Source: Dethiobacter alkaliphilus AHT 1 (GTDB lineage Bacteria; Bacillota; Dethiobacteria; Dethiobacterales; Dethiobacteraceae). From it: a stretch of 64,000 bases of DNA. The notes beneath the pieces were generated by a model. It made no database searches. It saw only the letters and a list, made by a program, of their open reading frames with translations, and had not been told where the DNA came from. This document shows, piece after piece, positions 1 through 64,000 of this stretch (position 1 is the stretch's first letter; each line of letters begins with the position of its first letter). A program made the position numbers and the translations under genes. The stretch lies in assembly GCF_000174415.1 (NCBI RefSeq), contig NZ_ACJM01000009.1:62001-126000 (forward strand), in the 5' to 3' direction.

Positions 1-1
1 C

Positions 2-199
2 TATTATCTGTTCAAGGGGTGGGTGTACGGCCTTGTTGTGTGGTTTGGGTCATATGCAATAACACTCCTCTATAACGTAACTCCACTTATCCCAATAAAG
101 GCCGACACTGTTATTTCCAACATTGTTACCGCCTCAGTATATGGACTGATGCTGGCCTGGTCTTTAAAGAAGTTATCCTTCAGGCAAAAGGTAAATTAA
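2..199 (+). CDS. C-terminal part of a small integral membrane protein (5' end outside the window)
   Basis: An open frame runs in from the left edge and stops at TAA 197-199, giving 65 residues with two hydrophobic segments separated by a short polar stretch. The residues YLFKGW, WF and a later SN(I/V) motif match closely, in the same order, the C-terminal half of the 150-aa membrane protein encoded at 53933-54385 on the other strand, so the two are paralogues. I do not recognise a named function. A strong terminator follows directly. The start lies upstream of the window, so full length and operon partners are unknown. Confidence 0.75.
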   Translation, partial: YYLFKGWVYGLVVWFGSYAITLLYNVTPLIPIKADTVISNIVTASVYGLMLAWSLKKLSFRQKVN

Positions 200-240
200 T
201 TGAAAAAGTAATTACAGGTAAACTGAACAATGCAGATTTG

Positions 241-276
241 AAGCAAAGGCCGCGTGCTCCGGGCCTTTGCTTTTTT
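241..276 (+). terminator. Intrinsic terminator of the partial membrane protein gene
   Basis: An 11-bp stem AAGCAAAGGCC / GGCCTTTGCTT is followed by a run of T to 276. The structured repeat begins at 278, almost touching the T-tract. Confidence 0.9.
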
Positions 277-277
277 G

Positions 278-380
278 TACTGCTATTCGCAGATAGCGAA
301 GCTGCTAATGTCAGCAGTACTGAAACTATAGTAGCAAAAGCGCGCTCTGAGGAAACCGAAAGAGCGCGCCTTTCATGTAC
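278..380 (+). repeat. Terminator-associated structured repeat, copy 1
   Basis: Outer stem TACTGCT (278-284) / AGCAGTA (313-319) encloses the inner hairpin TTCGC-agata-GCGAA. A second hairpin GCGCGCTC (340-347) / GCGCGC-containing arm GAGCGCGC (362-369) follows, then CCTTTC. Relative to copy 2 this copy lacks about 13 nt of the left arm. The loop of the second hairpin contains CTGAGGAAACCGAA, shared almost unchanged with copy 3. Confidence 0.75.
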
Positions 381-381
381 G

Positions 382-419
382 CTACCCCCCCAAAAACAGG
401 GGTAGGTAACACATTTTTT
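382..419 (+). other. Possible weak terminator or leader hairpin
   Basis: A 7-bp stem CTACCCC (382-388) / GGGGTAG (399-405) lies between copy 1 of the repeat and the first epimerase gene. A short T-run occurs only 7 nt downstream, so terminator activity is uncertain. Confidence 0.35.
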
Positions 420-476
420 ACATGAAGAATAAAATAAAGCAATCTATGTTAAATAAGGGCTGCTGGAGTGATTTTG

Positions 477-1394
477 TTGAAGGTTTTGGTTACCGGAGGA
501 GCGGGATTTATAGGTTCACATATTGTTGATCTGTTAATTCAAAAAGGATACGAGGTAGTGGTGGTCGACAATCTTGTAACAGGCAGCAAAAGCAATGTGA
601 ATGCACATGCCGTCTTTTATGAAGTAGATATTTTGCATCCACAAATCGATGAAGTAATAAAAAAAGAAGCCCCTGAAGTTATCCTGCATCAGGCGGCTCT
701 GGTTTTTGTGCAGCAATCTATAAAGGACCCTCTGGCGGACGGAACCGTTAATACCATAGGCACTCTGAATCTTTTGCGTTCTGCTCATCTAAACAATGTC
801 GGGAGGTTTATATATGCGTCAACCTGTGCTGTTTACGGGGACGCACAGGGTCGGGTAGCAACAGAAGATGACCCTGTGTCGCCTATATCATTTTACGGTG
901 CTTCAAAGTATATGGGCGAAATGTATGTCCGACTCTTTTATGACCTATATAAATTGGATTATACAATTTTAAGGTACGCCAATGTGTATGGCCCACGCCA
1001 ACAACCCCATGGTGAAGGTGGGGTCATCCCCATTTTCATGCAAAACATGAAAAAAGAAATTTCACCCACTATTTTTGGCACAGGTCTTCAATCCAGAGAT
1101 TTTATTTATGTTCAGGATGTGGCCACAGCAAATTTGTTGGCCATAGCAAAAGGGAAGCAACAAACTTTAAATATCGGAACAGGAGTAGCCACATCAATAT
1201 ATGACTTACATCAACATATTAATGAAATTCTGGGCCGTAATCTCCCTGCTCAATACAAGCCGGAGTTAATGGGGGATGTAAAACACATCGCATTGAATCC
1301 GGAAAGGGCTCAAAAAGAACTGAATTGGAAAACCGGTTACTCATTAAAAAAGGGCTTAGCTGAAACCGCTGCCGTTTATGACAGTATGGATTAG
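477..1394 (+). CDS. NAD-dependent nucleotide-sugar epimerase/dehydratase (extended SDR, GalE/RmlB-like)
   Basis: The protein of about 305 aa belongs to the extended short-chain dehydrogenase family, which converts nucleotide sugars (for example C4 epimerisation) in the cytoplasm. Visible motifs are the N-terminal NAD-binding TGGAGFIGS, the STCAVYG segment, and the catalytic YGASK (Y-x-x-x-K). Start choice is open: GTG 468 has AAGGG 8 nt upstream, but TTG 477 has GGAG at 465-468 and gives the family-typical N-terminus MKVLVTGG, so TTG 477 is preferred. It heads a compact run (glycosyltransferase, sugar dehydrogenase, second epimerase, galU) consistent with making UDP-sugars for a surface polysaccharide. 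The exact substrate cannot be read from the sequence. Confidence 0.88.
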   Translation: MKVLVTGGAGFIGSHIVDLLIQKGYEVVVVDNLVTGSKSNVNAHAVFYEVDILHPQIDEVIKKEAPEVILHQAALVFVQQSIKDPLADGTVNTIGTLNLLRSAHLNNVGRFIYASTCAVYGDAQGRVATEDDPVSPISFYGASKYMGEMYVRLFYDLYKLDYTILRYANVYGPRQQPHGEGGVIPIFMQNMKKEISPTIFGTGLQSRDFIYVQDVATANLLAIAKGKQQTLNIGTGVATSIYDLHQHINEILGRNLPAQYKPELMGDVKHIALNPERAQKELNWKTGYSLKKGLAETAAVYDSMD

Positions 1395-1405
1395 GGGGAT
1401 TCGGA

Positions 1406-2479
1406 GTGAAGGTATCGCTGGTAATGGCTGTTTATAACGGTGAAGAATTTCTAAAAGAAGCTCTGGGTGCCGCAATCTCGCAGACGTACAGTAATTTGGA
1501 AATCATTGTGGTCAATGACGGTTCCACAGACTCCACAAAAGCTATATTAGATGCGGTAACGGACAGTAAAGTAAAGGTGATTCATCTAAAAGAAAATCAG
1601 GGCGCAGCCAATGCCATGAATACAGGTATCAGCCAGGCAACAGGAGACTGGATTGCGGTACAGGATGCCGATGATAATAGCTTTCCTACAAGAATTGAGG
1701 AGCAAGTAAAACATATTCAAAAAAACCCACGGTTAGTAGGGTTGGGGACTTTCATTGAATGTATCCCGGGAAGTCCTACTGTTTCCCAGGCCAGGTTAAG
1801 ACGTTTTGCCAGGGAGAAAAACTCCTGTGTATCAAGTACTCAGATTAGAAAGGCAGTCTATCATGGGTGTCCCTTAACCCATAGTTCTGTGATGTTTTGC
1901 AAGGAAGTTTTTTTCCAGGTAGGGGGCTATAGTACGGACTTTCGCATTGCTTATGATTATGACCTGTGGCTAAAGCTGTTGGAAAAAGGCGAAATTGAGA
2001 ATCTGCCCAAAGTCCTGCTGCAGTATCGTATTCGTAATGATTCACTTTCACACAACAACAATAGTTTAGCCACTGTTACTGAGGTGCAGATCGCTTCATC
2101 CAGAGCAGTAGGCAGATTGTTAAGCAGGGATAAAGACTATTGGCCAAATGTCATTGTTATTGGCCCTCAGGAGAGCTGTGAACATTACAGAGATCGCGTT
2201 GCTCCTTTTTGCAAGCTGAAAATTGCGGCTTTTGCCGGTGAATACCATAATAAACAAATCGCCGCCGCAGTAAAACAGTTTAAACAAGGAAAGGCAGAGT
2301 CAATTATCTTGCTTGATGGGTACAAAAAAGAACCAATTCTAAATTACCTGGCTGAAAACGGGCTGGTCCTAAATAAACATGTTTTTAATTTATATAATTT
2401 TTATTTCGCCGGGCCGCAACGGTTTTACTACAGAGAAATGACCAAGGGAGTGGCGCAGAAGCATCAACAAGTAAGATGA
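1406..2479 (+). CDS. GT2 family glycosyltransferase with extra C-terminal domain
   Basis: The 357-aa protein starts with a GT-A fold of family 2: MAVYNG, a VNDGSTDST nucleotide-binding segment and DADD as the metal-binding DxD-type motif near residue 92. It would transfer a sugar from a nucleotide-sugar donor, probably at the inner membrane face. After about residue 240 comes a further domain of about 110 aa not needed by minimal GT2 enzymes; a similar one ends the GT2 at 6888-7883. No membrane segments are evident. The start is GTG 1406 behind AGGGGGA. The stop overlaps the next start codon (ATGA), which suggests translational coupling. Confidence 0.87.
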   Translation: MKVSLVMAVYNGEEFLKEALGAAISQTYSNLEIIVVNDGSTDSTKAILDAVTDSKVKVIHLKENQGAANAMNTGISQATGDWIAVQDADDNSFPTRIEEQVKHIQKNPRLVGLGTFIECIPGSPTVSQARLRRFAREKNSCVSSTQIRKAVYHGCPLTHSSVMFCKEVFFQVGGYSTDFRIAYDYDLWLKLLEKGEIENLPKVLLQYRIRNDSLSHNNNSLATVTEVQIASSRAVGRLLSRDKDYWPNVIVIGPQESCEHYRDRVAPFCKLKIAAFAGEYHNKQIAAAVKQFKQGKAESIILLDGYKKEPILNYLAENGLVLNKHVFNLYNFYFAGPQRFYYREMTKGVAQKHQQVR

Positions 2480-3804
2480 AAGGAGAGAGTACACTGAATA
2501 ACCTTGTAATCGGGGTTGTTGGTGGCCTGGGCCATATCGGATTGATTCAGTCTGCATGTCTGGCTAGCCTGGGCTATAAAACAATTGCCTATGATATTGA
2601 TAAAGAAAAAATAGCAGGTGTTTTAAACGGCAAGATACCTTTTGAAGAAGTCGGCTTGCAAGAGTTGGTGCGGGAAACAGTAAATGACGGTACGCTAACA
2701 ATTACTGCACAAATAGGTGACTTGGAGGAAGCAGAAATTGTCTTTGTTTGTGTGGGAACGCCTTCTTTGTCAAATGGTGAAGCCGATTTATCCCAGGTAT
2801 ATCAAGCGGTGGAGCAACTGGCAAAAAGCAGAAGCAGACACTGCCTGGCAGTAATTAAAAGTACCGTTCCCGTAGGAACATGCGCTGAATTAACTGCTAT
2901 TTTAAAAGAGCTTAATCTTTCTGAAAAAGTCACCATTGTGTCAAACCCCGAATTCCTAAGGGAAGGCAGCGGTGTAGAGGATTTCTGGAATCCGGCCAGG
3001 ATCGTTGTGGGCAGTGAGATAAAGGAAGCCGGTGATAAGGTGGCAGGCCTTTATGCACCGGATGGTGTTCCGGTAATAATCACCAACTGGGAAAGCTCCG
3101 AGTTGATTAAGCTGGCCAGTAATGCTTTTTTATCTACTAAAATTTCTTTTATTAATGAAATTTCCATTCTGTGTGAACAAGTGGGCGCTGATATCAGGAC
3201 TATCAGCGAGGGGATTGGACTTGATCCAAGAATAAATCCCCATTTTCTGGCGGCAGGAGTAGGTTTTAGCGGACCATGTCTTGAGAAAGACTTACAATCT
3301 TTAATTAACCAGTTTAAAAAAACTAATCGGAAAGCCAGAATCCTGGAGTCGGTATTAGAGGTTAATGAAACGCAACGCCACAGTGTGGTGGAAAAACTGT
3401 TGGCAGAGCTAGGAACCCTAAAAGATAAAAATATAGCAGTTCTTGGTATGGCTTTTAAGGAAGAAACCGATGATGTCAGGCAATCGCATAGCCTGCCCAT
3501 TGTGAAGAGCCTTTTATTGCATGGGGCTATGGTGACTGTTACCGATCCCTGGGTTAAGAGCCCTGAGCAGGCAGGGCTATCCGAAGATGTGTTGCCCGGG
3601 GTAACTTGGGTGGATTCGCCCTACGATGCTGCCAAAGATAAGGATGCCATTTTAATCTTAACAGCCTGGCAGGAATATCGTGATTTGGACTTAGCCAGGA
3701 TTAAGCAGCTGATGGCAAATCCGTTAATAGTGGATGGCAGAAACCTTTTTAATAAAGAGGATCTGAAAGCACAAAAAATTAAGTATCTGGGAGTGGGGAT
3801 ATGA
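2476..3804 (+). CDS. UDP-glucose 6-dehydrogenase-like nucleotide-sugar dehydrogenase
   Basis: The 442-aa protein has the UDP-glucose/GDP-mannose dehydrogenase three-domain layout: an N-terminal Rossmann fold (VGGLGHIG), the GKIPFEEVGLQEL segment typical of UDP-glucose dehydrogenases, a central helix region, and catalytic Cys in SGPCLEKDLQSL near residue 271. Such enzymes oxidise the C6 alcohol of UDP-glucose to a carboxylate using two NAD+. GalU, encoded two genes on, supplies UDP-glucose, so UDP-glucuronate is the likely product. ATG 2476 overlaps the previous stop but has no good ribosome site; AAAGGAG at 2479-2485 would instead serve an in-frame CTG at 2494, so the true start is uncertain by 6 codons. 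Confidence 0.85.
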   Translation: MKGESTLNNLVIGVVGGLGHIGLIQSACLASLGYKTIAYDIDKEKIAGVLNGKIPFEEVGLQELVRETVNDGTLTITAQIGDLEEAEIVFVCVGTPSLSNGEADLSQVYQAVEQLAKSRSRHCLAVIKSTVPVGTCAELTAILKELNLSEKVTIVSNPEFLREGSGVEDFWNPARIVVGSEIKEAGDKVAGLYAPDGVPVIITNWESSELIKLASNAFLSTKISFINEISILCEQVGADIRTISEGIGLDPRINPHFLAAGVGFSGPCLEKDLQSLINQFKKTNRKARILESVLEVNETQRHSVVEKLLAELGTLKDKNIAVLGMAFKEETDDVRQSHSLPIVKSLLLHGAMVTVTDPWVKSPEQAGLSEDVLPGVTWVDSPYDAAKDKDAILILTAWQEYRDLDLARIKQLMANPLIVDGRNLFNKEDLKAQKIKYLGVGI

Positions 3805-4778
3805 AGTACTTAGTTACCGGTGCGGCGGGCTTTGTTGGTTCGCACCTGTGCACCTCTTTACTGTCAGAGGGAAACGAAGTATGGGGGATAGATGATTTGA
3901 GTTCGGGCAAAGAGGAAAATATTGAACATTTAAAAGGCAATCCTCGTTTTAATTTTATTGAGGGCTGTATATCAGATGAATCTCAACTAATTAAACTTAT
4001 TTATAAAGTGGATATTATTTATCACCTGGCGGCGGTGGTGGGCGTCAAGCATTACGTGGAAGATCCTACAAGAGTAATTGATGTCAATGTCTGCTATACG
4101 TCCAGCCTGCTGGAAAATGCCTGGAAGCTGGGTAAAAAAGTAGTGTTTACCTCCACTTCGGAGGTTTATGGAAAAAGCGAAAGTATTCCGTTTGCGGAAG
4201 AAGATGACCGTGTTTATGGCCCGGCAAGCACAAACCGCTGGTGTTATGCCATATCAAAATCAGCAGGGGAATACCTCTGCCTTGGCTATGCCAAGCAGGG
4301 ACTTCCGGTGGTTATACTGCGCTATTTTAACGTTTATGGACCCCGTGCCGATGATTCAGCTTACGGAGGGGTTGCCACCCGTTTTATAAACCAGGCTCTT
4401 GCCCGAACCCCTCTGACGGTACACGGTGACGGCGCTCAAACCCGTTGTTTCACTTATATTGATGATATTGTAAAGGCAACCATGGAGGCAGGTAAACGGC
4501 CTGAGGCAGAAGGGAGAATTTTTAACCTGGGGCGGGAACGTGAAACTCCAATTCTTGAACTGGCCAAGATGGTATTAAAAGTTTCAGGAACAGAAGGGGA
4601 AATAGTTTTCCAACCCTACAAAGAATTTTATGGGTCCAGTTATGAGGATATCCGCAGAAGAATTCCCGACCTGTCGGCAGCAAGGCAAATACTTGGCTAT
4701 AATCCATCGGTTACCCTGGAAGAGGGAATAAGAGAAACCCTAAACTGGTATCGCAATAGAAATAACCGGAGTGGATAA
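3801..4778 (+). CDS. NAD-dependent epimerase/decarboxylase-like enzyme (extended SDR)
   Basis: The 325-aa extended SDR starts with the NAD-binding motif TGAAGFVGSH, has STSEVYG, the catalytic YAISK, and RYFNVYGPR. The RWCYAISKSAGEY context is also seen in UDP-glucuronate-processing members (decarboxylase or 4-epimerase). It follows the UDP-glucose dehydrogenase with a 4-nt ATGA overlap and precedes galU by one base, so it probably acts on UDP-glucuronate. That substrate assignment is inference; a UDP-glucose or UDP-GlcNAc 4-epimerase is also possible. It is a different subgroup from the first epimerase of the cluster. Confidence 0.85.
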   Translation: MKYLVTGAAGFVGSHLCTSLLSEGNEVWGIDDLSSGKEENIEHLKGNPRFNFIEGCISDESQLIKLIYKVDIIYHLAAVVGVKHYVEDPTRVIDVNVCYTSSLLENAWKLGKKVVFTSTSEVYGKSESIPFAEEDDRVYGPASTNRWCYAISKSAGEYLCLGYAKQGLPVVILRYFNVYGPRADDSAYGGVATRFINQALARTPLTVHGDGAQTRCFTYIDDIVKATMEAGKRPEAEGRIFNLGRERETPILELAKMVLKVSGTEGEIVFQPYKEFYGSSYEDIRRRIPDLSAARQILGYNPSVTLEEGIRETLNWYRNRNNRSG

Positions 4779-4779
4779 A

Positions 4780-5661
4780 ATGAAAATTACCAAGGCAATC
4801 ATCCCGGTTGCCGGTTTTGGCACAAGGTTTTTACCGATTACCAAGGCATTGCCAAAGGCGATGCTGCCCGTTATCGATAAGCCTGTAATTCATTATCTGG
4901 TAGAGGAAGCTGTTGCTTCCGGTATAGAAGAAATTATTATTGTTGTGGGGGAGAATAAAAAGGGGATTGAAGATTACTTTAACAGGTCAGCAGAGTTAGA
5001 AGGGGTGTTAAGACAAACAGGAAAACAAGAAATGCTTGCAATGACCAGAACAATTTCTGAAATGGCTAAAATATCCTATATAACCCAAACCCAGCCCCTT
5101 GGCCTTGGCCATGCCATTTACTGCGCAAAAGATGCCATTACTCAAGGAGAAACATTTGCAGTCCTATTGGGTGATGATCTTGTTATCACAAAAAATAAAC
5201 CTTGCCTGGCACAGTTAATTGATGCTGCCAAAAAATACAGCGCTAATGTTGTGGGCGTACAGCAGGTCCCGGATGAAATGGTGAGCTGTTATGGTATAGC
5301 CTCAGGTACAGCGCTGACAACAAAGCTAATCAAAGTAGAAGATATGGTGGAAAAGCCGGATATAAAAGACGTGTCCTCAAATCTGGCCATGATGGGAAGG
5401 TACGTTATCCACAGCGACATTTTTGAAATACTGGAATGTGTCACACCGGGTAAGGGTGGGGAAATTCAACTCACCGATGCCTTAAAAGTGCTTAACAGAA
5501 AACAAGAGATATATGCACGTATTATTGAGGGCACACGATACGATGTGGGAGATAAGTTAGGTTTCCTTAAAGCTACCACTAAACTTGCGCTGGAAAAAGA
5601 AGGCCTGGGGATTGATTATAAAAGATATTTACTGGAGCTTTTAAATAAAGAATCTGATTAA
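4780..5661 (+). CDS. galU: UTP--glucose-1-phosphate uridylyltransferase
   Basis: The 293-aa protein makes UDP-glucose from UTP and glucose-1-phosphate. It shows the nucleotidyltransferase start IIPVAGFGTRFLPITKALPK, then MLPVIDKP, the QPLGLGHAI segment, LLGDD for metal binding, and the GKGGEIQLTDAL motif specific to GalU. The start ATG 4780 was chosen over GTG 4771 because GGAG at 4768-4771 sits 8 nt upstream. One base separates it from the preceding stop. It closes the nucleotide-sugar operon and feeds the UDP-glucose dehydrogenase. No clear terminator follows; the next gene is convergent and ends only 21 nt away. Confidence 0.95.
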   Translation: MKITKAIIPVAGFGTRFLPITKALPKAMLPVIDKPVIHYLVEEAVASGIEEIIIVVGENKKGIEDYFNRSAELEGVLRQTGKQEMLAMTRTISEMAKISYITQTQPLGLGHAIYCAKDAITQGETFAVLLGDDLVITKNKPCLAQLIDAAKKYSANVVGVQQVPDEMVSCYGIASGTALTTKLIKVEDMVEKPDIKDVSSNLAMMGRYVIHSDIFEILECVTPGKGGEIQLTDALKVLNRKQEIYARIIEGTRYDVGDKLGFLKATTKLALEKEGLGIDYKRYLLELLNKESD

Positions 5662-5682
5662 AGCACCATTGCAACCTTCATC

Positions 5683-6708
5683 CTACCGTTTGCAGGATTT
5701 TATAAGGAGGTCGGCCATATGCCTGGTTTTATCAGGCAAGGCATCTTTTTCTTTTAATAGGCGCAGGGTATTTTTATACTTTGGGATATCACCGAATATT
5801 TCATCAGATGAATCCCATATGGAGAGAAGCAGCAATTCAGGATCCTCACTCCCAAATTTCTCATGTAACACTTTATAAAAAGGTAGGAAATTTTTATCGA
5901 GGGTGCGGTAGGCATGGGGATGCTCCTGATGAAAACCGGTGACTTTATTAACGCTCAGAAAACTCAATCCAAGCCGGTGCAGGCGGTAGCCCAGTTCCCA
6001 GTCTTCTCCCGCCCCTCTGACCAGCCGCTCATCAAAGCCTCCTGCTTTTAGCAGAGGTTCTTTTTTTACGGAAACACAGCGCGTAATAAATAGCAGCCAA
6101 GGGGCCACATCAGTTTTTAAAAGCTCGTTTTCCAACTCTGCTGTTAGGAAATTACCGCCCAGAACCAGCTTGATTTTTTCCATATTCCTTAGGATATCTT
6201 CTGGAGTAATAATATCTATCGGTTCTTCGGCCCGTAAAAATTCCTTCTTCCAAAGTCCTGTTTTTTCCAGGAAATACTGCATCTGTTTTTTCTCCCACGG
6301 TGAAAAGTCAGGAAAGTACTGAGTGTAAATCCCTGTATAACAATAAGGCGTGTCTGATAGGACAATATTTTTATATTTGGAGTGATACAGGTAGTGTGAT
6401 TGCAGTAAATCCGGTAGCACCAGATAATCTGCGTCACAAAACAGTACGTATTTGCCCCGCGCCTGGCTGATACCAAGATTGCGTGCAGCAGCCGGACCCC
6501 GCCGGGTGTTTTCCGACACAAACGTAAATTTATATCTGGCACGGTACTTCATAAGCAAATCTTTAGTGGCATCGGTAGAACCGTCATCAACAACGATTAC
6601 CTCAAACTTTTCACGGGGAAAAGATTGCATCTCCAGAGCGGCAAGTGTCAAAGAAAGCTGGTTTGACCGGTTATAAGTGGGTATAACTACGCTGAATTCC
6701 AAACTCAA
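5683..6708 (-). CDS. GT2 family glycosyltransferase
   Basis: The 341-aa protein begins SVVIPTYNR, followed by VVDDGSTDATKD and FCDADY (DxD-like) near residue 92, then EDWELGYRLHRLG, which resembles the ED acid/base region of GT2 enzymes. It probably adds a sugar to a polysaccharide or glycan precursor in the cytoplasm. Unlike the other two GT2 proteins of this region it lacks the shared C-terminal domain and belongs to a different subfamily. AGGTGATT precedes the ATG. It is convergent with galU and divergent from the next GT2 gene, so it is transcribed alone. Confidence 0.85.
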   Translation of the reverse strand: MSLEFSVVIPTYNRSNQLSLTLAALEMQSFPREKFEVIVVDDGSTDATKDLLMKYRARYKFTFVSENTRRGPAAARNLGISQARGKYVLFCDADYLVLPDLLQSHYLYHSKYKNIVLSDTPYCYTGIYTQYFPDFSPWEKKQMQYFLEKTGLWKKEFLRAEEPIDIITPEDILRNMEKIKLVLGGNFLTAELENELLKTDVAPWLLFITRCVSVKKEPLLKAGGFDERLVRGAGEDWELGYRLHRLGLSFLSVNKVTGFHQEHPHAYRTLDKNFLPFYKVLHEKFGSEDPELLLLSIWDSSDEIFGDIPKYKNTLRLLKEKDALPDKTRHMADLLIKSCKR

Positions 6709-6887
6709 AAATAATCACCTCACAATGCGGGACTGCACTAAGCCTCCAGCTATTTTCCCTTAATCTAGAGTATTCCTCGGATGATTAAAGGATGCAATTT
6801 ATCAGAATGCCGATATTAACATCTGCAGTGGGCCGGACATATGGTGATGTTAGGATGATGGCCAAAAAGTAAGGAGGCGTCCAGTCT

Positions 6888-7883
6888 ATGCTTGTTTCGG
6901 TAGTGATGGCAGTTTATAACGGAGCCGGCTACATTGAGAAGTCTATAGAGAGTATCCTTTCACAAACATACAGTAACCTTGAAGTGATTATTGTGGATGA
7001 CGGCTCAACAGATGATACACGGCGTATCTTGGAGCAGGTTAATGACATTAGGGTCAAGGCAGTCCTTCTTACAGAAAACCGGGGAAGCGCTGCTGCATTG
7101 AATATTGGCATCGCAAAAGCGAAAGGAAAATGGGTTGCTATTCATGACGCCGACGATATCAGCTTTCCAGACCGCATTAAGGAGCAGGTTGGGTATTTAA
7201 AAGAGAATCCACATCTGGTTGCAGCGGGGTCCTTTATTGAGTGTTTTTCAGATGAGCAAGGCGGAATTTCGGAATATGAATTGATACAGTACCAGGATAC
7301 CAGAAACAGCGTGAAAACAAGTGAAGACATTCGTTTGGGGTTATATTATGGCTGCCCAATAACCCATGGAACCCTAATCTATTCCAAAGCTGCTTTTGAG
7401 GCTGTGGGCGGATACGATACAAATCTGCGTATCGCCTACGACTATGACCTGTGTACCCGCCTGGTTACCGTTGGCCCCATAGAAAATGTCCCCAAAAAAC
7501 TATATAAGTACCGCCGTTATCAGGACTCTCTATCAAATAAAAATTTACTTGTTACCAGTAATGAGTTATTTTTTTCCTTTTGCAAATATATCCGCAACAC
7601 CTGTTTTAAGGACATGAAACAAGCGCCCATCCTGGCGGTGTGCGGAAGTGAGGAAGGAGCTTACTATTTTGCACAGCAAGCAAAAAACATCCTGAATATA
7701 ACGGTTTTCAGCAACATTAACGAAGATACCCTGCGGGAGATCTCCTACTATTTTAAGACTAATAAACTGGATGGTGTGATAATTCTGGATAACCTGAAAA
7801 ATAAAGATATTGCGCTCAGCATGCTGATTAAAAGCGGCATGATACTCAATAAAAATTTATTTCAATTTTGGTGCAGACTCTGA
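6888..7883 (+). CDS. GT2 family glycosyltransferase with extra C-terminal domain (paralogue of 1406-2479)
   Basis: The 331-aa protein matches the first GT2 gene along its whole length: VVMAVYNG, VDDGSTDDT, HDADDISFP, then YGCP(I/L)TH, and a C-terminal part ending with a (I/L)LD...K...L...G.(I/V)LNK pattern in both. A gene duplication is the simplest explanation. AAGGAGG lies 8-9 nt before ATG 6888. The gene is single, with a terminator at 7898-7936. The function of the extra domain is unknown. Confidence 0.85.
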   Translation: MLVSVVMAVYNGAGYIEKSIESILSQTYSNLEVIIVDDGSTDDTRRILEQVNDIRVKAVLLTENRGSAAALNIGIAKAKGKWVAIHDADDISFPDRIKEQVGYLKENPHLVAAGSFIECFSDEQGGISEYELIQYQDTRNSVKTSEDIRLGLYYGCPITHGTLIYSKAAFEAVGGYDTNLRIAYDYDLCTRLVTVGPIENVPKKLYKYRRYQDSLSNKNLLVTSNELFFSFCKYIRNTCFKDMKQAPILAVCGSEEGAYYFAQQAKNILNITVFSNINEDTLREISYYFKTNKLDGVIILDNLKNKDIALSMLIKSGMILNKNLFQFWCRL

Positions 7884-7897
7884 TGCCGGAAAATAAA

Positions 7898-7936
7898 GTA
7901 ACTACGAGCTAAAAGTCTCGTGGTTACTGTGTTTTT
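7898..7936 (+). terminator. Intrinsic terminator after the third GT2 gene
   Basis: An 11-bp stem GTAACTACGAG / CTCGTGGTTAC with one G-T pair is followed by TGTGTTTTT. Its 3' arm and tail are nearly the same as those of the terminator at 9164-9201. Confidence 0.8.
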
Positions 7937-7944
7937 GATCCATC

Positions 7945-8604
7945 TTATATTCTGTGTGAAGAAATCTCCAATATGGATTCAAAAACTAACTGATATTTCA
8001 TCTCGAAATTCAGTTCTTTTTCTCTTTTTTCAGGTAGAAGGACTGCCAGGGCAAATCCTCCCCACATTTGTTTGTTAAATTCCGGTGACTGAAGTAAAAC
8101 CCCTTGAACAAAATCTAGCTGTATATGATGAACATAAGGTGATTCTTCCCATTCCGCTTTTATTATCCCGGTTCGAACATCAGGATTAAAACTATCATGG
8201 ATGAGAATATACAAAGGTTTTTTAGGTTGATACCTCAAAATGTTATTTATATCAGCTTTCACACCAGTTTCTGAGTGATCCCCGTCAATGAGAACAAATT
8301 GTAAAAAAGCGTCTTCTTTATTAAGTTGGTCAATTATTATAGGTACAGTTACTTTCGAGTCTCCTGTACAGAATTGAACATTACCAAAATCATCCTTATC
8401 AATCTTGTCATGCATAACATCGCATGAATAAACGTTCCTGGAGTAATAAGAAATAGGTGCTAAGCTGCCACCTAAGTTTGTTCCTATCTCCAGAGAAACT
8501 TCAGGATTTATTTTATTCAGAAGATATAAAAGTACGATTCTTTCTTCAAAACTCATAAGCCATTCTCTGCCCAGTAAGCTTTGGTCAAACAAAAGATTAT
8601 CCAA
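7945..8604 (-). CDS. Class I SAM-fold protein of the CmcI/Methyltransf_24 type
   Basis: The protein of 219 aa has LEIGTNLGGSLAP as a glycine-rich SAM-binding-like loop, an acidic strand end (SCDVMH), and IDGDHSETGVKADI followed by LIHDSF, a combination characteristic of the cephalosporin-hydroxylase/Methyltransf_24 group often found in polysaccharide and glycopeptide clusters. A methyltransferase acting on a surface glycan is plausible, but the substrate is unknown. The best start is TTG 8604 with GGAGG 12 nt upstream, which is a long spacing. The gene looks more AT-rich than the housekeeping genes and is flanked by two near-identical terminators, which hints at late acquisition. Confidence 0.72.
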   Translation of the reverse strand: MDNLLFDQSLLGREWLMSFEERIVLLYLLNKINPEVSLEIGTNLGGSLAPISYYSRNVYSCDVMHDKIDKDDFGNVQFCTGDSKVTVPIIIDQLNKEDAFLQFVLIDGDHSETGVKADINNILRYQPKKPLYILIHDSFNPDVRTGIIKAEWEESPYVHHIQLDFVQGVLLQSPEFNKQMWGGFALAVLLPEKREKELNFEMKYQLVFESILEISSHRI

Positions 8605-8805
8605 TATTATTACAATCCTCCTAAACCAGTAATATAGTAGTATATCATTTGTCTTTCAAAAAGGTGTTATATCGTACTTTTTTATACGCTGTTCTATGTC
8701 AAAATAATATAATTCAATCAGGCAATGAATGTAAGACTCTGATAATAGTGCAGGGAATATTGTCCTTATATAATAACCTTAAAGCAGGTTAAGGAGGACA
8801 AGGGT

Positions 8806-9147
8806 ATGTTTAAAAGAAAACAAGAAGAAAAACAAATGGCAAATGTGGCCAAAGGTGTGGCGGCAGGAACAGCCGTAGGTCTGTCGGCAATTTTGCTGAA
8901 GAAGAAACTCAGCTCAAATAACGGACAAAGCAAGATAGAGCAAATAAAGGAAGCGGTGTCCGAACAGGCAGAAGAGATAAAGTCCAAAATGCAAAAAGAG
9001 ACGGAAGAAAAGGTTAAAGATGTACAAAATGGTGCAGCCGAAGCCGCCGCTGCCAAGGAAGAAATCTATGCGGCTTACAAAAAGGCCAAGCATGAAATGA
9101 AAAGCATAGCTAAGGACGCACAGAAACAGATTGAAGAAATGCGGTAG
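8806..9147 (+). CDS. YtxH-like small protein with a hydrophobic N-terminal segment and coiled coil
   Basis: The 113-aa protein has a charged start, a small hydrophobic stretch around residues 14-33 (VAKGVAAGTAVGLSAILL), then a long Lys/Glu/Ala-rich region to the end that should form a coiled coil. This arrangement is that of YtxH-domain general-stress proteins, a family of unclear biochemical function. AAGGAGG precedes ATG 8806 and a strong terminator follows, so it is monocistronic. A TATAAT at 8769-8774 could be a -10 element but has no convincing -35. Confidence 0.7.
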   Translation: MFKRKQEEKQMANVAKGVAAGTAVGLSAILLKKKLSSNNGQSKIEQIKEAVSEQAEEIKSKMQKETEEKVKDVQNGAAEAAAAKEEIYAAYKKAKHEMKSIAKDAQKQIEEMR

Positions 9148-9163
9148 GCGACAGCAATAAAAA

Positions 9164-9201
9164 TAACCACGGGCGAAATTTCCCGTGGTTACTGTTTTTT
9201 T
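9164..9201. terminator. Bidirectional terminator between the YtxH-like gene and tRNA-Leu
   Basis: A 10-bp perfect stem TAACCACGGG (9164-9173) / CCCGTGGTTA (9182-9191) has T-rich sequence on the plus side to 9201 and A-rich sequence on the other flank (T-rich when read on the minus strand). It can serve both the plus-strand gene and the minus-strand tRNA. Confidence 0.85.
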
Positions 9202-9205
9202 GGTA

Positions 9206-9293
9206 TGGTGCCGAAGGCCGGACTCGAACCGGCACAGTCAGAGACCGCTTGATTTTGAGTCAAGTGCGTCTGCCAATTCCGCCACTTCGGCAC
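9206..9293 (-). tRNA. tRNA-Leu, anticodon CAA
   Basis: The reverse complement of 88 nt begins GTGCCGA and ends TCGGCACCA with an encoded CCA. The anticodon stem is CTTGA/TCAAG around the loop CTCAAAA, giving anticodon CAA for UUG. The extra arm is long, as expected for a class II leucine tRNA, and the T arm contains GGTTCGAGTCC. A strong promoter lies 19 nt upstream on the minus strand. Confidence 0.96.
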
Positions 9294-9311
9294 GTTTTAA
9301 TGACGAAGACT

Positions 9312-9340
9312 ATAATAACATATTTATCGCCGTTTTGCAA
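9312..9340 (-). promoter_or_regulatory. Sigma-A-type promoter of tRNA-Leu
   Basis: On the minus strand TTGCAA (9335-9340) is separated by exactly 17 nt from TATTAT (9312-9317), about 19 nt before the tRNA 5' end. Confidence 0.8.
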
Positions 9341-9415
9341 CCAGTTTGGATTGGTAATTTTAGAGTTAATAGTCGTGCAAAAAAAGGTCCGTCCCGGATT
9401 TGCGCGTTATTTGAG

Positions 9416-10213
9416 TTAGGGTATTTGTGTTTCGCAGGGGACTTTGGTTTGGCATTTGCCGCAGGCGGAGTAGGGATAGCCGTGTTGGTCGGCAAATTCT
9501 TTGCGGGGGTTGGTGATGAACAGGTAGTGGTGGCAAGGGGCTTTGTCTTTGCCGTCTTTTGTTATGGCGCCTACGGGGCAGCGTTTAATGCAGGCTCCGC
9601 ACTTACCTTCTCTGGTGTGGGGACAGTTATGGAAGGGGTCCGGGTATTTGCGGGGGGTGGGTTCGAAGTGGAGATTAGTCACTACACTGCCAAAACGGCC
9701 TGCCATGCCTTTTTCAGTGATAAGGCCGCGGTTTAGGCTGAAGGTGCCAAGGCCGGCAGCGTAGGCGATATGGCGCTCAGACCAGTTGCTGGCAAAAATG
9801 GTAAAGTCGGCGTTAAATTCAGGTTCGATGTGCGGGGCCAGGGCTTCTCCGCCGGCGTTTTCCAACTCCTTTATGATGAAGCGCCTCACGTGGTTGGCAA
9901 ACTCTTCACCGACGAAGCGTCCGTGCATCCATTCATCAGAGGCCGGGCCTTTTTCAACGTTGGAGCGGCGGACTGGTTCAGAAAAGGGCAAAAAGAAAGA
10001 AATGACGGTGACGGCGTCGCCATACCACTCCAGGGGGGTGCGAAAAATGTCACCGATTATTTCCGGTTTTTTGTAGTCGGTAAAGATGGGATCGTTGGCG
10101 GCGGCAAAGCCTACCAGAGGCTCATCGTAGATGCGGTATTTGTCTTGATAGCTGTTTTCCGGTGCATTTTGCACCATTTCCGTTATTTTTTTTTGCAACA
10201 TATCCTTGTCCAT
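9416..10213 (-). CDS. QueG-like two-[4Fe-4S] cluster oxidoreductase
   Basis: The 265-aa protein carries a C-terminal bacterial-type ferredoxin signature CGACIKRCPVGAI plus further cysteines in CGKCQTKVPCETQIP that complete two [4Fe-4S] clusters. The N-terminal part (for example GDAVTVISFFLPF and AAGLGTFSLNRGLIT) is that of epoxyqueuosine-reductase-like proteins. True QueG is about 350-380 aa with a C-terminal HEAT extension and reduces epoxyqueuosine in tRNA with cobalamin; this shorter protein lacks the extension, so it may be a QueG-like reductase of other function. AGGAGG-like sequence precedes the start at 10213. It stands alone on the minus strand. Confidence 0.75.
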   Translation of the reverse strand: MDKDMLQKKITEMVQNAPENSYQDKYRIYDEPLVGFAAANDPIFTDYKKPEIIGDIFRTPLEWYGDAVTVISFFLPFSEPVRRSNVEKGPASDEWMHGRFVGEEFANHVRRFIIKELENAGGEALAPHIEPEFNADFTIFASNWSERHIAYAAGLGTFSLNRGLITEKGMAGRFGSVVTNLHFEPTPRKYPDPFHNCPHTREGKCGACIKRCPVGAITKDGKDKAPCHHYLFITNPRKEFADQHGYPYSACGKCQTKVPCETQIP

Positions 10214-10400
10214 ATAGTTTTCCTCCTGTGCATTGGGCTGTATATATTCTATTTTAGGCAGATAGGAAGTTAAAAGTCAAAATATTTATACAATAGACGC
10301 TATGAAAATTTTGGACTTGCGGTAGTGCGGGACAGATTTGGGCAGGATATTGGCATAAAAGGTGTAAATATGTAGTTTAAAATAACAGGGAGGTTTTAAG

Positions 10401-11510
10401 ATGGTTAACAGGGAGCGGTTAGTGCAGGAATTTTTCGAGGTTGTAAAGATTAACAGCCAGACCAAAAACGAGCGGGTTATGGCTGATTATTTAAAAGGTA
10501 AACTGACAGAGATTGGCCTGGAAGTTACAGAAGACCGGGCCGGAGAATCTGTGGGCGGAAATGCAGGAAATGTGATTGGCGTGCTGGGAGCTACCGCCGA
10601 TAAGCCGGCCATTATGTTTTCGGCGCATATGGACCGTGTCACTCCGGGAGAGAATATTCAGCCACGGGTAGAAGGGGATATTATAAAAAGTGGTGGTGAT
10701 ACCATTTTGGGTGCCGATGACGGAGCCGGTTTGGTGGGGATTATGGAGATGCTCAGGGTGGTTAAAGAGAATAATGTGGCACACGGCCCAATTGAAGTGG
10801 TGTTTACCATAGCTGAAGAAGGCGGTTTAAACGGGTCGCGGAATCTGGATGTGGAAAAGCTGCAGGCAAAAAGGGGTGTGATTTTGGATTGCAGCGGGGA
10901 TGCGGGGCTGGTTATTAATCAGGCGCCTACCCAGGATGAGATTGTGGCAAAAATTCATGGCAAGGCGGCTCATGCCGGCGCTGCACCGGAGAAGGGAATT
11001 AATGCCATAGCGGTGGCGGCAAAGGCCATCAGCAGAATGCAGGTAGGCCGCATTGACGAGGAGACCACCGCCAATGTAGGTGTAATACAGGGTGGCAGTG
11101 CGGTAAATATTGTGCCGGATTATGTGGAAGTAAAATGTGAAACACGTAGCTTAAAGGAAGAGAAGCTGGTTAAGGCTACCGAGGCCATGGTGGCGGCTTT
11201 TGTGCAGGCCGGGGCAGAAGCAAATGCGCGGGTGGAAATGGACGTAAATCGGCTCTATCCTGCATATCATATACCGGAGGACCATGAATTTTTAAAGTTG
11301 ATAAAAGAAGCAGGTACAGCGGTTGGCCTGGAAGTTAAGCTGGAAGCTGTGGGCGGTGGCAGCGATGCCAATATCTTTAACGGTAAAGGGATTGTGGCGG
11401 TGAACATGGCGGTGGGTAATGAAGAAGTGCATACAGTACAGGAATATCAGAAGATCTCTGAGTTGGTTAAGGCGGTGGAGATGGCGGTGAAAATTGTGGA
11501 ACTGGCATAG
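10401..11510 (+). CDS. M20 family metallopeptidase, peptidase T-like (tripeptidase/YqjE group)
   Basis: The 369-aa cytoplasmic zinc peptidase shows the M20 metal-site motifs: HMDRVTPG near residue 75, LGADDGAG near 110, AEEGGLNGS with the catalytic Glu near 141-144, and a C-terminal ligand His in VHTVQEY. Length and motifs fit PepT-like tripeptidases such as B. subtilis YqjE. AGGGAGG precedes ATG 10401. The next two very small genes follow within 70 nt in the same direction, without a terminator between. Confidence 0.85.
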   Translation: MVNRERLVQEFFEVVKINSQTKNERVMADYLKGKLTEIGLEVTEDRAGESVGGNAGNVIGVLGATADKPAIMFSAHMDRVTPGENIQPRVEGDIIKSGGDTILGADDGAGLVGIMEMLRVVKENNVAHGPIEVVFTIAEEGGLNGSRNLDVEKLQAKRGVILDCSGDAGLVINQAPTQDEIVAKIHGKAAHAGAAPEKGINAIAVAAKAISRMQVGRIDEETTANVGVIQGGSAVNIVPDYVEVKCETRSLKEEKLVKATEAMVAAFVQAGAEANARVEMDVNRLYPAYHIPEDHEFLKLIKEAGTAVGLEVKLEAVGGGSDANIFNGKGIVAVNMAVGNEEVHTVQEYQKISELVKAVEMAVKIVELA

Positions 11511-11573
11511 TTTCACCATTTCGGCAGGGACTGCATATACTAAAAATGTGATTGTACATAAGGGGGTGATGAT

Positions 11574-11747
11574 TTGCGCACCTATCGGATAATGTCCCTG
11601 CTGCGCAAGGTTGCCGGCCTGGTCTTGGCTGTGGCAGGCATCGCCATCGTAATTGATTCTCTGCCAACGTACTTATGGATTTTGCTGTTAGGGTTTGGTT
11701 TGATTTGGGCGGGGTGGCTGATGTTCCGCGTTGAGCGGATATATTAG
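11574..11747 (+). CDS. 57-aa membrane protein of unknown function upstream of spoVM
   Basis: TTG 11574 is preceded by AAGGGGGTGATGA and opens a 57-codon frame ending TAG 11745-11747. The peptide has two hydrophobic segments (VAGLVLAVAGIAIVI and YLWILLLGFGLIWAGWLM) joined by a short loop, with basic residues at both ends, so both termini are predicted to be cytoplasmic. It is only 15 nt from spoVM and probably co-transcribed with it, so a role in sporulation is possible but not shown. I do not recognise a family. Confidence 0.75.
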   Translation: MRTYRIMSLLRKVAGLVLAVAGIAIVIDSLPTYLWILLLGFGLIWAGWLMFRVERIY

Positions 11748-11762
11748 AAAGGGGGAAAGTAA

Positions 11763-11840
11763 ATGCGCTTTTATACTGTGAAGGTTCCGAAATTCATCGG
11801 CAAGATACTTAGTGGTTTCTTTGGGATCTGGCAAAAATAA
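11763..11840 (+). CDS. spoVM: Stage V sporulation protein M, forespore-envelope curvature peptide
   Basis: A 25-codon frame encodes a peptide starting MRFYTVKVPKF and ending GIWQK. The B. subtilis SpoVM is a 26-aa amphipathic helix of the same pattern (MKFYTIKLPKFL...), with Pro at position 9. SpoVM binds the convex outer forespore membrane and anchors SpoIVA during coat assembly. AAAGGGGG sits 6 nt upstream. The place next to rpmB, asp23/yloU and fakA/yloV is the conserved one in Bacilli and Clostridia, which supports the call strongly for so short a peptide. A terminator follows directly. Confidence 0.93.
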   Translation: MRFYTVKVPKFIGKILSGFFGIWQK

Positions 11841-11864
11841 AAAAAGCGCTTCTGCGCTTTTTTT
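11841..11864 (+). terminator. Intrinsic terminator of spoVM
   Basis: Stem AAAAAGCGC / GCGCTTTTT with a TTCT loop and a T-run; repeat copy 2 starts at 11866, two bases after the last T. Confidence 0.85.
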
Positions 11865-11865
11865 G

Positions 11866-11960
11866 TACTGCTAGCATTATAACGCTTCGCAGATAGCGAA
11901 GCTGCTAATGCGAGGAGTATTGAAAAACACGCCTTGAGGGAATAAGCGTGTTTTTCTTAT
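11866..11960 (+). repeat. Terminator-associated structured repeat, copy 2
   Basis: Nested stems are TACT/AGTA (11866-11869 / 11916-11919), GCATTA/TAATGC (11874-11879 / 11906-11911) and GCTTCGC/GCGAAGC (11884-11890 / 11896-11902, loop AGATA). The second hairpin is AACACGC (11926-11932) / GCGTGTT (11946-11952) followed by TTTCTT. On the minus strand this hairpin is followed by TTTTT, so it can also terminate rpmB, which converges on spoVM here. Confidence 0.8.
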
Positions 11961-11970
11961 CTTCCTTGAG

Positions 11971-12162
11971 TTAGACAACCCGTTGAACTTTACCTGCTTT
12001 CAGGCAGCGTGTGCAAACGTTTACTCTCCGGGGTGTTCCGTCTACCAGAGCTTTTACTTTTTGCACGTTGGATTTCCAGGTTCGTTTGGTTTTAATATTG
12101 GAATGGCTGACAGCGAACCCTGTTTCCGTACCTTTGCCGCAAACAACGCATTTTTTAGCCAA
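11971..12162 (-). CDS. rpmB: 50S ribosomal protein L28
   Basis: The 63-aa protein reads M(TTG)AKKCVVCGKG and ends with NVCTRCLKAGKVQRVV, having both CxxC pairs of the zinc-binding form of L28. The start TTG 12162 is chosen because AAGGAGGTG lies 6 nt upstream and gives the family N-terminus; a longer frame upstream is not supported. Its opposite orientation to spoVM and asp23 is the same as in B. subtilis. Termination probably uses the second hairpin of repeat copy 2. Confidence 0.95.
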   Translation of the reverse strand: MAKKCVVCGKGTETGFAVSHSNIKTKRTWKSNVQKVKALVDGTPRRVNVCTRCLKAGKVQRVV

Positions 12163-12291
12163 CCTTGACACCTCCTTGTCCACAACACGGTATGAACGAG
12201 AATATATGTGCGCGATTCTCATAATAATAGGAAAAATCACTTTTAAATTCTAACATAGGTGGAGAAGTGTTGCAAGTAAATAATTCGCAAA

Positions 12292-12319
12292 GCAGGAATT
12301 TAAAATCAGTTTATGGAAT
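12292..12319 (+). promoter_or_regulatory. Sigma-H-type promoter ahead of the DUF1858-asp23-fakA operon
   Basis: GCAGGAATT (12292-12300) matches the sigma-H -35 consensus RnAGGAwww and, after 12 nt, ATGGAAT (12313-12319) matches the -10 consensus RnnGAAT. It lies 41 nt before the DUF1858 start. The same -35 nonamer precedes spoVS. Confidence 0.6.
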
Positions 12320-12359
12320 ATCTATGCGCAGGGAAAAACCCGGATTAGGGGGAATTAAG

Positions 12360-12569
12360 ATGAAAATCACCAAAGATATGACAATCTTTGAGACGATTCG
12401 CTCTCACCCCAAAGCAATTGAGGTCTTCAAATCCTTTGATATGGCCTGCAGCGGCTGCATGGCTGTTATGGATGAAACCATCGAACAGGGTGCACGCAGG
12501 CACGGAACAGATTTGGATAATCTTCTTGATGAGCTAAACGCTTTATTTGAGCAGGAGGGAACCGTATGA
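12360..12569 (+). CDS. DUF1858 domain protein (small redox-linked helical domain)
   Basis: The 69-aa protein MKITKDMTIFETIRSHPKA... carries CSGC in the central part (MACSGCMAV), typical of DUF1858 domains, found alone or fused to hybrid-cluster and other Fe-S proteins in anaerobes. Biochemical function is unknown; the cysteine pair suggests redox or metal binding. ATG 12360 is chosen because AGGGGG sits 8 nt upstream and because the family starts here. Its end overlaps the asp23 start by 4 nt (ATGA), so it is the first gene of the asp23-fakA operon. Confidence 0.85.
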   Translation: MKITKDMTIFETIRSHPKAIEVFKSFDMACSGCMAVMDETIEQGARRHGTDLDNLLDELNALFEQEGTV

Positions 12570-12925
12570 ACAATGAAATGGATACCGACCTGGGAAAAGT
12601 GGTTATCTCCGAGGAGTTAATCGCCACCTTAGCAGGCGTGGCGGCGGTGGAGTGTTTCGGCTTGGTGGGAATGTCTTCCCGCAAATTAAAGGATGGGATT
12701 GCCGAGCTTTTGGGCCGTGACAATTTGAGTCGTGGTGTGGAGGTTAATCTGGAAGACGATCAGCTAAGTGTCACATTAAATATTATTGTGTCTTACGGCA
12801 CAAAAATTCCCGAAGTAGCTACAAACGTGATGGAAAAAGTAAAATATACACTGGAAAAACTGACGGGGCTTACCGTTACTCAGGTAAATGTACATGTACA
12901 GGGCGTACGGGTGGCCGATAAGTAG
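12566..12925 (+). CDS. Asp23/Gls24 family envelope stress protein (YloU-like)
   Basis: The 119-aa protein has the Asp23 fold signature: LGKVVISEELIATLAGVAA near the start, a gly-rich turn, and VNVHVQGVRV at the end. Family members are cytoplasmic, membrane-near proteins linked to cell-envelope stress, and the YloU group is nearly always next to fakA/yloV as here. It overlaps the DUF1858 gene and is 11 nt from fakA, indicating one transcript. Confidence 0.92.
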   Translation: MNNEMDTDLGKVVISEELIATLAGVAAVECFGLVGMSSRKLKDGIAELLGRDNLSRGVEVNLEDDQLSVTLNIIVSYGTKIPEVATNVMEKVKYTLEKLTGLTVTQVNVHVQGVRVADK

Positions 12926-12936
12926 GAGGCAATTAT

Positions 12937-14553
12937 ATGCAGCAGCTTGTAGGAAGTGATTTAAAACAAATGTTAATTGCCGGTGCCCGTCTGCTGGAGA
13001 ACAATAAGGAAATTATTAATGCCATGAATACTTTTCCTGTTCCCGACGGAGACACCGGCACAAATATGAGCCTGACCATGCGTTCCGCTTTAAATGAAGT
13101 GCAAAAAGCAAGTGACGATTCCTTTTCTGCGGTGGCCAAAGCACTGTCCACCGGTTCACTTCTTGGGGCCCGTGGAAACTCAGGGGTCATCCTTTCTCAA
13201 CTCTTTCGCGGCTTTGCCAAGGGTCTTGAGGGAAAAGAAAAGATTGTTCCCAAAGATTTTGCGGCGGCGCTGCAAGCCGGTGTGGATACGGCGTACAAGG
13301 CTGTGATGAAGCCGGTGGAAGGAACCATGCTAACCATAGCCCGGGAAAGCGCCAAGGCTGCGGCAACATCGGCGGGGCGCAGAAAAGGTTTTACCCAGGT
13401 ACTTATGGATGTGGTTCAGCACGCAGAAGCGGTTCTTGAGAAGACACCTGAAATGCTCCCCGTTTTAAAAGAGGCGGGCGTGGTTGATGCCGGCGGTAAA
13501 GGACTAATTCATATTTATGAAGGATTTTTATTGTATTTACTGGGAGAAGAGATCCCTGAAGCCGTGGTGCAGCAGGAAGAACAGCAGGTTCCTGTTAAGC
13601 CCATGGAAGCCTTTAAGACCGAAGATATTCTTTTTTCGTACTGTACCGAGGTAATGGTGCGGGGAGAAAGGCTGGATGCCGACAAAATCCGTGAGCAAAT
13701 TAAAAACCTTGGAGATTCACTGTTAGCGGTGGGAGATGAGGCCGTCGTCAAGGTTCATATACATACCAATAATCCCGGACAGGTTTTGGAAGCGTGCCTG
13801 AGTTATGGCACACTGCATAATATTAAAATTGATAATATGAAGGAGCAGCATCAGGAGCTCTTGATTGAAGAAGCTCCGGCAGAACCGGTAGTTGTGGATG
13901 GTAAAGCGGTTGTTGCCGTGGCTGCCGGTGACGGAATTGCCAAAATCTTTGAAAGTCTGGGAGTGGCCAAAGTGGTGTTGGGCGGTCAGACCATGAACCC
14001 CAGCACCGAAGATTTGCTGCAGGCCGTTGTGGATGTGCCACAAAAAGAAATTATATTGCTGCCCAATAATAAAAACATTGTTTTGGCCGCAAAGCAGGTT
14101 GGTGAGCTGGTTGATAAAGATGTAAGGGTTGTGGAAACCCGGACTGTGCCACAGGGTATTACGTCCATGTTAAGCTTTAACGAAGAAGAACAGTTGGATC
14201 AGATTGTAAAAATGATGGACAAAGCGCGGCAAGATGTAAAATCGGGGCAGGTTACTTTTGCTGTCTGCGACAGTAGGGTAGGCGGCCAGGAAATAAATGA
14301 AAACGATATAATCGGTATCTCCGAAGACGATATTGTTTTAGTGGGTAGTGATGTGGTACAGGCGGTCAAGGATCTTCTCTTTAAAATGGTGGATGAGGAC
14401 GATGAAATAATTACATTATATTATGGCGAGTCTGTGGATGAAGAAGATGCCGGCCGTTTACAAAAAGAGCTGTCTCTGCTCTTTAACGGCAAGGACGTGG
14501 AACTATACGAGGGCGGTCAACCCTTTTATTATTATATAGTATCAGTAGAATAA
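12937..14553 (+). CDS. fakA: Fatty acid kinase ATP-binding subunit FakA (DAK2/YloV)
   Basis: The 538-aa protein phosphorylates fatty acids held on a FakB (DegV) carrier to acyl-phosphate, the PlsX/PlsY substrate. The N-terminal DAK2 domain shows NTFPVPDGDTGTNMSLTM (metal/ATP site, about residues 28-46) and GSLLGARGNSGVILSQ; DAGGKGL follows near 187. The middle and C-terminal domains (from about 300) are those of YloV. GGAGG precedes ATG 12937. The next gene encodes a DegV/FakB protein, completing the two-part kinase, and plsX is 7 kb downstream. Confidence 0.92.
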   Translation: MQQLVGSDLKQMLIAGARLLENNKEIINAMNTFPVPDGDTGTNMSLTMRSALNEVQKASDDSFSAVAKALSTGSLLGARGNSGVILSQLFRGFAKGLEGKEKIVPKDFAAALQAGVDTAYKAVMKPVEGTMLTIARESAKAAATSAGRRKGFTQVLMDVVQHAEAVLEKTPEMLPVLKEAGVVDAGGKGLIHIYEGFLLYLLGEEIPEAVVQQEEQQVPVKPMEAFKTEDILFSYCTEVMVRGERLDADKIREQIKNLGDSLLAVGDEAVVKVHIHTNNPGQVLEACLSYGTLHNIKIDNMKEQHQELLIEEAPAEPVVVDGKAVVAVAAGDGIAKIFESLGVAKVVLGGQTMNPSTEDLLQAVVDVPQKEIILLPNNKNIVLAAKQVGELVDKDVRVVETRTVPQGITSMLSFNEEEQLDQIVKMMDKARQDVKSGQVTFAVCDSRVGGQEINENDIIGISEDDIVLVGSDVVQAVKDLLFKMVDEDDEIITLYYGESVDEEDAGRLQKELSLLFNGKDVELYEGGQPFYYYIVSVE

Positions 14554-14567
14554 AAACCTGAAAGGAA

Positions 14568-15431
14568 GTGTTTGTCATAGGCGTTAAAATCGTAACGGAC
14601 AGTACCGCTGATTTGCCTCAGGGCCTGGCGGACGAATTGGATATTGCTGTTGTTCCATTAAATGTGCATTTTGGCGAGGAGGAATATCTGGATTGGATAG
14701 ATCTGGATTCCGATTCCTTTTTTGAAAAATTACAGGCCAGTGAGGTAATGCCCCGTACATCCCAACCGTCCCCTGCTGATTTTGAGGCGGTATATAAAAG
14801 GGTTGGCGAGGACGGAGACACCATAATTTCACTACATATTTCAGCAGAGCTTAGCGGCACCTACCAGTCGGCCACCATTGCCAAATCAATGCTGGAGGAT
14901 ATGGATATCGAAGTCATTGACTCCAAGTTAACCAGCATGGCGTTGGGAATTGTGGTGGTGGAGGCGGCCAGAGCGGCCAGGGACGGTAAAAGTAAAGAAG
15001 AGATATTGTCTGTAATCTATGAGCAGTTAGGTAAGGTGAAAGTCTACTTTGGAGTGGATACACTGGAGTATTTACAGAAAAACGGTAGGATAGGAAAAGC
15101 TGCGGCGCTTCTGGGCGGACTGTTAAGCTTAAAACCTATATTAACCCTGGTAGACGGAATGGTTGTTCCCAAAGATAAGGTGCGTGGCCGGGTAAAGCTG
15201 CAGGCGCGGGTTGTGGATCTTGTGGGCGAGGAACTGGGTGCAGATGTAACGGGAAAAGCAGTAATTCTCCACGGCAATGTTTTGGAGGAAGCATTGAAGT
15301 TAAAGGACAAAATTGAAGCAAAGTACAATTTCTCCGAGATTATCATCTCTTCCATAGGGGCGGTAATCGGGACTCATACCGGCCCGGGAGTATTGGGCGT
15401 GGCAGTGCTTCCCGACAAAAAACAGGTTTAA
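14568..15431 (+). CDS. DegV family fatty-acid-binding protein (FakB-type)
   Basis: The protein of about 285 aa has the DegV opening VKIVTDSTADLP, the SQPSPADF segment, a THISAEL-like fatty-acid phosphate site (SLHISAELSGTYQSA), and GPGVLGVAVL at the end. FakB proteins bind a fatty acid and present it to FakA. It is 14 nt after fakA. The start is odd: GTG 14568 overlaps the ribosome site AAAGGAAG, whereas the position where the family normally starts, correctly spaced, is ATA 14577 (I-G-V-K-I-V-T). Either GTG or a rare AUA start is used. A strong terminator follows. Confidence 0.9.
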   Translation: MFVIGVKIVTDSTADLPQGLADELDIAVVPLNVHFGEEEYLDWIDLDSDSFFEKLQASEVMPRTSQPSPADFEAVYKRVGEDGDTIISLHISAELSGTYQSATIAKSMLEDMDIEVIDSKLTSMALGIVVVEAARAARDGKSKEEILSVIYEQLGKVKVYFGVDTLEYLQKNGRIGKAAALLGGLLSLKPILTLVDGMVVPKDKVRGRVKLQARVVDLVGEELGADVTGKAVILHGNVLEEALKLKDKIEAKYNFSEIIISSIGAVIGTHTGPGVLGVAVLPDKKQV

Positions 15432-15441
15432 TATTAAAGCA

Positions 15442-15480
15442 AAGAATACCTGGAGTATTTTACCAGGTATTCTTTTTATT
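15442..15480 (+). terminator. Intrinsic terminator of the fakA-degV operon
   Basis: A 12-bp perfect stem AAGAATACCTGG / CCAGGTATTCTT with a 9-nt loop is followed by TTTATTT. Confidence 0.92.
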
Positions 15481-15521
15481 TCTAATGTAAATCTTAACAG
15501 TTTTACAGGAAAACAATACTA

Positions 15522-15550
15522 GTATAGACCGCTTTTACGGTGACATACTA
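15522..15550 (+). promoter_or_regulatory. Sigma-G-type promoter of the ssp gene
   Basis: GTATA (15522-15526) fits the forespore -35 consensus GHATR and CATACTA (15544-15550) fits the -10 consensus CATNHTA, with a 17-nt spacer. It lies 30 nt before the start of a SASP gene, the classic sigma-G target. Confidence 0.72.
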
Positions 15551-15579
15551 AAGACACAAACAAAAAGGAGGTGATTTTG

Positions 15580-15813
15580 TTGGCAACTAACAAAGTAAAT
15601 CAGCAAGGACGTAACCGTGTATTGGTTGCAGGTGCTGAACAAGCTCTGGAACAATTCAAGAACGAAATCGCCAGTGAGTTGGGCCTTGATTATCAAGGTG
15701 ACAAGGGTAACCTCACTTCCCGTCAGAACGGCTATGTTGGCGGTCTGATGGTACGGAAGATGATTGCTCAGGCGGAAAGCCAATTGGCTGGTAAGCCTAA
15801 TAACCAACAATAA
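15580..15813 (+). CDS. Alpha/beta-type small acid-soluble spore protein
   Basis: The 77-aa protein coats and protects spore DNA. It has the two conserved SASP blocks: NEIASELGL, containing the E-I bond cut by the germination protease GPR, and GDKGNLTSRQNGYVGGLMVR followed by KMI. AAGGAGGTG (15566 on) sits 6 nt before TTG 15580, which gives M-A-T-N-K; the in-frame GTG 15571 overlaps the ribosome site and is unlikely. It has its own sigma-G-type promoter and terminator, so it is monocistronic. Confidence 0.95.
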   Translation: MATNKVNQQGRNRVLVAGAEQALEQFKNEIASELGLDYQGDKGNLTSRQNGYVGGLMVRKMIAQAESQLAGKPNNQQ

Positions 15814-15831
15814 CAAGTCCATAGGGTTAAT

Positions 15832-15868
15832 AAAAGCGGAAGGTGCATACTTTCCGCTTTTTCTTTTT
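15832..15868 (+). terminator. Intrinsic terminator of the ssp gene
   Basis: A 10-bp stem AAAAGCGGAA / TTCCGCTTTT is followed by TCTTTTT. Repeat copy 3 begins at 15870. Confidence 0.9.
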
Positions 15869-15869
15869 A

Positions 15870-15970
15870 TACCGGTAGCACTATAACGCTTCGCAGTTTG
15901 CGAAGCTGCTAAGGAAACCGGTATTGAAAAGCACGCGCTGAGGAAATCGAATTAGCGTGCCTTTCTTATA
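15870..15970 (+). repeat. Terminator-associated structured repeat, copy 3 (most intact)
   Basis: Outer stem TACCGGT (15870-15876) / ACCGGTA (15917-15923); second-level TAGCA/TGCTA; inner GCTTCGC (15888-15894) / GCGAAGC (15900-15906) with loop AGTTT. The linker TTGAAAA leads to the second hairpin GCACGC (15931-15936) / GCGTGC (15955-15960) and then CTTTCTTATA. The outer arms differ from copies 1 and 4 yet remain fully paired. Confidence 0.85.
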
Positions 15971-16259
15971 CCCAAATGAGGCTTGTAATGCAAAAATGCA
16001 TTTTCCTCTGAAAGTTCTTACTGTCTAAAAAGAGGAAATATTGCATCAGAAAAGAAAAAGAAAAAAAGTACCCTTCAGGCGGGGAGTCCTGAAGGGTTGG
16101 GAGAGGAGAAACCGGAGGAAGAGCTTATGGGGAATATGTTGTACCCTTATTATGGACGGTAAAGCGCGGTGCTATACATAATTTTTTCAGGAAAAATGTG
16201 GTAATATTTTGAAGTATAAATCTGATTTCACAAGGCATCTTTAGGATGAGGTGGAAATT
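15971..16259. other. Gene-poor interval with a hairpin and a possible 11-codon ORF
   Basis: No normal gene is visible. Contents: a short palindrome AATGCA-aaa-TGCATT near 15989-16004; a 10-bp stem ACCCTTCAGG / CCTGAAGGGT around 16070-16100, which has a T-run only when read on the minus strand; and, after GGAGG with 8-nt spacing, an ATG near 16127 opening an 11-codon frame (MGNMLYPYYGR, then TAA). The tiny ORF is tentative. The last 50 nt form the rsmD leader. Confidence 0.5.
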
Positions 16260-16856
16260 ATGCGGGTAATTGCCGGTTGTGCCCGTGGGCGAACCCTGAA
16301 AACACGTAAGGGAATGGATACACGGCCCACAGCAGACAGGGTTAAAGAATCATTGTTTAATATTTTAACGCCATATCTTTCTGGGGCAGAAATGCTGGAT
16401 GTGTTTGCCGGAAATGGTGGAGTGGGCATAGAAGCTTTAAGCCGTGGTGCGGATCGATGTGTTTTTGTTGAAAAAAATGCACAATGTGCTAAAATAATCA
16501 AAGATAATCTGATATTAACAGGGCTGGCGGATAGGGGAGAAATTCTGCCCCGGGATGCGCTTGGCGCATTATCTCTGTTACAAAAACGCGAGAACCGTTT
16601 TAATATTATTTTCCTGGATCCGCCGTATCATAGTCCGGAGCTGGCTGATGTTTTGAGAAAGATTGCCCAAGGCTGCCTGTTGTTGCCGGATGGCCTGTTG
16701 CTTGTAGAGCATCATAGCGCTGATTTTTCCTGGCATGACCCGGCAATCTGGAATATTAGCAGAGAAAAAAAATATGGCGACACCACAATTTCTTTTCTTA
16801 GTCCCGCAGCTGCCGGTGGGGATGTGAGTATGTCGCAACAGGAGGAGGACAAGTAG
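16260..16856 (+). CDS. rsmD: 16S rRNA (guanine(966)-N2)-methyltransferase
   Basis: The 198-aa protein methylates G966 of 16S rRNA during 30S assembly. It begins MRVIAGCARGRTL, has the RsmD-specific DTRPTADRVKESLFN, the SAM-binding LDVFAGNGGVGIEA, and the catalytic LDPPY near residue 121. GAGGTG upstream favours ATG 16260 over the in-frame GTG 16251. It ends directly before coaD, with no gap, the usual rsmD-coaD pairing. Confidence 0.95.
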   Translation: MRVIAGCARGRTLKTRKGMDTRPTADRVKESLFNILTPYLSGAEMLDVFAGNGGVGIEALSRGADRCVFVEKNAQCAKIIKDNLILTGLADRGEILPRDALGALSLLQKRENRFNIIFLDPPYHSPELADVLRKIAQGCLLLPDGLLLVEHHSADFSWHDPAIWNISREKKYGDTTISFLSPAAAGGDVSMSQQEEDK

Positions 16857-17348
16857 ATGACTGTGGCAATCTATCCCGGAAGTTTTGATCCGGTAACAAA
16901 CGGGCACAGAGATATTATTGAAAGAGCCAGCAGGGTTTTTGACAAAGTGGTGGTCTCTGTTCTGGAAAACCCGCGTAAACAACCGATGTTTACCATTGAA
17001 GAGCGGGTGGAAATGCTTAAAATGATCACTAATTCGTATGAGAACGTGGAAGTGGACTCTTTTCAGGGATTGTTAATTGATTATGCCAAACAAAAAAATT
17101 CCAACATTGTGGTCAAGGGATTGCGCGCCATGAGTGACTTCGAGTTCGAATTTCAGATGGCTTTAATTAACCGCAAGCTTGACTCAAGGTTGGAAACAAT
17201 GTTTATGATGACAAACAATCGTTATTCCTATGTCTCCAGCAGCATTGTTAAAGAAATTGGCTCCTATGGTGGAGATATCTGTGAGTTGGTGCCAAACGAG
17301 GTATATAATATTATCATGCGCAGATTACGTCAGGAAAGAGACGCCTAG
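16857..17348 (+). CDS. coaD: Phosphopantetheine adenylyltransferase
   Basis: The 163-aa enzyme makes dephospho-CoA from 4'-phosphopantetheine and ATP, the fourth step of CoA synthesis. It has the nucleotidyltransferase motif YPGSFDPVTNGH at the start, KGLRAMSDFEFEFQMA in the middle and the late YSYVSSSIVKEI motif. Length is standard. GGAGGAGG lies before the ATG, which follows the rsmD stop immediately. Its TAG stop overlaps the TAG of the convergent ylbJ within the tetranucleotide CTAG. Confidence 0.96.
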   Translation: MTVAIYPGSFDPVTNGHRDIIERASRVFDKVVVSVLENPRKQPMFTIEERVEMLKMITNSYENVEVDSFQGLLIDYAKQKNSNIVVKGLRAMSDFEFEFQMALINRKLDSRLETMFMMTNNRYSYVSSSIVKEIGSYGGDICELVPNEVYNIIMRRLRQERDA

Positions 17349-18583
17349 CTGCGAAAGATAATCAGCTTTAGGTTTTTAAAGGCCCCCAGAGCCAGGCTAA
17401 AGACCAACAGGGCCAGAGTGAGGATGATGAAGAGCCAACTCATATGGGCTGCCAACTGCCAGAAAGACATGCCGCCGTCAGGCTGCAAATTGGCGAAAAC
17501 CGGCATGGTGGCAGATACTGCCGGTGCAAAGGGGCCCATTAAGAGGTAGGTGTATACTGCAGCCAGGCAAGCATGAACAAACCGGGCACAGATAAACGGT
17601 GTCACTTTCATGTCTGTCTGGCTGATTATGCTTGCCACCTGGGCGTGCACCGACAATCCACTCCAGGCAATGATTGCTCCGGCCACCATTACTGCTTGAA
17701 TCATGGGGACGTTGGCGGCGGCTTCGCCGGCCAGTTGGGTGCCCAGTGTCACTTCAAACAGGCCGCTGATGATGGCAGGTGTGAGGCTGGGGTCCAGGCC
17801 AAGTGGGCCGAGAATACGCAAGATTACGGTAGACATGATTCCTACAATACCTATTACTGTCATAATGCGAATGATAACGGAAAAGAGAATGATAAATCCG
17901 CCGATTAAAAGGAGGGTGTTTACCGAGTTGCGGATGGCATCCCCCATAAGTTTACCCATAGGGCGGTCATCTTTTTTTCTGGCCCTATAAAGGGCCGTGA
18001 GGGCGCGCCATAAGATACTTCCTCCTGATATTTCTTCCCTGGTGTTTGGTTGGCTGCGGCCGTAAAAGCGCAGCAGTATGCCGGTGGACACACTGGACAG
18101 GTAGTGAGCAATGGCAATGGTGATTCCGATTTGCGGGTAACCAAACATGCCAACGGCCACCGCGCCAAACATAAAGAGCGGGTCCGCGGTGTTGGTAAAG
18201 CTCATCAGGCGCTCACCTTCTACCTTGGTACAAAGTCCGTCACGGCGCAGACGCGTTGTCAGGATGGAGCCGATGGGAAAGCCGGAGGCCAGGCCCATGG
18301 CCATCACAAAGGAGCCTACGCCGGGTACATTAAAAATGGGCCGCATTAAAGGTTGGAGAAGAACACCCATAAAATGGACTACTCCCAGACCCATTAAAAG
18401 TTCTGCGCCGATAAAAAAAGGAAGCAGGGCGGGAAAAACGATATTCCACCAGACATCAAGCCCTTTAACTGCGGCGGCAAAAGCATCTTCGGGAAATAAT
18501 ACCATGGATATGGTGAGAAATACGCCTAGCCCGGCCATGAAGTAGGTAAGTACGTGGTCTTTTGTTATCCGTTTTGTTCTCAT
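17345..18583 (-). CDS. ylbJ: Sporulation integral membrane protein YlbJ (nucleoside-recognition/Gate domains)
   Basis: The 412-aa protein has about ten hydrophobic segments and two Gate-type (nucleoside recognition) regions, for example SGFPIGSILTTRLRRDG and the later GLSVHAQVASI. YlbJ is needed for normal spore cortex in B. subtilis; the transported substrate is unknown. The start at 18583 is chosen because GGGAGGG lies 3-9 nt upstream; a longer frame is not supported. It is convergent with coaD and divergent from ylbK, the same neighbours as in Bacillus. Confidence 0.9.
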   Translation of the reverse strand: MRTKRITKDHVLTYFMAGLGVFLTISMVLFPEDAFAAAVKGLDVWWNIVFPALLPFFIGAELLMGLGVVHFMGVLLQPLMRPIFNVPGVGSFVMAMGLASGFPIGSILTTRLRRDGLCTKVEGERLMSFTNTADPLFMFGAVAVGMFGYPQIGITIAIAHYLSSVSTGILLRFYGRSQPNTREEISGGSILWRALTALYRARKKDDRPMGKLMGDAIRNSVNTLLLIGGFIILFSVIIRIMTVIGIVGIMSTVILRILGPLGLDPSLTPAIISGLFEVTLGTQLAGEAAANVPMIQAVMVAGAIIAWSGLSVHAQVASIISQTDMKVTPFICARFVHACLAAVYTYLLMGPFAPAVSATMPVFANLQPDGGMSFWQLAAHMSWLFIILTLALLVFSLALGAFKNLKLIIFRS

Positions 18584-18670
18584 AGTCCCTCCCGGCGGTA
18601 TAATTATTATGGGAATAGTAATATATATAGTTGAATTACCGGGAGTATGCCGATTCGAGGTGTAACAGAT

Positions 18671-19471
18671 ATGGGCAAGATAAAAAAACAAATAGGCTTG
18701 GCACTTGGGGGCGGATCAGCCCGTGGATTTGCCCATATTGGTGTTCTGAAGGTATTAAATGAAGCGGGCATTAATGTGGATATGATTGCAGGGACCAGTA
18801 TGGGAGCTGTAATCGGAGCATTTTATTGTTCCGGCATTGATTTGACGCTGATGGAGAGGCTGGCGGGACAGATTCAGCGCAGAAACTGGCTGGACTGGAC
18901 CTTTCCGCGTATGGGGCTGGCCTCCGGTGATAAGCTGGAACAAATGCTGCTTCTGCTGACACGGAAACGTACCTTTGCCGACTTGGAGAAGCCTCTGGCG
19001 GTGGTGGCCACCGACCTGGTGCGCGGAGAGAAAGTGGTGATTTCCGACGGGCTTGTGGCCCGGGCGGTGCGGGCTTCTGCGGCTATCCCCGGTGTTTTTT
19101 GTCCGGTGGAGTTTCGGGGCCGGATGCTGGTGGACGGAGCGGTGGTGGAGCGGGTACCGGTAAATACGGCGAGGGATATGGGTGCTGATGTGGTGTTGGC
19201 GGTGGATTTGGGAATTTATGTGGACGGGAGTAAGCCCAATCATATTGTGGATGTGATTGCCCAAAGCCTGGATATTATGCAGCGTGACCTTTGCCGGTTA
19301 AACACCGATGTGGCTGATGTGCTGATTTCCCCGCAATTAAAACATGTGGCTCCCGGGCAGTTTCATAAAGCGCCGGAAGCGGTGCAGGCGGGAGAGGATG
19401 CCACACGTGCCATGATGCCTCAGATTAAAGAGTTCTTGAGAAAAGAGGGATGCAGTGCGCAGCAAACATAA
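18671..19471 (+). CDS. ylbK: Patatin-like phospholipase family protein (YlbK/RssA group)
   Basis: The 266-aa protein has the patatin oxyanion motif GGGSARG (residues 13-19), the nucleophile GTSMG with Ser near 43, and the catalytic Asp in VDGAVVERVP near 155. Such proteins are serine esterases or acyl hydrolases; the substrate is unknown. GAGGTG 8 nt before ATG 18671 decides the start. It overlaps the YlbL-like gene by 17 nt and is divergent from ylbJ, as in Bacilli. Confidence 0.9.
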   Translation: MGKIKKQIGLALGGGSARGFAHIGVLKVLNEAGINVDMIAGTSMGAVIGAFYCSGIDLTLMERLAGQIQRRNWLDWTFPRMGLASGDKLEQMLLLLTRKRTFADLEKPLAVVATDLVRGEKVVISDGLVARAVRASAAIPGVFCPVEFRGRMLVDGAVVERVPVNTARDMGADVVLAVDLGIYVDGSKPNHIVDVIAQSLDIMQRDLCRLNTDVADVLISPQLKHVAPGQFHKAPEAVQAGEDATRAMMPQIKEFLRKEGCSAQQT

Positions 19472-20459
19472 TTTACGCAGACTGGTATTGACCATTGTGA
19501 CAGTGCTGTTTATCGGTTACACATTACTTTTTGTCCCCACCGGGTATCTGTTGGTTCGGCCCGGTTCTGCCGAAGATCTGGCGGGTTTTGTCACGGTGGA
19601 AGAAGGAGATAAGGATCATGACGGCCGTTTTTATTTGGTAACGGTTATGCAGCAGGATGCTTCACCTCTGTTACTTGTCTACGGCTTGGTTAATCCCATA
19701 ATTGATTTACAGCTGCAGCGGCAGGTTGTTCCGCCGCACATGGATCCCGAAGAATTCCGGGATCTAATGGAGCAGTGGATGCAAGAGAGCCAAAACCTGG
19801 CCAGCACCATAGCTTTGCGCCGTCTGGGCTTTGATGTGCCGGTGGAAAGCGACGGTGTACAGGTGGTGGAAATAGGCGAAGACAGTCCGGCACAAGATAT
19901 TCTGGAGCCGGAAGACATTATTCTGGCGGTGGATGAGCGGGAGGTTTATCTGGCCGAGGAATTGGTCAGTGAGGTGCAGAGCCGGCCTGTGGGAGAGCCT
20001 GTCAGGTTAAGGATAAAAAGGGACAGTCAAATGATGGATGTCTCTATCCCCACCACAAATCATACGGACCAACCTGAAAAGGCTGCTATCCGTGTTTTTG
20101 TGCAGACGCTCAACTGGCAACCGCGTCTGCCCCGTGACGTTACCATTGATGTGGGGCAAATCGGCGGTCCATCCGCCGGGCTCATGTTTGTACTGGAAAT
20201 AATAAACCAGCTGGATCCCCGTGACCTTACAGCCGGCCGGCAGATTGCCGGTACCGGCACAATAAATCTGGAGGAAGAGGTGGGCTCCATTGGTGGTGTG
20301 CGGCAAAAAGTGCGGGCCTCAGAAAATGCCGGAGCAGAATATTTCTTCGTGCCGCAGGAAAATTATGAAGAGGCCGCAATGGCAGTTCGTCATATAGAAT
20401 TAGTACCGGTGGAGACCCTGGGAGAGGCACTGCAGTTTCTGGAAGGATTGCAGGAGTAA
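19455..20459 (+). CDS. ylbL: YlbL-like membrane-anchored PDZ and Lon-type (S16) protease
   Basis: The 334-aa protein has one N-terminal membrane anchor (residues about 9-32), a PDZ domain around 135-210, and a C-terminal Lon-type proteolytic domain with catalytic Ser in GGPSAGL near 240 and Lys in GGVRQKV near 285. The active domain should face outside. The start is GTG 19455 inside the end of ylbK, so the two are translationally coupled. Confidence 0.92.
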   Translation: MRSKHNLRRLVLTIVTVLFIGYTLLFVPTGYLLVRPGSAEDLAGFVTVEEGDKDHDGRFYLVTVMQQDASPLLLVYGLVNPIIDLQLQRQVVPPHMDPEEFRDLMEQWMQESQNLASTIALRRLGFDVPVESDGVQVVEIGEDSPAQDILEPEDIILAVDEREVYLAEELVSEVQSRPVGEPVRLRIKRDSQMMDVSIPTTNHTDQPEKAAIRVFVQTLNWQPRLPRDVTIDVGQIGGPSAGLMFVLEIINQLDPRDLTAGRQIAGTGTINLEEEVGSIGGVRQKVRASENAGAEYFFVPQENYEEAAMAVRHIELVPVETLGEALQFLEGLQE

Positions 20460-20521
20460 ATGTGGCAGAAAACAGAAGAAAAATGAAGATATGCGGAGTT
20501 AATCTTAAGTTCCGTAAAATG

Positions 20522-20550
20522 TTGACAAAAAAGTTAATCCTCTATATAAT
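20522..20550 (+). promoter_or_regulatory. Consensus sigma-A promoter of yceD-rpmF-plsX
   Basis: TTGACA (20522-20527), a 17-nt spacer, and TATAAT (20545-20550): both hexamers are perfect. It lies 35 nt before the yceD start and probably also drives rpmF and the fatty acid genes. Confidence 0.92.
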
Positions 20551-20585
20551 AAACCTTAGCGCAAGCGAGGTGCTTATATTTTCCT

Positions 20586-21050
20586 ATGCGGATATCTTTG
20601 GAAAGACTTAAAAAAGCGCCCGGTGAAGTGTTTACTTATACGTTTACCGGAGATGCAGATGCATTAGGCCTGACAGAAGAGACAGTTACATGTCAGGAAC
20701 CGTTGGAAATCAGGTTTGATGCTGTTTATCAGGACGGAAAAATAAACCTCACAGGAAGCCTGCACACCAATGTTATTGTGTGCTGCAGCCGTTGTGTGGA
20801 TACTTTTACCTGTCCATTGGATGGTCATTTGGAAGAAGAACTCCCCGTGGATAATCAGTCAGAGTTAGATGTGACGGAGCTGGTCAAAGAGATGTACATT
20901 ATCAGCTTGCCGTTAAAACCACTCTGTCGTGAAGCCTGTAAAGGGCTTTGCCCCACTTGCGGCAAAAATCGAAATGAAAAAGAATGTGCTTGCTCTGAAG
21001 ATGAAATTGACCACAGGTTGGCCGATCTCAAAAAACTTCTGGAAGAGTAG
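20586..21050 (+). CDS. yceD: YceD/DUF177 family protein (YlbN)
   Basis: The 154-aa protein has the DUF177 features: an acidic N-terminal half, a Cys pair CCSRC near residue 60, and the C-terminal [13 protein letters not shown]...CAC zinc-binding-like block. The family is linked to 23S rRNA accumulation in plants and E. coli and is nearly always followed by rpmF, as here. ATG 20586 is 14 nt from the nearest GAGGTG, a long spacing, so initiation may be weak. Confidence 0.9.
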
Positions 21051-21067
21051 TACGAGGAGGTGTAAGC

Positions 21068-21244
21068 ATGGCGGTTCCCAAGCGGAGAACGTCCAAGGCG
21101 AGAAAGCATAAACGTAGAACACACTGGAAACTGGCTGTACCTGGTCTGGTTTCCTGTCCGCAGTGTCATGAGGCAAAGCTGCCCCACCGGGTATGCGTGC
21201 ATTGCGGTTATTATAAAGGAAGAGCAGCTGTCGAAACAGAATAG
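21068..21244 (+). CDS. rpmF: 50S ribosomal protein L32
   Basis: The 58-aa protein begins [20 protein letters not shown] and has the zinc ribbon CPQC...CVHCG typical of L32. GAGGAGG precedes ATG 21068. It lies between yceD and plsX, the standard order. Confidence 0.97.
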
Positions 21245-21300
21245 CTCTACTACGACAATTACTCTCCTGTAAGGGAGGGTTTTTGTTATATTGAGAATAA

Positions 21301-21329
21301 TTGCCACAGGAAAGCTTTCCCTGTGGCAA
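21301..21329 (+). other. Stem-loop in the plsX leader
   Basis: TTGCCACAG-GAAAG (21301-21314) pairs with CTTTC-C-CTGTGGCAA (21315-21329) with one bulged C, followed by AGTTTT and then the plsX ribosome site. It could be an attenuator, a protein-binding site or an RNA-stability element. It does not resemble the FapR operator. Confidence 0.55.
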
Positions 21330-21351
21330 AGTTTTGCGGTGAGGTGATTTT

Positions 21352-22365
21352 GTGATACGCATAGCTCTGGACGCTATGGGGGGTGACCATGCCCCCAGGG
21401 AAGTTGTGTTGGGCGGTTTGGCCGCCGCAACCGAGCTTGAAGATTTGCAACTCTACTTAGTCGGCCCGCAGGAAGTTGTTGAAAAACAGCTGGACGGGCA
21501 AACCTATCCGCAAAGCCGGGTGAAAATAATTCATGCTCCCGATGTCATCACAGCCGATGATTCACCTGTGATGGCTGTCCGACGCAAAAAAGAATCTTCC
21601 ATGATGACCGCCATTCGGATGGTGAGAGACGGAGAGGCTGATGCGGCCGTGTCGGCCGGCAATACAGGCGCTTTAATGGCCGGCAGTTTGTTGGTGGCCG
21701 GACGCTTAGGCGGTATTGACAGGCCCGCCCTCACCGTTGTTGCCCCCACTTTTAATGGTGATAATGTGGTGATTTTGGATGTGGGAGCCAATATGGATGC
21801 CAAGGCGGAGCACTTGTACCAGTACGCTCTGATGGGCAAAATTTACGCCCGTGAAGTACTGCATAAGCCTGGCCCCCGGGTGGGTCTGCTTAATGTGGGA
21901 ACCGAGGAGAACAAAGGTAATGATCAGGTGCGCAAAGCCTATGATTTGCTGGATAATCACCTGGAGGGCTTCATCGGCAACGTGGAAGCCCGGGATGTTA
22001 TGGACGGTGTGGCTGATGTGGTTATCTGTGACGGGTTTGTGGGCAATATAATGCTTAAAGCCATTGAAGGACTTTCTGCTGGAATTTTTGCTGCGCTGAA
22101 AGATACCTTTTCCGCCAATTTAAAGAGTAAAATGGCAGCGGCCATGTTAATGCCGGAGCTGCGGAGTCTAAAGAAACATCTTGACTACGCAGAGTATGGT
22201 GGAGCCCCGCTTTTGGGGATTGACGGAGTTTGCATCAAGAGCCACGGCTCTTCGCAGGCCAGGGCAATCCGCAGTGCCATTGTTACCCAGGCGTACCGTT
22301 ATGCCAGCAAGGATGTAAACGGGCAGATTATCCGTGAATTAACGGAGTTGCCGCTGCAAGAATAA
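21352..22365 (+). CDS. plsX: Phosphate acyltransferase PlsX
   Basis: The 337-aa protein converts acyl-ACP to acyl-phosphate, the donor for PlsY in phospholipid synthesis. It begins IALDAMGGDHAP, has AVSAGNTGALMAG and a C-terminal YGGAPLLGI block, all family hallmarks. The start is GTG 21352 after GAGGTG. In Bacillus fapR lies just upstream; here there is no fapR between rpmF and plsX. It opens a run of six fatty acid genes. Confidence 0.96.
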   Translation: MIRIALDAMGGDHAPREVVLGGLAAATELEDLQLYLVGPQEVVEKQLDGQTYPQSRVKIIHAPDVITADDSPVMAVRRKKESSMMTAIRMVRDGEADAAVSAGNTGALMAGSLLVAGRLGGIDRPALTVVAPTFNGDNVVILDVGANMDAKAEHLYQYALMGKIYAREVLHKPGPRVGLLNVGTEENKGNDQVRKAYDLLDNHLEGFIGNVEARDVMDGVADVVICDGFVGNIMLKAIEGLSAGIFAALKDTFSANLKSKMAAAMLMPELRSLKKHLDYAEYGGAPLLGIDGVCIKSHGSSQARAIRSAIVTQAYRYASKDVNGQIIRELTELPLQE

Positions 22366-22394
22366 CGGCTGGGAGACAGAAAAGGAGTAACAGA

Positions 22395-23378
22395 ATGAAG
22401 ATGCAGAATGTGGGTATACTGGGAATTGGTTCTGCCCTGCCCGATAAAATAGTGACAAACGTTGATCTGGAAAAAATCGTTGATACCAATGATGAATGGA
22501 TACGAACACGAACAGGAATTTGTGAGCGTCGGGTGGCAGCCGAAGGTGAGCATACTTCAGATCTGGCAGCACGTGCTGCGCAGAAAGCGTTGGATGATGC
22601 CGGTATTTCTGTGGATGAAGTGGATTTGATTATTTTGGCCACCGCTACCCCGGATTCCCCCATGCCGTCCACAGCTTGCCACGTTCAGGCAAAAATAGGG
22701 GCAACCAGGGCTGCTGCCTTTGATTTGTCCGCCGTGTGTACCGGTTTTATCTACGGGCTGGCGGTGGGCAGCCAGTTTGTGGCTACCGGTGTCTATAAAA
22801 GGGTGTTGGTGATTGGCGCTGAAGTTCTCTCCCGCATTTTGGACTGGAGCGATCGTTCCACCTGTGTGCTTTTTGGCGACGGTGCCGGTGCGGTGGTGCT
22901 TGGCCCCAGAGAAGCAGAGGGTTTGCTAAGCTTTAAGCTGGGCTCTGACGGTACCACTGCCAATCTTTTACACATTCCTGCAGGCGGAACTTGTCAGCCT
23001 GCCACACCACAAACACTTGAAGACCGATTACATTATGTAAAAATGAGTGGTAATGAAATATATAAGTTTGCCGTACGGGCCATGGGTGAAGTGACCCAGG
23101 AAGCGCTGGATGCCGCCGGTGTGGATAAAAAGGATCTGGATCTATTGGTGCCGCACCAGGCAAACTGGCGGATTATTGAAGCGGCGCGGAAGCGATTTGA
23201 TGTTCCTGAAGACCGGGTGGTGGTCAATATTGACCGCTACGGTAATATGTCTTCGGCCTCCATTCCGGTGGCCCTGGATGAGGCATATCGCAGCGGCCGT
23301 CTAAATCGTGGTGATTTATTGGCTCTGGTAGGGTTTGGTGCCGGTTTAACCTGGGGAGCTGCAGTGTTGCGTTATTAA
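22395..23378 (+). CDS. fabH: Beta-ketoacyl-ACP synthase III
   Basis: The 327-aa enzyme starts fatty acid synthesis by condensing an acyl-CoA with malonyl-ACP. The catalytic triad is visible: Cys in LSAVCTGF (residue 115), His in VPHQANWRI near 253, and Asn in RYGNMSSAS near 283. WIRTRTGI near the start is also typical. It follows plsX by 29 nt. Confidence 0.96.
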   Translation: MKMQNVGILGIGSALPDKIVTNVDLEKIVDTNDEWIRTRTGICERRVAAEGEHTSDLAARAAQKALDDAGISVDEVDLIILATATPDSPMPSTACHVQAKIGATRAAAFDLSAVCTGFIYGLAVGSQFVATGVYKRVLVIGAEVLSRILDWSDRSTCVLFGDGAGAVVLGPREAEGLLSFKLGSDGTTANLLHIPAGGTCQPATPQTLEDRLHYVKMSGNEIYKFAVRAMGEVTQEALDAAGVDKKDLDLLVPHQANWRIIEAARKRFDVPEDRVVVNIDRYGNMSSASIPVALDEAYRSGRLNRGDLLALVGFGAGLTWGAAVLRY

Positions 23379-23397
23379 CATGGGAAGGGGTGAAATC

Positions 23398-24348
23398 ATG
23401 ACACTAAAAACCAACCTTTGTAATGTTTTGGGAATCAAAGTGCCTGTTTTGCAAGGCGGTATGGCCTGGGTAGCCACCGGGGAGTTGGCTGCTGCAGTGT
23501 CGGAAGCTGGTGGCCTGGGGATTATCGGTGCCGGCAATGCGCCTGCAGATGTGTTGGAACAGGAAATTAAAAAAGCAAAAGAACTGACTGATAAACCATT
23601 CGGTGTAAATATTATGCTATTATCTCCTTTTGTAGACGATGTTGTTGATTTAATCTGCCGTGAAGAGGTGCGGGTGGTGACCACCGGTGCCGGTAATCCG
23701 GGAAAATATGTGGACCGTTTTAAAGAAAAGGATATCAAGGTAATTCCGGTGGTTTCATCGGTGGCTCTGGCCAAGCGTCTGGAACGGCTGGGTGTGGATG
23801 CTATGATTGCCGAAGGAATGGAAGCGGGGGGCCATATCGGTGAATTGACCACCATGGTTTTGGTTCCGCAGATTGTGGATGCGGTAAATGTGCCGGTTAT
23901 TGCCGCCGGCGGTATAGCAGACGGCCGTGGTGTGACTGCGGCACTGGCACTGGGAGCAGAAGGGGTGCAGCTGGGTACCCGCTTCATCTGTGCTCATGAG
24001 TGCACCGTCCATGAAAAGTACAAAGAGAAGGTTCTTAAGGCCAAAGACCGTGATGCGGTGGTTACCGGACAGTCCACCGGCCACCCGGTACGGGTTCTAA
24101 ACAATAAATTGAGCCGGGAATTTTCCCGGATGGAAAACCAGGGTGCCACGCCTGAAGATCTGGAAAAGTTCGGTGCCGGTAAGCTTGCTGCCGCTGTGCG
24201 GGACGGGGATGTGGTAAACGGTTCGGTGATGGCCGGGCAAAGTGCGGCCATGGTGGTAAAAGAAGAGTCATGTCAGGAAATTATAGATGATTTAATTTCT
24301 CATACTATACGTGTTATTGATGAACTGAAGGAAAAATTTGGTTCATAA
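23398..24348 (+). CDS. fabK: Enoyl-ACP reductase II (FMN-dependent)
   Basis: The 316-aa protein reduces enoyl-ACP in the last step of the elongation cycle using FMN, in place of FabI. It belongs to the nitronate-monooxygenase-like fold: VLQGGMAWVA near the start, EGMEAGGHIGE near 140, and IAAGGIADGRGV with ALGAEGVQLGTRF for the flavin phosphate site. AAGGGGTG before ATG 23398 favours this start over ATG 23380. It is the only enoyl reductase in the window. Confidence 0.94.
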   Translation: MTLKTNLCNVLGIKVPVLQGGMAWVATGELAAAVSEAGGLGIIGAGNAPADVLEQEIKKAKELTDKPFGVNIMLLSPFVDDVVDLICREEVRVVTTGAGNPGKYVDRFKEKDIKVIPVVSSVALAKRLERLGVDAMIAEGMEAGGHIGELTTMVLVPQIVDAVNVPVIAAGGIADGRGVTAALALGAEGVQLGTRFICAHECTVHEKYKEKVLKAKDRDAVVTGQSTGHPVRVLNNKLSREFSRMENQGATPEDLEKFGAGKLAAAVRDGDVVNGSVMAGQSAAMVVKEESCQEIIDDLISHTIRVIDELKEKFGS

Positions 24349-24362
24349 CCGAGGTGAATTAA

Positions 24363-25298
24363 ATGGGTAAGATTGCCTTTATTTTTCCCGGCCAGGGAGC
24401 CCAGCACGTGGGAATGGGCCAAGAGATGGCGGAGAATTTTTCCGCTGCCCGACAAGTATTTGAACAGGCAGACGACATACTGGGCATGAACTTGTCGGAA
24501 AAAGTATTTAACGGCAGCGATGATGAATTAAGGCTGACGGAAATTACACAGCCTGCCATTGTGGCCACCAGTATAGCCTGCCTGGAAGTACTACGGCAGC
24601 ATGGTGTGCAGGCCCATGGTGTGGCAGGCCTGAGCCTGGGCGAGTATTCTGCGCTGGTGGCGGCGGAGGCCATGTCTTTTGCCGATGCGCTGCCGGTTGT
24701 CCAAAAACGCGGCCGGTATATGCAGGAAGCGGTTCCTCCCGGTGTGGGTGGGATGTCTGCTATTTTAGGGTTGGCCAGGGAAAAAGTGCATGAGGCCTGC
24801 CGGCAGGCTTCGGCCATTGGAGTGATTGAGCCGGCCAATTATAATACCCCGGATCAGATTGTGATTGCCGGTGAAATTGCAGCTATGCGCAAAGCCTGTG
24901 AGGTAGCAAAGGAACTGGGTGCAAAGCGGATTGTGGAGCTGCCGGTCAGTGTTTCCTTCCACTGCAGTCTCCTTAAAAATGTAGAGCCCCTTTTGGCCGG
25001 GGAATTAGCACAGATCGAGCTTTCGCCGGCAAAAATCCCGGTGATGGCCAATATTTCCGCCGACTATGTTAACTCGGTGGAGGAAATGCGCGATTCTTTG
25101 GTGCGGCAGGTCAGTAACGCTATTTTGTGGCAGGATTCCATAGAAAAAATGATTGCCGATGGTTACGATACATTTGTGGAAGTAGGACCCGGTAAATCAC
25201 TTACAGGTATGATGAAAAAAATTAATCGTGACGTCTGGGCCCACCAGGTTGAGAATGTTAAGACCCTGGAGAAAGTGGTTGAGGCGATTAACGGGTAA
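24363..25298 (+). CDS. fabD: Malonyl-CoA:ACP transacylase
   Basis: The 311-aa enzyme charges ACP with malonate. It shows FPGQGAQ at residues 8-14, the nucleophile motif GLSLGEYSAL with Ser 91, and the later VSFHCSLL with the catalytic His near 200. The residue before the nucleophile is Leu where E. coli has His. A 14-nt gap separates it from fabK, and fabG follows. Confidence 0.95.
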   Translation: MGKIAFIFPGQGAQHVGMGQEMAENFSAARQVFEQADDILGMNLSEKVFNGSDDELRLTEITQPAIVATSIACLEVLRQHGVQAHGVAGLSLGEYSALVAAEAMSFADALPVVQKRGRYMQEAVPPGVGGMSAILGLAREKVHEACRQASAIGVIEPANYNTPDQIVIAGEIAAMRKACEVAKELGAKRIVELPVSVSFHCSLLKNVEPLLAGELAQIELSPAKIPVMANISADYVNSVEEMRDSLVRQVSNAILWQDSIEKMIADGYDTFVEVGPGKSLTGMMKKINRDVWAHQVENVKTLEKVVEAING

Positions 25299-25311
25299 GG
25301 AGGCGAGCAGC

Positions 25312-26061
25312 ATGCGTTTGGAAGGTAAAGTGGCCATTGTCACCGGAGCTTCCCGCGGCATCGGCCGCGCCATTGCCGTAAATCTGGCTCAAAATGGTGC
25401 TTCAGTGGTAATTAACTACAGTGCCAGTGAGAATGCGGCCCTGGAAACACTAAAAGCGGTGGAAGAAGCGGGCAGCCGTGGTGTTGCCGTACAGGCCAAT
25501 GTGGCCGAAATGGCCGACTGTGAGAAACTGGTAAAGGCGGCTCTTGATAATTTCGGTAAAATTGATATACTAGTTAATAATGCGGGCATAACCCGGGACA
25601 ATATTGTGGCACGGATGAAACCCGCGGAGTGGCAAGATGTAATCGATACCAACCTGACCGGCGCTTTTAACTGTGTTAAAGCGGCAATGCGACCGCTTCT
25701 CAAACAAAAAAGCGGGGGCCGGATTATTAATGTGTCCTCTGTCATCGGCCTGGCCGGTGGTGTGGGACAGGCAAACTATGCTGCCGCCAAGGCAGGATTA
25801 TTGGGAATGACCAAGTCATTGGCCCGGGAGTTGGCCGGCAGACAAATTACCGTTAATGCCATTGCACCCGGTTACATCGATACGGAAATGACCGCCGCTT
25901 TGGCCGACGGTGTAAGAGAAAGCATCACCGAGCAAATTCCGCTGGGCCGGGTGGGTACACCGGAGGATGTGGCCGAATTGGTATCGTTTTTGGCCTCCGG
26001 AAGTGCCGGTTATCTTACCGGCCAGGTTATCGCCGTAGACGGCGGCCTGGTAATGCAGTAA
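25312..26061 (+). CDS. fabG: 3-oxoacyl-ACP reductase
   Basis: The 249-aa short-chain dehydrogenase reduces beta-ketoacyl-ACP with NADPH. It has [16 protein letters not shown], Ser in NVSSVIG and the catalytic YAAAKAG, with the family end [17 protein letters not shown] before ATG 25312 decides the start; a frame extending back into fabD is not supported. Confidence 0.96.
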
Positions 26062-26077
26062 GAAAAATAAATTTTAT

Positions 26078-26106
26078 TTGACATTACTCCGATTTTTTCT
26101 TAGTAT
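26078..26106 (+). promoter_or_regulatory. Sigma-A promoter of acpP
   Basis: TTGACA (26078-26083), a 17-nt spacer and TAGTAT (26101-26106) lie 26 nt before the acpP start, so acpP has its own promoter inside the fab cluster, consistent with high ACP demand. Confidence 0.85.
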
Positions 26107-26131
26107 CATACCATGGGAGGAGGTGAAGGCA

Positions 26132-26359
26132 GTGGATGTTTTCGCCAAGGTGAAAGGACTTATCAGTGAACAATTAGGCGTAGATGAAGGCGAAATTGCC
26201 AAAGAAACTTCTTTTGAAGATCTGGATGCGGATTCTTTGGATATCGTTGAATTGGTTATGTCTCTGGAAGAAGAATTTAATCTGGAAATCTCCGATGAGG
26301 AAGTTGAAAACATTAAGACAGTGGGTGATGTGGTACGTTACATAGAGGCCCATGTCTAA
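26132..26359 (+). CDS. acpP: Acyl carrier protein
   Basis: The 75-aa acidic helical protein carries growing acyl chains on 4'-phosphopantetheine attached to Ser 35 in [13 protein letters not shown] 26132 is chosen because GGAGGAGGTG lies just upstream and gives the normal ACP length; a longer frame from 26078 would overlap the promoter. A terminator follows, so a short acpP transcript is likely. Confidence 0.96.
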
Positions 26360-26372
26360 GCAATTAACAAAA

Positions 26373-26400
26373 AAGCCCTGCACTGCGCAGGGCTTCTTTC
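26373..26400 (+). terminator. Intrinsic terminator after acpP
   Basis: Stem AAGCCCTGC (26373-26381) / GCAGGGCTT (26387-26395) then CTTTC. The tail is short of T, so readthrough to fabF is likely. Confidence 0.7.
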
Positions 26401-26433
26401 GAGGGGTCTCGATTTAGTAAATGAGGTGAGAGA

Positions 26434-27675
26434 ATGAAGCGACGTGTGGTCGTAACCGGCCTGGGCGCAGTCACTCCGGTGGGAATCGGTAAGGAGAAAT
26501 TCTGGGAGAACCTTTGTTCCGGAAAATCAGGAATTTCCCGGGTATCCCACTTTAATGTGGATGATTACCCGACGCAGGTTGGTGCCGAGGTCAGTGACTT
26601 TGCTCCCCACGACTTTATTGATAAAAAGGAAGCACGCCGTATGGACCGCTTTGGTCAGTTTGCGGTGGCTGCCGCCCGGATGGCCATTGATGATGCCAAG
26701 TTAGATGTAGAAGCCATTGATAAGGAACGGGCCGGAGTTTCTGTGGGCTCAGGAATTGGCGGTATTATTACCATTGAAGAACAGATAGACGTCTTAAAGG
26801 AAAAGGGTCCGCGCCGCATCAGCCCGTTTTTTGTTCCCATGTTGATTGCCAATATGGCTTCGGGCTATATTTCCATTGAGTTTGGCTTGAAAGGCCCCAA
26901 TACAACACTTGTAACCGCTTGTGCCACCGGAACCCATTCCATTGGCGAAGCGTTAAAGACTATTCAGCTGGGAGCAGCAGATGTAATGTTGGCGGGAGGA
27001 AGTGAGGCGGCATTTTCGCCCATTGCTTTTGCCGGTTTTTGTGCCATGCGTGCCATGTCTACCCGCAATGATGAGCCACAGCGGGCGTCACGTCCCTTTG
27101 ATCTGGAGCGCGACGGCTTTGTCATGGGTGAAGGATCCGGCGTTGTTGTCCTGGAATCACTGGAACATGCCCAGGCCAGAGGCGCAAAGATTTATGCTGA
27201 AGTTGCCGGATATGGACTTTCCGGAGATGCCTATCACATCACAGCACCCGATCCGGACGGATCCGGTGCGCGCCGCTGTATGTCCACTGCTTTGCAGGAT
27301 GCAGAGCTTGCTCCGGAAACCTTGGACTACATTAATGCTCACGGTACGTCCACCGGCTTAAATGATAAGACGGAGTCTGCTGCCATCAAGATGGTCTTTG
27401 GGGATCATGCTCATAAACTGGCGGTTAGCTCCACCAAGTCTATGACCGGTCATCTGCTGGGAGCAGCCGGCGGTGTGGAGGCCATTGTCTGTGCACTGTC
27501 CATTGAGCGGGGCATTATTCCCCCCACTGTGAATTATGAAAATCCTGACCCGGACTGTGATCTGGATTATACGCCAAATAAGGCTGCACAGCGGCAGGTA
27601 TCGGTGGCCATGTCCAACTCCTTTGGATTTGGCGGCACCAATGCTTCCCTGATCTTAAAAAAATTCGTGGAATAA
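26434..27675 (+). CDS. fabF: Beta-ketoacyl-ACP synthase II
   Basis: The 413-aa condensing enzyme has the nucleophile Cys in [11 protein letters not shown] near residue 163 and the two catalytic His motifs [12 protein letters not shown] and [10 protein letters not shown]. It begins [26 protein letters not shown] precedes the ATG. It extends acyl chains in the FAS II cycle served by the upstream genes, and rnc follows by 15 nt. Confidence 0.96.
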
Positions 27676-27690
27676 TTTCGGTGGTGCCAA

Positions 27691-28392
27691 ATGGGCAAAA
27701 AGGACTTAAACTATCTCTTTAAACAGTTAAATATTGAACCGAAAAATCGGGAGATTTATATCCAGGCCCTGACTCATTCTTCCTATGCGCACGAGCATAA
27801 CCTGGGCAGTCATGCCCACAATGAACGGCTGGAGTTTTTAGGCGATGCCGTACTGGAGTTGGTCATCTCGGAAGCGCTTTTTAAGCGCTTTCCCCTTTTA
27901 CCCGAAGGGAAGCTGACCCGCTTCCGTGCCGGCATGGTTTGCGAAGACTCGCTTTTTAAAATTGCCAACAGCCTGGAACTGGGAAAGTATCTGCGTCTAG
28001 GCAAAGGGGAAGCTGCCAGCGGAGGTCGGCAGCGGCCATCGTTGTTAGCCGATGCCTTTGAGGCAATGTTGGGAGCAATGTATCTTGATCAGGGTTTTTA
28101 TGTGGTGCAGGAAACGGTAACCGGTATTTTTGCGCCGCTTTTTGAGGATATGGCTAAAGGCTCTATGCGTCACGATTACAAGACGCTGATGCAGGAATAT
28201 ACCCAGGCTTCGCTGGCCACCACTCCTGAATACCGCATTGTGGCGGAGCAGGGTCCGGATCACTCCAAGGTGTTTGTGGCCCAGCTTCTTTTGAACAGGG
28301 AAGTTTACGGTGAAGGAAGCGGTCGCTCCAAAAAGGAAGCGGAGCAGGAAGCGGCCCGGGTAGCTTACCAACAGCTGAGAGCAGAGAAATAA
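27691..28392 (+). CDS. rnc: Ribonuclease III
   Basis: The 233-aa double-strand-specific endonuclease processes rRNA and some mRNAs. It has the signature NERLEFLGDAVLELV near residues 42-56, a second acidic site ADAFEAMLGAMYLDQG, and a C-terminal dsRNA-binding domain ending SGRSKKEAEQEAARVAY. The fabF-rnc-smc order is widely conserved in Firmicutes; here spoVS is inserted between rnc and smc. Confidence 0.96.
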   Translation: MGKKDLNYLFKQLNIEPKNREIYIQALTHSSYAHEHNLGSHAHNERLEFLGDAVLELVISEALFKRFPLLPEGKLTRFRAGMVCEDSLFKIANSLELGKYLRLGKGEAASGGRQRPSLLADAFEAMLGAMYLDQGFYVVQETVTGIFAPLFEDMAKGSMRHDYKTLMQEYTQASLATTPEYRIVAEQGPDHSKVFVAQLLLNREVYGEGSGRSKKEAEQEAARVAYQQLRAEK

Positions 28393-28404
28393 TTTGTCCG
28401 CCCG

Positions 28405-28432
28405 GCAGGAATTTATTTGCGCAGTAACGAAT
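28405..28432 (+). promoter_or_regulatory. Sigma-H-type promoter of spoVS
   Basis: GCAGGAATT (28405-28413) fits the -35 consensus RnAGGAwww; 12 nt later AACGAAT (28426-28432) fits RnnGAAT. spoVS of B. subtilis is a known sigma-H-dependent gene. The -35 nonamer is identical to that at 12292. Confidence 0.72.
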
Positions 28433-28507
28433 AACATTAGTGGAAACGACATCCAGTTATGCACCATACGCAGCGAATGATGAACTTTGGAAAGGGGCAA
28501 TCTTCGC

Positions 28508-28768
28508 ATGGAAGTCATTAAGGTTTCTGCGCAATCCAAGCCTAAATCTGTGGCCGGTGCACTGGCTGCGGTACTGCGCGAGTCAGGCGGAGCTGAGGTT
28601 CAGGCTGTGGGAGCGGGTGCGGTTAACCAAGCCGTAAAAGCCATAGCCATCTGCAGGGGGTATGTGGCTCCCAACGGTATTGATTTGATTTGTATTCCGG
28701 CTTTTGTGGAAATTATCATTGACTCGGAAGAGCGCACAGCCATTAAGTTTATTGTTGAATCTCGCTAA
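28508..28768 (+). CDS. spoVS: Stage V sporulation protein S
   Basis: The 86-aa protein is an Alba-fold-like regulator that affects septation and spore coat/dehydration in B. subtilis. The sequence MEVIKVSAQSKPKSVAGALA and the later GRGYVAPNGIDL-like segment (ICRGYVAPNGIDL) are near-invariant in the family. AAAGGGG lies about 9 nt before ATG 28508. It has its own sigma-H-type promoter and a strong terminator, so it is an independent unit placed between rnc and smc. Confidence 0.95.
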   Translation: MEVIKVSAQSKPKSVAGALAAVLRESGGAEVQAVGAGAVNQAVKAIAICRGYVAPNGIDLICIPAFVEIIIDSEERTAIKFIVESR

Positions 28769-28783
28769 CGGTTATTGCGATAA

Positions 28784-28816
28784 AAAATACCTGCTTGCGT
28801 CCAAGCAGGTATTTTT
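28784..28816 (+). terminator. Intrinsic terminator of spoVS
   Basis: A 14-bp perfect stem AAAATACCTGCTTG / CAAGCAGGTATTTT with loop CGTC and a short T-run. Confidence 0.92.
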
Positions 28817-28858
28817 GCATGAATATACCCGACTGTCGAGTCATAGGGGGGCATTGCA

Positions 28859-31800
28859 TTGTTTGTCAAACGCTTGGAGATGCATGGATTTAAATCATTT
28901 GGCGATAAAACCATATTTGATCTTACACCGGGGATAACGGTGGTGGTTGGCCCCAACGGCTGCGGTAAAAGTAACATCACCGATGCGGTCCGCTGGGTGC
29001 TGGGGGAGCAGAGTGCACGCCATTTGCGCGGAACCCGCATGGATGACATTATCTTTGGCGGCACCGCCAACCGTAAGCCCCTTAGCTTTGCGGAAGTATC
29101 CATTACACTGGATCACAGCGACGGCGCACTGGGTTTGGATTATCAGGAAGTCACCGTTACACGGCGTCTGTATCGTACCGGGGAAAGCGAATACCTTTTG
29201 AACAAACGCCCCTGCCGCCTAAAAGATATCCTGGAGTTGTTTATGGATACAGGCATTGGCAAGGAGGCTTATTCCTTTATCGGACAGGGCCGCGTAGACG
29301 AAATATTAAACGCCCGGCCCGAGGAGCGCCGCCAGATTTTCGAAGAAGCGGCGGGTATCTTAAAATATAAAACACGCAAACGGGAAGCGCAGCGGCGTCT
29401 GGCAGAAACCGCTGAAAACCTGCTGCGGGTAGGCGACATTATTCATGAACTCTCCGGACAGCTTGAGCCCCTTTCAGAGCAGGCAGACACGGCACAAAAA
29501 TACCTGCAGCTGCGGGACAAGCTAAAAAACCGGGAGATAGATGTGCTGGTTCATGATGCAGAGCAGCTGCGAACACGCTGGTATGAAGTGGATGAAAAGG
29601 CGCGGGCGGCGGCAGATGAGCTCTTGGAAAAACAAACCGCCACGGGCCGCGGTGAGAATGAATTGGCAACTAAACAGCTAGCCCTGGATGAGGAGCAGGC
29701 TGCTGTTAGTGCTATGCAGAAGGAAGCACAGCGACTTGGCTCTGAACTGGAGAAAATTCAGGGTAAAAGTGCCGTTACCCAGGAGAAAATCCATGGAGTG
29801 GAGCGGCAGTTGGCAGACGGCGCGGCATACCTAAATGACTTAGATGACCAAAAAGAAATCCTGGCTCAGCATGGTGTTCGCATTGAAAAAGAGATGGCAG
29901 CGGTAAATGAAACGCTGAAGCAGGCCAAAGAGGAACTAATTAATGCCCAGAAGGCCCTAACAGATATGGAAACCTCCCCGGAGGCAGTACGTTCCCATGC
30001 CGGCCAGCAGGAACTGGAAAAGCTATTGCCTATGGTGCGGCAGCTGCAGACCGAGCATGACCGCCTGGAGCTGGAGTTGGAGCAACTTCAGGAGACCCGG
30101 CAGAACTTATATGTTCAACAGGAAGAAAAAGCGTCTCAGACCGCAGCTTTAAACCATCAGGGACAAGCCTTGTTAGCCCAAAAGGATGAGCTGCTGGCGC
30201 AAAAAGAGCAGCTGCAGAAACAGGGCGAGGCACTTCAAAAGCAGCGGGAAGAGTTAACTCACCGGAGCATGGAGCTTTCCAACCGGCAAAAGGAGCAGGA
30301 AAAAGAGCTGGCGGATAAAAAACACCGGTTGCGCCTGCTAACGGAGTTGGAAGAAGCCATGGCCGGCTTTCATCAAGGCGTTAAATCGGTTTTGGCGGCC
30401 CAGAAAAAACAACGGGCCTTTCCCGGTATTCAGGGAACGGTGGCAGATATTTTACAGGTACCCCCTACATATGTGGCCGCAGTGGAAGCTGCTCTGGGTA
30501 CTGCTTTGCAAAACCTGGTGGCAGAAAATGACGGCGTGGCCAAGGAAGCCATCGCCTTTCTGAAAAAAACCAAAGGCGGACGGGCAACGTTTTTGCCCCT
30601 GAATACTCTTAGCGTGCAGCCGCGGCGCAATCCTCCCGTGGGGCTGGCCGACCAGCCCGGCTATATTGGCGTTGCCGCCGATCTGGTGCAAACAGAAGAG
30701 CGGTTCACCGATGTGGCGGAGTCTCTTCTGGCCCGGGTCCATGTGGTGGAAAATCTGGAAGCGGCGGTGCCGGTGGCCCGCATGCTGCGTTTTCGTGAAC
30801 GGGTGGTAACCGTCGAGGGTGATGTTATTTTACCCGGAGGCGCCATGTCCGGCGGCTTTGATAAAAAGCAACAAAGCGGCGTATTGACTCGCCGTAAACA
30901 AACAGCAGCCCTGAAAACGGAAATTGCAGCGATAAATAAAGGGCTGCAGCAGACCGAAAGCCAACAAGCGGAAGTGGAAAACAGTCTGCAGGCCTGCGCC
31001 AATGATATTTTGGCCCATGAAGAAAAGCTGAAAAATCTGGATTTATCACTGGGACTAAAAGAAAACGAAATCGCCCTCTTGGCACAGCAGACCGATGCCG
31101 TCCTCCAGGCAGAAAAAGGCTTGTCTGACGAACTGGATGCACTGGAGCAAAAACGCCGGGAACGTAGCGCTGCCCTGACGGCTGCTTTGGAAAAGCTGGG
31201 TGAGTGCCAGGAGCAGGAGCGAGCGCTGCGGGTGGAATTGGCGCAGCTATCCGGGCTTCTGTCGGCCCGGGAGGAAGAAAAACGAAGTTTACGTGAGCAG
31301 TATACGGAGTGCCGTGTGCGGGTTGCTTCTTTGCAGAAACAATACGAACATTTTCAGCAGGAGCTGGAGCGGCTGGCCGGTGAGCAGGAGCAACTGGAAA
31401 AACGCCGCCGGCAGAAAGAGGCAGAAATACGGGCACAAAAAACGCTGCGGCTGGAGATGGATTCCACCATCGAGGCCAGCAAAGAAGAAACCACAGCCTT
31501 AGAAAAAGAGCGCTCTGATCTTCTTAAAGTACTGGTAAACAGGGAAGAAGACCTGAAGGCCAAAACCACAGCATTTAGGGAAGAAACGGAGCAGCTGCGG
31601 CAGATGGAAAAATCCCTTACCTCCCTGGAGCGCAAGCAAGCCCGCCTGGAAGTGGAAAAGGGCCGGGTGGAAGTGGAAATGCAATCGGCTCTGGACAGGC
31701 TGCGGGAAAGCTGGGAGTTGGAATTTGACCAGGCCCAGAAACTGGCAAACCCCTTAGACGACAAGAAGGCGGCACAGGCTGAGATCCGGCACCTCAAAGA

Positions 31801-32440
31801 GCAAATTACCGAGTTGGGCAATGTAAACCTGGGCGCCATTGATGAGCATAACCGGGTGGCAGAACGGGTGGAGTTTCTCACAGCACAGCAGGAGGATCTG
31901 CGCGAAGGGGAAAAAGACCTGCTAAGAATCATCAAGGAAATTGACAGCCGGATGGGGGAGAAATTTGCCCATTCCTTTGCCATCATCAATGAGCAGTTCA
32001 GTGTGGTATTTAAAGAGTTATTCGGCGGCGGGCGCGCCCATTTGCGTCTTACCGATCCCGACCATCCGCTGGAGGCTGGTGTGGAAATTGTAGCTCAACC
32101 GCCGGGGAAAAAGCTACAGCATATGTCTTTATTGTCCGGCGGAGAGAAGACCCTAACCGCAATAGCCCTTCTTTTTGCTTTCCTGAAGTTCAGGCCCACA
32201 CCCTTCTGCATTCTAGATGAAATTGAGGCGGCCCTGGATGAAGCAAACCTGAACCGCTTTACTGATTTTCTGCGCACCTATAGTGAGCAGACCCAGTTTA
32301 TTCTTATTTCCCACCGTAAACGGACCATGGAACAGGCCGATATCCTCTATGGGGTAACCATGGAGGAGTCGGGCGTATCAAAGCTGATTTCGGTACGCCT
32401 GCGGGATGCCGACAAGCAGGTCTCCGATGCTTCTGCCTGA
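28859..32440 (+). CDS. smc: Chromosome segregation and condensation ATPase SMC
   Basis: The 1193-aa protein has Walker A GPNGCGKSN near residue 33, two long coiled-coil arms (about 165-510 and 680-1020), the hinge around 520-675 (starting GIQGTVADIL), and the C-terminal ABC signature LSGGEKT near 1091 with Walker B LDEIEAALDEAN near 1119. It compacts and segregates the chromosome with ScpA/ScpB, which are not encoded here. The start is TTG 28859 after GGGGGG; length is standard. ftsY follows, the usual pairing. Confidence 0.97.
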   Translation: MFVKRLEMHGFKSFGDKTIFDLTPGITVVVGPNGCGKSNITDAVRWVLGEQSARHLRGTRMDDIIFGGTANRKPLSFAEVSITLDHSDGALGLDYQEVTVTRRLYRTGESEYLLNKRPCRLKDILELFMDTGIGKEAYSFIGQGRVDEILNARPEERRQIFEEAAGILKYKTRKREAQRRLAETAENLLRVGDIIHELSGQLEPLSEQADTAQKYLQLRDKLKNREIDVLVHDAEQLRTRWYEVDEKARAAADELLEKQTATGRGENELATKQLALDEEQAAVSAMQKEAQRLGSELEKIQGKSAVTQEKIHGVERQLADGAAYLNDLDDQKEILAQHGVRIEKEMAAVNETLKQAKEELINAQKALTDMETSPEAVRSHAGQQELEKLLPMVRQLQTEHDRLELELEQLQETRQNLYVQQEEKASQTAALNHQGQALLAQKDELLAQKEQLQKQGEALQKQREELTHRSMELSNRQKEQEKELADKKHRLRLLTELEEAMAGFHQGVKSVLAAQKKQRAFPGIQGTVADILQVPPTYVAAVEAALGTALQNLVAENDGVAKEAIAFLKKTKGGRATFLPLNTLSVQPRRNPPVGLADQPGYIGVAADLVQTEERFTDVAESLLARVHVVENLEAAVPVARMLRFRERVVTVEGDVILPGGAMSGGFDKKQQSGVLTRRKQTAALKTEIAAINKGLQQTESQQAEVENSLQACANDILAHEEKLKNLDLSLGLKENEIALLAQQTDAVLQAEKGLSDELDALEQKRRERSAALTAALEKLGECQEQERALRVELAQLSGLLSAREEEKRSLREQYTECRVRVASLQKQYEHFQQELERLAGEQEQLEKRRRQKEAEIRAQKTLRLEMDSTIEASKEETTALEKERSDLLKVLVNREEDLKAKTTAFREETEQLRQMEKSLTSLERKQARLEVEKGRVEVEMQSALDRLRESWELEFDQAQKLANPLDDKKAAQAEIRHLKEQITELGNVNLGAIDEHNRVAERVEFLTAQQEDLREGEKDLLRIIKEIDSRMGEKFAHSFAIINEQFSVVFKELFGGGRAHLRLTDPDHPLEAGVEIVAQPPGKKLQHMSLLSGGEKTLTAIALLFAFLKFRPTPFCILDEIEAALDEANLNRFTDFLRTYSEQTQFILISHRKRTMEQADILYGVTMEESGVSKLISVRLRDADKQVSDASA

Positions 32441-32516
32441 TATGGAAGTGGTTTTGGGAAATGATATTTGATAACATACTAAAAGACAGATCTTTCAAGT
32501 GAAAGGGATGAACACC

Positions 32517-33449
32517 ATGGGAATATTTAGCCGCATCAAAGAAGGCCTGAAAAAAACACGCAGCGGCATTATGGGCCGGATGGAAGGCCTGTTTGCCCGC
32601 AGTTCTTTTGATGACGAATTTTATGAAGAGCTGGAAGAGGTATTAATCGGCGCCGATGTGGGTGTGGAAACCACAATGCAGATTACCGACAGCCTGCGCG
32701 AGAAAGTACGGGAAGAGAAGGCCCGTGAACCCCAACAGGTGATGGATATTTTAAAAGGCCTGCTATTGGATATACTGGGCCGGGATGTGGTTCCCCTTGA
32801 GCTCTCTGAGCAAAAACCAACGGTAATTTTGGTACTGGGCGTAAACGGCGTGGGCAAAACCACCACCATTGGCAAACTGGCTCATCGCTACAAAAATGAA
32901 GGCAAAAAAGTGCTGCTGGCCGCCGGCGATACCTTTCGCGCCGCAGCCATAGAACAGTTGGAAATCTGGGCCGGTCGCGCCCAAAGCGATATTATCAAGC
33001 ATCAGCAGGGCTCAGACCCTTCGGCGGTGCTCTTTGACGGAGTAACTGCCGCCGTTTCCCGGGGAAGCGATGTGGTTCTCTGTGATACGGCAGGGCGTCT
33101 GCATAACAAAGCCAACCTGATGGAAGAGCTGAAAAAAGTCCGCCGCGTGGTGGAGAAAGCTTTGCCCGGTGCACCCCATGAAGTGCTTTTGGTCTTAGAT
33201 GCCACCACCGGCCAGAACGCCCTGGCTCAGGCCAAAGTTTTTAATGAAGCAGCCCCCATTACCGGAGTGGCTCTCACCAAACTGGACGGCACCGCCAAAG
33301 GCGGCATCGTCATTGCCATCGCCAACGAACTTAAAGTGCCGGTAAAAATGGTGGGTGTCGGCGAAGGCGTAGAAGACCTGCAACCCTTCGACCCAATAGA
33401 ATACGTGGACGGCCTCTTCACCGAGAGCCACACTGGGGGTCAGGTTTAA
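32517..33449 (+). CDS. ftsY: Signal recognition particle receptor FtsY
   Basis: The 310-aa NG-domain GTPase receives SRP-ribosome complexes at the membrane. The N-terminal amphipathic segment MGIFSRIKEGLKKTRSG fits membrane binding. G1 GVNGVGKTTT is near residue 108, DTAGR near 189 and TKLDGTAKGG near 254. ATG 32517 is chosen because AAAGGGATG precedes it at good distance and because FtsY/MGIF starts are typical; ATG 32508 is less likely. The partner ffh lies one gene further on. Confidence 0.96.
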   Translation: MGIFSRIKEGLKKTRSGIMGRMEGLFARSSFDDEFYEELEEVLIGADVGVETTMQITDSLREKVREEKAREPQQVMDILKGLLLDILGRDVVPLELSEQKPTVILVLGVNGVGKTTTIGKLAHRYKNEGKKVLLAAGDTFRAAAIEQLEIWAGRAQSDIIKHQQGSDPSAVLFDGVTAAVSRGSDVVLCDTAGRLHNKANLMEELKKVRRVVEKALPGAPHEVLLVLDATTGQNALAQAKVFNEAAPITGVALTKLDGTAKGGIVIAIANELKVPVKMVGVGEGVEDLQPFDPIEYVDGLFTESHTGGQV

Positions 33450-33533
33450 TCTTATTAATCATTTGTGTATAGAGGGACAGGGAAACCTTTCCCGGGAAGG
33501 GATTGGTGAGCAGAAGGGCAGAGAATAGGTGTG

Positions 33534-33599
33534 ATGAGACAAAAACACCTGTCCCCTTTGTCTCATTTTGTGGACAAATAAACCTGTCCCTCTGTCCAC
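33534..33599. repeat. Two tandem hairpins with the same CCTGTCCC loop motif
   Basis: ATGAGACA (33534-33541) / TGTCTCAT (33559-33566) and GTGGACA (33570-33576) / TGTCCAC (33593-33599) each enclose an A-rich stretch plus CCTGTCCC. Upstream, GAGGGACAGG (33472-33482) is the exact complement of CCTGTCCCTC in the second loop. The stems differ but the loops are conserved, so these are repeats of a unit. Function unknown. Confidence 0.6.
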
Positions 33600-33602
33600 G
33601 GC

Positions 33603-33631
33603 TTGCTTTTGCGGTTTGTTTAATGTAAAAT
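33603..33631 (+). promoter_or_regulatory. Sigma-A-type promoter of the ylxM-ffh operon
   Basis: TTGCTT (33603-33608), a 17-nt spacer and TAAAAT (33626-33631). The transcript would begin at or just before the hairpin at 33635. Confidence 0.65.
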
Positions 33632-33634
33632 ATA

Positions 33635-33667
33635 GGCTGTAAAGCAAAAATGCTTTACAGCCTTTTT
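33635..33667 (+). terminator. Hairpin with T-run at the very start of the ylxM transcript (attenuator-like) or terminator of ftsY
   Basis: A 12-bp perfect stem GGCTGTAAAGCA / TGCTTTACAGCC with loop AAAA is followed by TTTTT, 14 nt before ylxM. For transcripts from smc-ftsY it is a terminator; for those from the promoter at 33603 it would be a 5'-terminal hairpin. Confidence 0.85.
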
Positions 33668-33680
33668 AGGATGTGGTACA

Positions 33681-34013
33681 ATGCTTGAGGATACTACAAG
33701 AATAAATATGCTGTATGATTTTTACGGCAATCTGCTGACCGATAAGCAGCGGGAGTGCCTGGAATTATATTATCAGGATGATTTAAGCTTGGCTGAGATT
33801 GCCGACAACAGCGGTATCTCCCGTCAGGGTGTGCATGATTTGATAAAGCGGGCCGTGAAAACGCTGGAGAAAGCGGAAGAAAAGCTGGCCCTGGTGAAAC
33901 GGTTTATGGATCAGGAGAAGGAACTGCGGCGGCTGCGGGGCATTCTCGCCGGAGATATCGGGCCCGGTGAACGCCGGGAGGCGCTGGCAATTGTAGAGCG
34001 GTTGCTGGACTAA
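33681..34013 (+). CDS. ylxM: YlxM family DNA-binding/SRP-associated protein
   Basis: The 110-aa protein resembles sigma region 4: DLSLAEIADNSGISRQGVHD forms a helix-turn-helix, preceded by LTDKQRECLELYY. YlxM proteins are always next to ffh and in streptococci bind SRP and modulate its GTPase. It is 19 nt before ffh. The ribosome site (AGGATG) is weak. Confidence 0.94.
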   Translation: MLEDTTRINMLYDFYGNLLTDKQRECLELYYQDDLSLAEIADNSGISRQGVHDLIKRAVKTLEKAEEKLALVKRFMDQEKELRRLRGILAGDIGPGERREALAIVERLLD

Positions 34014-34032
34014 GCGCGCTGGAGGAATTAAT

Positions 34033-35379
34033 ATGGTTTTTGAAAATCTTTCAACCAAATTGCAGGATACGTTAAAGCGCCTGCGTGGTAAGGGGAAACT
34101 GACGGAAAAAGATGTGGATGTGGCCTTAAGGGAAGTGCGCCTGGCACTTCTGGAGGCAGACGTCAACTTTAAAGTGGTCAAAGATTTTGTTAAGACCGTA
34201 AAAGAACGCTGCCTGGGTGCGGAGGTTTTGGAAAGCCTGACGCCGGGGCAGCAGGTTATCAAAATCGTCAACGATGAACTGACCAAACTGATGGGTGAAT
34301 CGGTGGCCAAGCTAAACCAGTCATCTGCCCCGCCCACAGTAATTATGATGGTTGGTCTGCAGGGTTCAGGTAAAACCACTTCTGCCGCTAAGCTGTCCAA
34401 CTTGCTTAAGAAAAAGCAGCATTCCCCGCTTTTGGTGGCGGCAGACATCTATCGTCCGGCGGCCATTAAACAGCTGCAGGTCCTGGGGGAGCAGCTGGAG
34501 GTGCCGGTCTACCAGATGGGCCAGCAGGATCCGGTACAGACGGCTAAAGCCGCTTTGGAGCAGGCTAAACGGAACCGTAACGACTATGTGATTATTGATA
34601 CCGCAGGCCGCTTGCATATTGATGAAGAGCTGATGGCAGAGCTGACCCGCATTGAAAAAGCGGTAAACCCTGATGAAATCCTGTTGGTGGTGGATGCCAT
34701 GACCGGTCAGGATGCCGTCAATGTAGCCCAGTCTTTTAAAGAAAAGTTAGGGCTCTCTGGTGTGGTACTTACCAAACTGGATGGTGATACCCGCGGCGGT
34801 GCGGCCCTGTCGGTGCGGGCTGTGACAGGCTGCCCGGTGAAGTTTGCCGGTCTGGGTGAAAAAACCGATGCATTTGAACCCTTTTATCCGGAACGGATGG
34901 CCTCAAGGATTCTGGGCATGGGGGATGTGCTGACTTTAATTGAGAAAGCGCAGTCCACCTTTGACGAACAAAAGGCCAAAGAAATGGAAAAAAAGTTGCG
35001 CACCCAGCAGTTTACCCTGGATGATTTTCTTGACCAGCTGCAGCAGATTAAGCAGATGGGGCCCATCAATCAAATCCTGGAAATGATGCCGGGGATGGGC
35101 GGCATGGGCAAGAAGCTAAAAGGTATGTCGGTGGACGATAAAGAGTTTGTAAAAGTTGAAGCCATTATCCATTCCATGACTAAAAAGGAACGGCAGGACC
35201 CCGGCATTATTAACAGCAACCGGCGCCGGCGCATAGCCATGGGCAGCGGAACCAAGGTGCAGGATGTAAACAACCTGCTGAAACAGTTTGCCATGATGCA
35301 GAAGATGATGAAGCAGTTTGGCAAAATGGATAAGGGTAAAATGAAGGGCAAGGGAAAAGGTAAATTCCCCTTTATGTAA
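34033..35379 (+). CDS. ffh: Signal recognition particle protein Ffh
   Basis: The 448-aa SRP GTPase binds signal peptides of nascent membrane proteins. The N domain is followed by G1 GLQGSGKTTS near residue 107, DTAGRL near 189, TKLDGDTRGG near 246, and a Met-rich M domain from about 300 (MMPGMGGMGKKLKGM, MMQKMMKQF) with a Lys-rich tail. GGAGG precedes the ATG. Confidence 0.97.
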   Translation: MVFENLSTKLQDTLKRLRGKGKLTEKDVDVALREVRLALLEADVNFKVVKDFVKTVKERCLGAEVLESLTPGQQVIKIVNDELTKLMGESVAKLNQSSAPPTVIMMVGLQGSGKTTSAAKLSNLLKKKQHSPLLVAADIYRPAAIKQLQVLGEQLEVPVYQMGQQDPVQTAKAALEQAKRNRNDYVIIDTAGRLHIDEELMAELTRIEKAVNPDEILLVVDAMTGQDAVNVAQSFKEKLGLSGVVLTKLDGDTRGGAALSVRAVTGCPVKFAGLGEKTDAFEPFYPERMASRILGMGDVLTLIEKAQSTFDEQKAKEMEKKLRTQQFTLDDFLDQLQQIKQMGPINQILEMMPGMGGMGKKLKGMSVDDKEFVKVEAIIHSMTKKERQDPGIINSNRRRRIAMGSGTKVQDVNNLLKQFAMMQKMMKQFGKMDKGKMKGKGKGKFPFM

Positions 35380-35417
35380 ATATATAGCTCTTAACCTGAA
35401 CAAGGAGGTGAAAGTAT

Positions 35418-35663
35418 ATGGCAGTAAGAATTCGGCTGAAGCGTGTTGGCGCTAAAAAGCGTCCGTTCTACCGGATCGTAGTTGCAGATTCCCGTTCTCC
35501 CCGTGATGGGGCTTTTATCGATGAAATCGGCTTCTACAATCCCACCACTGAACCCACCACGCTGAAGATTGACGATGAAAAGGCACAGGATTGGTTGCAG
35601 AAAGGTGCCCAACCTTCTGACACGGTAAAAGCGTTGCTTACCAAAGCAGGTATTGCTAAATAG
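35418..35663 (+). CDS. rpsP: 30S ribosomal protein S16
   Basis: The 81-aa protein begins [20 protein letters not shown] and contains [11 protein letters not shown], both invariant in S16. AAGGAGGTG precedes ATG 35418. It begins the conserved rpsP-khpA-rimM-trmD-rplS run. Confidence 0.97.
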
Positions 35664-35687
35664 CAGAACATTGGACGGTGATGGAAA

Positions 35688-35918
35688 ATGAAGGATTTGG
35701 TAGAATTCATCGCCAAGGCCTTGGTGGATCAGCCGGATGAAGTCCGCGTGGAACAGCTGGAAGACAGCCGCACCATAACATTGGAGCTGCGTGTAGCTCC
35801 TGATGATATGGGTAAGGTTATCGGTAAGCAGGGCCGGATTGCCAAAGCTATCCGGACTGTGGTTAACGCAGCTTCCGTCAATGAGAAAAAACGGGTCATG
35901 GTGGAAATCGTCCAGTAG
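35688..35918 (+). CDS. khpA: KH-domain RNA-binding protein KhpA
   Basis: The 76-aa protein is a single KH domain with the GxxG loop in VIGKQGRIAKAIR near residues 44-56. KhpA (YlqC) partners with KhpB/Jag and binds many RNAs in Gram-positive bacteria. It lies 24 nt after rpsP. Confidence 0.94.
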   Translation: MKDLVEFIAKALVDQPDEVRVEQLEDSRTITLELRVAPDDMGKVIGKQGRIAKAIRTVVNAASVNEKKRVMVEIVQ

Positions 35919-35929
35919 GCGGTGATTTT

Positions 35930-36439
35930 TTGGAGCAGTCGGTTGCCATAGGTAAAGTTGTTACAACCCACGGTGTTAAGGGCGGCATGAAAGTGCAGCC
36001 CCTCTCAGATAATCCGGAGCGGATTAAGGAGCTCATCCGCGTTTTTGTGGAAAAAGACGGACATTCCGCTGCCAGAGATGTGGTGGAAGCTTTTGTCCAC
36101 GGGCGGGCCTGGGTAATTCGCCTGGAAGGCATAGATTCCTGCGACGCTGCCCGGGAATTGGTGGGAGCAATGCTCACCATTCCAATTTCGGAGCGTCTGC
36201 CGTTGCCTGAGAATTCCTACTACCTGGACCAGATTATCGGTCTTGATGTGTATACTGTGGACGGCACATATCTGGGCAGCATAATAAATGTGCTGGAAAC
36301 CGGCAGCAATGATGTGTATGTGGTGGAAAACAAAGCTGACGGCCGTCAGGTATTAATCCCGGCATTAAAGGCTGTGGTGAAAAGCATTGACCTGGATACC
36401 GGGCGCATGGAAGTGGATCCGCCTGAAGGTCTCCTGTGA
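35930..36439 (+). CDS. rimM: 16S rRNA processing protein RimM
   Basis: The 169-aa protein helps 30S head maturation with S19. It has the start [20 protein letters not shown] and a C-terminal PRC-barrel half ([25 protein letters not shown]). The start is TTG 35930 after GGCGGTGA. trmD follows, the normal order. Confidence 0.95.
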
Positions 36440-36449
36440 GGTGATTGCG

Positions 36450-37190
36450 ATGCGAATCGATATTATCACCATTTTTCCCGGCATGTTCGCTTCTTTGCAG
36501 GAAAGCATTATCCGGCGGGCGGTGGAGGCAGGGCATGTACAGATTGAGATTACCGATCTTCGCGCCTATGCCAACAACAAACACCGCAGCGTTGACGACT
36601 ACCCGTACGGCGGCGGCCCGGGCATGGTTATGCAACCGGAGCCTTTCTTTCTGGCAGTGGAACACCTGCAAAAGCAGGATGAACGCCAGGGTCCGGTGAT
36701 TCTGTTAACGCCCGGTGGCGAGACCTTTACGCAAAAAAAGGCCAGGGAGTTGGCCTCCCGGGAGAGGATTACTCTTCTTTGCGGCCACTATGAAGGTATT
36801 GATGAGCGGGTAAGGGAGACACTGGTGGATGAGGAGATTTCCCTGGGAGACTTTGTGCTCACAGGCGGGGAAATTCCGGCCATGGCCATAACCGATGCGG
36901 TGGTTCGTTTGCTTCCCGGAGTGCTCCCGGAAGAATCGGTAACCGACGAGTCGTTTACCGACGGTCTTTTAGAGTATCCACAATATACCCGGCCTGCGGA
37001 ATTTCGCGGCCTGAAGGTGCCGGAAGTACTTCTTTCCGGTAACCATGAGAAGATTCGCCTGTGGCGCAGACAACAATCTTTGTTGCGGACGCTGGCCTGT
37101 CGGCCCGACCTTCTGGCCCAAGCCAGATTGTCTCCTGAAGAGAAGCGTATGCTGGACAAAATGAGCACCGGCAACGACGAAGGCTCATAG
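36450..37190 (+). CDS. trmD: tRNA (guanine(37)-N1)-methyltransferase
   Basis: The 246-aa SPOUT enzyme makes m1G37 and prevents frameshifting. It begins [13 protein letters not shown], has [13 protein letters not shown] near residue 50, the knot segment [13 protein letters not shown], and [21 protein letters not shown] before ATG 36450 decides the start; a longer frame into rimM is not supported. Confidence 0.96.
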
Positions 37191-37219
37191 TTGTAAATGG
37201 TATGTCTGTATGATATAAT
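37191..37219 (+). promoter_or_regulatory. Sigma-A promoter of rplS
   Basis: TTGTAA (37191-37196), a 17-nt spacer and TATAAT (37214-37219). The -35 directly follows the trmD stop; the resulting leader is only about 38 nt. Confidence 0.75.
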
Positions 37220-37263
37220 TTCTCTTGTTATAAGCATGTTTTGGAATGAAAGGAGGGGCAAGC

Positions 37264-37608
37264 ATGGATATTATCAGTCAGCTCGAAGCAGAGCAAATGA
37301 AAAAAGATCTGCCTCAGATTTCCCCCGGGGATACAGTACGTGTACACGTTAAAGTTGTAGAAGGAACCCGCGAACGGACTCAGGTTTTTGAAGGCGTAGT
37401 CATTAAGCGTCAAGGCGCTGGATTACGCGAAACTTTTACGGTCCGGCGGATCAGTTATGGTGTGGGCGTGGAAAGAACTTTTCCTCTGCATTCACCAAAA
37501 ATTGAAAAGCTGGAAGTGATGCGTCACGGTGTTGTCCGCCGTGCCAAGCTGTACTATTTACGGAAGCTTACCGGAAAGGCAGCCCGCATCAAGGAACGGC
37601 GCAGATAA
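37264..37608 (+). CDS. rplS: 50S ribosomal protein L19
   Basis: The 114-aa protein has the L19 hallmarks [28 protein letters not shown] and the end [17 protein letters not shown] before ATG 37264 decides the start. It ends the rpsP run and is closed by a terminator. Confidence 0.96.
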
Positions 37609-37613
37609 AAAAA

Positions 37614-37641
37614 GTGGACTGTCAAGACAGTCCCTTTTTTT
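37614..37641 (+). terminator. Intrinsic terminator of rplS
   Basis: Stem GGACTGTC / GACAGTCC with a T-run of seven at 37635-37641; repeat copy 4 starts at 37643. Confidence 0.9.
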
Positions 37642-37642
37642 A

Positions 37643-37718
37643 TACTGGCAGGAAATTATAACGCTTCCCAGTTTGTTAAACTAAGGTAACCAGTATTGAA
37701 AAGCGCGCCTTTCTTATA
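37643..37718 (+). repeat. Terminator-associated structured repeat, copy 4 (second hairpin reduced)
   Basis: Outer stem TACTGG (37643-37648) / CCAGTA (37690-37695), ATTATAACGCTTC as in copy 2 inside, then TTGAAAAGCGCGC and CTTTCTTATA. The inner hairpin has decayed and the second hairpin has collapsed to one GCGCGC, as if its loop and one arm were deleted. Confidence 0.8.
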
Positions 37719-37773
37719 TTAGAATATAATAAGTGATAATCTCGCCTGGTATATGCAGTGCGGCAGCAGAATA

Positions 37774-37820
37774 CAGTATTAACAGCTTGCTTTGAAATAG
37801 TATAACAGCAAGCCTTTCTT
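37774..37820 (+). repeat. Possible half-copy of the structured repeat (second hairpin only)
   Basis: CAGTATTAACA leads to the stem GCTTGCT (37785-37791) / AGCAAGC (37807-37813) and CTTTCTT. Spacing and flanks match the 3' half of copies 1-3, with a third pair of compensated stem arms. It lies in the lepB leader. Confidence 0.45.
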
Positions 37821-37853
37821 GTTTACTTAATTGTGGAGGAAGGTCATTAGATA

Positions 37854-38378
37854 ATGTTAGAGGCAGAAAAAAAAGAAGCATGGGAATGGATAAAATCAAT
37901 TCTGGTGGCTGTGGTCCTGGCTCTGGTAATTCGTGCTTTTCTGGTGGAAGTGTTTTTGGTGCAGGGGGAATCAATGCTTCCAACGCTGGATGACCGGGAG
38001 CGGCTTATTGTCTCCAAGGTACAGTATTATTATCGTGAACCGGAAATCGGAGAAATCATTGTTTTTCAGGCTTCGGATCATCGTGATTTTATTAAGCGGG
38101 TCATCGGCGGACCCGGTGATGAAGTGCGCATAGATACCGATGGTGTCTACGTAAACGGTGAAAAGCTTGACGAGCCTTATGTATTGGAAGATGCGCGGCG
38201 GCCTTTCCAGACCGTTGTGGTGCCCGATGATGCACTTTTTGTTTTGGGAGATAACCGCAATAATAGTATGGACAGTCGCCATCCCAGTGTGGATTTTGTG
38301 TCCTTTGATTCACTTAAAGGCAAGGCCATGTTTGTTTTCTGGCCTTTGGACCGAATCCGGTTATTATCACATCCGTAA
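37854..38378 (+). CDS. lepB: Signal peptidase I
   Basis: The 174-aa membrane protease removes signal peptides outside the cytoplasm. One N-terminal membrane segment (about residues 14-33) is followed by the nucleophile motif QGESMLPTL with Ser 40, the general base Lys 81 in DFIKRVIGGPGD, and the late GDNRNNSMDSR box. GGAGGAAGG lies upstream of ATG 37854. rbgA follows within 20 nt. Confidence 0.96.
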   Translation: MLEAEKKEAWEWIKSILVAVVLALVIRAFLVEVFLVQGESMLPTLDDRERLIVSKVQYYYREPEIGEIIVFQASDHRDFIKRVIGGPGDEVRIDTDGVYVNGEKLDEPYVLEDARRPFQTVVVPDDALFVLGDNRNNSMDSRHPSVDFVSFDSLKGKAMFVFWPLDRIRLLSHP

Positions 38379-38396
38379 CAGAACAGGAAGATGACA

Positions 38397-39263
38397 ATGG
38401 ATGTACAATGGTATCCCGGCCAAATGGCCAAAGCAAAACGACTTTTGCGTGAAAACCTGAAACTTGTGGATGCGGTTATCGAGGTTTTGGATGCCCGTAT
38501 TCCCCACAGCAGCAAAAATCCTGATATTCGCGATTTGTTAGCCCGTCGGCCTGTGGTGGGTGTTTTAACGCGCCTGGACCTGGCAGATCCCTCCGCCACA
38601 GCAGAGTGGGTGAAGAAGCTGCACTCAGATTATTTTGCCGTTACTGCTGTAAACGCCAATTCCGGCGATGGAGTAAAAAAACTGCTACAGCTTTTAAAAG
38701 GCCTGCCGCAGCGGCGCAAGCACGGTCAACGCCCCATTCGCCTGATAGTGGTGGGTATCCCCAATGTGGGCAAATCTTCTCTGATTAACAGGCTCACCAA
38801 ACGCAGTGCCGCCGCCACCGGGGACAAGCCCGGGATAACCAAGGGTAAGCAGTGGGTGCGCGTTAACGAAGGGTTGGAAATCCTGGATACACCCGGCATG
38901 CTCTGGCCAAAGATTACCAGCGAAAGGCAGGCGTTTGGCCTGGCTACCGCAGGAGCTGTAAAGGACGAAATCCTTGACCCGGTGCAGATGGGTGTGGAAC
39001 TGGTGGGTTTTATGCAGAATGAATATGCCCAGCGCTTTGCCGAGCGGTACAAGCTGGAACAGGCCGAAGGGGATCCACGCCATATTTTAAATGAGATAGG
39101 CCGACGCCGGGGATGTCTTGTTAAAGGTGGCGAAGTAGATCTGGAAGCCGCCGCCCGGCTGGTGGTAAAGGATTTTCGGGAAGGGCGCCTGGGGCGCATT
39201 ACCCTGGAAAAGGCAGGGGAATCATATGACGAAGACGAAGTTCTCCCGGATGACCATCGGTGA
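38397..39263 (+). CDS. rbgA: Ribosome biogenesis GTPase RbgA (YlqF)
   Basis: The 288-aa circularly permuted GTPase matures the 50S subunit. Motif order is permuted: G4-like (LTRLDLAD, near 60), then G1 GIPNVGKSSL near 120, then DTPG near 165. The N-terminal WYPGQMAKAKR is family-specific. AGGAAG at 38385-38390 better fits ATG 38397 than ATG 38391. Confidence 0.95.
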   Translation: MDVQWYPGQMAKAKRLLRENLKLVDAVIEVLDARIPHSSKNPDIRDLLARRPVVGVLTRLDLADPSATAEWVKKLHSDYFAVTAVNANSGDGVKKLLQLLKGLPQRRKHGQRPIRLIVVGIPNVGKSSLINRLTKRSAAATGDKPGITKGKQWVRVNEGLEILDTPGMLWPKITSERQAFGLATAGAVKDEILDPVQMGVELVGFMQNEYAQRFAERYKLEQAEGDPRHILNEIGRRRGCLVKGGEVDLEAAARLVVKDFREGRLGRITLEKAGESYDEDEVLPDDHR

Positions 39264-40008
39264 GATTAACAAATACCTGGCAGAAGCGGCGCCTTCTGCC
39301 GAAGAATTAGAATTGCTGTCCTCCGACGGCCGGGCCGGTGCTCGTTCTCTGGCGCAGCGCATGCTAAACAAGCTGGAAAAAGAGCGACAGGAGCGAAAAC
39401 GTCTCTTAAATATGCTGAAATTGGAGAGGGCGGCCCGGGAAAAGGGTTTTACATATATAGCCGGTGTGGATGAAGCAGGGCGTGGCCCTCTTGCCGGACC
39501 GGTGGTGGCCGGAGCCGTAATTTTACCCGATAATTTTTTCCTTGCCGGTTTAAATGACTCCAAAAAGCTTACCCCGCAAAAGCGGGAAGAGCTCTATGAA
39601 GCTATTACCAGCGAAGCAGTGGCCTGGTCTGTGGGAATAGGCGAGGTGTGGGAGATTGACGATATTAATATCCTGCAGGCCAGTAAACTGGCCATGTATC
39701 GAGCTCTGCTCACCCTTTCCGTTAAGCCTGATTATGCGCTCTTAGATGCTCTGGAGCTGGAAGAGCTGCCCTTTGCCCAACAGGGAGTAGTGGGTGGAGA
39801 CGGCCTGTCGTTATCCATAGCGGCAGCGTCAGTGGTTGCCAAAGTAACCCGGGATCGTTTAATGTGTGAGCAGGAAAAAATGTATCCCGGCTACGGGTTC
39901 TCTTTACACAAAGGATATCCCACCGCTGAACACCGCAGTGCCATTGCTAAACTGGGCCCCTGTCCCATTCACCGCAAATCATTTTTGCTTTTGCCGGAGA
40001 ACTCCTGA
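39226..40008 (+). CDS. rnhB: Ribonuclease HII
   Basis: The 260-aa enzyme removes ribonucleotides from DNA-RNA hybrids. After an N-terminal helical extension of about 75 aa, as in B. subtilis RnhB, come GVDEAGRGPLAGPVVAGAV with the DE pair, a LLDAL Asp, and ASVVAKVTRD. It overlaps rbgA by 38 nt and yraN by one base. Confidence 0.95.
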   Translation: MTKTKFSRMTIGEINKYLAEAAPSAEELELLSSDGRAGARSLAQRMLNKLEKERQERKRLLNMLKLERAAREKGFTYIAGVDEAGRGPLAGPVVAGAVILPDNFFLAGLNDSKKLTPQKREELYEAITSEAVAWSVGIGEVWEIDDINILQASKLAMYRALLTLSVKPDYALLDALELEELPFAQQGVVGGDGLSLSIAAASVVAKVTRDRLMCEQEKMYPGYGFSLHKGYPTAEHRSAIAKLGPCPIHRKSFLLLPENS

Positions 40009-40346
40009 TGAAGACTCTGGGGCAAAAGGGAGAGGAACTGGCGGTGGACCACCTGCGGCGTGCCGGTTATCTTATTCTGGCGCGTAACTGGCGCTGCGAG
40101 CGCGGCGAAATTGACATTGTGGCCAAAGCGGGTAACATACTGGTTTTTGTGGAAGTAAAAACCCGCCGCTCTAGTCGTCTGGGTACCCCTCAGGAAGCGG
40201 TGGACTTTCGCAAACAGGAAAAACTGCGCCATCTGGCTTACCGCTTTATCAATGCCACAGGCATCACCGCAGCAGAGTACCGCTTCGACGTTGCCGCCGT
40301 TAACGCCAAAAACAACACAGTCACCATAATCAAAAACGCCTTCTAA
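40008..40346 (+). CDS. yraN: YraN/UPF0102 nuclease-fold protein
   Basis: The 112-aa protein begins KGEELAVDHLRRAGY and has the PD-(D/E)xK-like core RCERGEIDIVA...LVFVEVKTR. The activity is not established. Its position after rnhB is conserved. A hairpin terminator follows at once. Confidence 0.9.
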   Translation: MKTLGQKGEELAVDHLRRAGYLILARNWRCERGEIDIVAKAGNILVFVEVKTRRSSRLGTPQEAVDFRKQEKLRHLAYRFINATGITAAEYRFDVAAVNAKNNTVTIIKNAF

Positions 40347-40381
40347 ACGAGCCACAGGAACCTTTCTGCGGCTCGTTTTCT
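40347..40381 (+). terminator. Intrinsic terminator of the lepB-rbgA-rnhB-yraN operon
   Basis: Stem ACGAGCC (40347-40353) / GGCTCGT (40370-40376) with an inner AGG/CCT pair, then TTTCT. Confidence 0.8.
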
Positions 40382-40647
40382 ATTGGCCACTAAATGGCCG
40401 GTAAATTTACCATTTCTATGGATAAGGCCGGATTCGTGAGAATTACTAACCCTGCTAGTAATGGCAGAAAGGAGCGCTTTGTTGCGCGTATCTTTTCACA
40501 ATAGGCCTTGTCCTGCTCCATTGTGAAAGTTTACATAACATGTTATTATAGTTCTCATGCGTTAATAAACCGAATCCCTCAGAGACCAGGGGGTACGGGC
40601 GGCGAAAAACACAAAGCGCCGCTTAGGAGGTAAAGGAGGAAAAACGT
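40382..40647 (+). promoter_or_regulatory. sleB promoter and structured leader
   Basis: TTTCACAAT (40494-40502) and ATTGTGAAA (40520-40528) form a 9-bp inverted repeat that overlaps the -35 TTGTGA (40521-40526); TATTAT (40544-40549) follows after 17 nt. CATGTTA (40539-40545) also fits a sigma-G -10. In the leader, CCGAATCCCTCAGAG with GGGGGTACGGG resembles part of the 5' half of the ydaO c-di-AMP riboswitch, but the later GGGGUGAA core is missing. GCGGCG / CGCCGC (40599-40604 / 40617-40622) forms a hairpin just before a double ribosome site. The first 110 nt of the interval show nothing else. Confidence 0.5.
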
Positions 40648-41397
40648 ATGAAGAACAGAACAATGGTTACTCGTGTAACAGCAATAATGTTAATTTTGTT
40701 TTTCGTATTAGGTACAGTAGCCCAAGCCGTTAACGAGGTTAGTTTCGGCGAGAGAACTATCCGCATTACCATGCGGGGTGAAGATGTGGCAGAACTGCAG
40801 GAATTCTTAAATGAGCAGGGATATCGTGATGAAGATGCTCACGGAATCTTTGGACCTTTAACCTACGGCAGTTTGCAGCAGTTTCAGAAAGATCATGGCC
40901 TGAATCCGGACGGCATTGTGGGGCCCAAAACCCGTCGACTGATTCAAGAGATGATGGGAGAAACAGTGAGTGCAGCGGAAGCCACAGTTGAAGTAAGCAC
41001 CACTTCCGCACCTGCCGACGAATTTAACTTCACCGCAGAAGAGATGGACCTTTTTGCCCGCATTGTACACGCGGAAGCCGAGGGTGAGTCTTTTGAAGGC
41101 CAGGTAGCGGTGGCAGCGGCCATTTTAAACCGAGTTCGCAGTGACCGTTACCCCAATACTTTGGCCGGTGTGGTTTATCAGGTCGAGGGTGGATACTATC
41201 AGTACAGCCCGGTGCTGGACGGACGTATTAATCGTCCCGCAGGTGAAAGTGCAAAAAGAGCTGCCCAGGAAGCGTTAGACGGCAATGACCCCAGCTGGGG
41301 TGCCACCGGTTTTTATAATCCGGCAAAAACCAGTAATCAGTGGGTACGGCAGCAGCCGGTCACCCGCACAATTGGTGGTCATGTATTCTTCAGATAA
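40648..41397 (+). CDS. sleB: SleB-type cell wall (spore cortex) hydrolase
   Basis: The 249-aa exported protein has a signal peptide (residues 1 to about 27, VAQA end), a PG-binding-1 domain about 42-101 (DVAELQEFLNEQGY, GIVGPKTRR), a linker, and the Hydrolase_2 catalytic domain about 138-249 with Glu in ARIVHAEAEGES and GFYNPAKTSNQWV. This is the domain order of SleB, the germination lytic transglycosylase; a vegetative role is possible. It is monocistronic with its own promoter and terminator. Confidence 0.9.
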   Translation: MKNRTMVTRVTAIMLILFFVLGTVAQAVNEVSFGERTIRITMRGEDVAELQEFLNEQGYRDEDAHGIFGPLTYGSLQQFQKDHGLNPDGIVGPKTRRLIQEMMGETVSAAEATVEVSTTSAPADEFNFTAEEMDLFARIVHAEAEGESFEGQVAVAAAILNRVRSDRYPNTLAGVVYQVEGGYYQYSPVLDGRINRPAGESAKRAAQEALDGNDPSWGATGFYNPAKTSNQWVRQQPVTRTIGGHVFFR

Positions 41398-41404
41398 GAA
41401 GATA

Positions 41405-41434
41405 AAAAGCGGAAGCCAAACGGCTTCCGCTTTT
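41405..41434 (+). terminator. Intrinsic terminator of sleB
   Basis: A 13-bp stem AAAAGCGGAAGCC / GGCTTCCGCTTTT with a short loop. Confidence 0.9.
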
Positions 41435-41482
41435 GCATTTACGTGGGTATTGGGGGTAAAATAAGTTTAATTAGTTAATAGT

Positions 41483-41926
41483 TTAGTTAACTCTGCTGAT
41501 AACTTCTCCATTGCGGGCAACTGTTTCTATTTCCAGGTCGTAAACGCCGTTTTCAAATGTCCATGTGCCGGTTGCTTCGATAAAGTCCCCAATTTGGGGC
41601 AGAGCACCGCTGTAAAGGACATTAACATCCATTTTAATAGCTTCCGACAACAAATTTTGCTGCTCCTGGCTAAGGGGAACCAGTATGGGGATGTTGCAAC
41701 AGCCGCCTTCGTCCACCATAACAATAACGCCCTCTTCGGCGTAGAGAGCACCTACAGCACCGGAAATGGTCAGCTGGCCCAAATATTGTTGCGGGGCAGC
41801 AGTAACCGCAGAGACGTCCACTGCCTCGGCAGAATTAGAGCCACTTCCTCCGGTTAGTTGGGGGTAAACAAAGACGCCGATTAAAACAATGAGCACAAAC
41901 AACAAGAGCAGGTTTTTTCTGTGCAT
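41483..41926 (-). CDS. Membrane-anchored extracytoplasmic protein of unknown function
   Basis: The 147-aa protein has one N-terminal hydrophobic helix (LLLLFVLIVLIGVFVYPQL) without a lipobox, then a Ser/Ala-rich stretch and a domain of mainly beta character with a CC pair in DEGGCCNIPILV. The (I/V)GDFIEATGTWTFENGVYDLE segment suggests an OB-like fold, but this is only a resemblance. AGGAGGG precedes the start. I do not recognise a family; the Cys pair and outside location could suit metal binding. Confidence 0.65.
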   Translation of the reverse strand: MHRKNLLLLFVLIVLIGVFVYPQLTGGSGSNSAEAVDVSAVTAAPQQYLGQLTISGAVGALYAEEGVIVMVDEGGCCNIPILVPLSQEQQNLLSEAIKMDVNVLYSGALPQIGDFIEATGTWTFENGVYDLEIETVARNGEVISRVN

Positions 41927-42061
41927 AAGAGCCCTCCTTCACATAGTTATATTATACGGGGGGTGGGTTAATTCGTCCAGTGCCAAATTCATAGATTTTC
42001 TTAGTGTTTCTTGTCAAATTCTGATAGTTCAGGCTTTCTATAACAGCAGAGAGGAGAAAAT

Positions 42062-42547
42062 ATGGTGCAACAAAAGTATGTGGGGGTAATCGGAGCCGCT
42101 GAATGCGGAGTTGATGTGGTGGCGTTGGCAGAAGAAGTGGGTAACGTTGTGGCAAAAAGCGGTTCCGTTCTGGTGTGCGGCGGTCGCAGCGGGGTAATGG
42201 AAGCAGCGGCAAAAGGCGCCCGTGATGCGGGGGGGATAGCCATCGGCATCCTGCCGGGAGACGATCCCCGCAGCGGTAACAGCTACATTAATTTCGGCAT
42301 TGCCACCGGCATGGGGGATGCCCGCAATGTAATCATCGCCCGGACCTGTGATGTGCTGGTGGCGGTAACCGGCAGCTACGGTACACTTTCAGAAATCGGA
42401 CTGGCCATGAAAATGGGCAAACCGGTCATAGGCCTTAAAACATGGAGCTGCATCGACTATTGCGGCCAACCCGCCGCACTCCACGCAGCAGAAGATGTGG
42501 CGGATGTGGAGGAAATTTTAAATAAGCTCTTAAATAATAATGAGTGA
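42062..42547 (+). CDS. TIGR00725 family Rossmann-fold protein (LOG/YvdD-related)
   Basis: The 161-aa protein has VGVIGAAECG at the start, VLVCGGRSGVMEAAAKGA, and VAVTGSYGTLSEIGLAMKMG, the counterpart of the PGGxGTxxE motif of LOG cytokinin-activating phosphoribohydrolases. The first residues of that motif differ here (TGSYGT), as in the TIGR00725 group, whose function is unclear. It converges with yqeY and shares its terminator. Confidence 0.87.
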   Translation: MVQQKYVGVIGAAECGVDVVALAEEVGNVVAKSGSVLVCGGRSGVMEAAAKGARDAGGIAIGILPGDDPRSGNSYINFGIATGMGDARNVIIARTCDVLVAVTGSYGTLSEIGLAMKMGKPVIGLKTWSCIDYCGQPAALHAAEDVADVEEILNKLLNNNE

Positions 42548-42572
42548 GCGCCAATGCGCTCACTCATTGTTT
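42539..42572. terminator. Shared bidirectional terminator of the TIGR00725 gene and yqeY
   Basis: A 13-bp perfect stem AATGAGTGAGCGC / GCGCTCACTCATT with loop CAAT contains the stop codon of the plus-strand gene and abuts the stop of the minus-strand gene. Confidence 0.85.
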
Positions 42573-43008
42573 AAGCGAGTATTTTTTTAACCATGGCCTG
42601 TACACGGTTCCCATCCGCCCGGCCTTTAACCTGCGGCATCAGCTTACCCATCACTTTACCCATTTCTTTCATGGAAGTGACATTTTGCTCCTCAATAACC
42701 TGTTTGACCAGAGATTCCAATTCCTCATCGCTTAACTGTTGCGGCAGATAAACTTCCAGAATGGCGATTTCGTCTTCGGCCTGCTTGACCAAATCATCGC
42801 GATTTCCTTTCTGGTATTCTTCAATGGCGTTTCTACGCTGTTTTACCTCACGCTGCACCACGGTTAGCACTTCTTCCTCAGATAATTCAGTGCGCTTTTC
42901 TATAGCCTCGTTTTTAATGGAGGAAACCAATAAACGTAGTGTACTTAAGCGGAACTTATCCCCTGACTTTAAGGCTTGCTTCATATCGTTTTGAATTTGA
43001 GCTAACAT
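42571..43008 (-). CDS. yqeY: GatB/YqeY domain protein
   Basis: The 145-aa protein matches the C-terminal tRNA-binding domain of GatB as a free protein: DMKQALKSGDKFRLSTLR, then YLPQQLSDEEL, and GKVMGKLMPQVKGRADG near the end. It may assist tRNA-dependent amidation, but a function for free YqeY is not proven. AGGAGGGG precedes the start. Confidence 0.92.
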   Translation of the reverse strand: MLAQIQNDMKQALKSGDKFRLSTLRLLVSSIKNEAIEKRTELSEEEVLTVVQREVKQRRNAIEEYQKGNRDDLVKQAEDEIAILEVYLPQQLSDEELESLVKQVIEEQNVTSMKEMGKVMGKLMPQVKGRADGNRVQAMVKKILA

Positions 43009-43134
43009 GTTTTCCCCTCCTGGTAAATATTACTCTCTTTTTTGTTTATTATATTGTCTGCTAAGGAGAAAAGCAAATATCCGAAAAAATTTAAACAAAC
43101 AGTCACCGTAATGGCAAAGCTTCATATACTGAAA

Positions 43135-43196
43135 TATAATCCGGTAAACCGGGGACAACGGCGTCCTTTAATACAGGCGCTTTTGTTCCCGGTTTA
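43135..43196 (+). promoter_or_regulatory. asnB promoter -10 and large leader stem-loop
   Basis: TATAAT at 43135-43140 (weak TGGCAA 17 nt upstream) is followed at once by a 14-bp stem: TAAACCGGGGACAA (43145-43158) with TTGTTCCCGGTTTA (43183-43196), one G-T pair. The stem would sit at the 5' end of the asnB mRNA. No T-box sequence is present. Confidence 0.55.
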
Positions 43197-43224
43197 TATT
43201 ATTTTGGAGGGTGGAGGGATAACA

Positions 43225-45075
43225 ATGTGCGGGATAGCAGGTTGGATTAATTACAGAGACGATTTAACGGATAAAGAGCACATAGTGGAGCGCATGCATC
43301 AGGTAATGGAGCCTCGCGGACCCGATGCCGACGGTTGCTACCTGTCCAGGCACGCTGCGTTGGGCCATCGCCGTTTGATTGTTGTGGACCCGGCAGGCGG
43401 CGCCCAGCCCATGATCAGGCAGAACAAAGGGGAAACATATGTCCTGGTCTACAACGGCGAGCTTTACAATACCGAAGAGATACGAGCACAGCTGGAAAGT
43501 ATAGGCTACTCTTTTTCAGGTCATTCCGACACCGAAGTGCTGCTTTTGTCCTACATTGCCTGGGGGGCTCAATGCTTGCAGCGGTTAAACGGTATCTTTG
43601 CATTTGCCGTCTGGGAAGAGAAAGGGCAAAAGCTGTTTATGGCCCGTGACAGGCTGGGGGTCAAACCACTGTTTTTTACGGAAACAGACAGCTCATTTAT
43701 CTTTGCCTCGGAGCTAAAAGGCCTTCTGCAGCACCCTGCCGTAACTCCCCGGCTGGATGCGGAAGGGTTGGCGGAAATATTAGTTATGGCGCCGTCCCGT
43801 ACTCCGGGACACGGAGTATTCAAAGGAGTAAAGGAGTTAAAGCCCGGTCATTACCTGCAGCTGGATAAAAAAGGAGGCTGCCGACAGTTAAAGTATTGGT
43901 CTTTGGAGAGCATGCCGCACCAAGACGATTTAGACACCACAGTGGAGACTGTGCGATATCTGGTTCAGGATGCGGTAAAGCGGCAGTTGGTAGCCGATGT
44001 TCCGGTGGCCACCTTCCTTTCCGGAGGGTTGGATTCCAGTGCGCTCACCGCCATTGCGGCCAGTCATTTTGCTAAAAAGGGTATTGCTCCGCTTCATTCC
44101 TATTCTGTGGATTACGCCGACAATGATAAATATTTCCAAAGCAGCACGTTTCAGCCCAACGCTGATGCACCGTGGGTAGAGCTGGTATCTCAAAAAGTAG
44201 GTACCACTCATCACTATAATTTTCTACAGATTCCGCAGCTGGCCCATTCCCTCCATGAAGCTCTGCTGGCCCGTGATTTGCCGGGTATGGCCGATGTGGA
44301 CTCGTCACTACTTATGTTTTGTCGCGAAGTAAAAAAGGATGTAACGGTGGTTTTGTCCGGAGAATGCGCCGATGAGGTGTTTGGCGGCTATCCCTGGTTC
44401 ACACGACAGGAAGAATTGTTTGCCCCGTCGTTTCCCTGGATTCGCAATGTGGAAGAAAGGATGAAGCTGTTTTCTGCCGGCTTGGTTGCTGCTGTAAAAC
44501 CTGCTGATTATGTCCGAGAGCGTTATAACGATGCTTTACGGGAAGTGCCGCGCCTGCCGGGGGAAAGTAAAACAGAAGCCCGGATGCGGGAGATGTTTTA
44601 TTTGAATATTACCCGTTTTATGCCCACACTTTTGGACCGTAAAGACAGAATGAGCATGGCCGTAGGTCTGGAAGCCCGGGTACCATTCTGTGATCATCGG
44701 TTGGTGGAATATGTGTGGAATATCCCCTGGTCCATGAAACACTACAACAACATGGAAAAAGGGATTTTACGCCTGGCACTGGCAGGGATTGTTCCCGATG
44801 AAGTGCTAAATCGTAAGAAAAGTCCTTATCCCAAAACACATCACCCCCAATACCTGGAATTAGTGAGCCGGGGAGTGAAGCGTATCCTGGACGATTCCAC
44901 GGCTCCCTTGCATCAACTGGTAAATGCTGAAGCGGTGCGAACGTTTATAAATTCTGAAGGTGCTGCCGCTAATTTTCCCTGGTTCGGCCAGTTGATGGGA
45001 GGGCCGCAGCTATTAGCGTATTTCATCCAGCTAAATTATTGGCTGAGGGAATACGGCGTGGAAATAGAAGTATAG
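43225..45075 (+). CDS. asnB: Asparagine synthase (glutamine-hydrolysing)
   Basis: The 616-aa enzyme has the N-terminal Ntn glutaminase domain beginning MCGIAGW (Cys 2 nucleophile, RGPDADG), and a synthetase domain with the ATP pyrophosphatase loop LSGGLDSSAL near 265, followed by SGECADEVFGGYPW. Length is that of the long AsnB form. ATG 43225 is chosen since Cys must be residue 2 and GGAGGG lies upstream; a longer open frame upstream is not real. Free-standing AsnB of this size can also amidate cell-wall precursors. Confidence 0.93.
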   Translation: MCGIAGWINYRDDLTDKEHIVERMHQVMEPRGPDADGCYLSRHAALGHRRLIVVDPAGGAQPMIRQNKGETYVLVYNGELYNTEEIRAQLESIGYSFSGHSDTEVLLLSYIAWGAQCLQRLNGIFAFAVWEEKGQKLFMARDRLGVKPLFFTETDSSFIFASELKGLLQHPAVTPRLDAEGLAEILVMAPSRTPGHGVFKGVKELKPGHYLQLDKKGGCRQLKYWSLESMPHQDDLDTTVETVRYLVQDAVKRQLVADVPVATFLSGGLDSSALTAIAASHFAKKGIAPLHSYSVDYADNDKYFQSSTFQPNADAPWVELVSQKVGTTHHYNFLQIPQLAHSLHEALLARDLPGMADVDSSLLMFCREVKKDVTVVLSGECADEVFGGYPWFTRQEELFAPSFPWIRNVEERMKLFSAGLVAAVKPADYVRERYNDALREVPRLPGESKTEARMREMFYLNITRFMPTLLDRKDRMSMAVGLEARVPFCDHRLVEYVWNIPWSMKHYNNMEKGILRLALAGIVPDEVLNRKKSPYPKTHHPQYLELVSRGVKRILDDSTAPLHQLVNAEAVRTFINSEGAAANFPWFGQLMGGPQLLAYFIQLNYWLREYGVEIEV

Positions 45076-45079
45076 CGGC

Positions 45080-45117
45080 AAAAAAAAAGAGGGCTAAACC
45101 TTGTAGGTCAGCCCTCT
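45080..45117 (-). terminator. Terminator of the SpoIID-domain gene
   Basis: AGAGGGCT (45088-45095) / AGCCCTCT (45110-45117) with an inner ACCT/AGGT pair; the A-run at 45080-45088 is a T-run on the minus strand. Confidence 0.75.
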
Positions 45118-45213
45118 ATGGGGGAGAGGTAGAATGGACCGTATCAATTGTTCATTGAATACCGGTACGTCTCTAGAATGTAGTACACCGCATCTAAAGT
45201 CATGAATAAATAA

Positions 45214-47355
45214 TTAATATAACTGTTCCAATACAGTCCCCGGATAAAAATGCGCCAGAATCTGCTCAAAATTATAGCCGTTTTCTGCCAGGCCGCGGAC
45301 GCCAAATTGGCTCATTCCCACTCCATGGCCGTTTCCGCCACCGCGGAAACGAATGTTTGTGATTTGATTGTTGTTGTCCCGTTCTATATCCAGCACCATA
45401 AATGTGCTGGGCAAAATGGTGTAATTGGACAGCGTGGAGCCGTCATGGCGTTTAAGAATGATATCGCGGCTGCCGCTGGTTCTGACCGGCCGCAGCGTAA
45501 AGCGGATTGTATATTCCTTCAGCAAACGATAGGTGCCGTTTTCGCCTGCGATTTCCAACTCCATAATATTGCCGCCTTCACCGCGTTGAATTACCCGCAG
45601 GTCCTCTAATTTTCCCAGGGGGTCGGCGGGGATTTCTTTTGCTACAAACCGGCCGTTTTCTTCAGTAAGCACATAATCAGACTGCGCCCGCTGCCTTTCC
45701 GGCAGAAACTGCTTGATGGAATCTTCCAGTTCTTCTCTGGTCATTTCCACTTCCCAGCGGAACCAGGGTGAAGCTTTGTCATAACTGTCCCAGTCACCGG
45801 AAGTAAAAAACTTCCGGGCGCCTTCTTCGCCTGACACATCGGGCAGTGAACCGCTCTTAAGCTGAGGGCCGGAAACCAGATAAGAAACAGGGGAAGCGGG
45901 AAAGGCCCCGGTTGCCGGATCATGCCACACTTCCTCAAAGTTGGCGGTTACGCCGGAAGAGGTGGAGAAGAAACGGGTATCGGCAATGGCGTCACCATAG
46001 GTTAATATACGACCGGATGTTTCGTTTACCGCCCTGGTACTCTCCGGGTATTCGGGAACATTGTTGTAGACCTGAGAGGACACGCTGTCATCCACATGGG
46101 CGGCATAGGCACGAAAACCGCTGCGATAGATGGAGGATACTGCATAGGAACGGGCTGCCACCGCCTGAACTTTAAGCGGTTCAACACCAAAGGAAACCGG
46201 CATCTCACTGGGCACCACAGAATACAGGTACGTATCCAGCGGTACTTCATTGACAAGCTGGAGCTGGCCGTTAAATGCCCTGACTTCCAAATGTCCCGCA
46301 TATGACGGGGTAAAGCGCGGGTTGCCCCGGCTTAGCGAATCTATGCTAATCCGACCACTGTCGGCAGTAATATAGAGGCGGTTGTCAAAACCCTGGCTTT
46401 CACCGGAAGGCAGTACTACCCGAACTTCATTATCTGATGCAGTGATGGTAACTACTCCCGCCGCTGCCCGCAGAGAATTGCCGGATATTCTGTCTTCCAG
46501 AGTCAGCGGACTTTGTCCCGATAACTGCACATTCTCATGTAAAAGTCCGCGGAAATCTGTGGTGTTTAGTGCCGCCCGAATGGTTTGTGGGACAAATTCT
46601 TCGGGCATCGTTACTGCTTTAATCAGATCGTCCTGCCAGTAAACGGTGAGATTTTCCATGCCTACTATCAAATCGCTTCTGTCTGCGGTATGAAGCCCTT
46701 CTTCCTGCCGGAAAAACGCTGTATCCTCCGTAGTGGGTAAAAATCCCGCCAGTTCCCCTTCCAGCGTCGCCTCAGTAACGGTAAGCAGTTTATTTATCTC
46801 CCCTGGTGTAAATGCCGCAAAATAGGCAATCTCATCTCCCACCCCCACAAGCATCCCCGCTTTGGGTGCCCCTTCACCTGCGCTTTGGATGTCGGCGGAG
46901 CGATTAAATGAAAGTTCCAGTCCGTCGGCGGTGAGAAAGGTTACGGTCTCCGGCGTTTCGTTCAGGACTATGGCCACCGGAACAAGTGCTAATTCAGGAA
47001 AAGAGCTGATTTTCCAACCCTGTGGAGTTCTGGCCATTTGTGCCTCAACCATATGAGATCTGTCTTCTCCCAGCCCCATTACTAATGAAACTGTGGCACT
47101 GTTGAAAGATTGTAACCGGATTTCTTCAATCTCTTCCAAAAAAAACAGTTCGGAGTCGGCCAGAGATTTTAGCAGGGCCTCTTTCCCCTGAAAGCTCTCA
47201 TCCAGATAATCTGCAGCAACCTCTTTGCCCTGGCCGGCACCGGAAAAGAATTGCTGTATAGTATTATGGATATCCTGTCTGGCCTGCTGCATAACCAAAA
47301 AGGCTACCACTGCGGCAACGACCATTAAGCCCAGAATCAATGCAGCTTTTCTCAT
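45214..47355 (-). CDS. SpoIID/LytB domain protein with N-terminal membrane anchor
   Basis: The 713-aa protein has a membrane anchor (about residues 4-21), a long N-terminal region without known family, and a SpoIID domain in the C-terminal half: LDTYLYSVVPSEMPVSFGVEPLKVQAVAARSY and the end block GNGHGVGMSQFGVRGLAENG. SpoIID is a lytic transglycosylase of forespore engulfment, about 340 aa; this protein is twice that size and its neighbours are not the usual spoIID ones, so it is more likely a LytB-like cell-wall factor. AAGGAGG before the start at 47355 decides against longer frames. Confidence 0.85.
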   Translation of the reverse strand: MRKAALILGLMVVAAVVAFLVMQQARQDIHNTIQQFFSGAGQGKEVAADYLDESFQGKEALLKSLADSELFFLEEIEEIRLQSFNSATVSLVMGLGEDRSHMVEAQMARTPQGWKISSFPELALVPVAIVLNETPETVTFLTADGLELSFNRSADIQSAGEGAPKAGMLVGVGDEIAYFAAFTPGEINKLLTVTEATLEGELAGFLPTTEDTAFFRQEEGLHTADRSDLIVGMENLTVYWQDDLIKAVTMPEEFVPQTIRAALNTTDFRGLLHENVQLSGQSPLTLEDRISGNSLRAAAGVVTITASDNEVRVVLPSGESQGFDNRLYITADSGRISIDSLSRGNPRFTPSYAGHLEVRAFNGQLQLVNEVPLDTYLYSVVPSEMPVSFGVEPLKVQAVAARSYAVSSIYRSGFRAYAAHVDDSVSSQVYNNVPEYPESTRAVNETSGRILTYGDAIADTRFFSTSSGVTANFEEVWHDPATGAFPASPVSYLVSGPQLKSGSLPDVSGEEGARKFFTSGDWDSYDKASPWFRWEVEMTREELEDSIKQFLPERQRAQSDYVLTEENGRFVAKEIPADPLGKLEDLRVIQRGEGGNIMELEIAGENGTYRLLKEYTIRFTLRPVRTSGSRDIILKRHDGSTLSNYTILPSTFMVLDIERDNNNQITNIRFRGGGNGHGVGMSQFGVRGLAENGYNFEQILAHFYPGTVLEQLY

Positions 47356-47496
47356 AGTAAAAGCCTCCTTAGAATTCCTTTGGCGAATATTTGCTATCTG
47401 TCTCTGTTTAAATTCCCTATGTATTATCCTCTTCCTGCGCATTAGGAAAACTTAAAATATGTTATATATGTATAACTATGCCCATCTTTCATGCTC

Positions 47497-47525
47497 TTGA
47501 CACGAACACATGTTTGTTATATATT
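47497..47525 (+). promoter_or_regulatory. Sigma-A promoter of the YifB-type ATPase gene
   Basis: TTGACA (47497-47502), a 17-nt spacer and TATATT (47520-47525), 34 nt before the start. Confidence 0.85.
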
Positions 47526-47558
47526 AAGGATATAATTGGAAGAATAGGGGGCGATGAG

Positions 47559-49091
47559 ATGCTGGCCACAGTGACCGGCTGTACCGTTGTCGGCATTGAA
47601 GGCAGATTGGTTGATGTGGAGGTTTATCTGTCCGCACAACTACCCAGCTTTGACATCGTAGGCCTGCCCGATACTGCGGTCCGGGAGGCGCGGGACCGGG
47701 TGCGGGCGGCTGTTAAAAACAGCGGGTTTAGCTTCCCACAGCAGAGGATAATTGTTAATCTGGCTCCCGCCGATTTAAAAAAAGAAGGTCCCCAGTTGGA
47801 TTTAGCACTGGCCGTTGGCATTTTAAAGGCCAGCGGCCAGCTTTTTTTATCTGAAGTCCCACTGGCGGTGCTTGGCGAATTGGCTTTGGACGGGACTCTG
47901 CGACCGGTAAGGGGAGTACTGTCCATGGTGATGGCGGCCCGGGAAGCGGGGTTTCGTCTGGTTTTGGTACCGCTGGAGAATGCGGCGGAAGCCCGGCTGG
48001 TGGGTGGAGTGCAGGTGCTTGGAGCCAGTTCCCTGTCGGAAGCATTGGAAATCGTAACCGGTGAGAAAGAGCCGCCACCGGTGCCGCAACAGAAAGAAAA
48101 CCCGGCACCACCCCAGGCCGACTTTGGCCAGGTTAAAGGACAGGAAGGGGCAAAACGTGCGCTGGAAGTAGCGGCGGCAGGCGGCCATAGTGTGTTGATG
48201 TGCGGGCCTCCGGGATCAGGTAAAACAATGCTGGCTCGCTGCGTCCCGTCCATATTGCCGCCCCTTTCCCTGGAAGAAAGCCTGGAGACCACAAAAATAT
48301 TCAGCGCCGCCGGACTTCTTAAGGCGGCGGCCACCCGCATCAGCAGGCGCCCCTTTCGCAGTCCTCACCATACCGTAACTGCCGCCGCTCTTTGCGGGGG
48401 AGGCCGCTATCCCCGGCCAGGGGAAGTATCACTGGCACATAACGGCGTTTTGTTTCTTGATGAGCTACCCGAGTTTCGCCGGGAGACGCTGGAGGTGCTG
48501 CGCCAACCTCTGGAGGAGGGGAATGTCACCGTGGCCCGGCTGCAGGCAACATATACATATCCTGCAAACTTTATGCTCCTTGCTTCAATGAATCCCTGTC
48601 CCTGCGGAATGCTCTCTGATCCTGCGGTGGAGTGTGCCTGCAGCGAGTGGCAGGTGCGCCGCTACCGCCAGAAAATCTCCGGTCCATTACTTGACCGTAT
48701 GGATCTGTTTGTAGATGTAATGCGCCTTTGTTATGACGAAGTGTCAGGCAAAGGAGACGGGGAGCCGTCAAAAAATATAGCGCGTCGCGTATCCCAGGCT
48801 CGGGACCTGCAGCGCCAACGCTTTGCGCAGTCAGAAATTTCCTGCAATGCCCAAATGGGGACAAAAGAGTTGCAAGTTTTTTGTCAGCTGGATGCCGCCG
48901 GCCGGGATATACTCCGACATGCCTTCTCCCGGCTGCATCTGTCGGCACGGGCTTATGACCGTATTCTCAAGGTAGCCCGTACAGTAGCCGATTTAGATGG
49001 AGAGACCCGCATACTTCCCCGGCATTTGGCTGAAGCCATAGGTTATCGCCAGGCCGAGACTTCTCCCCGTCTGGCCATGACCAGAGCTTAA
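47559..49091 (+). CDS. comM: YifB/ComM family Mg-chelatase-like AAA+ ATPase
   Basis: The 510-aa protein has an N-terminal Lon-substrate-like domain (VDVEVYLSAQLPSFDIVGLPD), Walker A CGPPGSGKTML near residue 216, Walker B VLFLDELPEF, and a C-terminal Mg_chelatase_C domain. ComM helicases aid branch migration during uptake of foreign DNA. AGGGGG 8 nt before ATG 47559 sets the start. The dprA-topA genes often found next to it are absent. Confidence 0.92.
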   Translation: MLATVTGCTVVGIEGRLVDVEVYLSAQLPSFDIVGLPDTAVREARDRVRAAVKNSGFSFPQQRIIVNLAPADLKKEGPQLDLALAVGILKASGQLFLSEVPLAVLGELALDGTLRPVRGVLSMVMAAREAGFRLVLVPLENAAEARLVGGVQVLGASSLSEALEIVTGEKEPPPVPQQKENPAPPQADFGQVKGQEGAKRALEVAAAGGHSVLMCGPPGSGKTMLARCVPSILPPLSLEESLETTKIFSAAGLLKAAATRISRRPFRSPHHTVTAAALCGGGRYPRPGEVSLAHNGVLFLDELPEFRRETLEVLRQPLEEGNVTVARLQATYTYPANFMLLASMNPCPCGMLSDPAVECACSEWQVRRYRQKISGPLLDRMDLFVDVMRLCYDEVSGKGDGEPSKNIARRVSQARDLQRQRFAQSEISCNAQMGTKELQVFCQLDAAGRDILRHAFSRLHLSARAYDRILKVARTVADLDGETRILPRHLAEAIGYRQAETSPRLAMTRA

Positions 49092-49273
49092 GAGATGTAC
49101 AATCTGAAAGGCGATTCAAAAAGATAGAATAAGTTGTCAGAATTCTAATAACTAAAAATCTTAAAAGTTAAACAATTAGCTATTTCATAGTCAATGGGCA
49201 CCAACTGCGCTATAATGATAAAAAGCATTACCACAGCTGCCAACTTGGTGATGCTAAAAGAGGAGGAAGCAAA

Positions 49274-49429
49274 ATGTTTGTGATTTTATTGACCGCACTT
49301 GTTGTTGCCGGCTTGTTTATCTTTGATAATCTGATTGACGGTGACAAATTATTTCACATTGAGAATGTGGAACAAGAGCGAAACATATGTCCCTTTACCA
49401 CAGTAGAAGCATTCGTTCTGAGTAAGTAA
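49274..49429 (+). CDS. 51-aa single-pass membrane protein of unknown function
   Basis: ATG 49274 follows GAGGAGG at 7-nt spacing; the frame ends TAA 49427-49429. The peptide has one hydrophobic N-terminal segment (VILLTALVVAGLFIF) and a charged tail with a single Cys (ERNICPF). A terminator directly follows, which supports a real gene. TATAAT at 49211-49216 may be its -10. The 180 nt upstream hold nothing else clear. Confidence 0.65.
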   Translation: MFVILLTALVVAGLFIFDNLIDGDKLFHIENVEQERNICPFTTVEAFVLSK

Positions 49430-49435
49430 CTAAAG

Positions 49436-49466
49436 AAACAGGCCCGTCAACAGGGCCTGTTTTTTT
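49436..49466 (+). terminator. Intrinsic terminator after the 51-aa gene
   Basis: Stem AAACAGGCCC / GGGCCTGTTT followed by T's. Confidence 0.9.
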
Positions 49467-49599
49467 GTTCCGGTTTTGTGCCGGATAGCAAACCTGCGGC
49501 GGTATAGAGAATTGAAACGCCTATGCTTTTCCTGAAAGGATTTGTGACGGTAAAAGAGAACTTAAACATAAAATGACACTGAGAAGAGGTGTTCTTAAT

Positions 49600-50226
49600 A
49601 TGACTAAATGCGCAACTTGTGGTGCATATCGCTGTAAAGAAAATGGCCCGGAATTTCCCGGTTTTTGCCCGGGGAAAAATGAAGAGGAGTTAATCCGTGA
49701 GGCCATAACCTGTTATGAGAATGAGGATCGGGAAACTGCCCATGCTGCCGCTGAAGTGGAGGCCACCGGTTATGGCAGCTGGCCGCGGGTACGTGAAATT
49801 ATGGAATTTGCAAACCGGCTGGGTAACAAAAAAATAGGCCTGGCTTTTTGTCTGGGACTGCGCCAGGAAGCCCGGATCTTTGCCGATATTCTCACTGCTA
49901 ATGGCTTTGAAGTGGTTTCAGCCATCTGCAAAACCGGAGCGGTGGATAAGGAGGAAATTGGTATCTCTCCTCAATGCAAAGTGAATCCGGGCCAGTTTGA
50001 AGCAATCTGTAATCCGGCGGCCCAGGCGGCCATTTTGGACAATGCCGGTAGCGAACTCAGTGTTTTGCTGGGCCTGTGTGTTGGGCACGATACCCTTTTT
50101 ATCAAACACTCCAAAGCACCGGTAACCACGTTGGCCGTAAAAGACCGGGTGTTGGCCCATAACCCTCTGGGTGCTCTTTATGCCGGCCATTATTATCATA
50201 AGAAGCTAATGGGAAAAAATAAATAA
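49600..50226 (+). CDS. DUF1847 family Cys-rich metal-binding protein
   Basis: The 208-aa protein starts MTKCATCGAYRC, a cysteine cluster, and has further Cys in FCPG, ICKTGAV, QCKVNP, ICNP and GLCVGHD, with the end HNPLGALYAGHYYHKKL. This pattern is DUF1847, annotated as metal-binding and common in anaerobes; the cofactor and reaction are not known. AGAGGTG lies before ATG 49600. Confidence 0.85.
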   Translation: MTKCATCGAYRCKENGPEFPGFCPGKNEEELIREAITCYENEDRETAHAAAEVEATGYGSWPRVREIMEFANRLGNKKIGLAFCLGLRQEARIFADILTANGFEVVSAICKTGAVDKEEIGISPQCKVNPGQFEAICNPAAQAAILDNAGSELSVLLGLCVGHDTLFIKHSKAPVTTLAVKDRVLAHNPLGALYAGHYYHKKLMGKNK

Positions 50227-50241
50227 CCGCCAAACGGCGGT

Positions 50242-50664
50242 CTAATGTTTGCCCTGTGCAAGCAGCTGTTGATGTAATTTGTCCAGTGTTTCCACGTTAT
50301 TTTCCCAATAAAGGGTTTGCCTTGCTTCTTCGTAGGAAAGCCACTTACATTCGGTATGCTCAAATGATATTTCAATTTCCGGCGGATCTGTTACTTCCAC
50401 CGCCAAGACAGATACGGAGCAGGATGTCCCGTTCATATCAAAGAAAAAATAATGATTGGGATCTGTAACCCGCTCATATTCTTCAATACCCGTTTCTTCG
50501 GTTAACTCCCGCAATGCCGCATGGCGGTTTGTCTCCGGCTCGTCAATAAAGCCGGTCACCGGCTGCCAATAGCCCCCCAGTTTTGGATTGCGTTTTAACA
50601 GGAGATAGCGGGGCTCTCCGTTTTGCCATTTGTATAAGAAAACCATGATACAACGAACTGTCAT
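50242..50664 (-). CDS. Nudix hydrolase
   Basis: The 140-aa protein has a complete Nudix box GFIDEPETNRHAALRELTEE followed by TGI, so Mg-dependent hydrolysis of a nucleoside diphosphate-X substrate is expected. The general form resembles dihydroneopterin-triphosphate-type or MutT-like enzymes, but the substrate is unknown. GGGGGAA 8 nt before the start at 50664 decides against a longer frame. Confidence 0.88.
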   Translation of the reverse strand: MTVRCIMVFLYKWQNGEPRYLLLKRNPKLGGYWQPVTGFIDEPETNRHAALRELTEETGIEEYERVTDPNHYFFFDMNGTSCSVSVLAVEVTDPPEIEISFEHTECKWLSYEEARQTLYWENNVETLDKLHQQLLAQGKH

Positions 50665-50742
50665 AGACAGATTCCCCCTTAAAAATAATATACCCAAAAA
50701 AGCCTGCTCTCGCAATAACAAACATCTTACAATGGAGGACCC

Positions 50743-51651
50743 ATGGAGAAAAAGATATCACGCTTAACCGCAGATGTAAGCTTATTAATGGTTTCCTGCA
50801 TCTGGGGCCTGACATTTGTATCGCTGAAAAATGCCTTGACTGAAATAATGCCGTTTTCTTTTAATTTTTACCGTTTTAGCATTGCCGCCCTGTTAATGCT
50901 GGTATTGGCTCCCCGCTGCATCGCCGCCATTAAAAAGGAAACTGTTTTTGCCGGACTGCTACTGGGATTTTTTTTGTTTGGAGGCCATTCCCTGCAAACC
51001 ATGGGGCTGCTTTACACCACTGTGGCCAATGCCGGTTTTCTAACCGGCCTGGTGGTAGTATTTGTTCCCTTGATATTGGCGGTACTGATCAGAAAATCAC
51101 CGCCTGTAAATGCCTGGGCCGGCGCTCTTTTTGCTTTTGCCGGTGTGGCAGTGCTGTCATTGGGCGCCAGTGTCCGCTTAAACATAGGTGATATACTGGT
51201 AATATTGTGTGCTGTATGTTTTGCTCTCCAGCTAATCTATGTGGGGCGCTACTGCCACCAACACAATATTTTGCAACTGGTATTCGTGCAGATAGTTACA
51301 GTAGCTGTTTTGAGCTTCCCACCGGCCATATTAGCCGAGCCTTTTATTTTGCCGCAAGGGTTTAGTGCAAATATCTGGTTGGCGCTCTTTGTTACCGCAG
51401 TGCTGGCCACCACCCTGGCCTTCTTTGTGCAGGCCACCATGCAAAAATATACCGAATCTACCCATGCGGCCATTGTCCTCTCAGCAGAACCTGTTTTTGC
51501 CGCTTTGTTTGCCGCCCTTTTACTGGGCGAGATTCTCGGAGGGAGGGTGTTGTTAGGCGGCAGCCTGGTGCTGGCAGGAATGCTGCTGGCCGAAATTCGT
51601 GTATTCTCTTGGCCTCGTTCGCAAAAACTATTTGCGAAACGAGGTGAATAG
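50743..51651 (+). CDS. DMT superfamily (EamA) transporter
   Basis: The 302-aa protein has about ten membrane helices in two EamA repeats; the first has GLTFVSLKNAL near the start, the second SAEPVFAALFAALLLGE near 260-276, the usual EamA repeat end. The substrate is unknown. GGAGG precedes ATG 50743. One base separates its stop from the fixC start codon, and the fixC ribosome site lies in its last codons, so it is likely part of the fixCX operon. Confidence 0.88.
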   Translation: MEKKISRLTADVSLLMVSCIWGLTFVSLKNALTEIMPFSFNFYRFSIAALLMLVLAPRCIAAIKKETVFAGLLLGFFLFGGHSLQTMGLLYTTVANAGFLTGLVVVFVPLILAVLIRKSPPVNAWAGALFAFAGVAVLSLGASVRLNIGDILVILCAVCFALQLIYVGRYCHQHNILQLVFVQIVTVAVLSFPPAILAEPFILPQGFSANIWLALFVTAVLATTLAFFVQATMQKYTESTHAAIVLSAEPVFAALFAALLLGEILGGRVLLGGSLVLAGMLLAEIRVFSWPRSQKLFAKRGE

Positions 51652-51652
51652 T

Positions 51653-52957
51653 TTGGCAAGTTTCGATGCAATTGTTGTGGGCGCCGGTCCAGCCGGCAGT
51701 TCTGCAGCACTACATATGGCCCAAAACGGAATGCGGGTGGCACTCCTGGAGCGGGGCGATTCCCCGGGAAATAAAAACATGTTTGGAGGGGCTATTTATA
51801 CCGAGCCGATGATGGAGATAGTCCCCGATTTTCTGCAGGAAGCACCGCTTGAGCGTAATGTAACCAGAGATTCTCTCTGGTTTCTGGATAATGATTCAGC
51901 CGTGGAGGTGGGTTTTACCGGCCTGCGCTTTGGCAAACCGCCGTACAACAAAATCACCGTACTTCGCCCGCGGTTTGACCGCTGGCTGGCAGACAAGGCT
52001 GTCCAGGCCGGTGCCACACTGCAGACAAAAGCTGTGGTGCGCGACCTGTTATATGAGAAAAGAACTCTGGGGCGCGGCCGTGTTAAGGGTGTCATCCTGG
52101 ATGACGGCAGTGCGGCCGAGGCGGATTTGGTTATCCTGGCCGAAGGCGTGGTGGCTTCCATCACCAAAAAGGCCGGTTTGGTTAAGCCAACCCCTGCTAA
52201 TCTGCTCAGCCTGTGGATCCGGGAAGTGATTTCCCTGCCCAAAGAAAAAATCGAAGACCGTTTTTTACTGGAAAAAAATGAGGGAGCAGTTCTGGCCATG
52301 ATCGGCTACCCCACAACCCAGGCCATCGGCCTGGCAGGGATTTTCACCAACCGGGATTCCATCTCCCTTACTCTGGGGATGTCCATAGATAAGATTGCCA
52401 GAAACCGTGTTGCCATTCCGGAGCTTTTGACCCGACTAAAAGAACATCCTTATGTCCGCCGCCTGATTGCCGGCGGAAAAAGCGAAGCTTACGCGGCCCA
52501 CATGATACCCCACGGCGGCAAAGCTGCTCAGCCCAAATTTTATGATGACGGCCTGATGGTGGCTGGAGATGCGGCCATTATGGTCAGCGGGCGCCGCGGC
52601 AGCGACCTGGCCATGCTTTCCGGCAAGGCTGCAGCGGAAACCGCTGTTCACGCCCGCGCCAAACAGGATTTTTCCGCCGACATACTTAAAGGTTACAAAC
52701 GAAGGCTCAACCACACCTTTTTTATGAAAAATATCCAGCAAGCCAAGGATACGGTTAAGTACTATGATAATCACAGTGATGCCGACTATCTCTTAAACAC
52801 TGCGGTAAATGAACTGGCTTATGAATTTTTCCGTGCCGGAATGGTCACAGATAAAGAGAAAGTTCAACGCATGGCCCGCCTGGTTTTGGACAAACAGGCG
52901 CCGGCCAAAACTGTTTATGATTTGTTTATCGGTTTGCAAAACTGGGGGGTGTTATAA
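51653..52957 (+). CDS. fixC: FixC-type electron-transfer flavoprotein:quinone oxidoreductase
   Basis: The 434-aa flavoprotein begins with the FAD-binding DAIVVGAGPAGSSAALH, has GLMVAGDAA near residue 302 for the second FAD contact, and matches FixC, the flavin part of ETF:quinone oxidoreductase. It would pass electrons from an electron-transferring flavoprotein to menaquinone or another acceptor, working with FixX. TTG 51653 is chosen for GAGGTG 6 nt upstream; a longer open frame starts inside the transporter gene. fixA and fixB are not in the neighbourhood. Confidence 0.9.
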   Translation: MASFDAIVVGAGPAGSSAALHMAQNGMRVALLERGDSPGNKNMFGGAIYTEPMMEIVPDFLQEAPLERNVTRDSLWFLDNDSAVEVGFTGLRFGKPPYNKITVLRPRFDRWLADKAVQAGATLQTKAVVRDLLYEKRTLGRGRVKGVILDDGSAAEADLVILAEGVVASITKKAGLVKPTPANLLSLWIREVISLPKEKIEDRFLLEKNEGAVLAMIGYPTTQAIGLAGIFTNRDSISLTLGMSIDKIARNRVAIPELLTRLKEHPYVRRLIAGGKSEAYAAHMIPHGGKAAQPKFYDDGLMVAGDAAIMVSGRRGSDLAMLSGKAAAETAVHARAKQDFSADILKGYKRRLNHTFFMKNIQQAKDTVKYYDNHSDADYLLNTAVNELAYEFFRAGMVTDKEKVQRMARLVLDKQAPAKTVYDLFIGLQNWGVL

Positions 52958-53229
52958 TGAGCGGAGAAGAATATCTTCCCCTGGTTAAAATCACACCGGA
53001 TGAAAAAAGCCATATTACGTTAAAAGATGCCAAACACTGTAAAACATGCCGGCTCCGTGCCTGTCTTTATGTCTGCCCGTCTGCTGTTTTTTTCTGGGAT
53101 GAATTGGAGGAAAAACTGGACATTTTCTGGCGCCGCTGTGTTGAGTGTGCGGCATGCGAACCGGCTTGTCCTCAAAACATCGAATATGAAAATCCCCGCG
53201 GCGGTTATGGAGTATCATACCACCTGTAG
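52957..53229 (+). CDS. fixX: FixX-type ferredoxin-like protein
   Basis: The 90-aa protein has HCKTCRLRACLYVCP and CVECAACEPACP, which give cysteine sets for one or two Fe-S clusters as in FixX. Its start overlaps the fixC stop by one base, so the pair is translationally coupled. It is the electron partner of FixC. Confidence 0.93.
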   Translation: MSGEEYLPLVKITPDEKSHITLKDAKHCKTCRLRACLYVCPSAVFFWDELEEKLDIFWRRCVECAACEPACPQNIEYENPRGGYGVSYHL

Positions 53230-53244
53230 AGAAAGGAGAGCGTT

Positions 53245-53832
53245 ATGAGTATCTTAAGTCAGTTAGACACCCCTGTTTTCAAAGCAGAGGGAATACCCAA
53301 AATTGATCCGCAGACCTTTCGCCTTAAAGTATGGGGCCTGATGGAGGGGGAGCGGGACTTTTCTCTGCCGGATTTAAAACAGATGCCCTTCACCCGTCTT
53401 GATGCCCGCCTTACTTCCGTTAGCGGTTGGTCTGTGAGGGCAAAATGGGACGGTGTGCTGTGGCAGGATTTTGTTAAAAATATTAACCTGATGCCCCAGG
53501 CAAAGTATGTCACCTTCACCAGCGTGGGGGGCTACGATACCGGAATTCCCCTGCATGAACTAAACGAGCGGGTAATGCTGGTCTGGGCCGTGGACGGAGA
53601 GCCGCTGGAAAGACAGTACGGCGGGCCGCTGCGCTTACTGGTACCCCATCTATGGGGCTATAAATCCTGCAAATGGCTAAATGATATCGAGTTTCACCAG
53701 GAGGAAAGGGGTGGCTTCTGGGAAGACCGGGGCTACACCCGCTCCGGCATCATTGAACCCGGCATGACACTGGATATCAACACCCGCACCGAACGCCCCA
53801 TTAAAGGAGGCGGGGAGGTTACTGAGTTCTAA
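53245..53832 (+). CDS. Sulfite-oxidase-fold molybdopterin-binding protein (YedY/MsrP-like), Mo-ligand Cys replaced
   Basis: The 195-aa protein has the oxidoreductase molybdopterin-binding fold: FRLKVWGLME, then LTSVSGWSVRAKWDGVLW, GYDTGIPL, YGGPLRLLVPHLWGYKSCKW and a family-type end. In enzymes of this fold a Cys before V-x-G-W coordinates molybdenum; here that place is Ser 58 (TSVSGWS). There is no signal peptide or Tat motif, so it is cytoplasmic. It follows fixX by 15 nt. Whether it is an active oxidoreductase, a Ser-ligated variant or only a cofactor-binding protein is open. Confidence 0.82.
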   Translation: MSILSQLDTPVFKAEGIPKIDPQTFRLKVWGLMEGERDFSLPDLKQMPFTRLDARLTSVSGWSVRAKWDGVLWQDFVKNINLMPQAKYVTFTSVGGYDTGIPLHELNERVMLVWAVDGEPLERQYGGPLRLLVPHLWGYKSCKWLNDIEFHQEERGGFWEDRGYTRSGIIEPGMTLDINTRTERPIKGGGEVTEF

Positions 53833-53835
53833 AAC

Positions 53836-53858
53836 AAAAGCGCCGCTACGGCGCTTTT
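53836..53858 (+). terminator. Intrinsic terminator of the fixCX operon
   Basis: A 9-bp stem AAAAGCGCC / GGCGCTTTT with loop GCTAC. A degenerate repeat copy follows at 53860. Confidence 0.85.
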
Positions 53859-53859
53859 A

Positions 53860-53900
53860 TATTGGAGCGAAACTACTAGGGAAGCCAGCATTAAAAGGTA
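53860..53900 (+). repeat. Degenerate copy 5 of the terminator-associated repeat
   Basis: TATTGG (53860-53865) and CTACTAGGGAAGCCAGCATT then AAAAGG align with the start, the middle and the linker of copies 3 and 4 (TACTGG, CTAAGG, CCAGTATTGAAAAG). The stems are largely lost. It again follows the T-tract of a terminator directly. Confidence 0.5.
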
Positions 53901-53932
53901 GGGGTTAAGGGAACTGAATTTACTTGCTTTGC

Positions 53933-54385
53933 TTATGTAACTTTTCTTTTTTTATCCAGTATAGCCAGCACTGCTGCCAATACCACCCCCCATATACTGG
54001 CTCCGATAACGTTGGAGGTAGCTGTCCGCAGTTCTATAGGAAAAGTGCCCTCAACTTCAAATAAGTGGCTGACGGAATAAATTATAAACCAAATTGTCAC
54101 ACCAAACAGCCAACCCTTAAATAAATATAATCTGCTGCTTACGGCAGGTAAAAAGTAGGCAAACAAAATGCCGAGAATTCCGGTAAAAACCAAATGCCCA
54201 ATTAAGCCGATGACGTGTTGTCCGATACCCTGAATATCCGGTTCGCCAAGAATAATTATGGAAGCCCATTGCCAAAAGGGTACTTCGGAAAAACCTATTA
54301 ACCAGGAAATGACCCCATATATATTCATGATAATACCTCCGGCAATACCTGCTATAAAACCGCGAAACAACCGGTCTTCAAACAA
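53933..54385 (-). CDS. 150-aa integral membrane protein, paralogue of the protein at 2-199
   Basis: The protein has about four hydrophobic segments (GFIAGIAGGIIMNIYGVISW, QHVIGLIGHLVFTGILGILF, FGVTIWFIIYSV and the last WGVVLAAVLAIL). Its C-terminal half carries YLFKGW and ATSNVIGASI, which correspond to the partial protein at the left end of the window. I do not recognise the function; the family looks like YqhR-type membrane proteins. GGAGGTG 6 nt before TTG 54385 sets the start and rules out the longer frame. Confidence 0.75.
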   Translation of the reverse strand: MFEDRLFRGFIAGIAGGIIMNIYGVISWLIGFSEVPFWQWASIIILGEPDIQGIGQHVIGLIGHLVFTGILGILFAYFLPAVSSRLYLFKGWLFGVTIWFIIYSVSHLFEVEGTFPIELRTATSNVIGASIWGVVLAAVLAILDKKRKVT

Positions 54386-54455
54386 TAAGCTCACCTCCCT
54401 GCGCAAATATGCTGTTTTTTTAGCTTTTCTCCAAATGCAAATATATATAATTTCT

Positions 54456-54492
54456 AAAAACAGAAAGCTTGCTCTATTTAAAGCAAGCTTTC
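54456..54492 (-). terminator. Terminator of the DUF1657 gene
   Basis: An 11-bp stem GAAAGCTTGCT (54463-54473) / AGCAAGCTTTC (54482-54492); on the minus strand it is followed by TGTTTTT. Confidence 0.85.
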
Positions 54493-54507
54493 GCTTCAGG
54501 AGCAAAT

Positions 54508-54723
54508 CTACTGCTGTTGCTGTCCCTGGTTCATGGGATTGCTTTCGGTTAGGTAATTTAAGCGGCTGTTTAACTGCTGGATATGGTTATCCATATCCAT
54601 AGCTAATTGCTGGTACATGGCTTTGGCCAGCTGATCTTCGGTTGATTCGGCAAAAGTTGCATACGTTCCCTTGGCTGTCTCTGCAGCGGCAATGGCTTTT
54701 TTCAGGTCTGCTTGTACAGTCAT
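54508..54723 (-). CDS. DUF1657 small helical protein
   Basis: The 71-aa protein has the DUF1657 pattern: TVQADLKKAIAAAETAKGTY, FAESTED, then a second helix MDMDNHIQQLNSRLNYL and a Gln-rich tail. Such proteins occur only in spore formers, often near spoVA or yhcN-type genes; the function is unknown. AAAGGAGAG precedes the ATG. It is monocistronic. Confidence 0.85.
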   Translation of the reverse strand: MTVQADLKKAIAAAETAKGTYATFAESTEDQLAKAMYQQLAMDMDNHIQQLNSRLNYLTESNPMNQGQQQQ

Positions 54724-54913
54724 ATTTCTCTCCTTTGTAAATAGGTTTGCTTACCATAGTTTGACCACTTTTCTTTGTGTTACACCTTGTTTTGCCTTAT
54801 CTGTTCTGGACACGTCAACAGGCGTATAGTATAATTATTCTATTATTTACGCGACTTGGCCAAAAAGACCAAAATAATGTTTTCTGGTTACGAAATTTGG
54901 GAGGGGAAACATC

Positions 54914-56539
54914 TTGAGCAGGCTGACAGTATACGATACGACGCTACGGGACGGTTCGCAGCGGGAAGGCATTTCGTTTTCCGTCAGCGATAAGCTAAAA
55001 ATCACCCAGCGTCTGGATGATTTTGGCATTGATTATATTGAAGGGGGTTGGCCCGGTTCCAACCCTAAGGATATTGAATATTTTCGCAAAGTGCGGCAAC
55101 TGGATTTAAAACACAGCAAGATCTCTGCTTTTAGCAGCACCCGCCGGGCCGGAATCCGGGTACAGGACGACTTAAATATTCAGGCATTATTGGCTGCCGA
55201 GACCAATGTGGTGACCATATTTGGCAAGTCCTGGGATTTTCATGTTACCGATGCCATCGGGACTACTTTGGAAGAAAACCTGGCTATGATTAGCGACACC
55301 GTTGCCTATTTTAAGGAAATGGGCCGGGAAGTGATTTATGATGCGGAACACTTTTTTGACGGTTACCGCCATAACCCGGAGTATGCCATGGCCACCATTA
55401 AGGCGGCGGAAGAAGCGGGAGCAGATATGGTGGTTTTATGTGACACCAACGGCGGCATGATGCCCTTTGCCCTGCAGCAAATCCTGCAGCATGTGCGCTC
55501 CCGGATTACATCAAAGCTGGGAATTCACGCCCACGATGATGCCGGGATGGCGGTGAGCAACTCTATTATTGCGGCGGAAATGGGTTTTGACCAGATTCAG
55601 GGTACCATTAACGGGTACGGCGAGCGCTGTGGTAACGCCAACCTGTGTACCATCATTCCCAACCTGCAATTAAAACTGAGTATGCTGATTGTGGAGCCGG
55701 AACAGTTGGAACAGTTAACCTGTCTGTCACGGTATGTGGCGGAACTGGCTAACCTGTCACCTCAGGAGCAGCAGCCCTATGTGGGTGAAAACGCCTTTGC
55801 ACATAAAGGCGGTATCCATGTGGATGCGGTGCTCAAACACGCCCACACCTATGAGCATTTACAGCCGGAACTGGTGGGCAACTCCCGCCGCATTCTCGTC
55901 TCTGAATTGTCCGGTAAAAGTAACGTGCTTTATAAAGCACGGGAGCATAATATTGATTTGTCCAAAGAAACCCCGGAAACAAAAGCGGTGTTGGACCGTA
56001 TCAAAGAGATGGAGTACCAGGGATATCAATTCGAAGGTGCGGAAGCTTCCTTTGAGTTGTTAATCTGGAAAGCTTTGAAAGTCCACCAGCGGCTCTTTGA
56101 ACTGGTGGGAGTAAGGACTTTCGTGGAAAAAATCGGCGATAACGGCAATATTCTCTCCGAGGCCACGGTAAAGGTGCGGGTGGATAACCGGGAATACCTT
56201 ACCGCCGGAGAAGGAAACGGTCCGGTACACGCTTTAGACGAAGCGCTGCGCAAAGCACTGCTGCAGGTTTATCCTGAAATCCGTCATTTCCACCTGGTGG
56301 ATTATAAGGTGCGCGTCCTGGACGGCAAAGACGGCACCGGTGCTAAAGTACGGGTGCTGATTGAAACCCGTGATGAGCGCAAAAAGAAATCCTGGGGGAC
56401 AGTAGGTGTCTCGCCCAACCTGATTGAAGCAAGTTGGCAGGCTTTGGTGGACAGTGTGGAGTACGGCCTGATGAACGCCAATAAAGCTAAGATGAAGGAA
56501 CTGCGCAAAGCTGTAAAGCAGTTCAGAATGGAAGGGTAG
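54914..56539 (+). CDS. cimA: Citramalate synthase (LeuA-like)
   Basis: The 541-aa protein has the HMGL-like TIM barrel start [13 protein letters not shown] with metal ligands, [15 protein letters not shown] and a [12 protein letters not shown] block, and a C-terminal LeuA dimer/regulatory domain from about 400. The WPGSNPKD and [10 protein letters not shown] context fits the CimA branch, which condenses pyruvate and acetyl-CoA to (R)-citramalate for a threonine-independent isoleucine route. The start is TTG 54914 behind GGGAGGGG. It is 3 nt from the next gene. Confidence 0.9.
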
Positions 56540-56542
56540 ACC

Positions 56543-57604
56543 ATGAAAGAGCTATACGGTTTGGCTACTGCCATTGGCAGTCTTCCTCAGCGTGAGGCTG
56601 ATACAGCTTTGAGCATGATATTTTCATCTGTTCCCGAAATTCCGCACTGGCCGCAACTGCCCACTGCAGGGGCGGCTGAAGGGTTTATCCGCCAGTACCT
56701 TACACCGCTTTTGGACCGACGCCTGGTGGTGGAAGCCCCCGGCCGTTCACCGTATTTTCCCACCGCAGCAGCAGACTGGCTGGAGCGCATTACCGCCTTT
56801 TACAGCGAAGTGCTGGATGAAACAGATCCTAAAGCACCGCAGCATTTCGGTTTTCCCAAAGAATCGGCCGCCGGCTTTTATGCCTTTTTGCAGCGTTTGC
56901 ATGAAAAAGGCCCCGGTGCGGCCCGGTACATAAAAGGACAACTGAGCGGCCCGGTAACCATGGGTTTTCAGGTTACCGATGAAAACATGCAGCCGGCATT
57001 CTACAATGAAGAGCTGCGTGATATGCTGGTGCGCAGCCTGATAATGCAGGTGCGTTGGCAGGCCAGGACCCTGGCGGCCTTTGACCGGCCTGTTATTCTT
57101 TTTATAGACGATCCCGGCATTTACGGCTACGGACAGTCCACTTTTGTTGGGCTTTCCAAAGAAGCAATTCAGGACAGCCTGCGCCCCTTAATAGATGCGG
57201 CACATGAGGAAGGTGCCCTGGTGGGAGTTCATGCCTGTGCCGGTGTGGACTGGTCGCTGTTATTTGAGTTGCCCCTGGATATTGTAAACATAGATGTCTA
57301 TCATTATTTTACTTCCCTTGTTCTGTACGCCGCCGAGTTTGCTGAATATCTGTCCCGTGGCGGCACACTGGCCTGGGGACTGGTACCCACATCTGATGAA
57401 ATTACAACAGAGTCGGCTCAGTCACTTTTAAAACGCCTGGAAGAATACTTTCAAACCCTGGAGAAAAAAGGAGTGGACCGGGACCGCCTGCGCAAGCAGC
57501 TGATTTTTACTCCCAGCTGCGGTACCGGAACGCTGACCACATCTCAGGCAGAAGCGGTGTACGCACGATTACAAGAAGTCAGCAAAACCTATCGAAGCAG
57601 ATAA
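56543..57604 (+). CDS. Core-MetE-like (cobalamin-independent methionine synthase C-terminal domain) protein
   Basis: The 353-aa protein is equivalent to the catalytic C-terminal half of MetE only: ATAIGSLPQ near the start, QLSGPVTMGFQ, VGVHACAGVDW (His and Cys Zn ligands near residues 229-231) and TPSCGTGTL near 322 with the last Cys ligand. It has no N-terminal folate-binding MetE half. Such single-domain proteins can act as folate-independent methionine synthases with a corrinoid protein donor or as other methyltransferases. It follows cimA by 3 nt, so a methionine/amino-acid role is plausible. Confidence 0.82.
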   Translation: MKELYGLATAIGSLPQREADTALSMIFSSVPEIPHWPQLPTAGAAEGFIRQYLTPLLDRRLVVEAPGRSPYFPTAAADWLERITAFYSEVLDETDPKAPQHFGFPKESAAGFYAFLQRLHEKGPGAARYIKGQLSGPVTMGFQVTDENMQPAFYNEELRDMLVRSLIMQVRWQARTLAAFDRPVILFIDDPGIYGYGQSTFVGLSKEAIQDSLRPLIDAAHEEGALVGVHACAGVDWSLLFELPLDIVNIDVYHYFTSLVLYAAEFAEYLSRGGTLAWGLVPTSDEITTESAQSLLKRLEEYFQTLEKKGVDRDRLRKQLIFTPSCGTGTLTTSQAEAVYARLQEVSKTYRSR

Positions 57605-57634
57605 TTTAGCTACCATTAAAGGTGAGTGTTATCC

Positions 57635-59401
57635 GTGCGCTTAAAACGTTTGCTTGTCAAACTTGTTCCTTACTGGCCCATGGCTGTGGGCGCCGCATTT
57701 TCAGCACTGGTTGTCCTGGTGTTGAATCTGTTGATTCCGCAGTTCATCCGTCTGGTTATTGACGAGGCCATCCTGGAGGGGCAGGTTTTTCTTTTGCCCT
57801 GGATTGCCGGCGGCATTGTTTTGGTTACTGTAGTCAAAGGCGTTTTTTCTTTTGGGCAGCGTTATTTGATGGAAAGGGTGGCCCAGAAAATTATTTTTGA
57901 TTTACGTAACCGCCTCTATAATCATCTGCAGCATTTGTCGTTCTCCTACTACGAAAATACCCAGACCGGCCAGTTGATGAGCCGGGCAACCGCCGATGTG
58001 GAAATGCTGAAGCGCTTCTACGGTTTCGGGATAATTCACCTGTTTCAGGGAGCGGTCACCTTTATTGGGGTACTGATCGTTATCTTTGCCATGCATGCGC
58101 GGCTGGCTGCCCTTACAGTACTGGCACTGCCCATTATTTTGGTGGTTATTTTCCGATTTGGCAAAAAAGTAGGCCCTGCATACCAGGTCATTCAGGAGCA
58201 GTTGGCAGACTTGACTTCTGTTTTGCAGGAAAACCTGACCGGTATTCGGGTTGTAAAAGCATTCGGCCGGGAAGAGGGAGAGTCCCAGAAGTTTGATAAC
58301 GAGAATGCCGCCCTTTTAAACAAAAACATATCAGCGGTACGAATCTGGGCGTACTATTTTCCCTTTCTTAGTTTTCTCACCGGCCTGGCAGCTGCCTTTA
58401 TTATTTGGTACGGCGGCCGTGAGGTAATTGCCGGGCGGCTGATGCTGGGAGAGTTGATTGCCTTTAACAGTTACCTGTTAATGCTGGTAATGCCCATGCG
58501 CATGTTGGGCTGGGTGGTTAATCTGTCGCAGCGCGCCCTCACATCTGCGGCGCGGGTTTTTGAAATTCTGGATACCAAGCCGGAAATCGATGATGCCCCG
58601 GATGCACGGGAACTGCTAGACGTGAAAGGCGAGGTAACCTTTCGCAGTGTTTCCTTTGCCTACCGCGAAGGGGTGGAAGCGCTAAAAAATATCTCCTTCA
58701 CCGCCAAACCCGGGGAAAATGTGGCTATTGTGGGTACCACCGGATCCGGTAAAACCACGCTGGTAAGCCTTATTCCCCGCTTTTACGATCCAACAGAGGG
58801 AGAGGTTCTCCTGGATCATGAGGATATCCGGTCCTTTACCCTGCAGTCCCTGCGCCGGACCATCGGCTTTGTTTCTCAGGACACCTTTTTGTTTTCCGCC
58901 ACCATTTCCGAAAATATCGGCTACGGCGATGCAAAAGCCGACCATGAAGCCATAGTTGCTGCTGCCAAAGCAGCACAAATCCATGATTTTATCGTCACTT
59001 TGCCCCAGGGGTATGAAACCATGGTGGGGGAAAGGGGAGTTAACCTCTCCGGAGGCCAGAAACAGCGTATTGCCATAGCCCGTGCGCTCTTAAAGGACCC
59101 CAAAATCCTCATTCTTGACGACTATACCTCCAGTGTGGATGCCCATACCGAATACCTGATTCGCGGTGCGCTGGACACATTGATGGCAGGAAGAACTTCC
59201 TTTATCATTGCCCAGCGTATTTCCACCGTTTTAGCCGCAGATCAGATACTGGTTATGGACGGCGGAGAAATCGTTGCCCGCGGTACTCATGAGGACCTGT
59301 TGGAAACCAGTCCCCTTTATCAGGAGATCTATAATATTCAGTTTAGCGGCAATTCCCTGACCTGCGATGAAGAAGGGAGGGATAATCCGTGGACCACATG
59401 A
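57635..59401 (+). CDS. Heterodimeric ABC exporter subunit with degenerate ATPase site
   Basis: The 588-aa half-transporter has six membrane helices (about residues 12-300) and an ATP-binding domain: Walker A GTTGSGKTTL near 367, Q-loop FVSQDTF, signature NLSGGQKQR near 471 and Walker B LILDDYTSSVD near 491. The residue after the Walker B Asp is Asp, not catalytic Glu, as in TM287/BmrC-type partners. Substrate unknown (drug, lipid or peptide). GTG 57635 is 10 nt from AAAGGTG; GTG 57626 is too near. It overlaps the partner gene by 13 nt. Confidence 0.9.
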   Translation: MRLKRLLVKLVPYWPMAVGAAFSALVVLVLNLLIPQFIRLVIDEAILEGQVFLLPWIAGGIVLVTVVKGVFSFGQRYLMERVAQKIIFDLRNRLYNHLQHLSFSYYENTQTGQLMSRATADVEMLKRFYGFGIIHLFQGAVTFIGVLIVIFAMHARLAALTVLALPIILVVIFRFGKKVGPAYQVIQEQLADLTSVLQENLTGIRVVKAFGREEGESQKFDNENAALLNKNISAVRIWAYYFPFLSFLTGLAAAFIIWYGGREVIAGRLMLGELIAFNSYLLMLVMPMRMLGWVVNLSQRALTSAARVFEILDTKPEIDDAPDARELLDVKGEVTFRSVSFAYREGVEALKNISFTAKPGENVAIVGTTGSGKTTLVSLIPRFYDPTEGEVLLDHEDIRSFTLQSLRRTIGFVSQDTFLFSATISENIGYGDAKADHEAIVAAAKAAQIHDFIVTLPQGYETMVGERGVNLSGGQKQRIAIARALLKDPKILILDDYTSSVDAHTEYLIRGALDTLMAGRTSFIIAQRISTVLAADQILVMDGGEIVARGTHEDLLETSPLYQEIYNIQFSGNSLTCDEEGRDNPWTT

Positions 59402-61155
59402 TTCATCAGTCCCAAAGCCTGGACGAGAAAGGCAATATTGATCCTAAAACCCTGCGACGCCTGTTGTCTTATATCCGGCCGTTTCGCGGCACTGCCATTC
59501 TGGCCCTAATATTAATGGCCTTTTCGTCGCTTACCACCCTGGCCGGCCCCTATATTATTAAGCTGGCCATCGATACCGCCATCGCCCCTGGAGACCCGTC
59601 GCGGCTAAATTTATTAGTGGCCCTGTTTTTGCTTTCCCATCTGTTAAACTGGGCAACTTCCTTTGGCCAGCAGTATCTGATGGCGGTGGTGGGGCACAAT
59701 GCCATCTACGGCTTGCGTAAGCAGTTGTTTAATCATTTGCAGCGGATGCCTTTTCGCTTCTTTGACAAACAGCCGGTGGGCAAGGTAATGTCCCGGGTGA
59801 CAAATGATACCGAAGCGCTTACAGAGATGATCTCCAGCGGTATTTCCCATATTGTGGGCGATACTCTGCTTTTGGTGGGTATCATTATCATTATGCTGGG
59901 AGAAAACTGGACTCTGGCACTGTTGACTTTCCTCACCCTGCCGCTGCTCTTTTTTACCGCCACTTATTTTCGCAACCGCGTACTTTATGCCTACCGCAAT
60001 GTGCGGGAAAAAATTGCCGATGTGAATACCAATCTGCAGGAAAGCATCTCCGGAGTACGTATCACCCAGTCATTTACCCGGGAAGCGGAAAACGCCCATC
60101 GTTTCACCCGGATTAACCGGGAAAACTATGAAGCAAACATGCATGCCATCTCCCTGTTTTCCATTTTCCTGCCCTTTATTGAAGTCATCAGCGCCATCGG
60201 TACCGCCATCGTCCTCTGGTATGGCGGCGGCCAGGTAATACAGGCCCTGATTCCCATCGGAACCCTGTATCTGTTTTTGGACTATACCGCACGTTTTTAC
60301 GCCCCTATTCGCGACCTCTCCCAGGTTTACAACAGCCTGCAGTCGGCGGTGGCTGCTGCAGAAAAGATCTTTGGTATTCTTGATACAGAACCGGAAAAAG
60401 ATAAACCGGATGCTTATGATTTAAAAAGGGTGGATGGGCACCTGGTATTTGACGATGTCCATTTTGCCTATGAAGAGGATCAGAAAGTGCTGGACGGCGT
60501 CAGCTTTGAGCTGCAGGCCGGGGAGACCCTGGCGGTGGTGGGCCCCACCGGTGCCGGTAAAACCACCCTGGTAAATCTCCTCTGTCGTTTCTACAACGCA
60601 TCTTCGGGACAGATTCTTTTAGACGGTCACAATATCGCCGATGTCACCCTGCAATCCCTGCGTAGCCAGACCGGTCTGGTACTTCAGGATACATTCCTGT
60701 TTAACGGCACAGTCCGGGATAACATTCTTTTTGGTACTCCAAATGCCACCCAGGAACAGGTGGAGCAAGCGGCTCGAGCTGTCCATGCCCACCAGTTCAT
60801 TGTGGCGCTTCCCCAAGGTTATGACACCGTAGTACAGGAGCGGGGCAGTATGCTATCAGCGGGGCAGCGCCAGTTAATAGCCTTTGCCCGGGCTCTTTTA
60901 AGAGACCCGGCAATCCTAATCCTGGACGAGGCCACAGCCAGCGTGGACACCCGTACCGAAGCACAAATCCAGGACGCGCTGGAAACCCTGTTGGCCGGTC
61001 GCACCTCCATTATCATTGCGCACCGTCTGTCCACAGTGGAGTATGCCGATAAAATCATTGTGTTGGAGGACGGACAGATTCAGCAGGAGGGTACCCACCA
61101 AGAACTGTCCTGCATTCCCGGCCTGTACCGCGAACTTTTGCAAAAAACACAGTAA
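59389..61155 (+). CDS. Heterodimeric ABC exporter subunit with intact ATPase site
   Basis: The 588-aa partner has the same fold: a membrane domain, Walker A GPTGAGKTTL near 387, Q-loop LVLQDTF, signature MLSAGQRQL near 489, and Walker B LILDEATASVD with catalytic Glu near 513, then the His switch IIAHRLS. Together with the preceding protein it forms a type IV exporter with one consensus and one degenerate site. GGGAGGG precedes GTG 59389. A terminator follows. Confidence 0.92.
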   Translation: MDHMIHQSQSLDEKGNIDPKTLRRLLSYIRPFRGTAILALILMAFSSLTTLAGPYIIKLAIDTAIAPGDPSRLNLLVALFLLSHLLNWATSFGQQYLMAVVGHNAIYGLRKQLFNHLQRMPFRFFDKQPVGKVMSRVTNDTEALTEMISSGISHIVGDTLLLVGIIIIMLGENWTLALLTFLTLPLLFFTATYFRNRVLYAYRNVREKIADVNTNLQESISGVRITQSFTREAENAHRFTRINRENYEANMHAISLFSIFLPFIEVISAIGTAIVLWYGGGQVIQALIPIGTLYLFLDYTARFYAPIRDLSQVYNSLQSAVAAAEKIFGILDTEPEKDKPDAYDLKRVDGHLVFDDVHFAYEEDQKVLDGVSFELQAGETLAVVGPTGAGKTTLVNLLCRFYNASSGQILLDGHNIADVTLQSLRSQTGLVLQDTFLFNGTVRDNILFGTPNATQEQVEQAARAVHAHQFIVALPQGYDTVVQERGSMLSAGQRQLIAFARALLRDPAILILDEATASVDTRTEAQIQDALETLLAGRTSIIIAHRLSTVEYADKIIVLEDGQIQQEGTHQELSCIPGLYRELLQKTQ

Positions 61156-61164
61156 GTACAGTAT

Positions 61165-61192
61165 GATTTCCCCTCCAAGGGGAAATCTTTTT
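61165..61192 (+). terminator. Intrinsic terminator of the ABC exporter operon
   Basis: A 9-bp perfect stem GATTTCCCC / GGGGAAATC with a 5-nt loop is followed by TTTTT. Confidence 0.9.
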
Positions 61193-61276
61193 GTAAGACG
61201 AATGTTTTTAAAGGAAAATGGTGGTTAATGTGGAAACTTATTTTGTTACTGTGTTTATAGATTGGGGGGTGAACTT

Positions 61277-62329
61277 TTGGAAATAAAGGATTTTTTGCGC
61301 GACATTTGTGAGGCTCCCGGCGTATCGGGCTACGAGCACAATGTTGCCAAAATAGTAAATGCAGCCTTTTTGGACTATGCCGACGAAGTGCGCCAGGATC
61401 GTCTGGGAAACGTTGTCTTCTATAAAAAAGGAACGGGTGAAAACCGCCCTCGCATTTTACTGGCTGCCCATATGGATGAGATTGGCTTAATGGTTACAAA
61501 GGTGGAAGAGGGAGGCTTTTTGCGCTTTTCTGCCGTTGGCGGTATTGACCCGCGGACCATTGTGGGCCAGGAAGTGATACTTTACGGCAAGGAAGCTTTG
61601 CCGGGAGTCATCGGAGTCAAGCCTCCGCACCTCACTGCCGGAGAAGACCTGACCAAAGCCCATTCCATGGAGGATTTACATATTGACGTTGCTCTGCCGG
61701 AAGAAAGGGTAAAGAAGCTGGTCTCGGTGGGCGACCTGGCTGTTATCCGCCGGGAAATGATTGATTTGGCCGGCAATTCCGTGGCCGCCAAAGCCATGGA
61801 CGACCGGGCCGGCATTGCGGTGCTCTTAACATGCCTGCAGGAGCTGGAGCGGCTGCAGCATAAAGCAGATGTATTTGCCGTGGCCACGGTTCAGGAAGAG
61901 GTGGGCGTGCGCGGAGCGGCCACCGCCACCTACGGGGTGGTTCCGGATATCGGAATTGCCGTGGATGTTACCCACGGTGAAATGCCCGGTGTGCCCGAAC
62001 ATGAAACATCTAAATTGGGTAAAGGGCCTGCCCTTACCCTGGGGCCTAATATTCATCCCAAGGTAGGCAATGAACTGATTAACATTGCCAAAGAATATAA
62101 GATTCCCTACCAATTGGAAGTCTCACCGGCGCCCACCGGAACCGATGCCCGGGCTATTCAGGTGACCCGTGGCGGCATTCCCACCGGGCTGGTGTCCATC
62201 CCTCTTCGCTACATGCATACCTCAGTAGAGCTGCTGGATCTGGAAGATGTAAAGCTTTCCGGACGCCTTTTGGCTTACTTTATCGCCGCTGTAGACGCTG
62301 CTTTTCTGGAGGGATTAAAATGCTCTTAA
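61277..62329 (+). CDS. M42 family metallo-aminopeptidase, paralogue 1
   Basis: The 350-aa protein has the M42 motifs: AAHMDEIGLMV near residue 65 (His, Asp), AKAMDDRAGIAVL near 175 (bridging Asp), TVQEEVGVRGA near 208 (EE pair), AVDVTHGEMPG (Asp) and LRYMHTSVELLDLED (last His). Such enzymes form hollow dodecamers (TET) that trim peptides in the cytoplasm. TTG 61277 is set by GGGGGGTG upstream. It overlaps the second copy by 10 nt. Confidence 0.92.
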   Translation: MEIKDFLRDICEAPGVSGYEHNVAKIVNAAFLDYADEVRQDRLGNVVFYKKGTGENRPRILLAAHMDEIGLMVTKVEEGGFLRFSAVGGIDPRTIVGQEVILYGKEALPGVIGVKPPHLTAGEDLTKAHSMEDLHIDVALPEERVKKLVSVGDLAVIRREMIDLAGNSVAAKAMDDRAGIAVLLTCLQELERLQHKADVFAVATVQEEVGVRGAATATYGVVPDIGIAVDVTHGEMPGVPEHETSKLGKGPALTLGPNIHPKVGNELINIAKEYKIPYQLEVSPAPTGTDARAIQVTRGGIPTGLVSIPLRYMHTSVELLDLEDVKLSGRLLAYFIAAVDAAFLEGLKCS

Positions 62330-63354
62330 AAAAATTAACTGAAGCGTACGGCGTTTCCGGAGATGAAAACGATGTGCGCCAAATCCTCAAAGAAGAATTA
62401 ACACCCATCGCTGAAGAAATAACCACTGATACCCTGGGAAACCTGTATGTCAAAAAAGGCATCGGGCGCAAACCCCGTGTTATGCTGGCCTCACACATGG
62501 ATGAAATCGGCCTGATGGTGGTTGGTTTTGAAAAAAGCGGCCTGCTTAGGGTTACCAAGGTAGGCGGCATAGATAATCGTGTCCTGGTTTCCAAAGCGGT
62601 GGTTGTGGGTAAAAGACGTATCCCCGGCGTCATCGGCGCCAAGGCGGTTCACCTGCAAAAACCGAACGAACGCAAAAAAGCCATCAACATCGATAACCTC
62701 TACATAGATATCGGCGTGCGCAGCCAGGATGAAGCGGAAAAGATGGTCCAGGTGGGCGACTACGTGGCTTTTTCCGCCACAACCCGCGAAGCCGGTGATA
62801 ACTGCCTGATAGGTAAGGCTTTTGACAACCGGGCCGGCTGTGCAATACTGGCTGAACTTTTAAAGGAAGACCTGGACCTGGAGTTAACCGGTGTTTTTAC
62901 CGTCCAGGAAGAGGTGGGGCTGCGCGGCGCCGGCGTGGCTGCCTATTCGGTTCATCCCGATATAGCCTTAATCATTGAAAGCACTTCCGCATCCGATGTG
63001 ATGGATACCAAGGAAGCAGCCCATGTCACCACTTTGGGAGGAGGCCCCGCCGTCACTCTGATGGATTCATCCTTTATCGCCCCGCAGTATATGGTGGATT
63101 TGGTGGTGGGGACGGCGGAAAAACTGGATATACCTTTCCAGTTTCGGCGTCTGACCACGGCGGGCACCGATGCGGGCAAGATTCACCAGACCCACGCCGG
63201 CATCTCAAGTGCGGTTATTGCCGTGCCGTGCCGCTACATTCATTCACCGGCATCAATTATCAGCCAGGAAGATTATCAAAATACTCTGCGTCTGGCCAAA
63301 GGAATCTTAAACGCCATCGCCGAAGGAGGCTTGCCCCATGAAGGATCTGCTTAA
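62320..63354 (+). CDS. M42 family metallo-aminopeptidase, paralogue 2
   Basis: The 344-aa protein has ASHMDEIGLMV, GKAFDNRAGCAIL, TVQEEVGLRGAG, and CRYIHSPASIISQED. In place of the Asp of the V-D-V-T motif it has Glu (IIESTSASD), the known M42 alternative, so substrate preference may differ from paralogue 1. It starts within the end of paralogue 1 and overlaps paralogue 3 by 17 nt, so all three are translationally coupled. Confidence 0.92.
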   Translation: MLLKKLTEAYGVSGDENDVRQILKEELTPIAEEITTDTLGNLYVKKGIGRKPRVMLASHMDEIGLMVVGFEKSGLLRVTKVGGIDNRVLVSKAVVVGKRRIPGVIGAKAVHLQKPNERKKAINIDNLYIDIGVRSQDEAEKMVQVGDYVAFSATTREAGDNCLIGKAFDNRAGCAILAELLKEDLDLELTGVFTVQEEVGLRGAGVAAYSVHPDIALIIESTSASDVMDTKEAAHVTTLGGGPAVTLMDSSFIAPQYMVDLVVGTAEKLDIPFQFRRLTTAGTDAGKIHQTHAGISSAVIAVPCRYIHSPASIISQEDYQNTLRLAKGILNAIAEGGLPHEGSA

Positions 63355-64000
63355 AAAACTTAGTGAAACATACGGGCCTGCAGGCCGTGAAGAACAAATA
63401 GCAAGAGTGATCCGTGATGAAATAAAAGACCATGTGGACGAGGTCTACACAGATAATATGGGAAACCTGTATGCGGTAAAAAAAGGCTACGGCACCAAGG
63501 TCATGATTGCCGCCCATATGGATGAAATCGGCGTCATCGTTACCTATATCGAGGAAAAAGGATTCCTGCGTTTCAGTAACGTTGGCGGTGTTAATCCCCA
63601 TGTACTTTTGGGCCAGCGCCTTATTTTCGCCAACGGTACCGTAGGTACCATCGGGATGGAAAAGCTGGACGACATTAAAAAACTCTCTCTGGATAAGCTC
63701 TACATCGACATTGGCGCAAAAGACAGGGAAGAGGCAGCCAAAAAAGTAAAAATCGGCGATGTGGCCACTTATCACCGCAATGTGGAATTTGCAGACAACC
63801 GCGTTATCGGCAAAGCCATGGACAACCGGGCCGGCTGCGCCGTCCTGATTAAAGCCATTCAGGAGTTGGGTCAGACAAGCAATGAAATTCATGCCGTCTT
63901 TACCGCCCAGGAAGAAGTGGGACTGCGCGGTTCCCGCACCTCAACCTACCGCATAAATCCCGACATAGGTCTGGCCGTTGATGTGACCTTAACAGGCGAC
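63338..64000 (+). CDS. M42 family metallo-aminopeptidase, paralogue 3 (cut by the window end)
   Basis: ATG 63338 follows GGAGG and the frame is open to the last base (221 codons). AAHMDEIGVIV, GKAMDNRAGCAVL, TAQEEVGLRGSR and LAVDVTLTGD are present in order, so the protein is intact as far as visible; the C-terminal third lies outside. It has the Asp form of the VDVT ligand like paralogue 1. Confidence 0.92.
   Translation, partial: MKDLLKKLSETYGPAGREEQIARVIRDEIKDHVDEVYTDNMGNLYAVKKGYGTKVMIAAHMDEIGVIVTYIEEKGFLRFSNVGGVNPHVLLGQRLIFANGTVGTIGMEKLDDIKKLSLDKLYIDIGAKDREEAAKKVKIGDVATYHRNVEFADNRVIGKAMDNRAGCAVLIKAIQELGQTSNEIHAVFTAQEEVGLRGSRTSTYRINPDIGLAVDVTLTGD

Follow-up and report, generated by a model that had tools for sequence, protein, structure and literature searches.

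The stretch of DNA analysed here, from the soda-lake bacterium Dethiobacter alkaliphilus AHT 1 (64,000 nucleotides, hereafter the window) belongs to a genome of 3,112,004 bases in 34 contigs, and carries a tight run of four plus-strand genes for an EamA transporter, FixC, FixX, and a PF00174 protein. The gene for the EamA/DMT-family transporter (50743..51651; PF00892, E=4.8e-36) is followed by fixC/etfC (51653..52957), which matches 7KOE_C and encodes the FAD-dependent quinone-reducing subunit of an EtfABCX-type complex. fixC starts with TTG one base past the transporter stop, and its own stop is overlapped (TAATG) by fixX/etfX (52957..53229), encoding a ferredoxin-like subunit with two [4Fe-4S] motifs (7KOE_D, Fer4_ETF_QO, Fer4_7). 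After 15 bases comes the gene for a 195-aa protein of the sulfite-oxidase (SUOX) fold (53245..53832; PF00174, E=1.4e-35, 122.8 bits), here called the Mo-fold gene, which in the window is probably co-transcribed with fixX. All four genes lie where an earlier, sequence-only reading of this DNA had placed them, including the one-base spacing between the transporter gene and fixC (51651 versus 51653).

FixC and FixX are of a known kind. The best PDB match of FixC, the only FixC in the genome, is 7KOE_C, the FixC of T. maritima (E=1.9e-79), and that of FixX is 7KOE_D (E=3.6e-13). The sequence-only reading described the pair as lacking FixAB. No such genes lie beside the locus, but a search of the genome for etfAB found a single pair on another contig (C6; fixCX is on C9), so the pair is not without candidate partners. 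The EtfA of this pair has an N-terminal ferredoxin domain, is closest to CarE (6FAH, E=8.8e-143) and then to other bifurcating-type EtfA structures, and is related to 7KOE_B. Compared with T. maritima EtfABCX (7KOE), the subunits correspond (FixC to chain C, FixX to chain D, EtfA to chain B), whereas the four genes do not form one operon, EtfAB being encoded on another contig with an EtfA that has a CarE-like N-terminal ferredoxin domain. T. maritima EtfABCX is a characterised NADH:ferredoxin/menaquinone bifurcating enzyme (PMC10734219). By analogy, fixC-fixX would provide EtfC and EtfX, the quinone-reducing arm of a bifurcating-type ETF, with EtfAB supplied in trans; of the electrons from NADH, some would go to ferredoxin and the others to menaquinone by way of the [4Fe-4S] clusters of EtfX and the FAD of EtfC. 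The sole EtfAB pair (L025:4807-14731 on C6) lies among multiheme cytochrome, NHL-repeat, and TPR-repeat genes, a placement hinting that the ETF may be connected with extracellular electron transfer. An analysis of D. alkaliphilus AHT1 notes electron transfer flavoproteins in a multiheme cytochrome cluster (PMC10376724), which is probably the same cluster.

The distribution of these genes in relatives separates fixCX from the Mo-fold gene. Among 20 genomes of the same family, intact FixC was found in five, all with a strong EtfAB pair; strong EtfAB-type matches also occur in two more, G076 and G086, which have FixC remnants, and the other 13 have neither FixC nor that EtfAB type, the EtfAB pairs of relatives being counts of domain hits. 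Intact FixC tracks this EtfAB type (p=0.0014) and shows no association with the Mo-fold gene (p=0.60), values that are indicative only because the 20 genomes are related. Four genomes (G077, G078, G079, and G089) have both fixC and fixX but no orthologue of the Mo-fold gene; in G089, fixCX directly adjoins the same NUDIX gene as in the window, and in G078 it lies upstream of a cimA-like gene, again as in the window. Conversely, intact fixCX is missing from four of the five genomes that have the Mo-fold gene. In G086, fixCX is a pseudogene (L027:7753-8404) with two frameshifts and a deletion that fuses fixC to the final 18 codons of fixX; the adjacent Mo-fold gene is intact. In G076, what is left of fixC between the transporter gene and an intact Mo-fold gene is a vestige of 21 residues (E=0.04), at the expected place. 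The Ser-type gene has other neighbours in G025 and G252, and no neighbour is conserved across all five genomes. In G076, too, an EamA/DMT gene (57% orthologue, L028) precedes the Mo-fold gene; the loci in G086 (L027) and G089 (L078) have none. These comparisons show that fixCX and the Mo-fold gene are independent of each other, and fixCX appears to be an ordinary electron-transfer pair unrelated to the Mo-fold gene beside it, although the 15-base spacing in the window makes a lineage-specific link possible. Downstream of the Ser-type gene in G076 (L028:8456-9907) and G086 (L027:2525-3976), and not in the window, lies a gene for an HpaB_N-family protein (4-hydroxybutyryl-CoA dehydratase-like).

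Molybdoenzymes of the sulfite-oxidase family are defined by a Cys-Mo bond. The 195-aa protein has the PF00174 domain and fold of this family and lacks the conserved Mo-ligating Cys. Residue 58 is Ser, as the sequence-only reading had claimed, in LTSVSGWS (codon TCC, 53416..53418, plus strand). In alignments it occupies the position of Cys102 (mature numbering) in E. coli MsrP/YedY and of the Cys in 33 Cys-type homologue rows. We collected homologues of the protein and found orthologues at 73-77% identity in G076, G086, and G025, and at 57-59% identity in G252, which belongs to another class. All five members, from two classes, contain TSVSG[WF]SVRA. Column 58 of the alignment is thus Ser in 5/5 clade members, and Cys in E. 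coli MsrP and in 33/33 other homologue rows (of which two are from the same locus and two are identical), as well as in two further members from a viral contig and a Sinorhizobium plasmid. In a tree, the five Ser-type proteins form one branch with 100/100 support and lie apart from another clade, that of the Cys-less PF00174 proteins found in related bacteria. Across the five orthologues Ser is encoded by TCC or TCG, so that the third base has changed and the residue has been kept. The protein has a mean column identity of 84% across four genera, and the gene has pN/pS values of 0.23-0.39 in pairs with saturated synonymous sites and dN/dS values of 0.05-0.29 in the remaining pairs, ratios by which it is judged to be under purifying selection. 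Because Ser is conserved, is encoded by both TCC and TCG, and lies in a gene under such selection, a private mutation of D. alkaliphilus is excluded and simple decay is unlikely. The Ser-type member of the fold is real, and its clade is a small and unusual one among bacteria. No further member was found among seven genomes of the class of G252, only G252 matched at Ser-clade scores in a second phylum draw of 397 that largely overlapped the first draw, and a scan of genome contigs recovered the three known relatives only. The assemblies of G086, G076, G025, and probably also G252 are drafts or metagenome-derived, and in G025 the gene is split over two contigs. A non-exhaustive literature search found no description of this clade or of a Ser-ligated SUOX protein.

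The remainder of the predicted active site is partly kept and partly remodelled. Trp62 (Phe in G252), Gly70, Arg130, Lys140, Ser141, Lys143, Trp144, and the GFWExRGY stretch are kept in the Ser clade, and R130, K140, S141, and K143 are invariant across the mixed Ser/Cys alignment. These four residues lie in the retained pterin-side motif PLRLLVPHLWGYKSCKWL (53626..53679, plus strand), in which Arg130 and KSxKW presumably contact the pterin phosphate. Compared with Cys-type members, C58S is accompanied by D55R, H57T, H92T (Tyr in G252), and H125Y. A clade-specific Cys142 (53668-53670), in KSCKW, is invariant in the Ser clade (window, L026, L027, L028, and L070), the site being Ala, Val, or Ile in Cys-type members. 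Cys142 may be a compensating residue. By eye, the N-terminus MSILSQLDTPVFKAEG shows no hydrophobic segment or N-terminal signal, and the protein is predicted to be cytosolic.

An AlphaFold model of the 195-aa protein reached a pLDDT of 69 and a pTM of 0.71; the pLDDT was 45 with four close orthologues as input and 69 with one more distant Cys-type row. The model is of low confidence precisely at residues 57-62 and 136-142, the loops of Ser58 and Cys142, and therefore no site geometry is claimed. Its matches run from sulfite dehydrogenases (E=1.9e-09) and MsrP/YedY to chicken sulfite oxidase, including C185S, and then to PruR. Among the closest known proteins are the cytosolic "sulfite oxidase-like oxidoreductases" (PF00174; for example in Sinorhizobium and Bacillota), which are also of about 200 aa and share PLR...KSxKW and GFWExxGY at no more than 38% identity; these have D-x-H-C-V-T-G/R-W with the Mo-ligating Cys, where the window clade reads R-L-T-S-V-S-G-W. 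E. coli MsrP shares the SUOX fold and the aligned pterin-side motif, but it is exported, retains Cys102, and is paired with MsrQ, whereas the window protein has Ser58, and no MsrQ is encoded next to it. PruR shares the SUOX fold without a Mo-ligating Cys, binds pterins, and acts in signalling (PMC13259868). Unlike the window protein, PruR is a secreted protein with Trp in this position, is partnered by DcpA/DTB, and belongs to a more distant sequence group; in the window protein the site is Ser, no secretion signal was seen by eye, and no adjacent DcpA/DTB regulator was found among the neighbours of the Ser-type gene in the five genomes.

The reading that we favour, with a probability of about 0.7, is that the locus holds two separable units, a split EtfAB/EtfCX and a new Ser-type subfamily of the SUOX fold that likely binds a pterin or Moco without a Cys-Mo bond. 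The sequence-only reading had instead joined FixCX and the Mo-fold protein in one dedicated redox module. The operon-like spacing in the window and the same-order remnants in G086 are consistent with such a module, yet it is largely refuted by the decay of fixCX beside a retained Mo-fold gene in G086 and G076. With EtfAB encoded elsewhere in the genome, intact fixCX in only one of the five Ser-type genomes, and four FixC genomes that have no Ser-type protein, the expected conservation of the linkage was not borne out, and we regard a dedicated module as very improbable. Still harder to credit is that the Ser-type protein is a functionless, decaying relic of a molybdoenzyme; this would account for the loss of the catalytic ligand, but not for the conservation across four genera, the low nonsynonymous/synonymous ratios, or a Ser that persists through third-position changes.

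What the Ser-type protein does is a more even question, and its role may also be another than the two considered next. It is conceivable, though at less than even odds, that it resembles PruR in binding reduced pterin or molybdopterin for signalling or storage without catalysis. PruR sets the precedent of a Cys-less, pterin-binding protein with a solved SUOX-type fold, and the model aligns with PruR structures at TM 0.63-0.76 by target length, but sequence similarity to PruR is marginal (E=0.045), and the secretion, the Trp, and the DcpA/DTB regulators of PruR are missing. Only tentatively do we entertain an active oxidoreductase in which Ser58 ligates Mo (or Mo is trioxo) with shifted redox chemistry, that is, a natural Ser-type enzyme of the sulfite-oxidase family. 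The retained pterin-side residues and a sequence nearer to catalytic members (E=1.4e-16) than to PruR, as is the model, argue for it, and structures of the C185S chicken enzyme exist (3HBG and 3HBP). However, D55R, H57T, H92T, and H125Y changed together with the Cys, and no redox partner gene is conserved. Moco genes, whose presence had been suggested as a check, give a divided answer: the window genome, G076, and G086 all have MoaC and MoeA, so Moco is probably available in D. alkaliphilus, but MoeA was not found in G252 (assembly 89% complete) or G025 (66% complete), both of which have the Ser-type gene. A Ser-coordinated or thiolate-free Mo enzyme with a remodelled active site in which Cys142 possibly takes part seems to us unlikely.

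Within the favoured reading of two separable units, the 195-aa protein most likely would hold a pyranopterin or other pterin via Arg130 and KSxKW, without a Cys-Mo bond. We think that a role in binding or regulation, or else slow oxygen-atom chemistry on a thiolate-free Mo, is likelier than classical sulfite-oxidase catalysis. The subfamily is new, whereas the fold and Cys-less pterin-binding members such as PruR were already known. If it were a Ser-type Mo enzyme, the family-defining Cys would not be obligatory for catalysis. Keeping the pterin-side motif, the Ser clade is a natural counterpart of laboratory C-to-S mutants, and would either allow the purpose of the Cys-Mo bond to be tested or bring to light a new pterin-binding protein of the cytosol. 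Of less importance is the fixCX part, which shows that EtfCX can be encoded apart from EtfAB.

Two further observations concern other PF00174 proteins. The Cys-less PF00174 proteins of Dethiobacteria relatives (L010-L019) form a clade of their own, several with lipoprotein-like N-termini, and PF00174 matches a Cys-less lipoprotein outside the approximate N-terminus of the query; these are possible PruR-like pterin binders in Bacillota. On a viral contig (L121:3-1413), the ORF of a large serine recombinase directly adjoins the 3' portion of a Cys-type sulfite-oxidase-like gene, an arrangement that suggests a provirus integration site within that gene.
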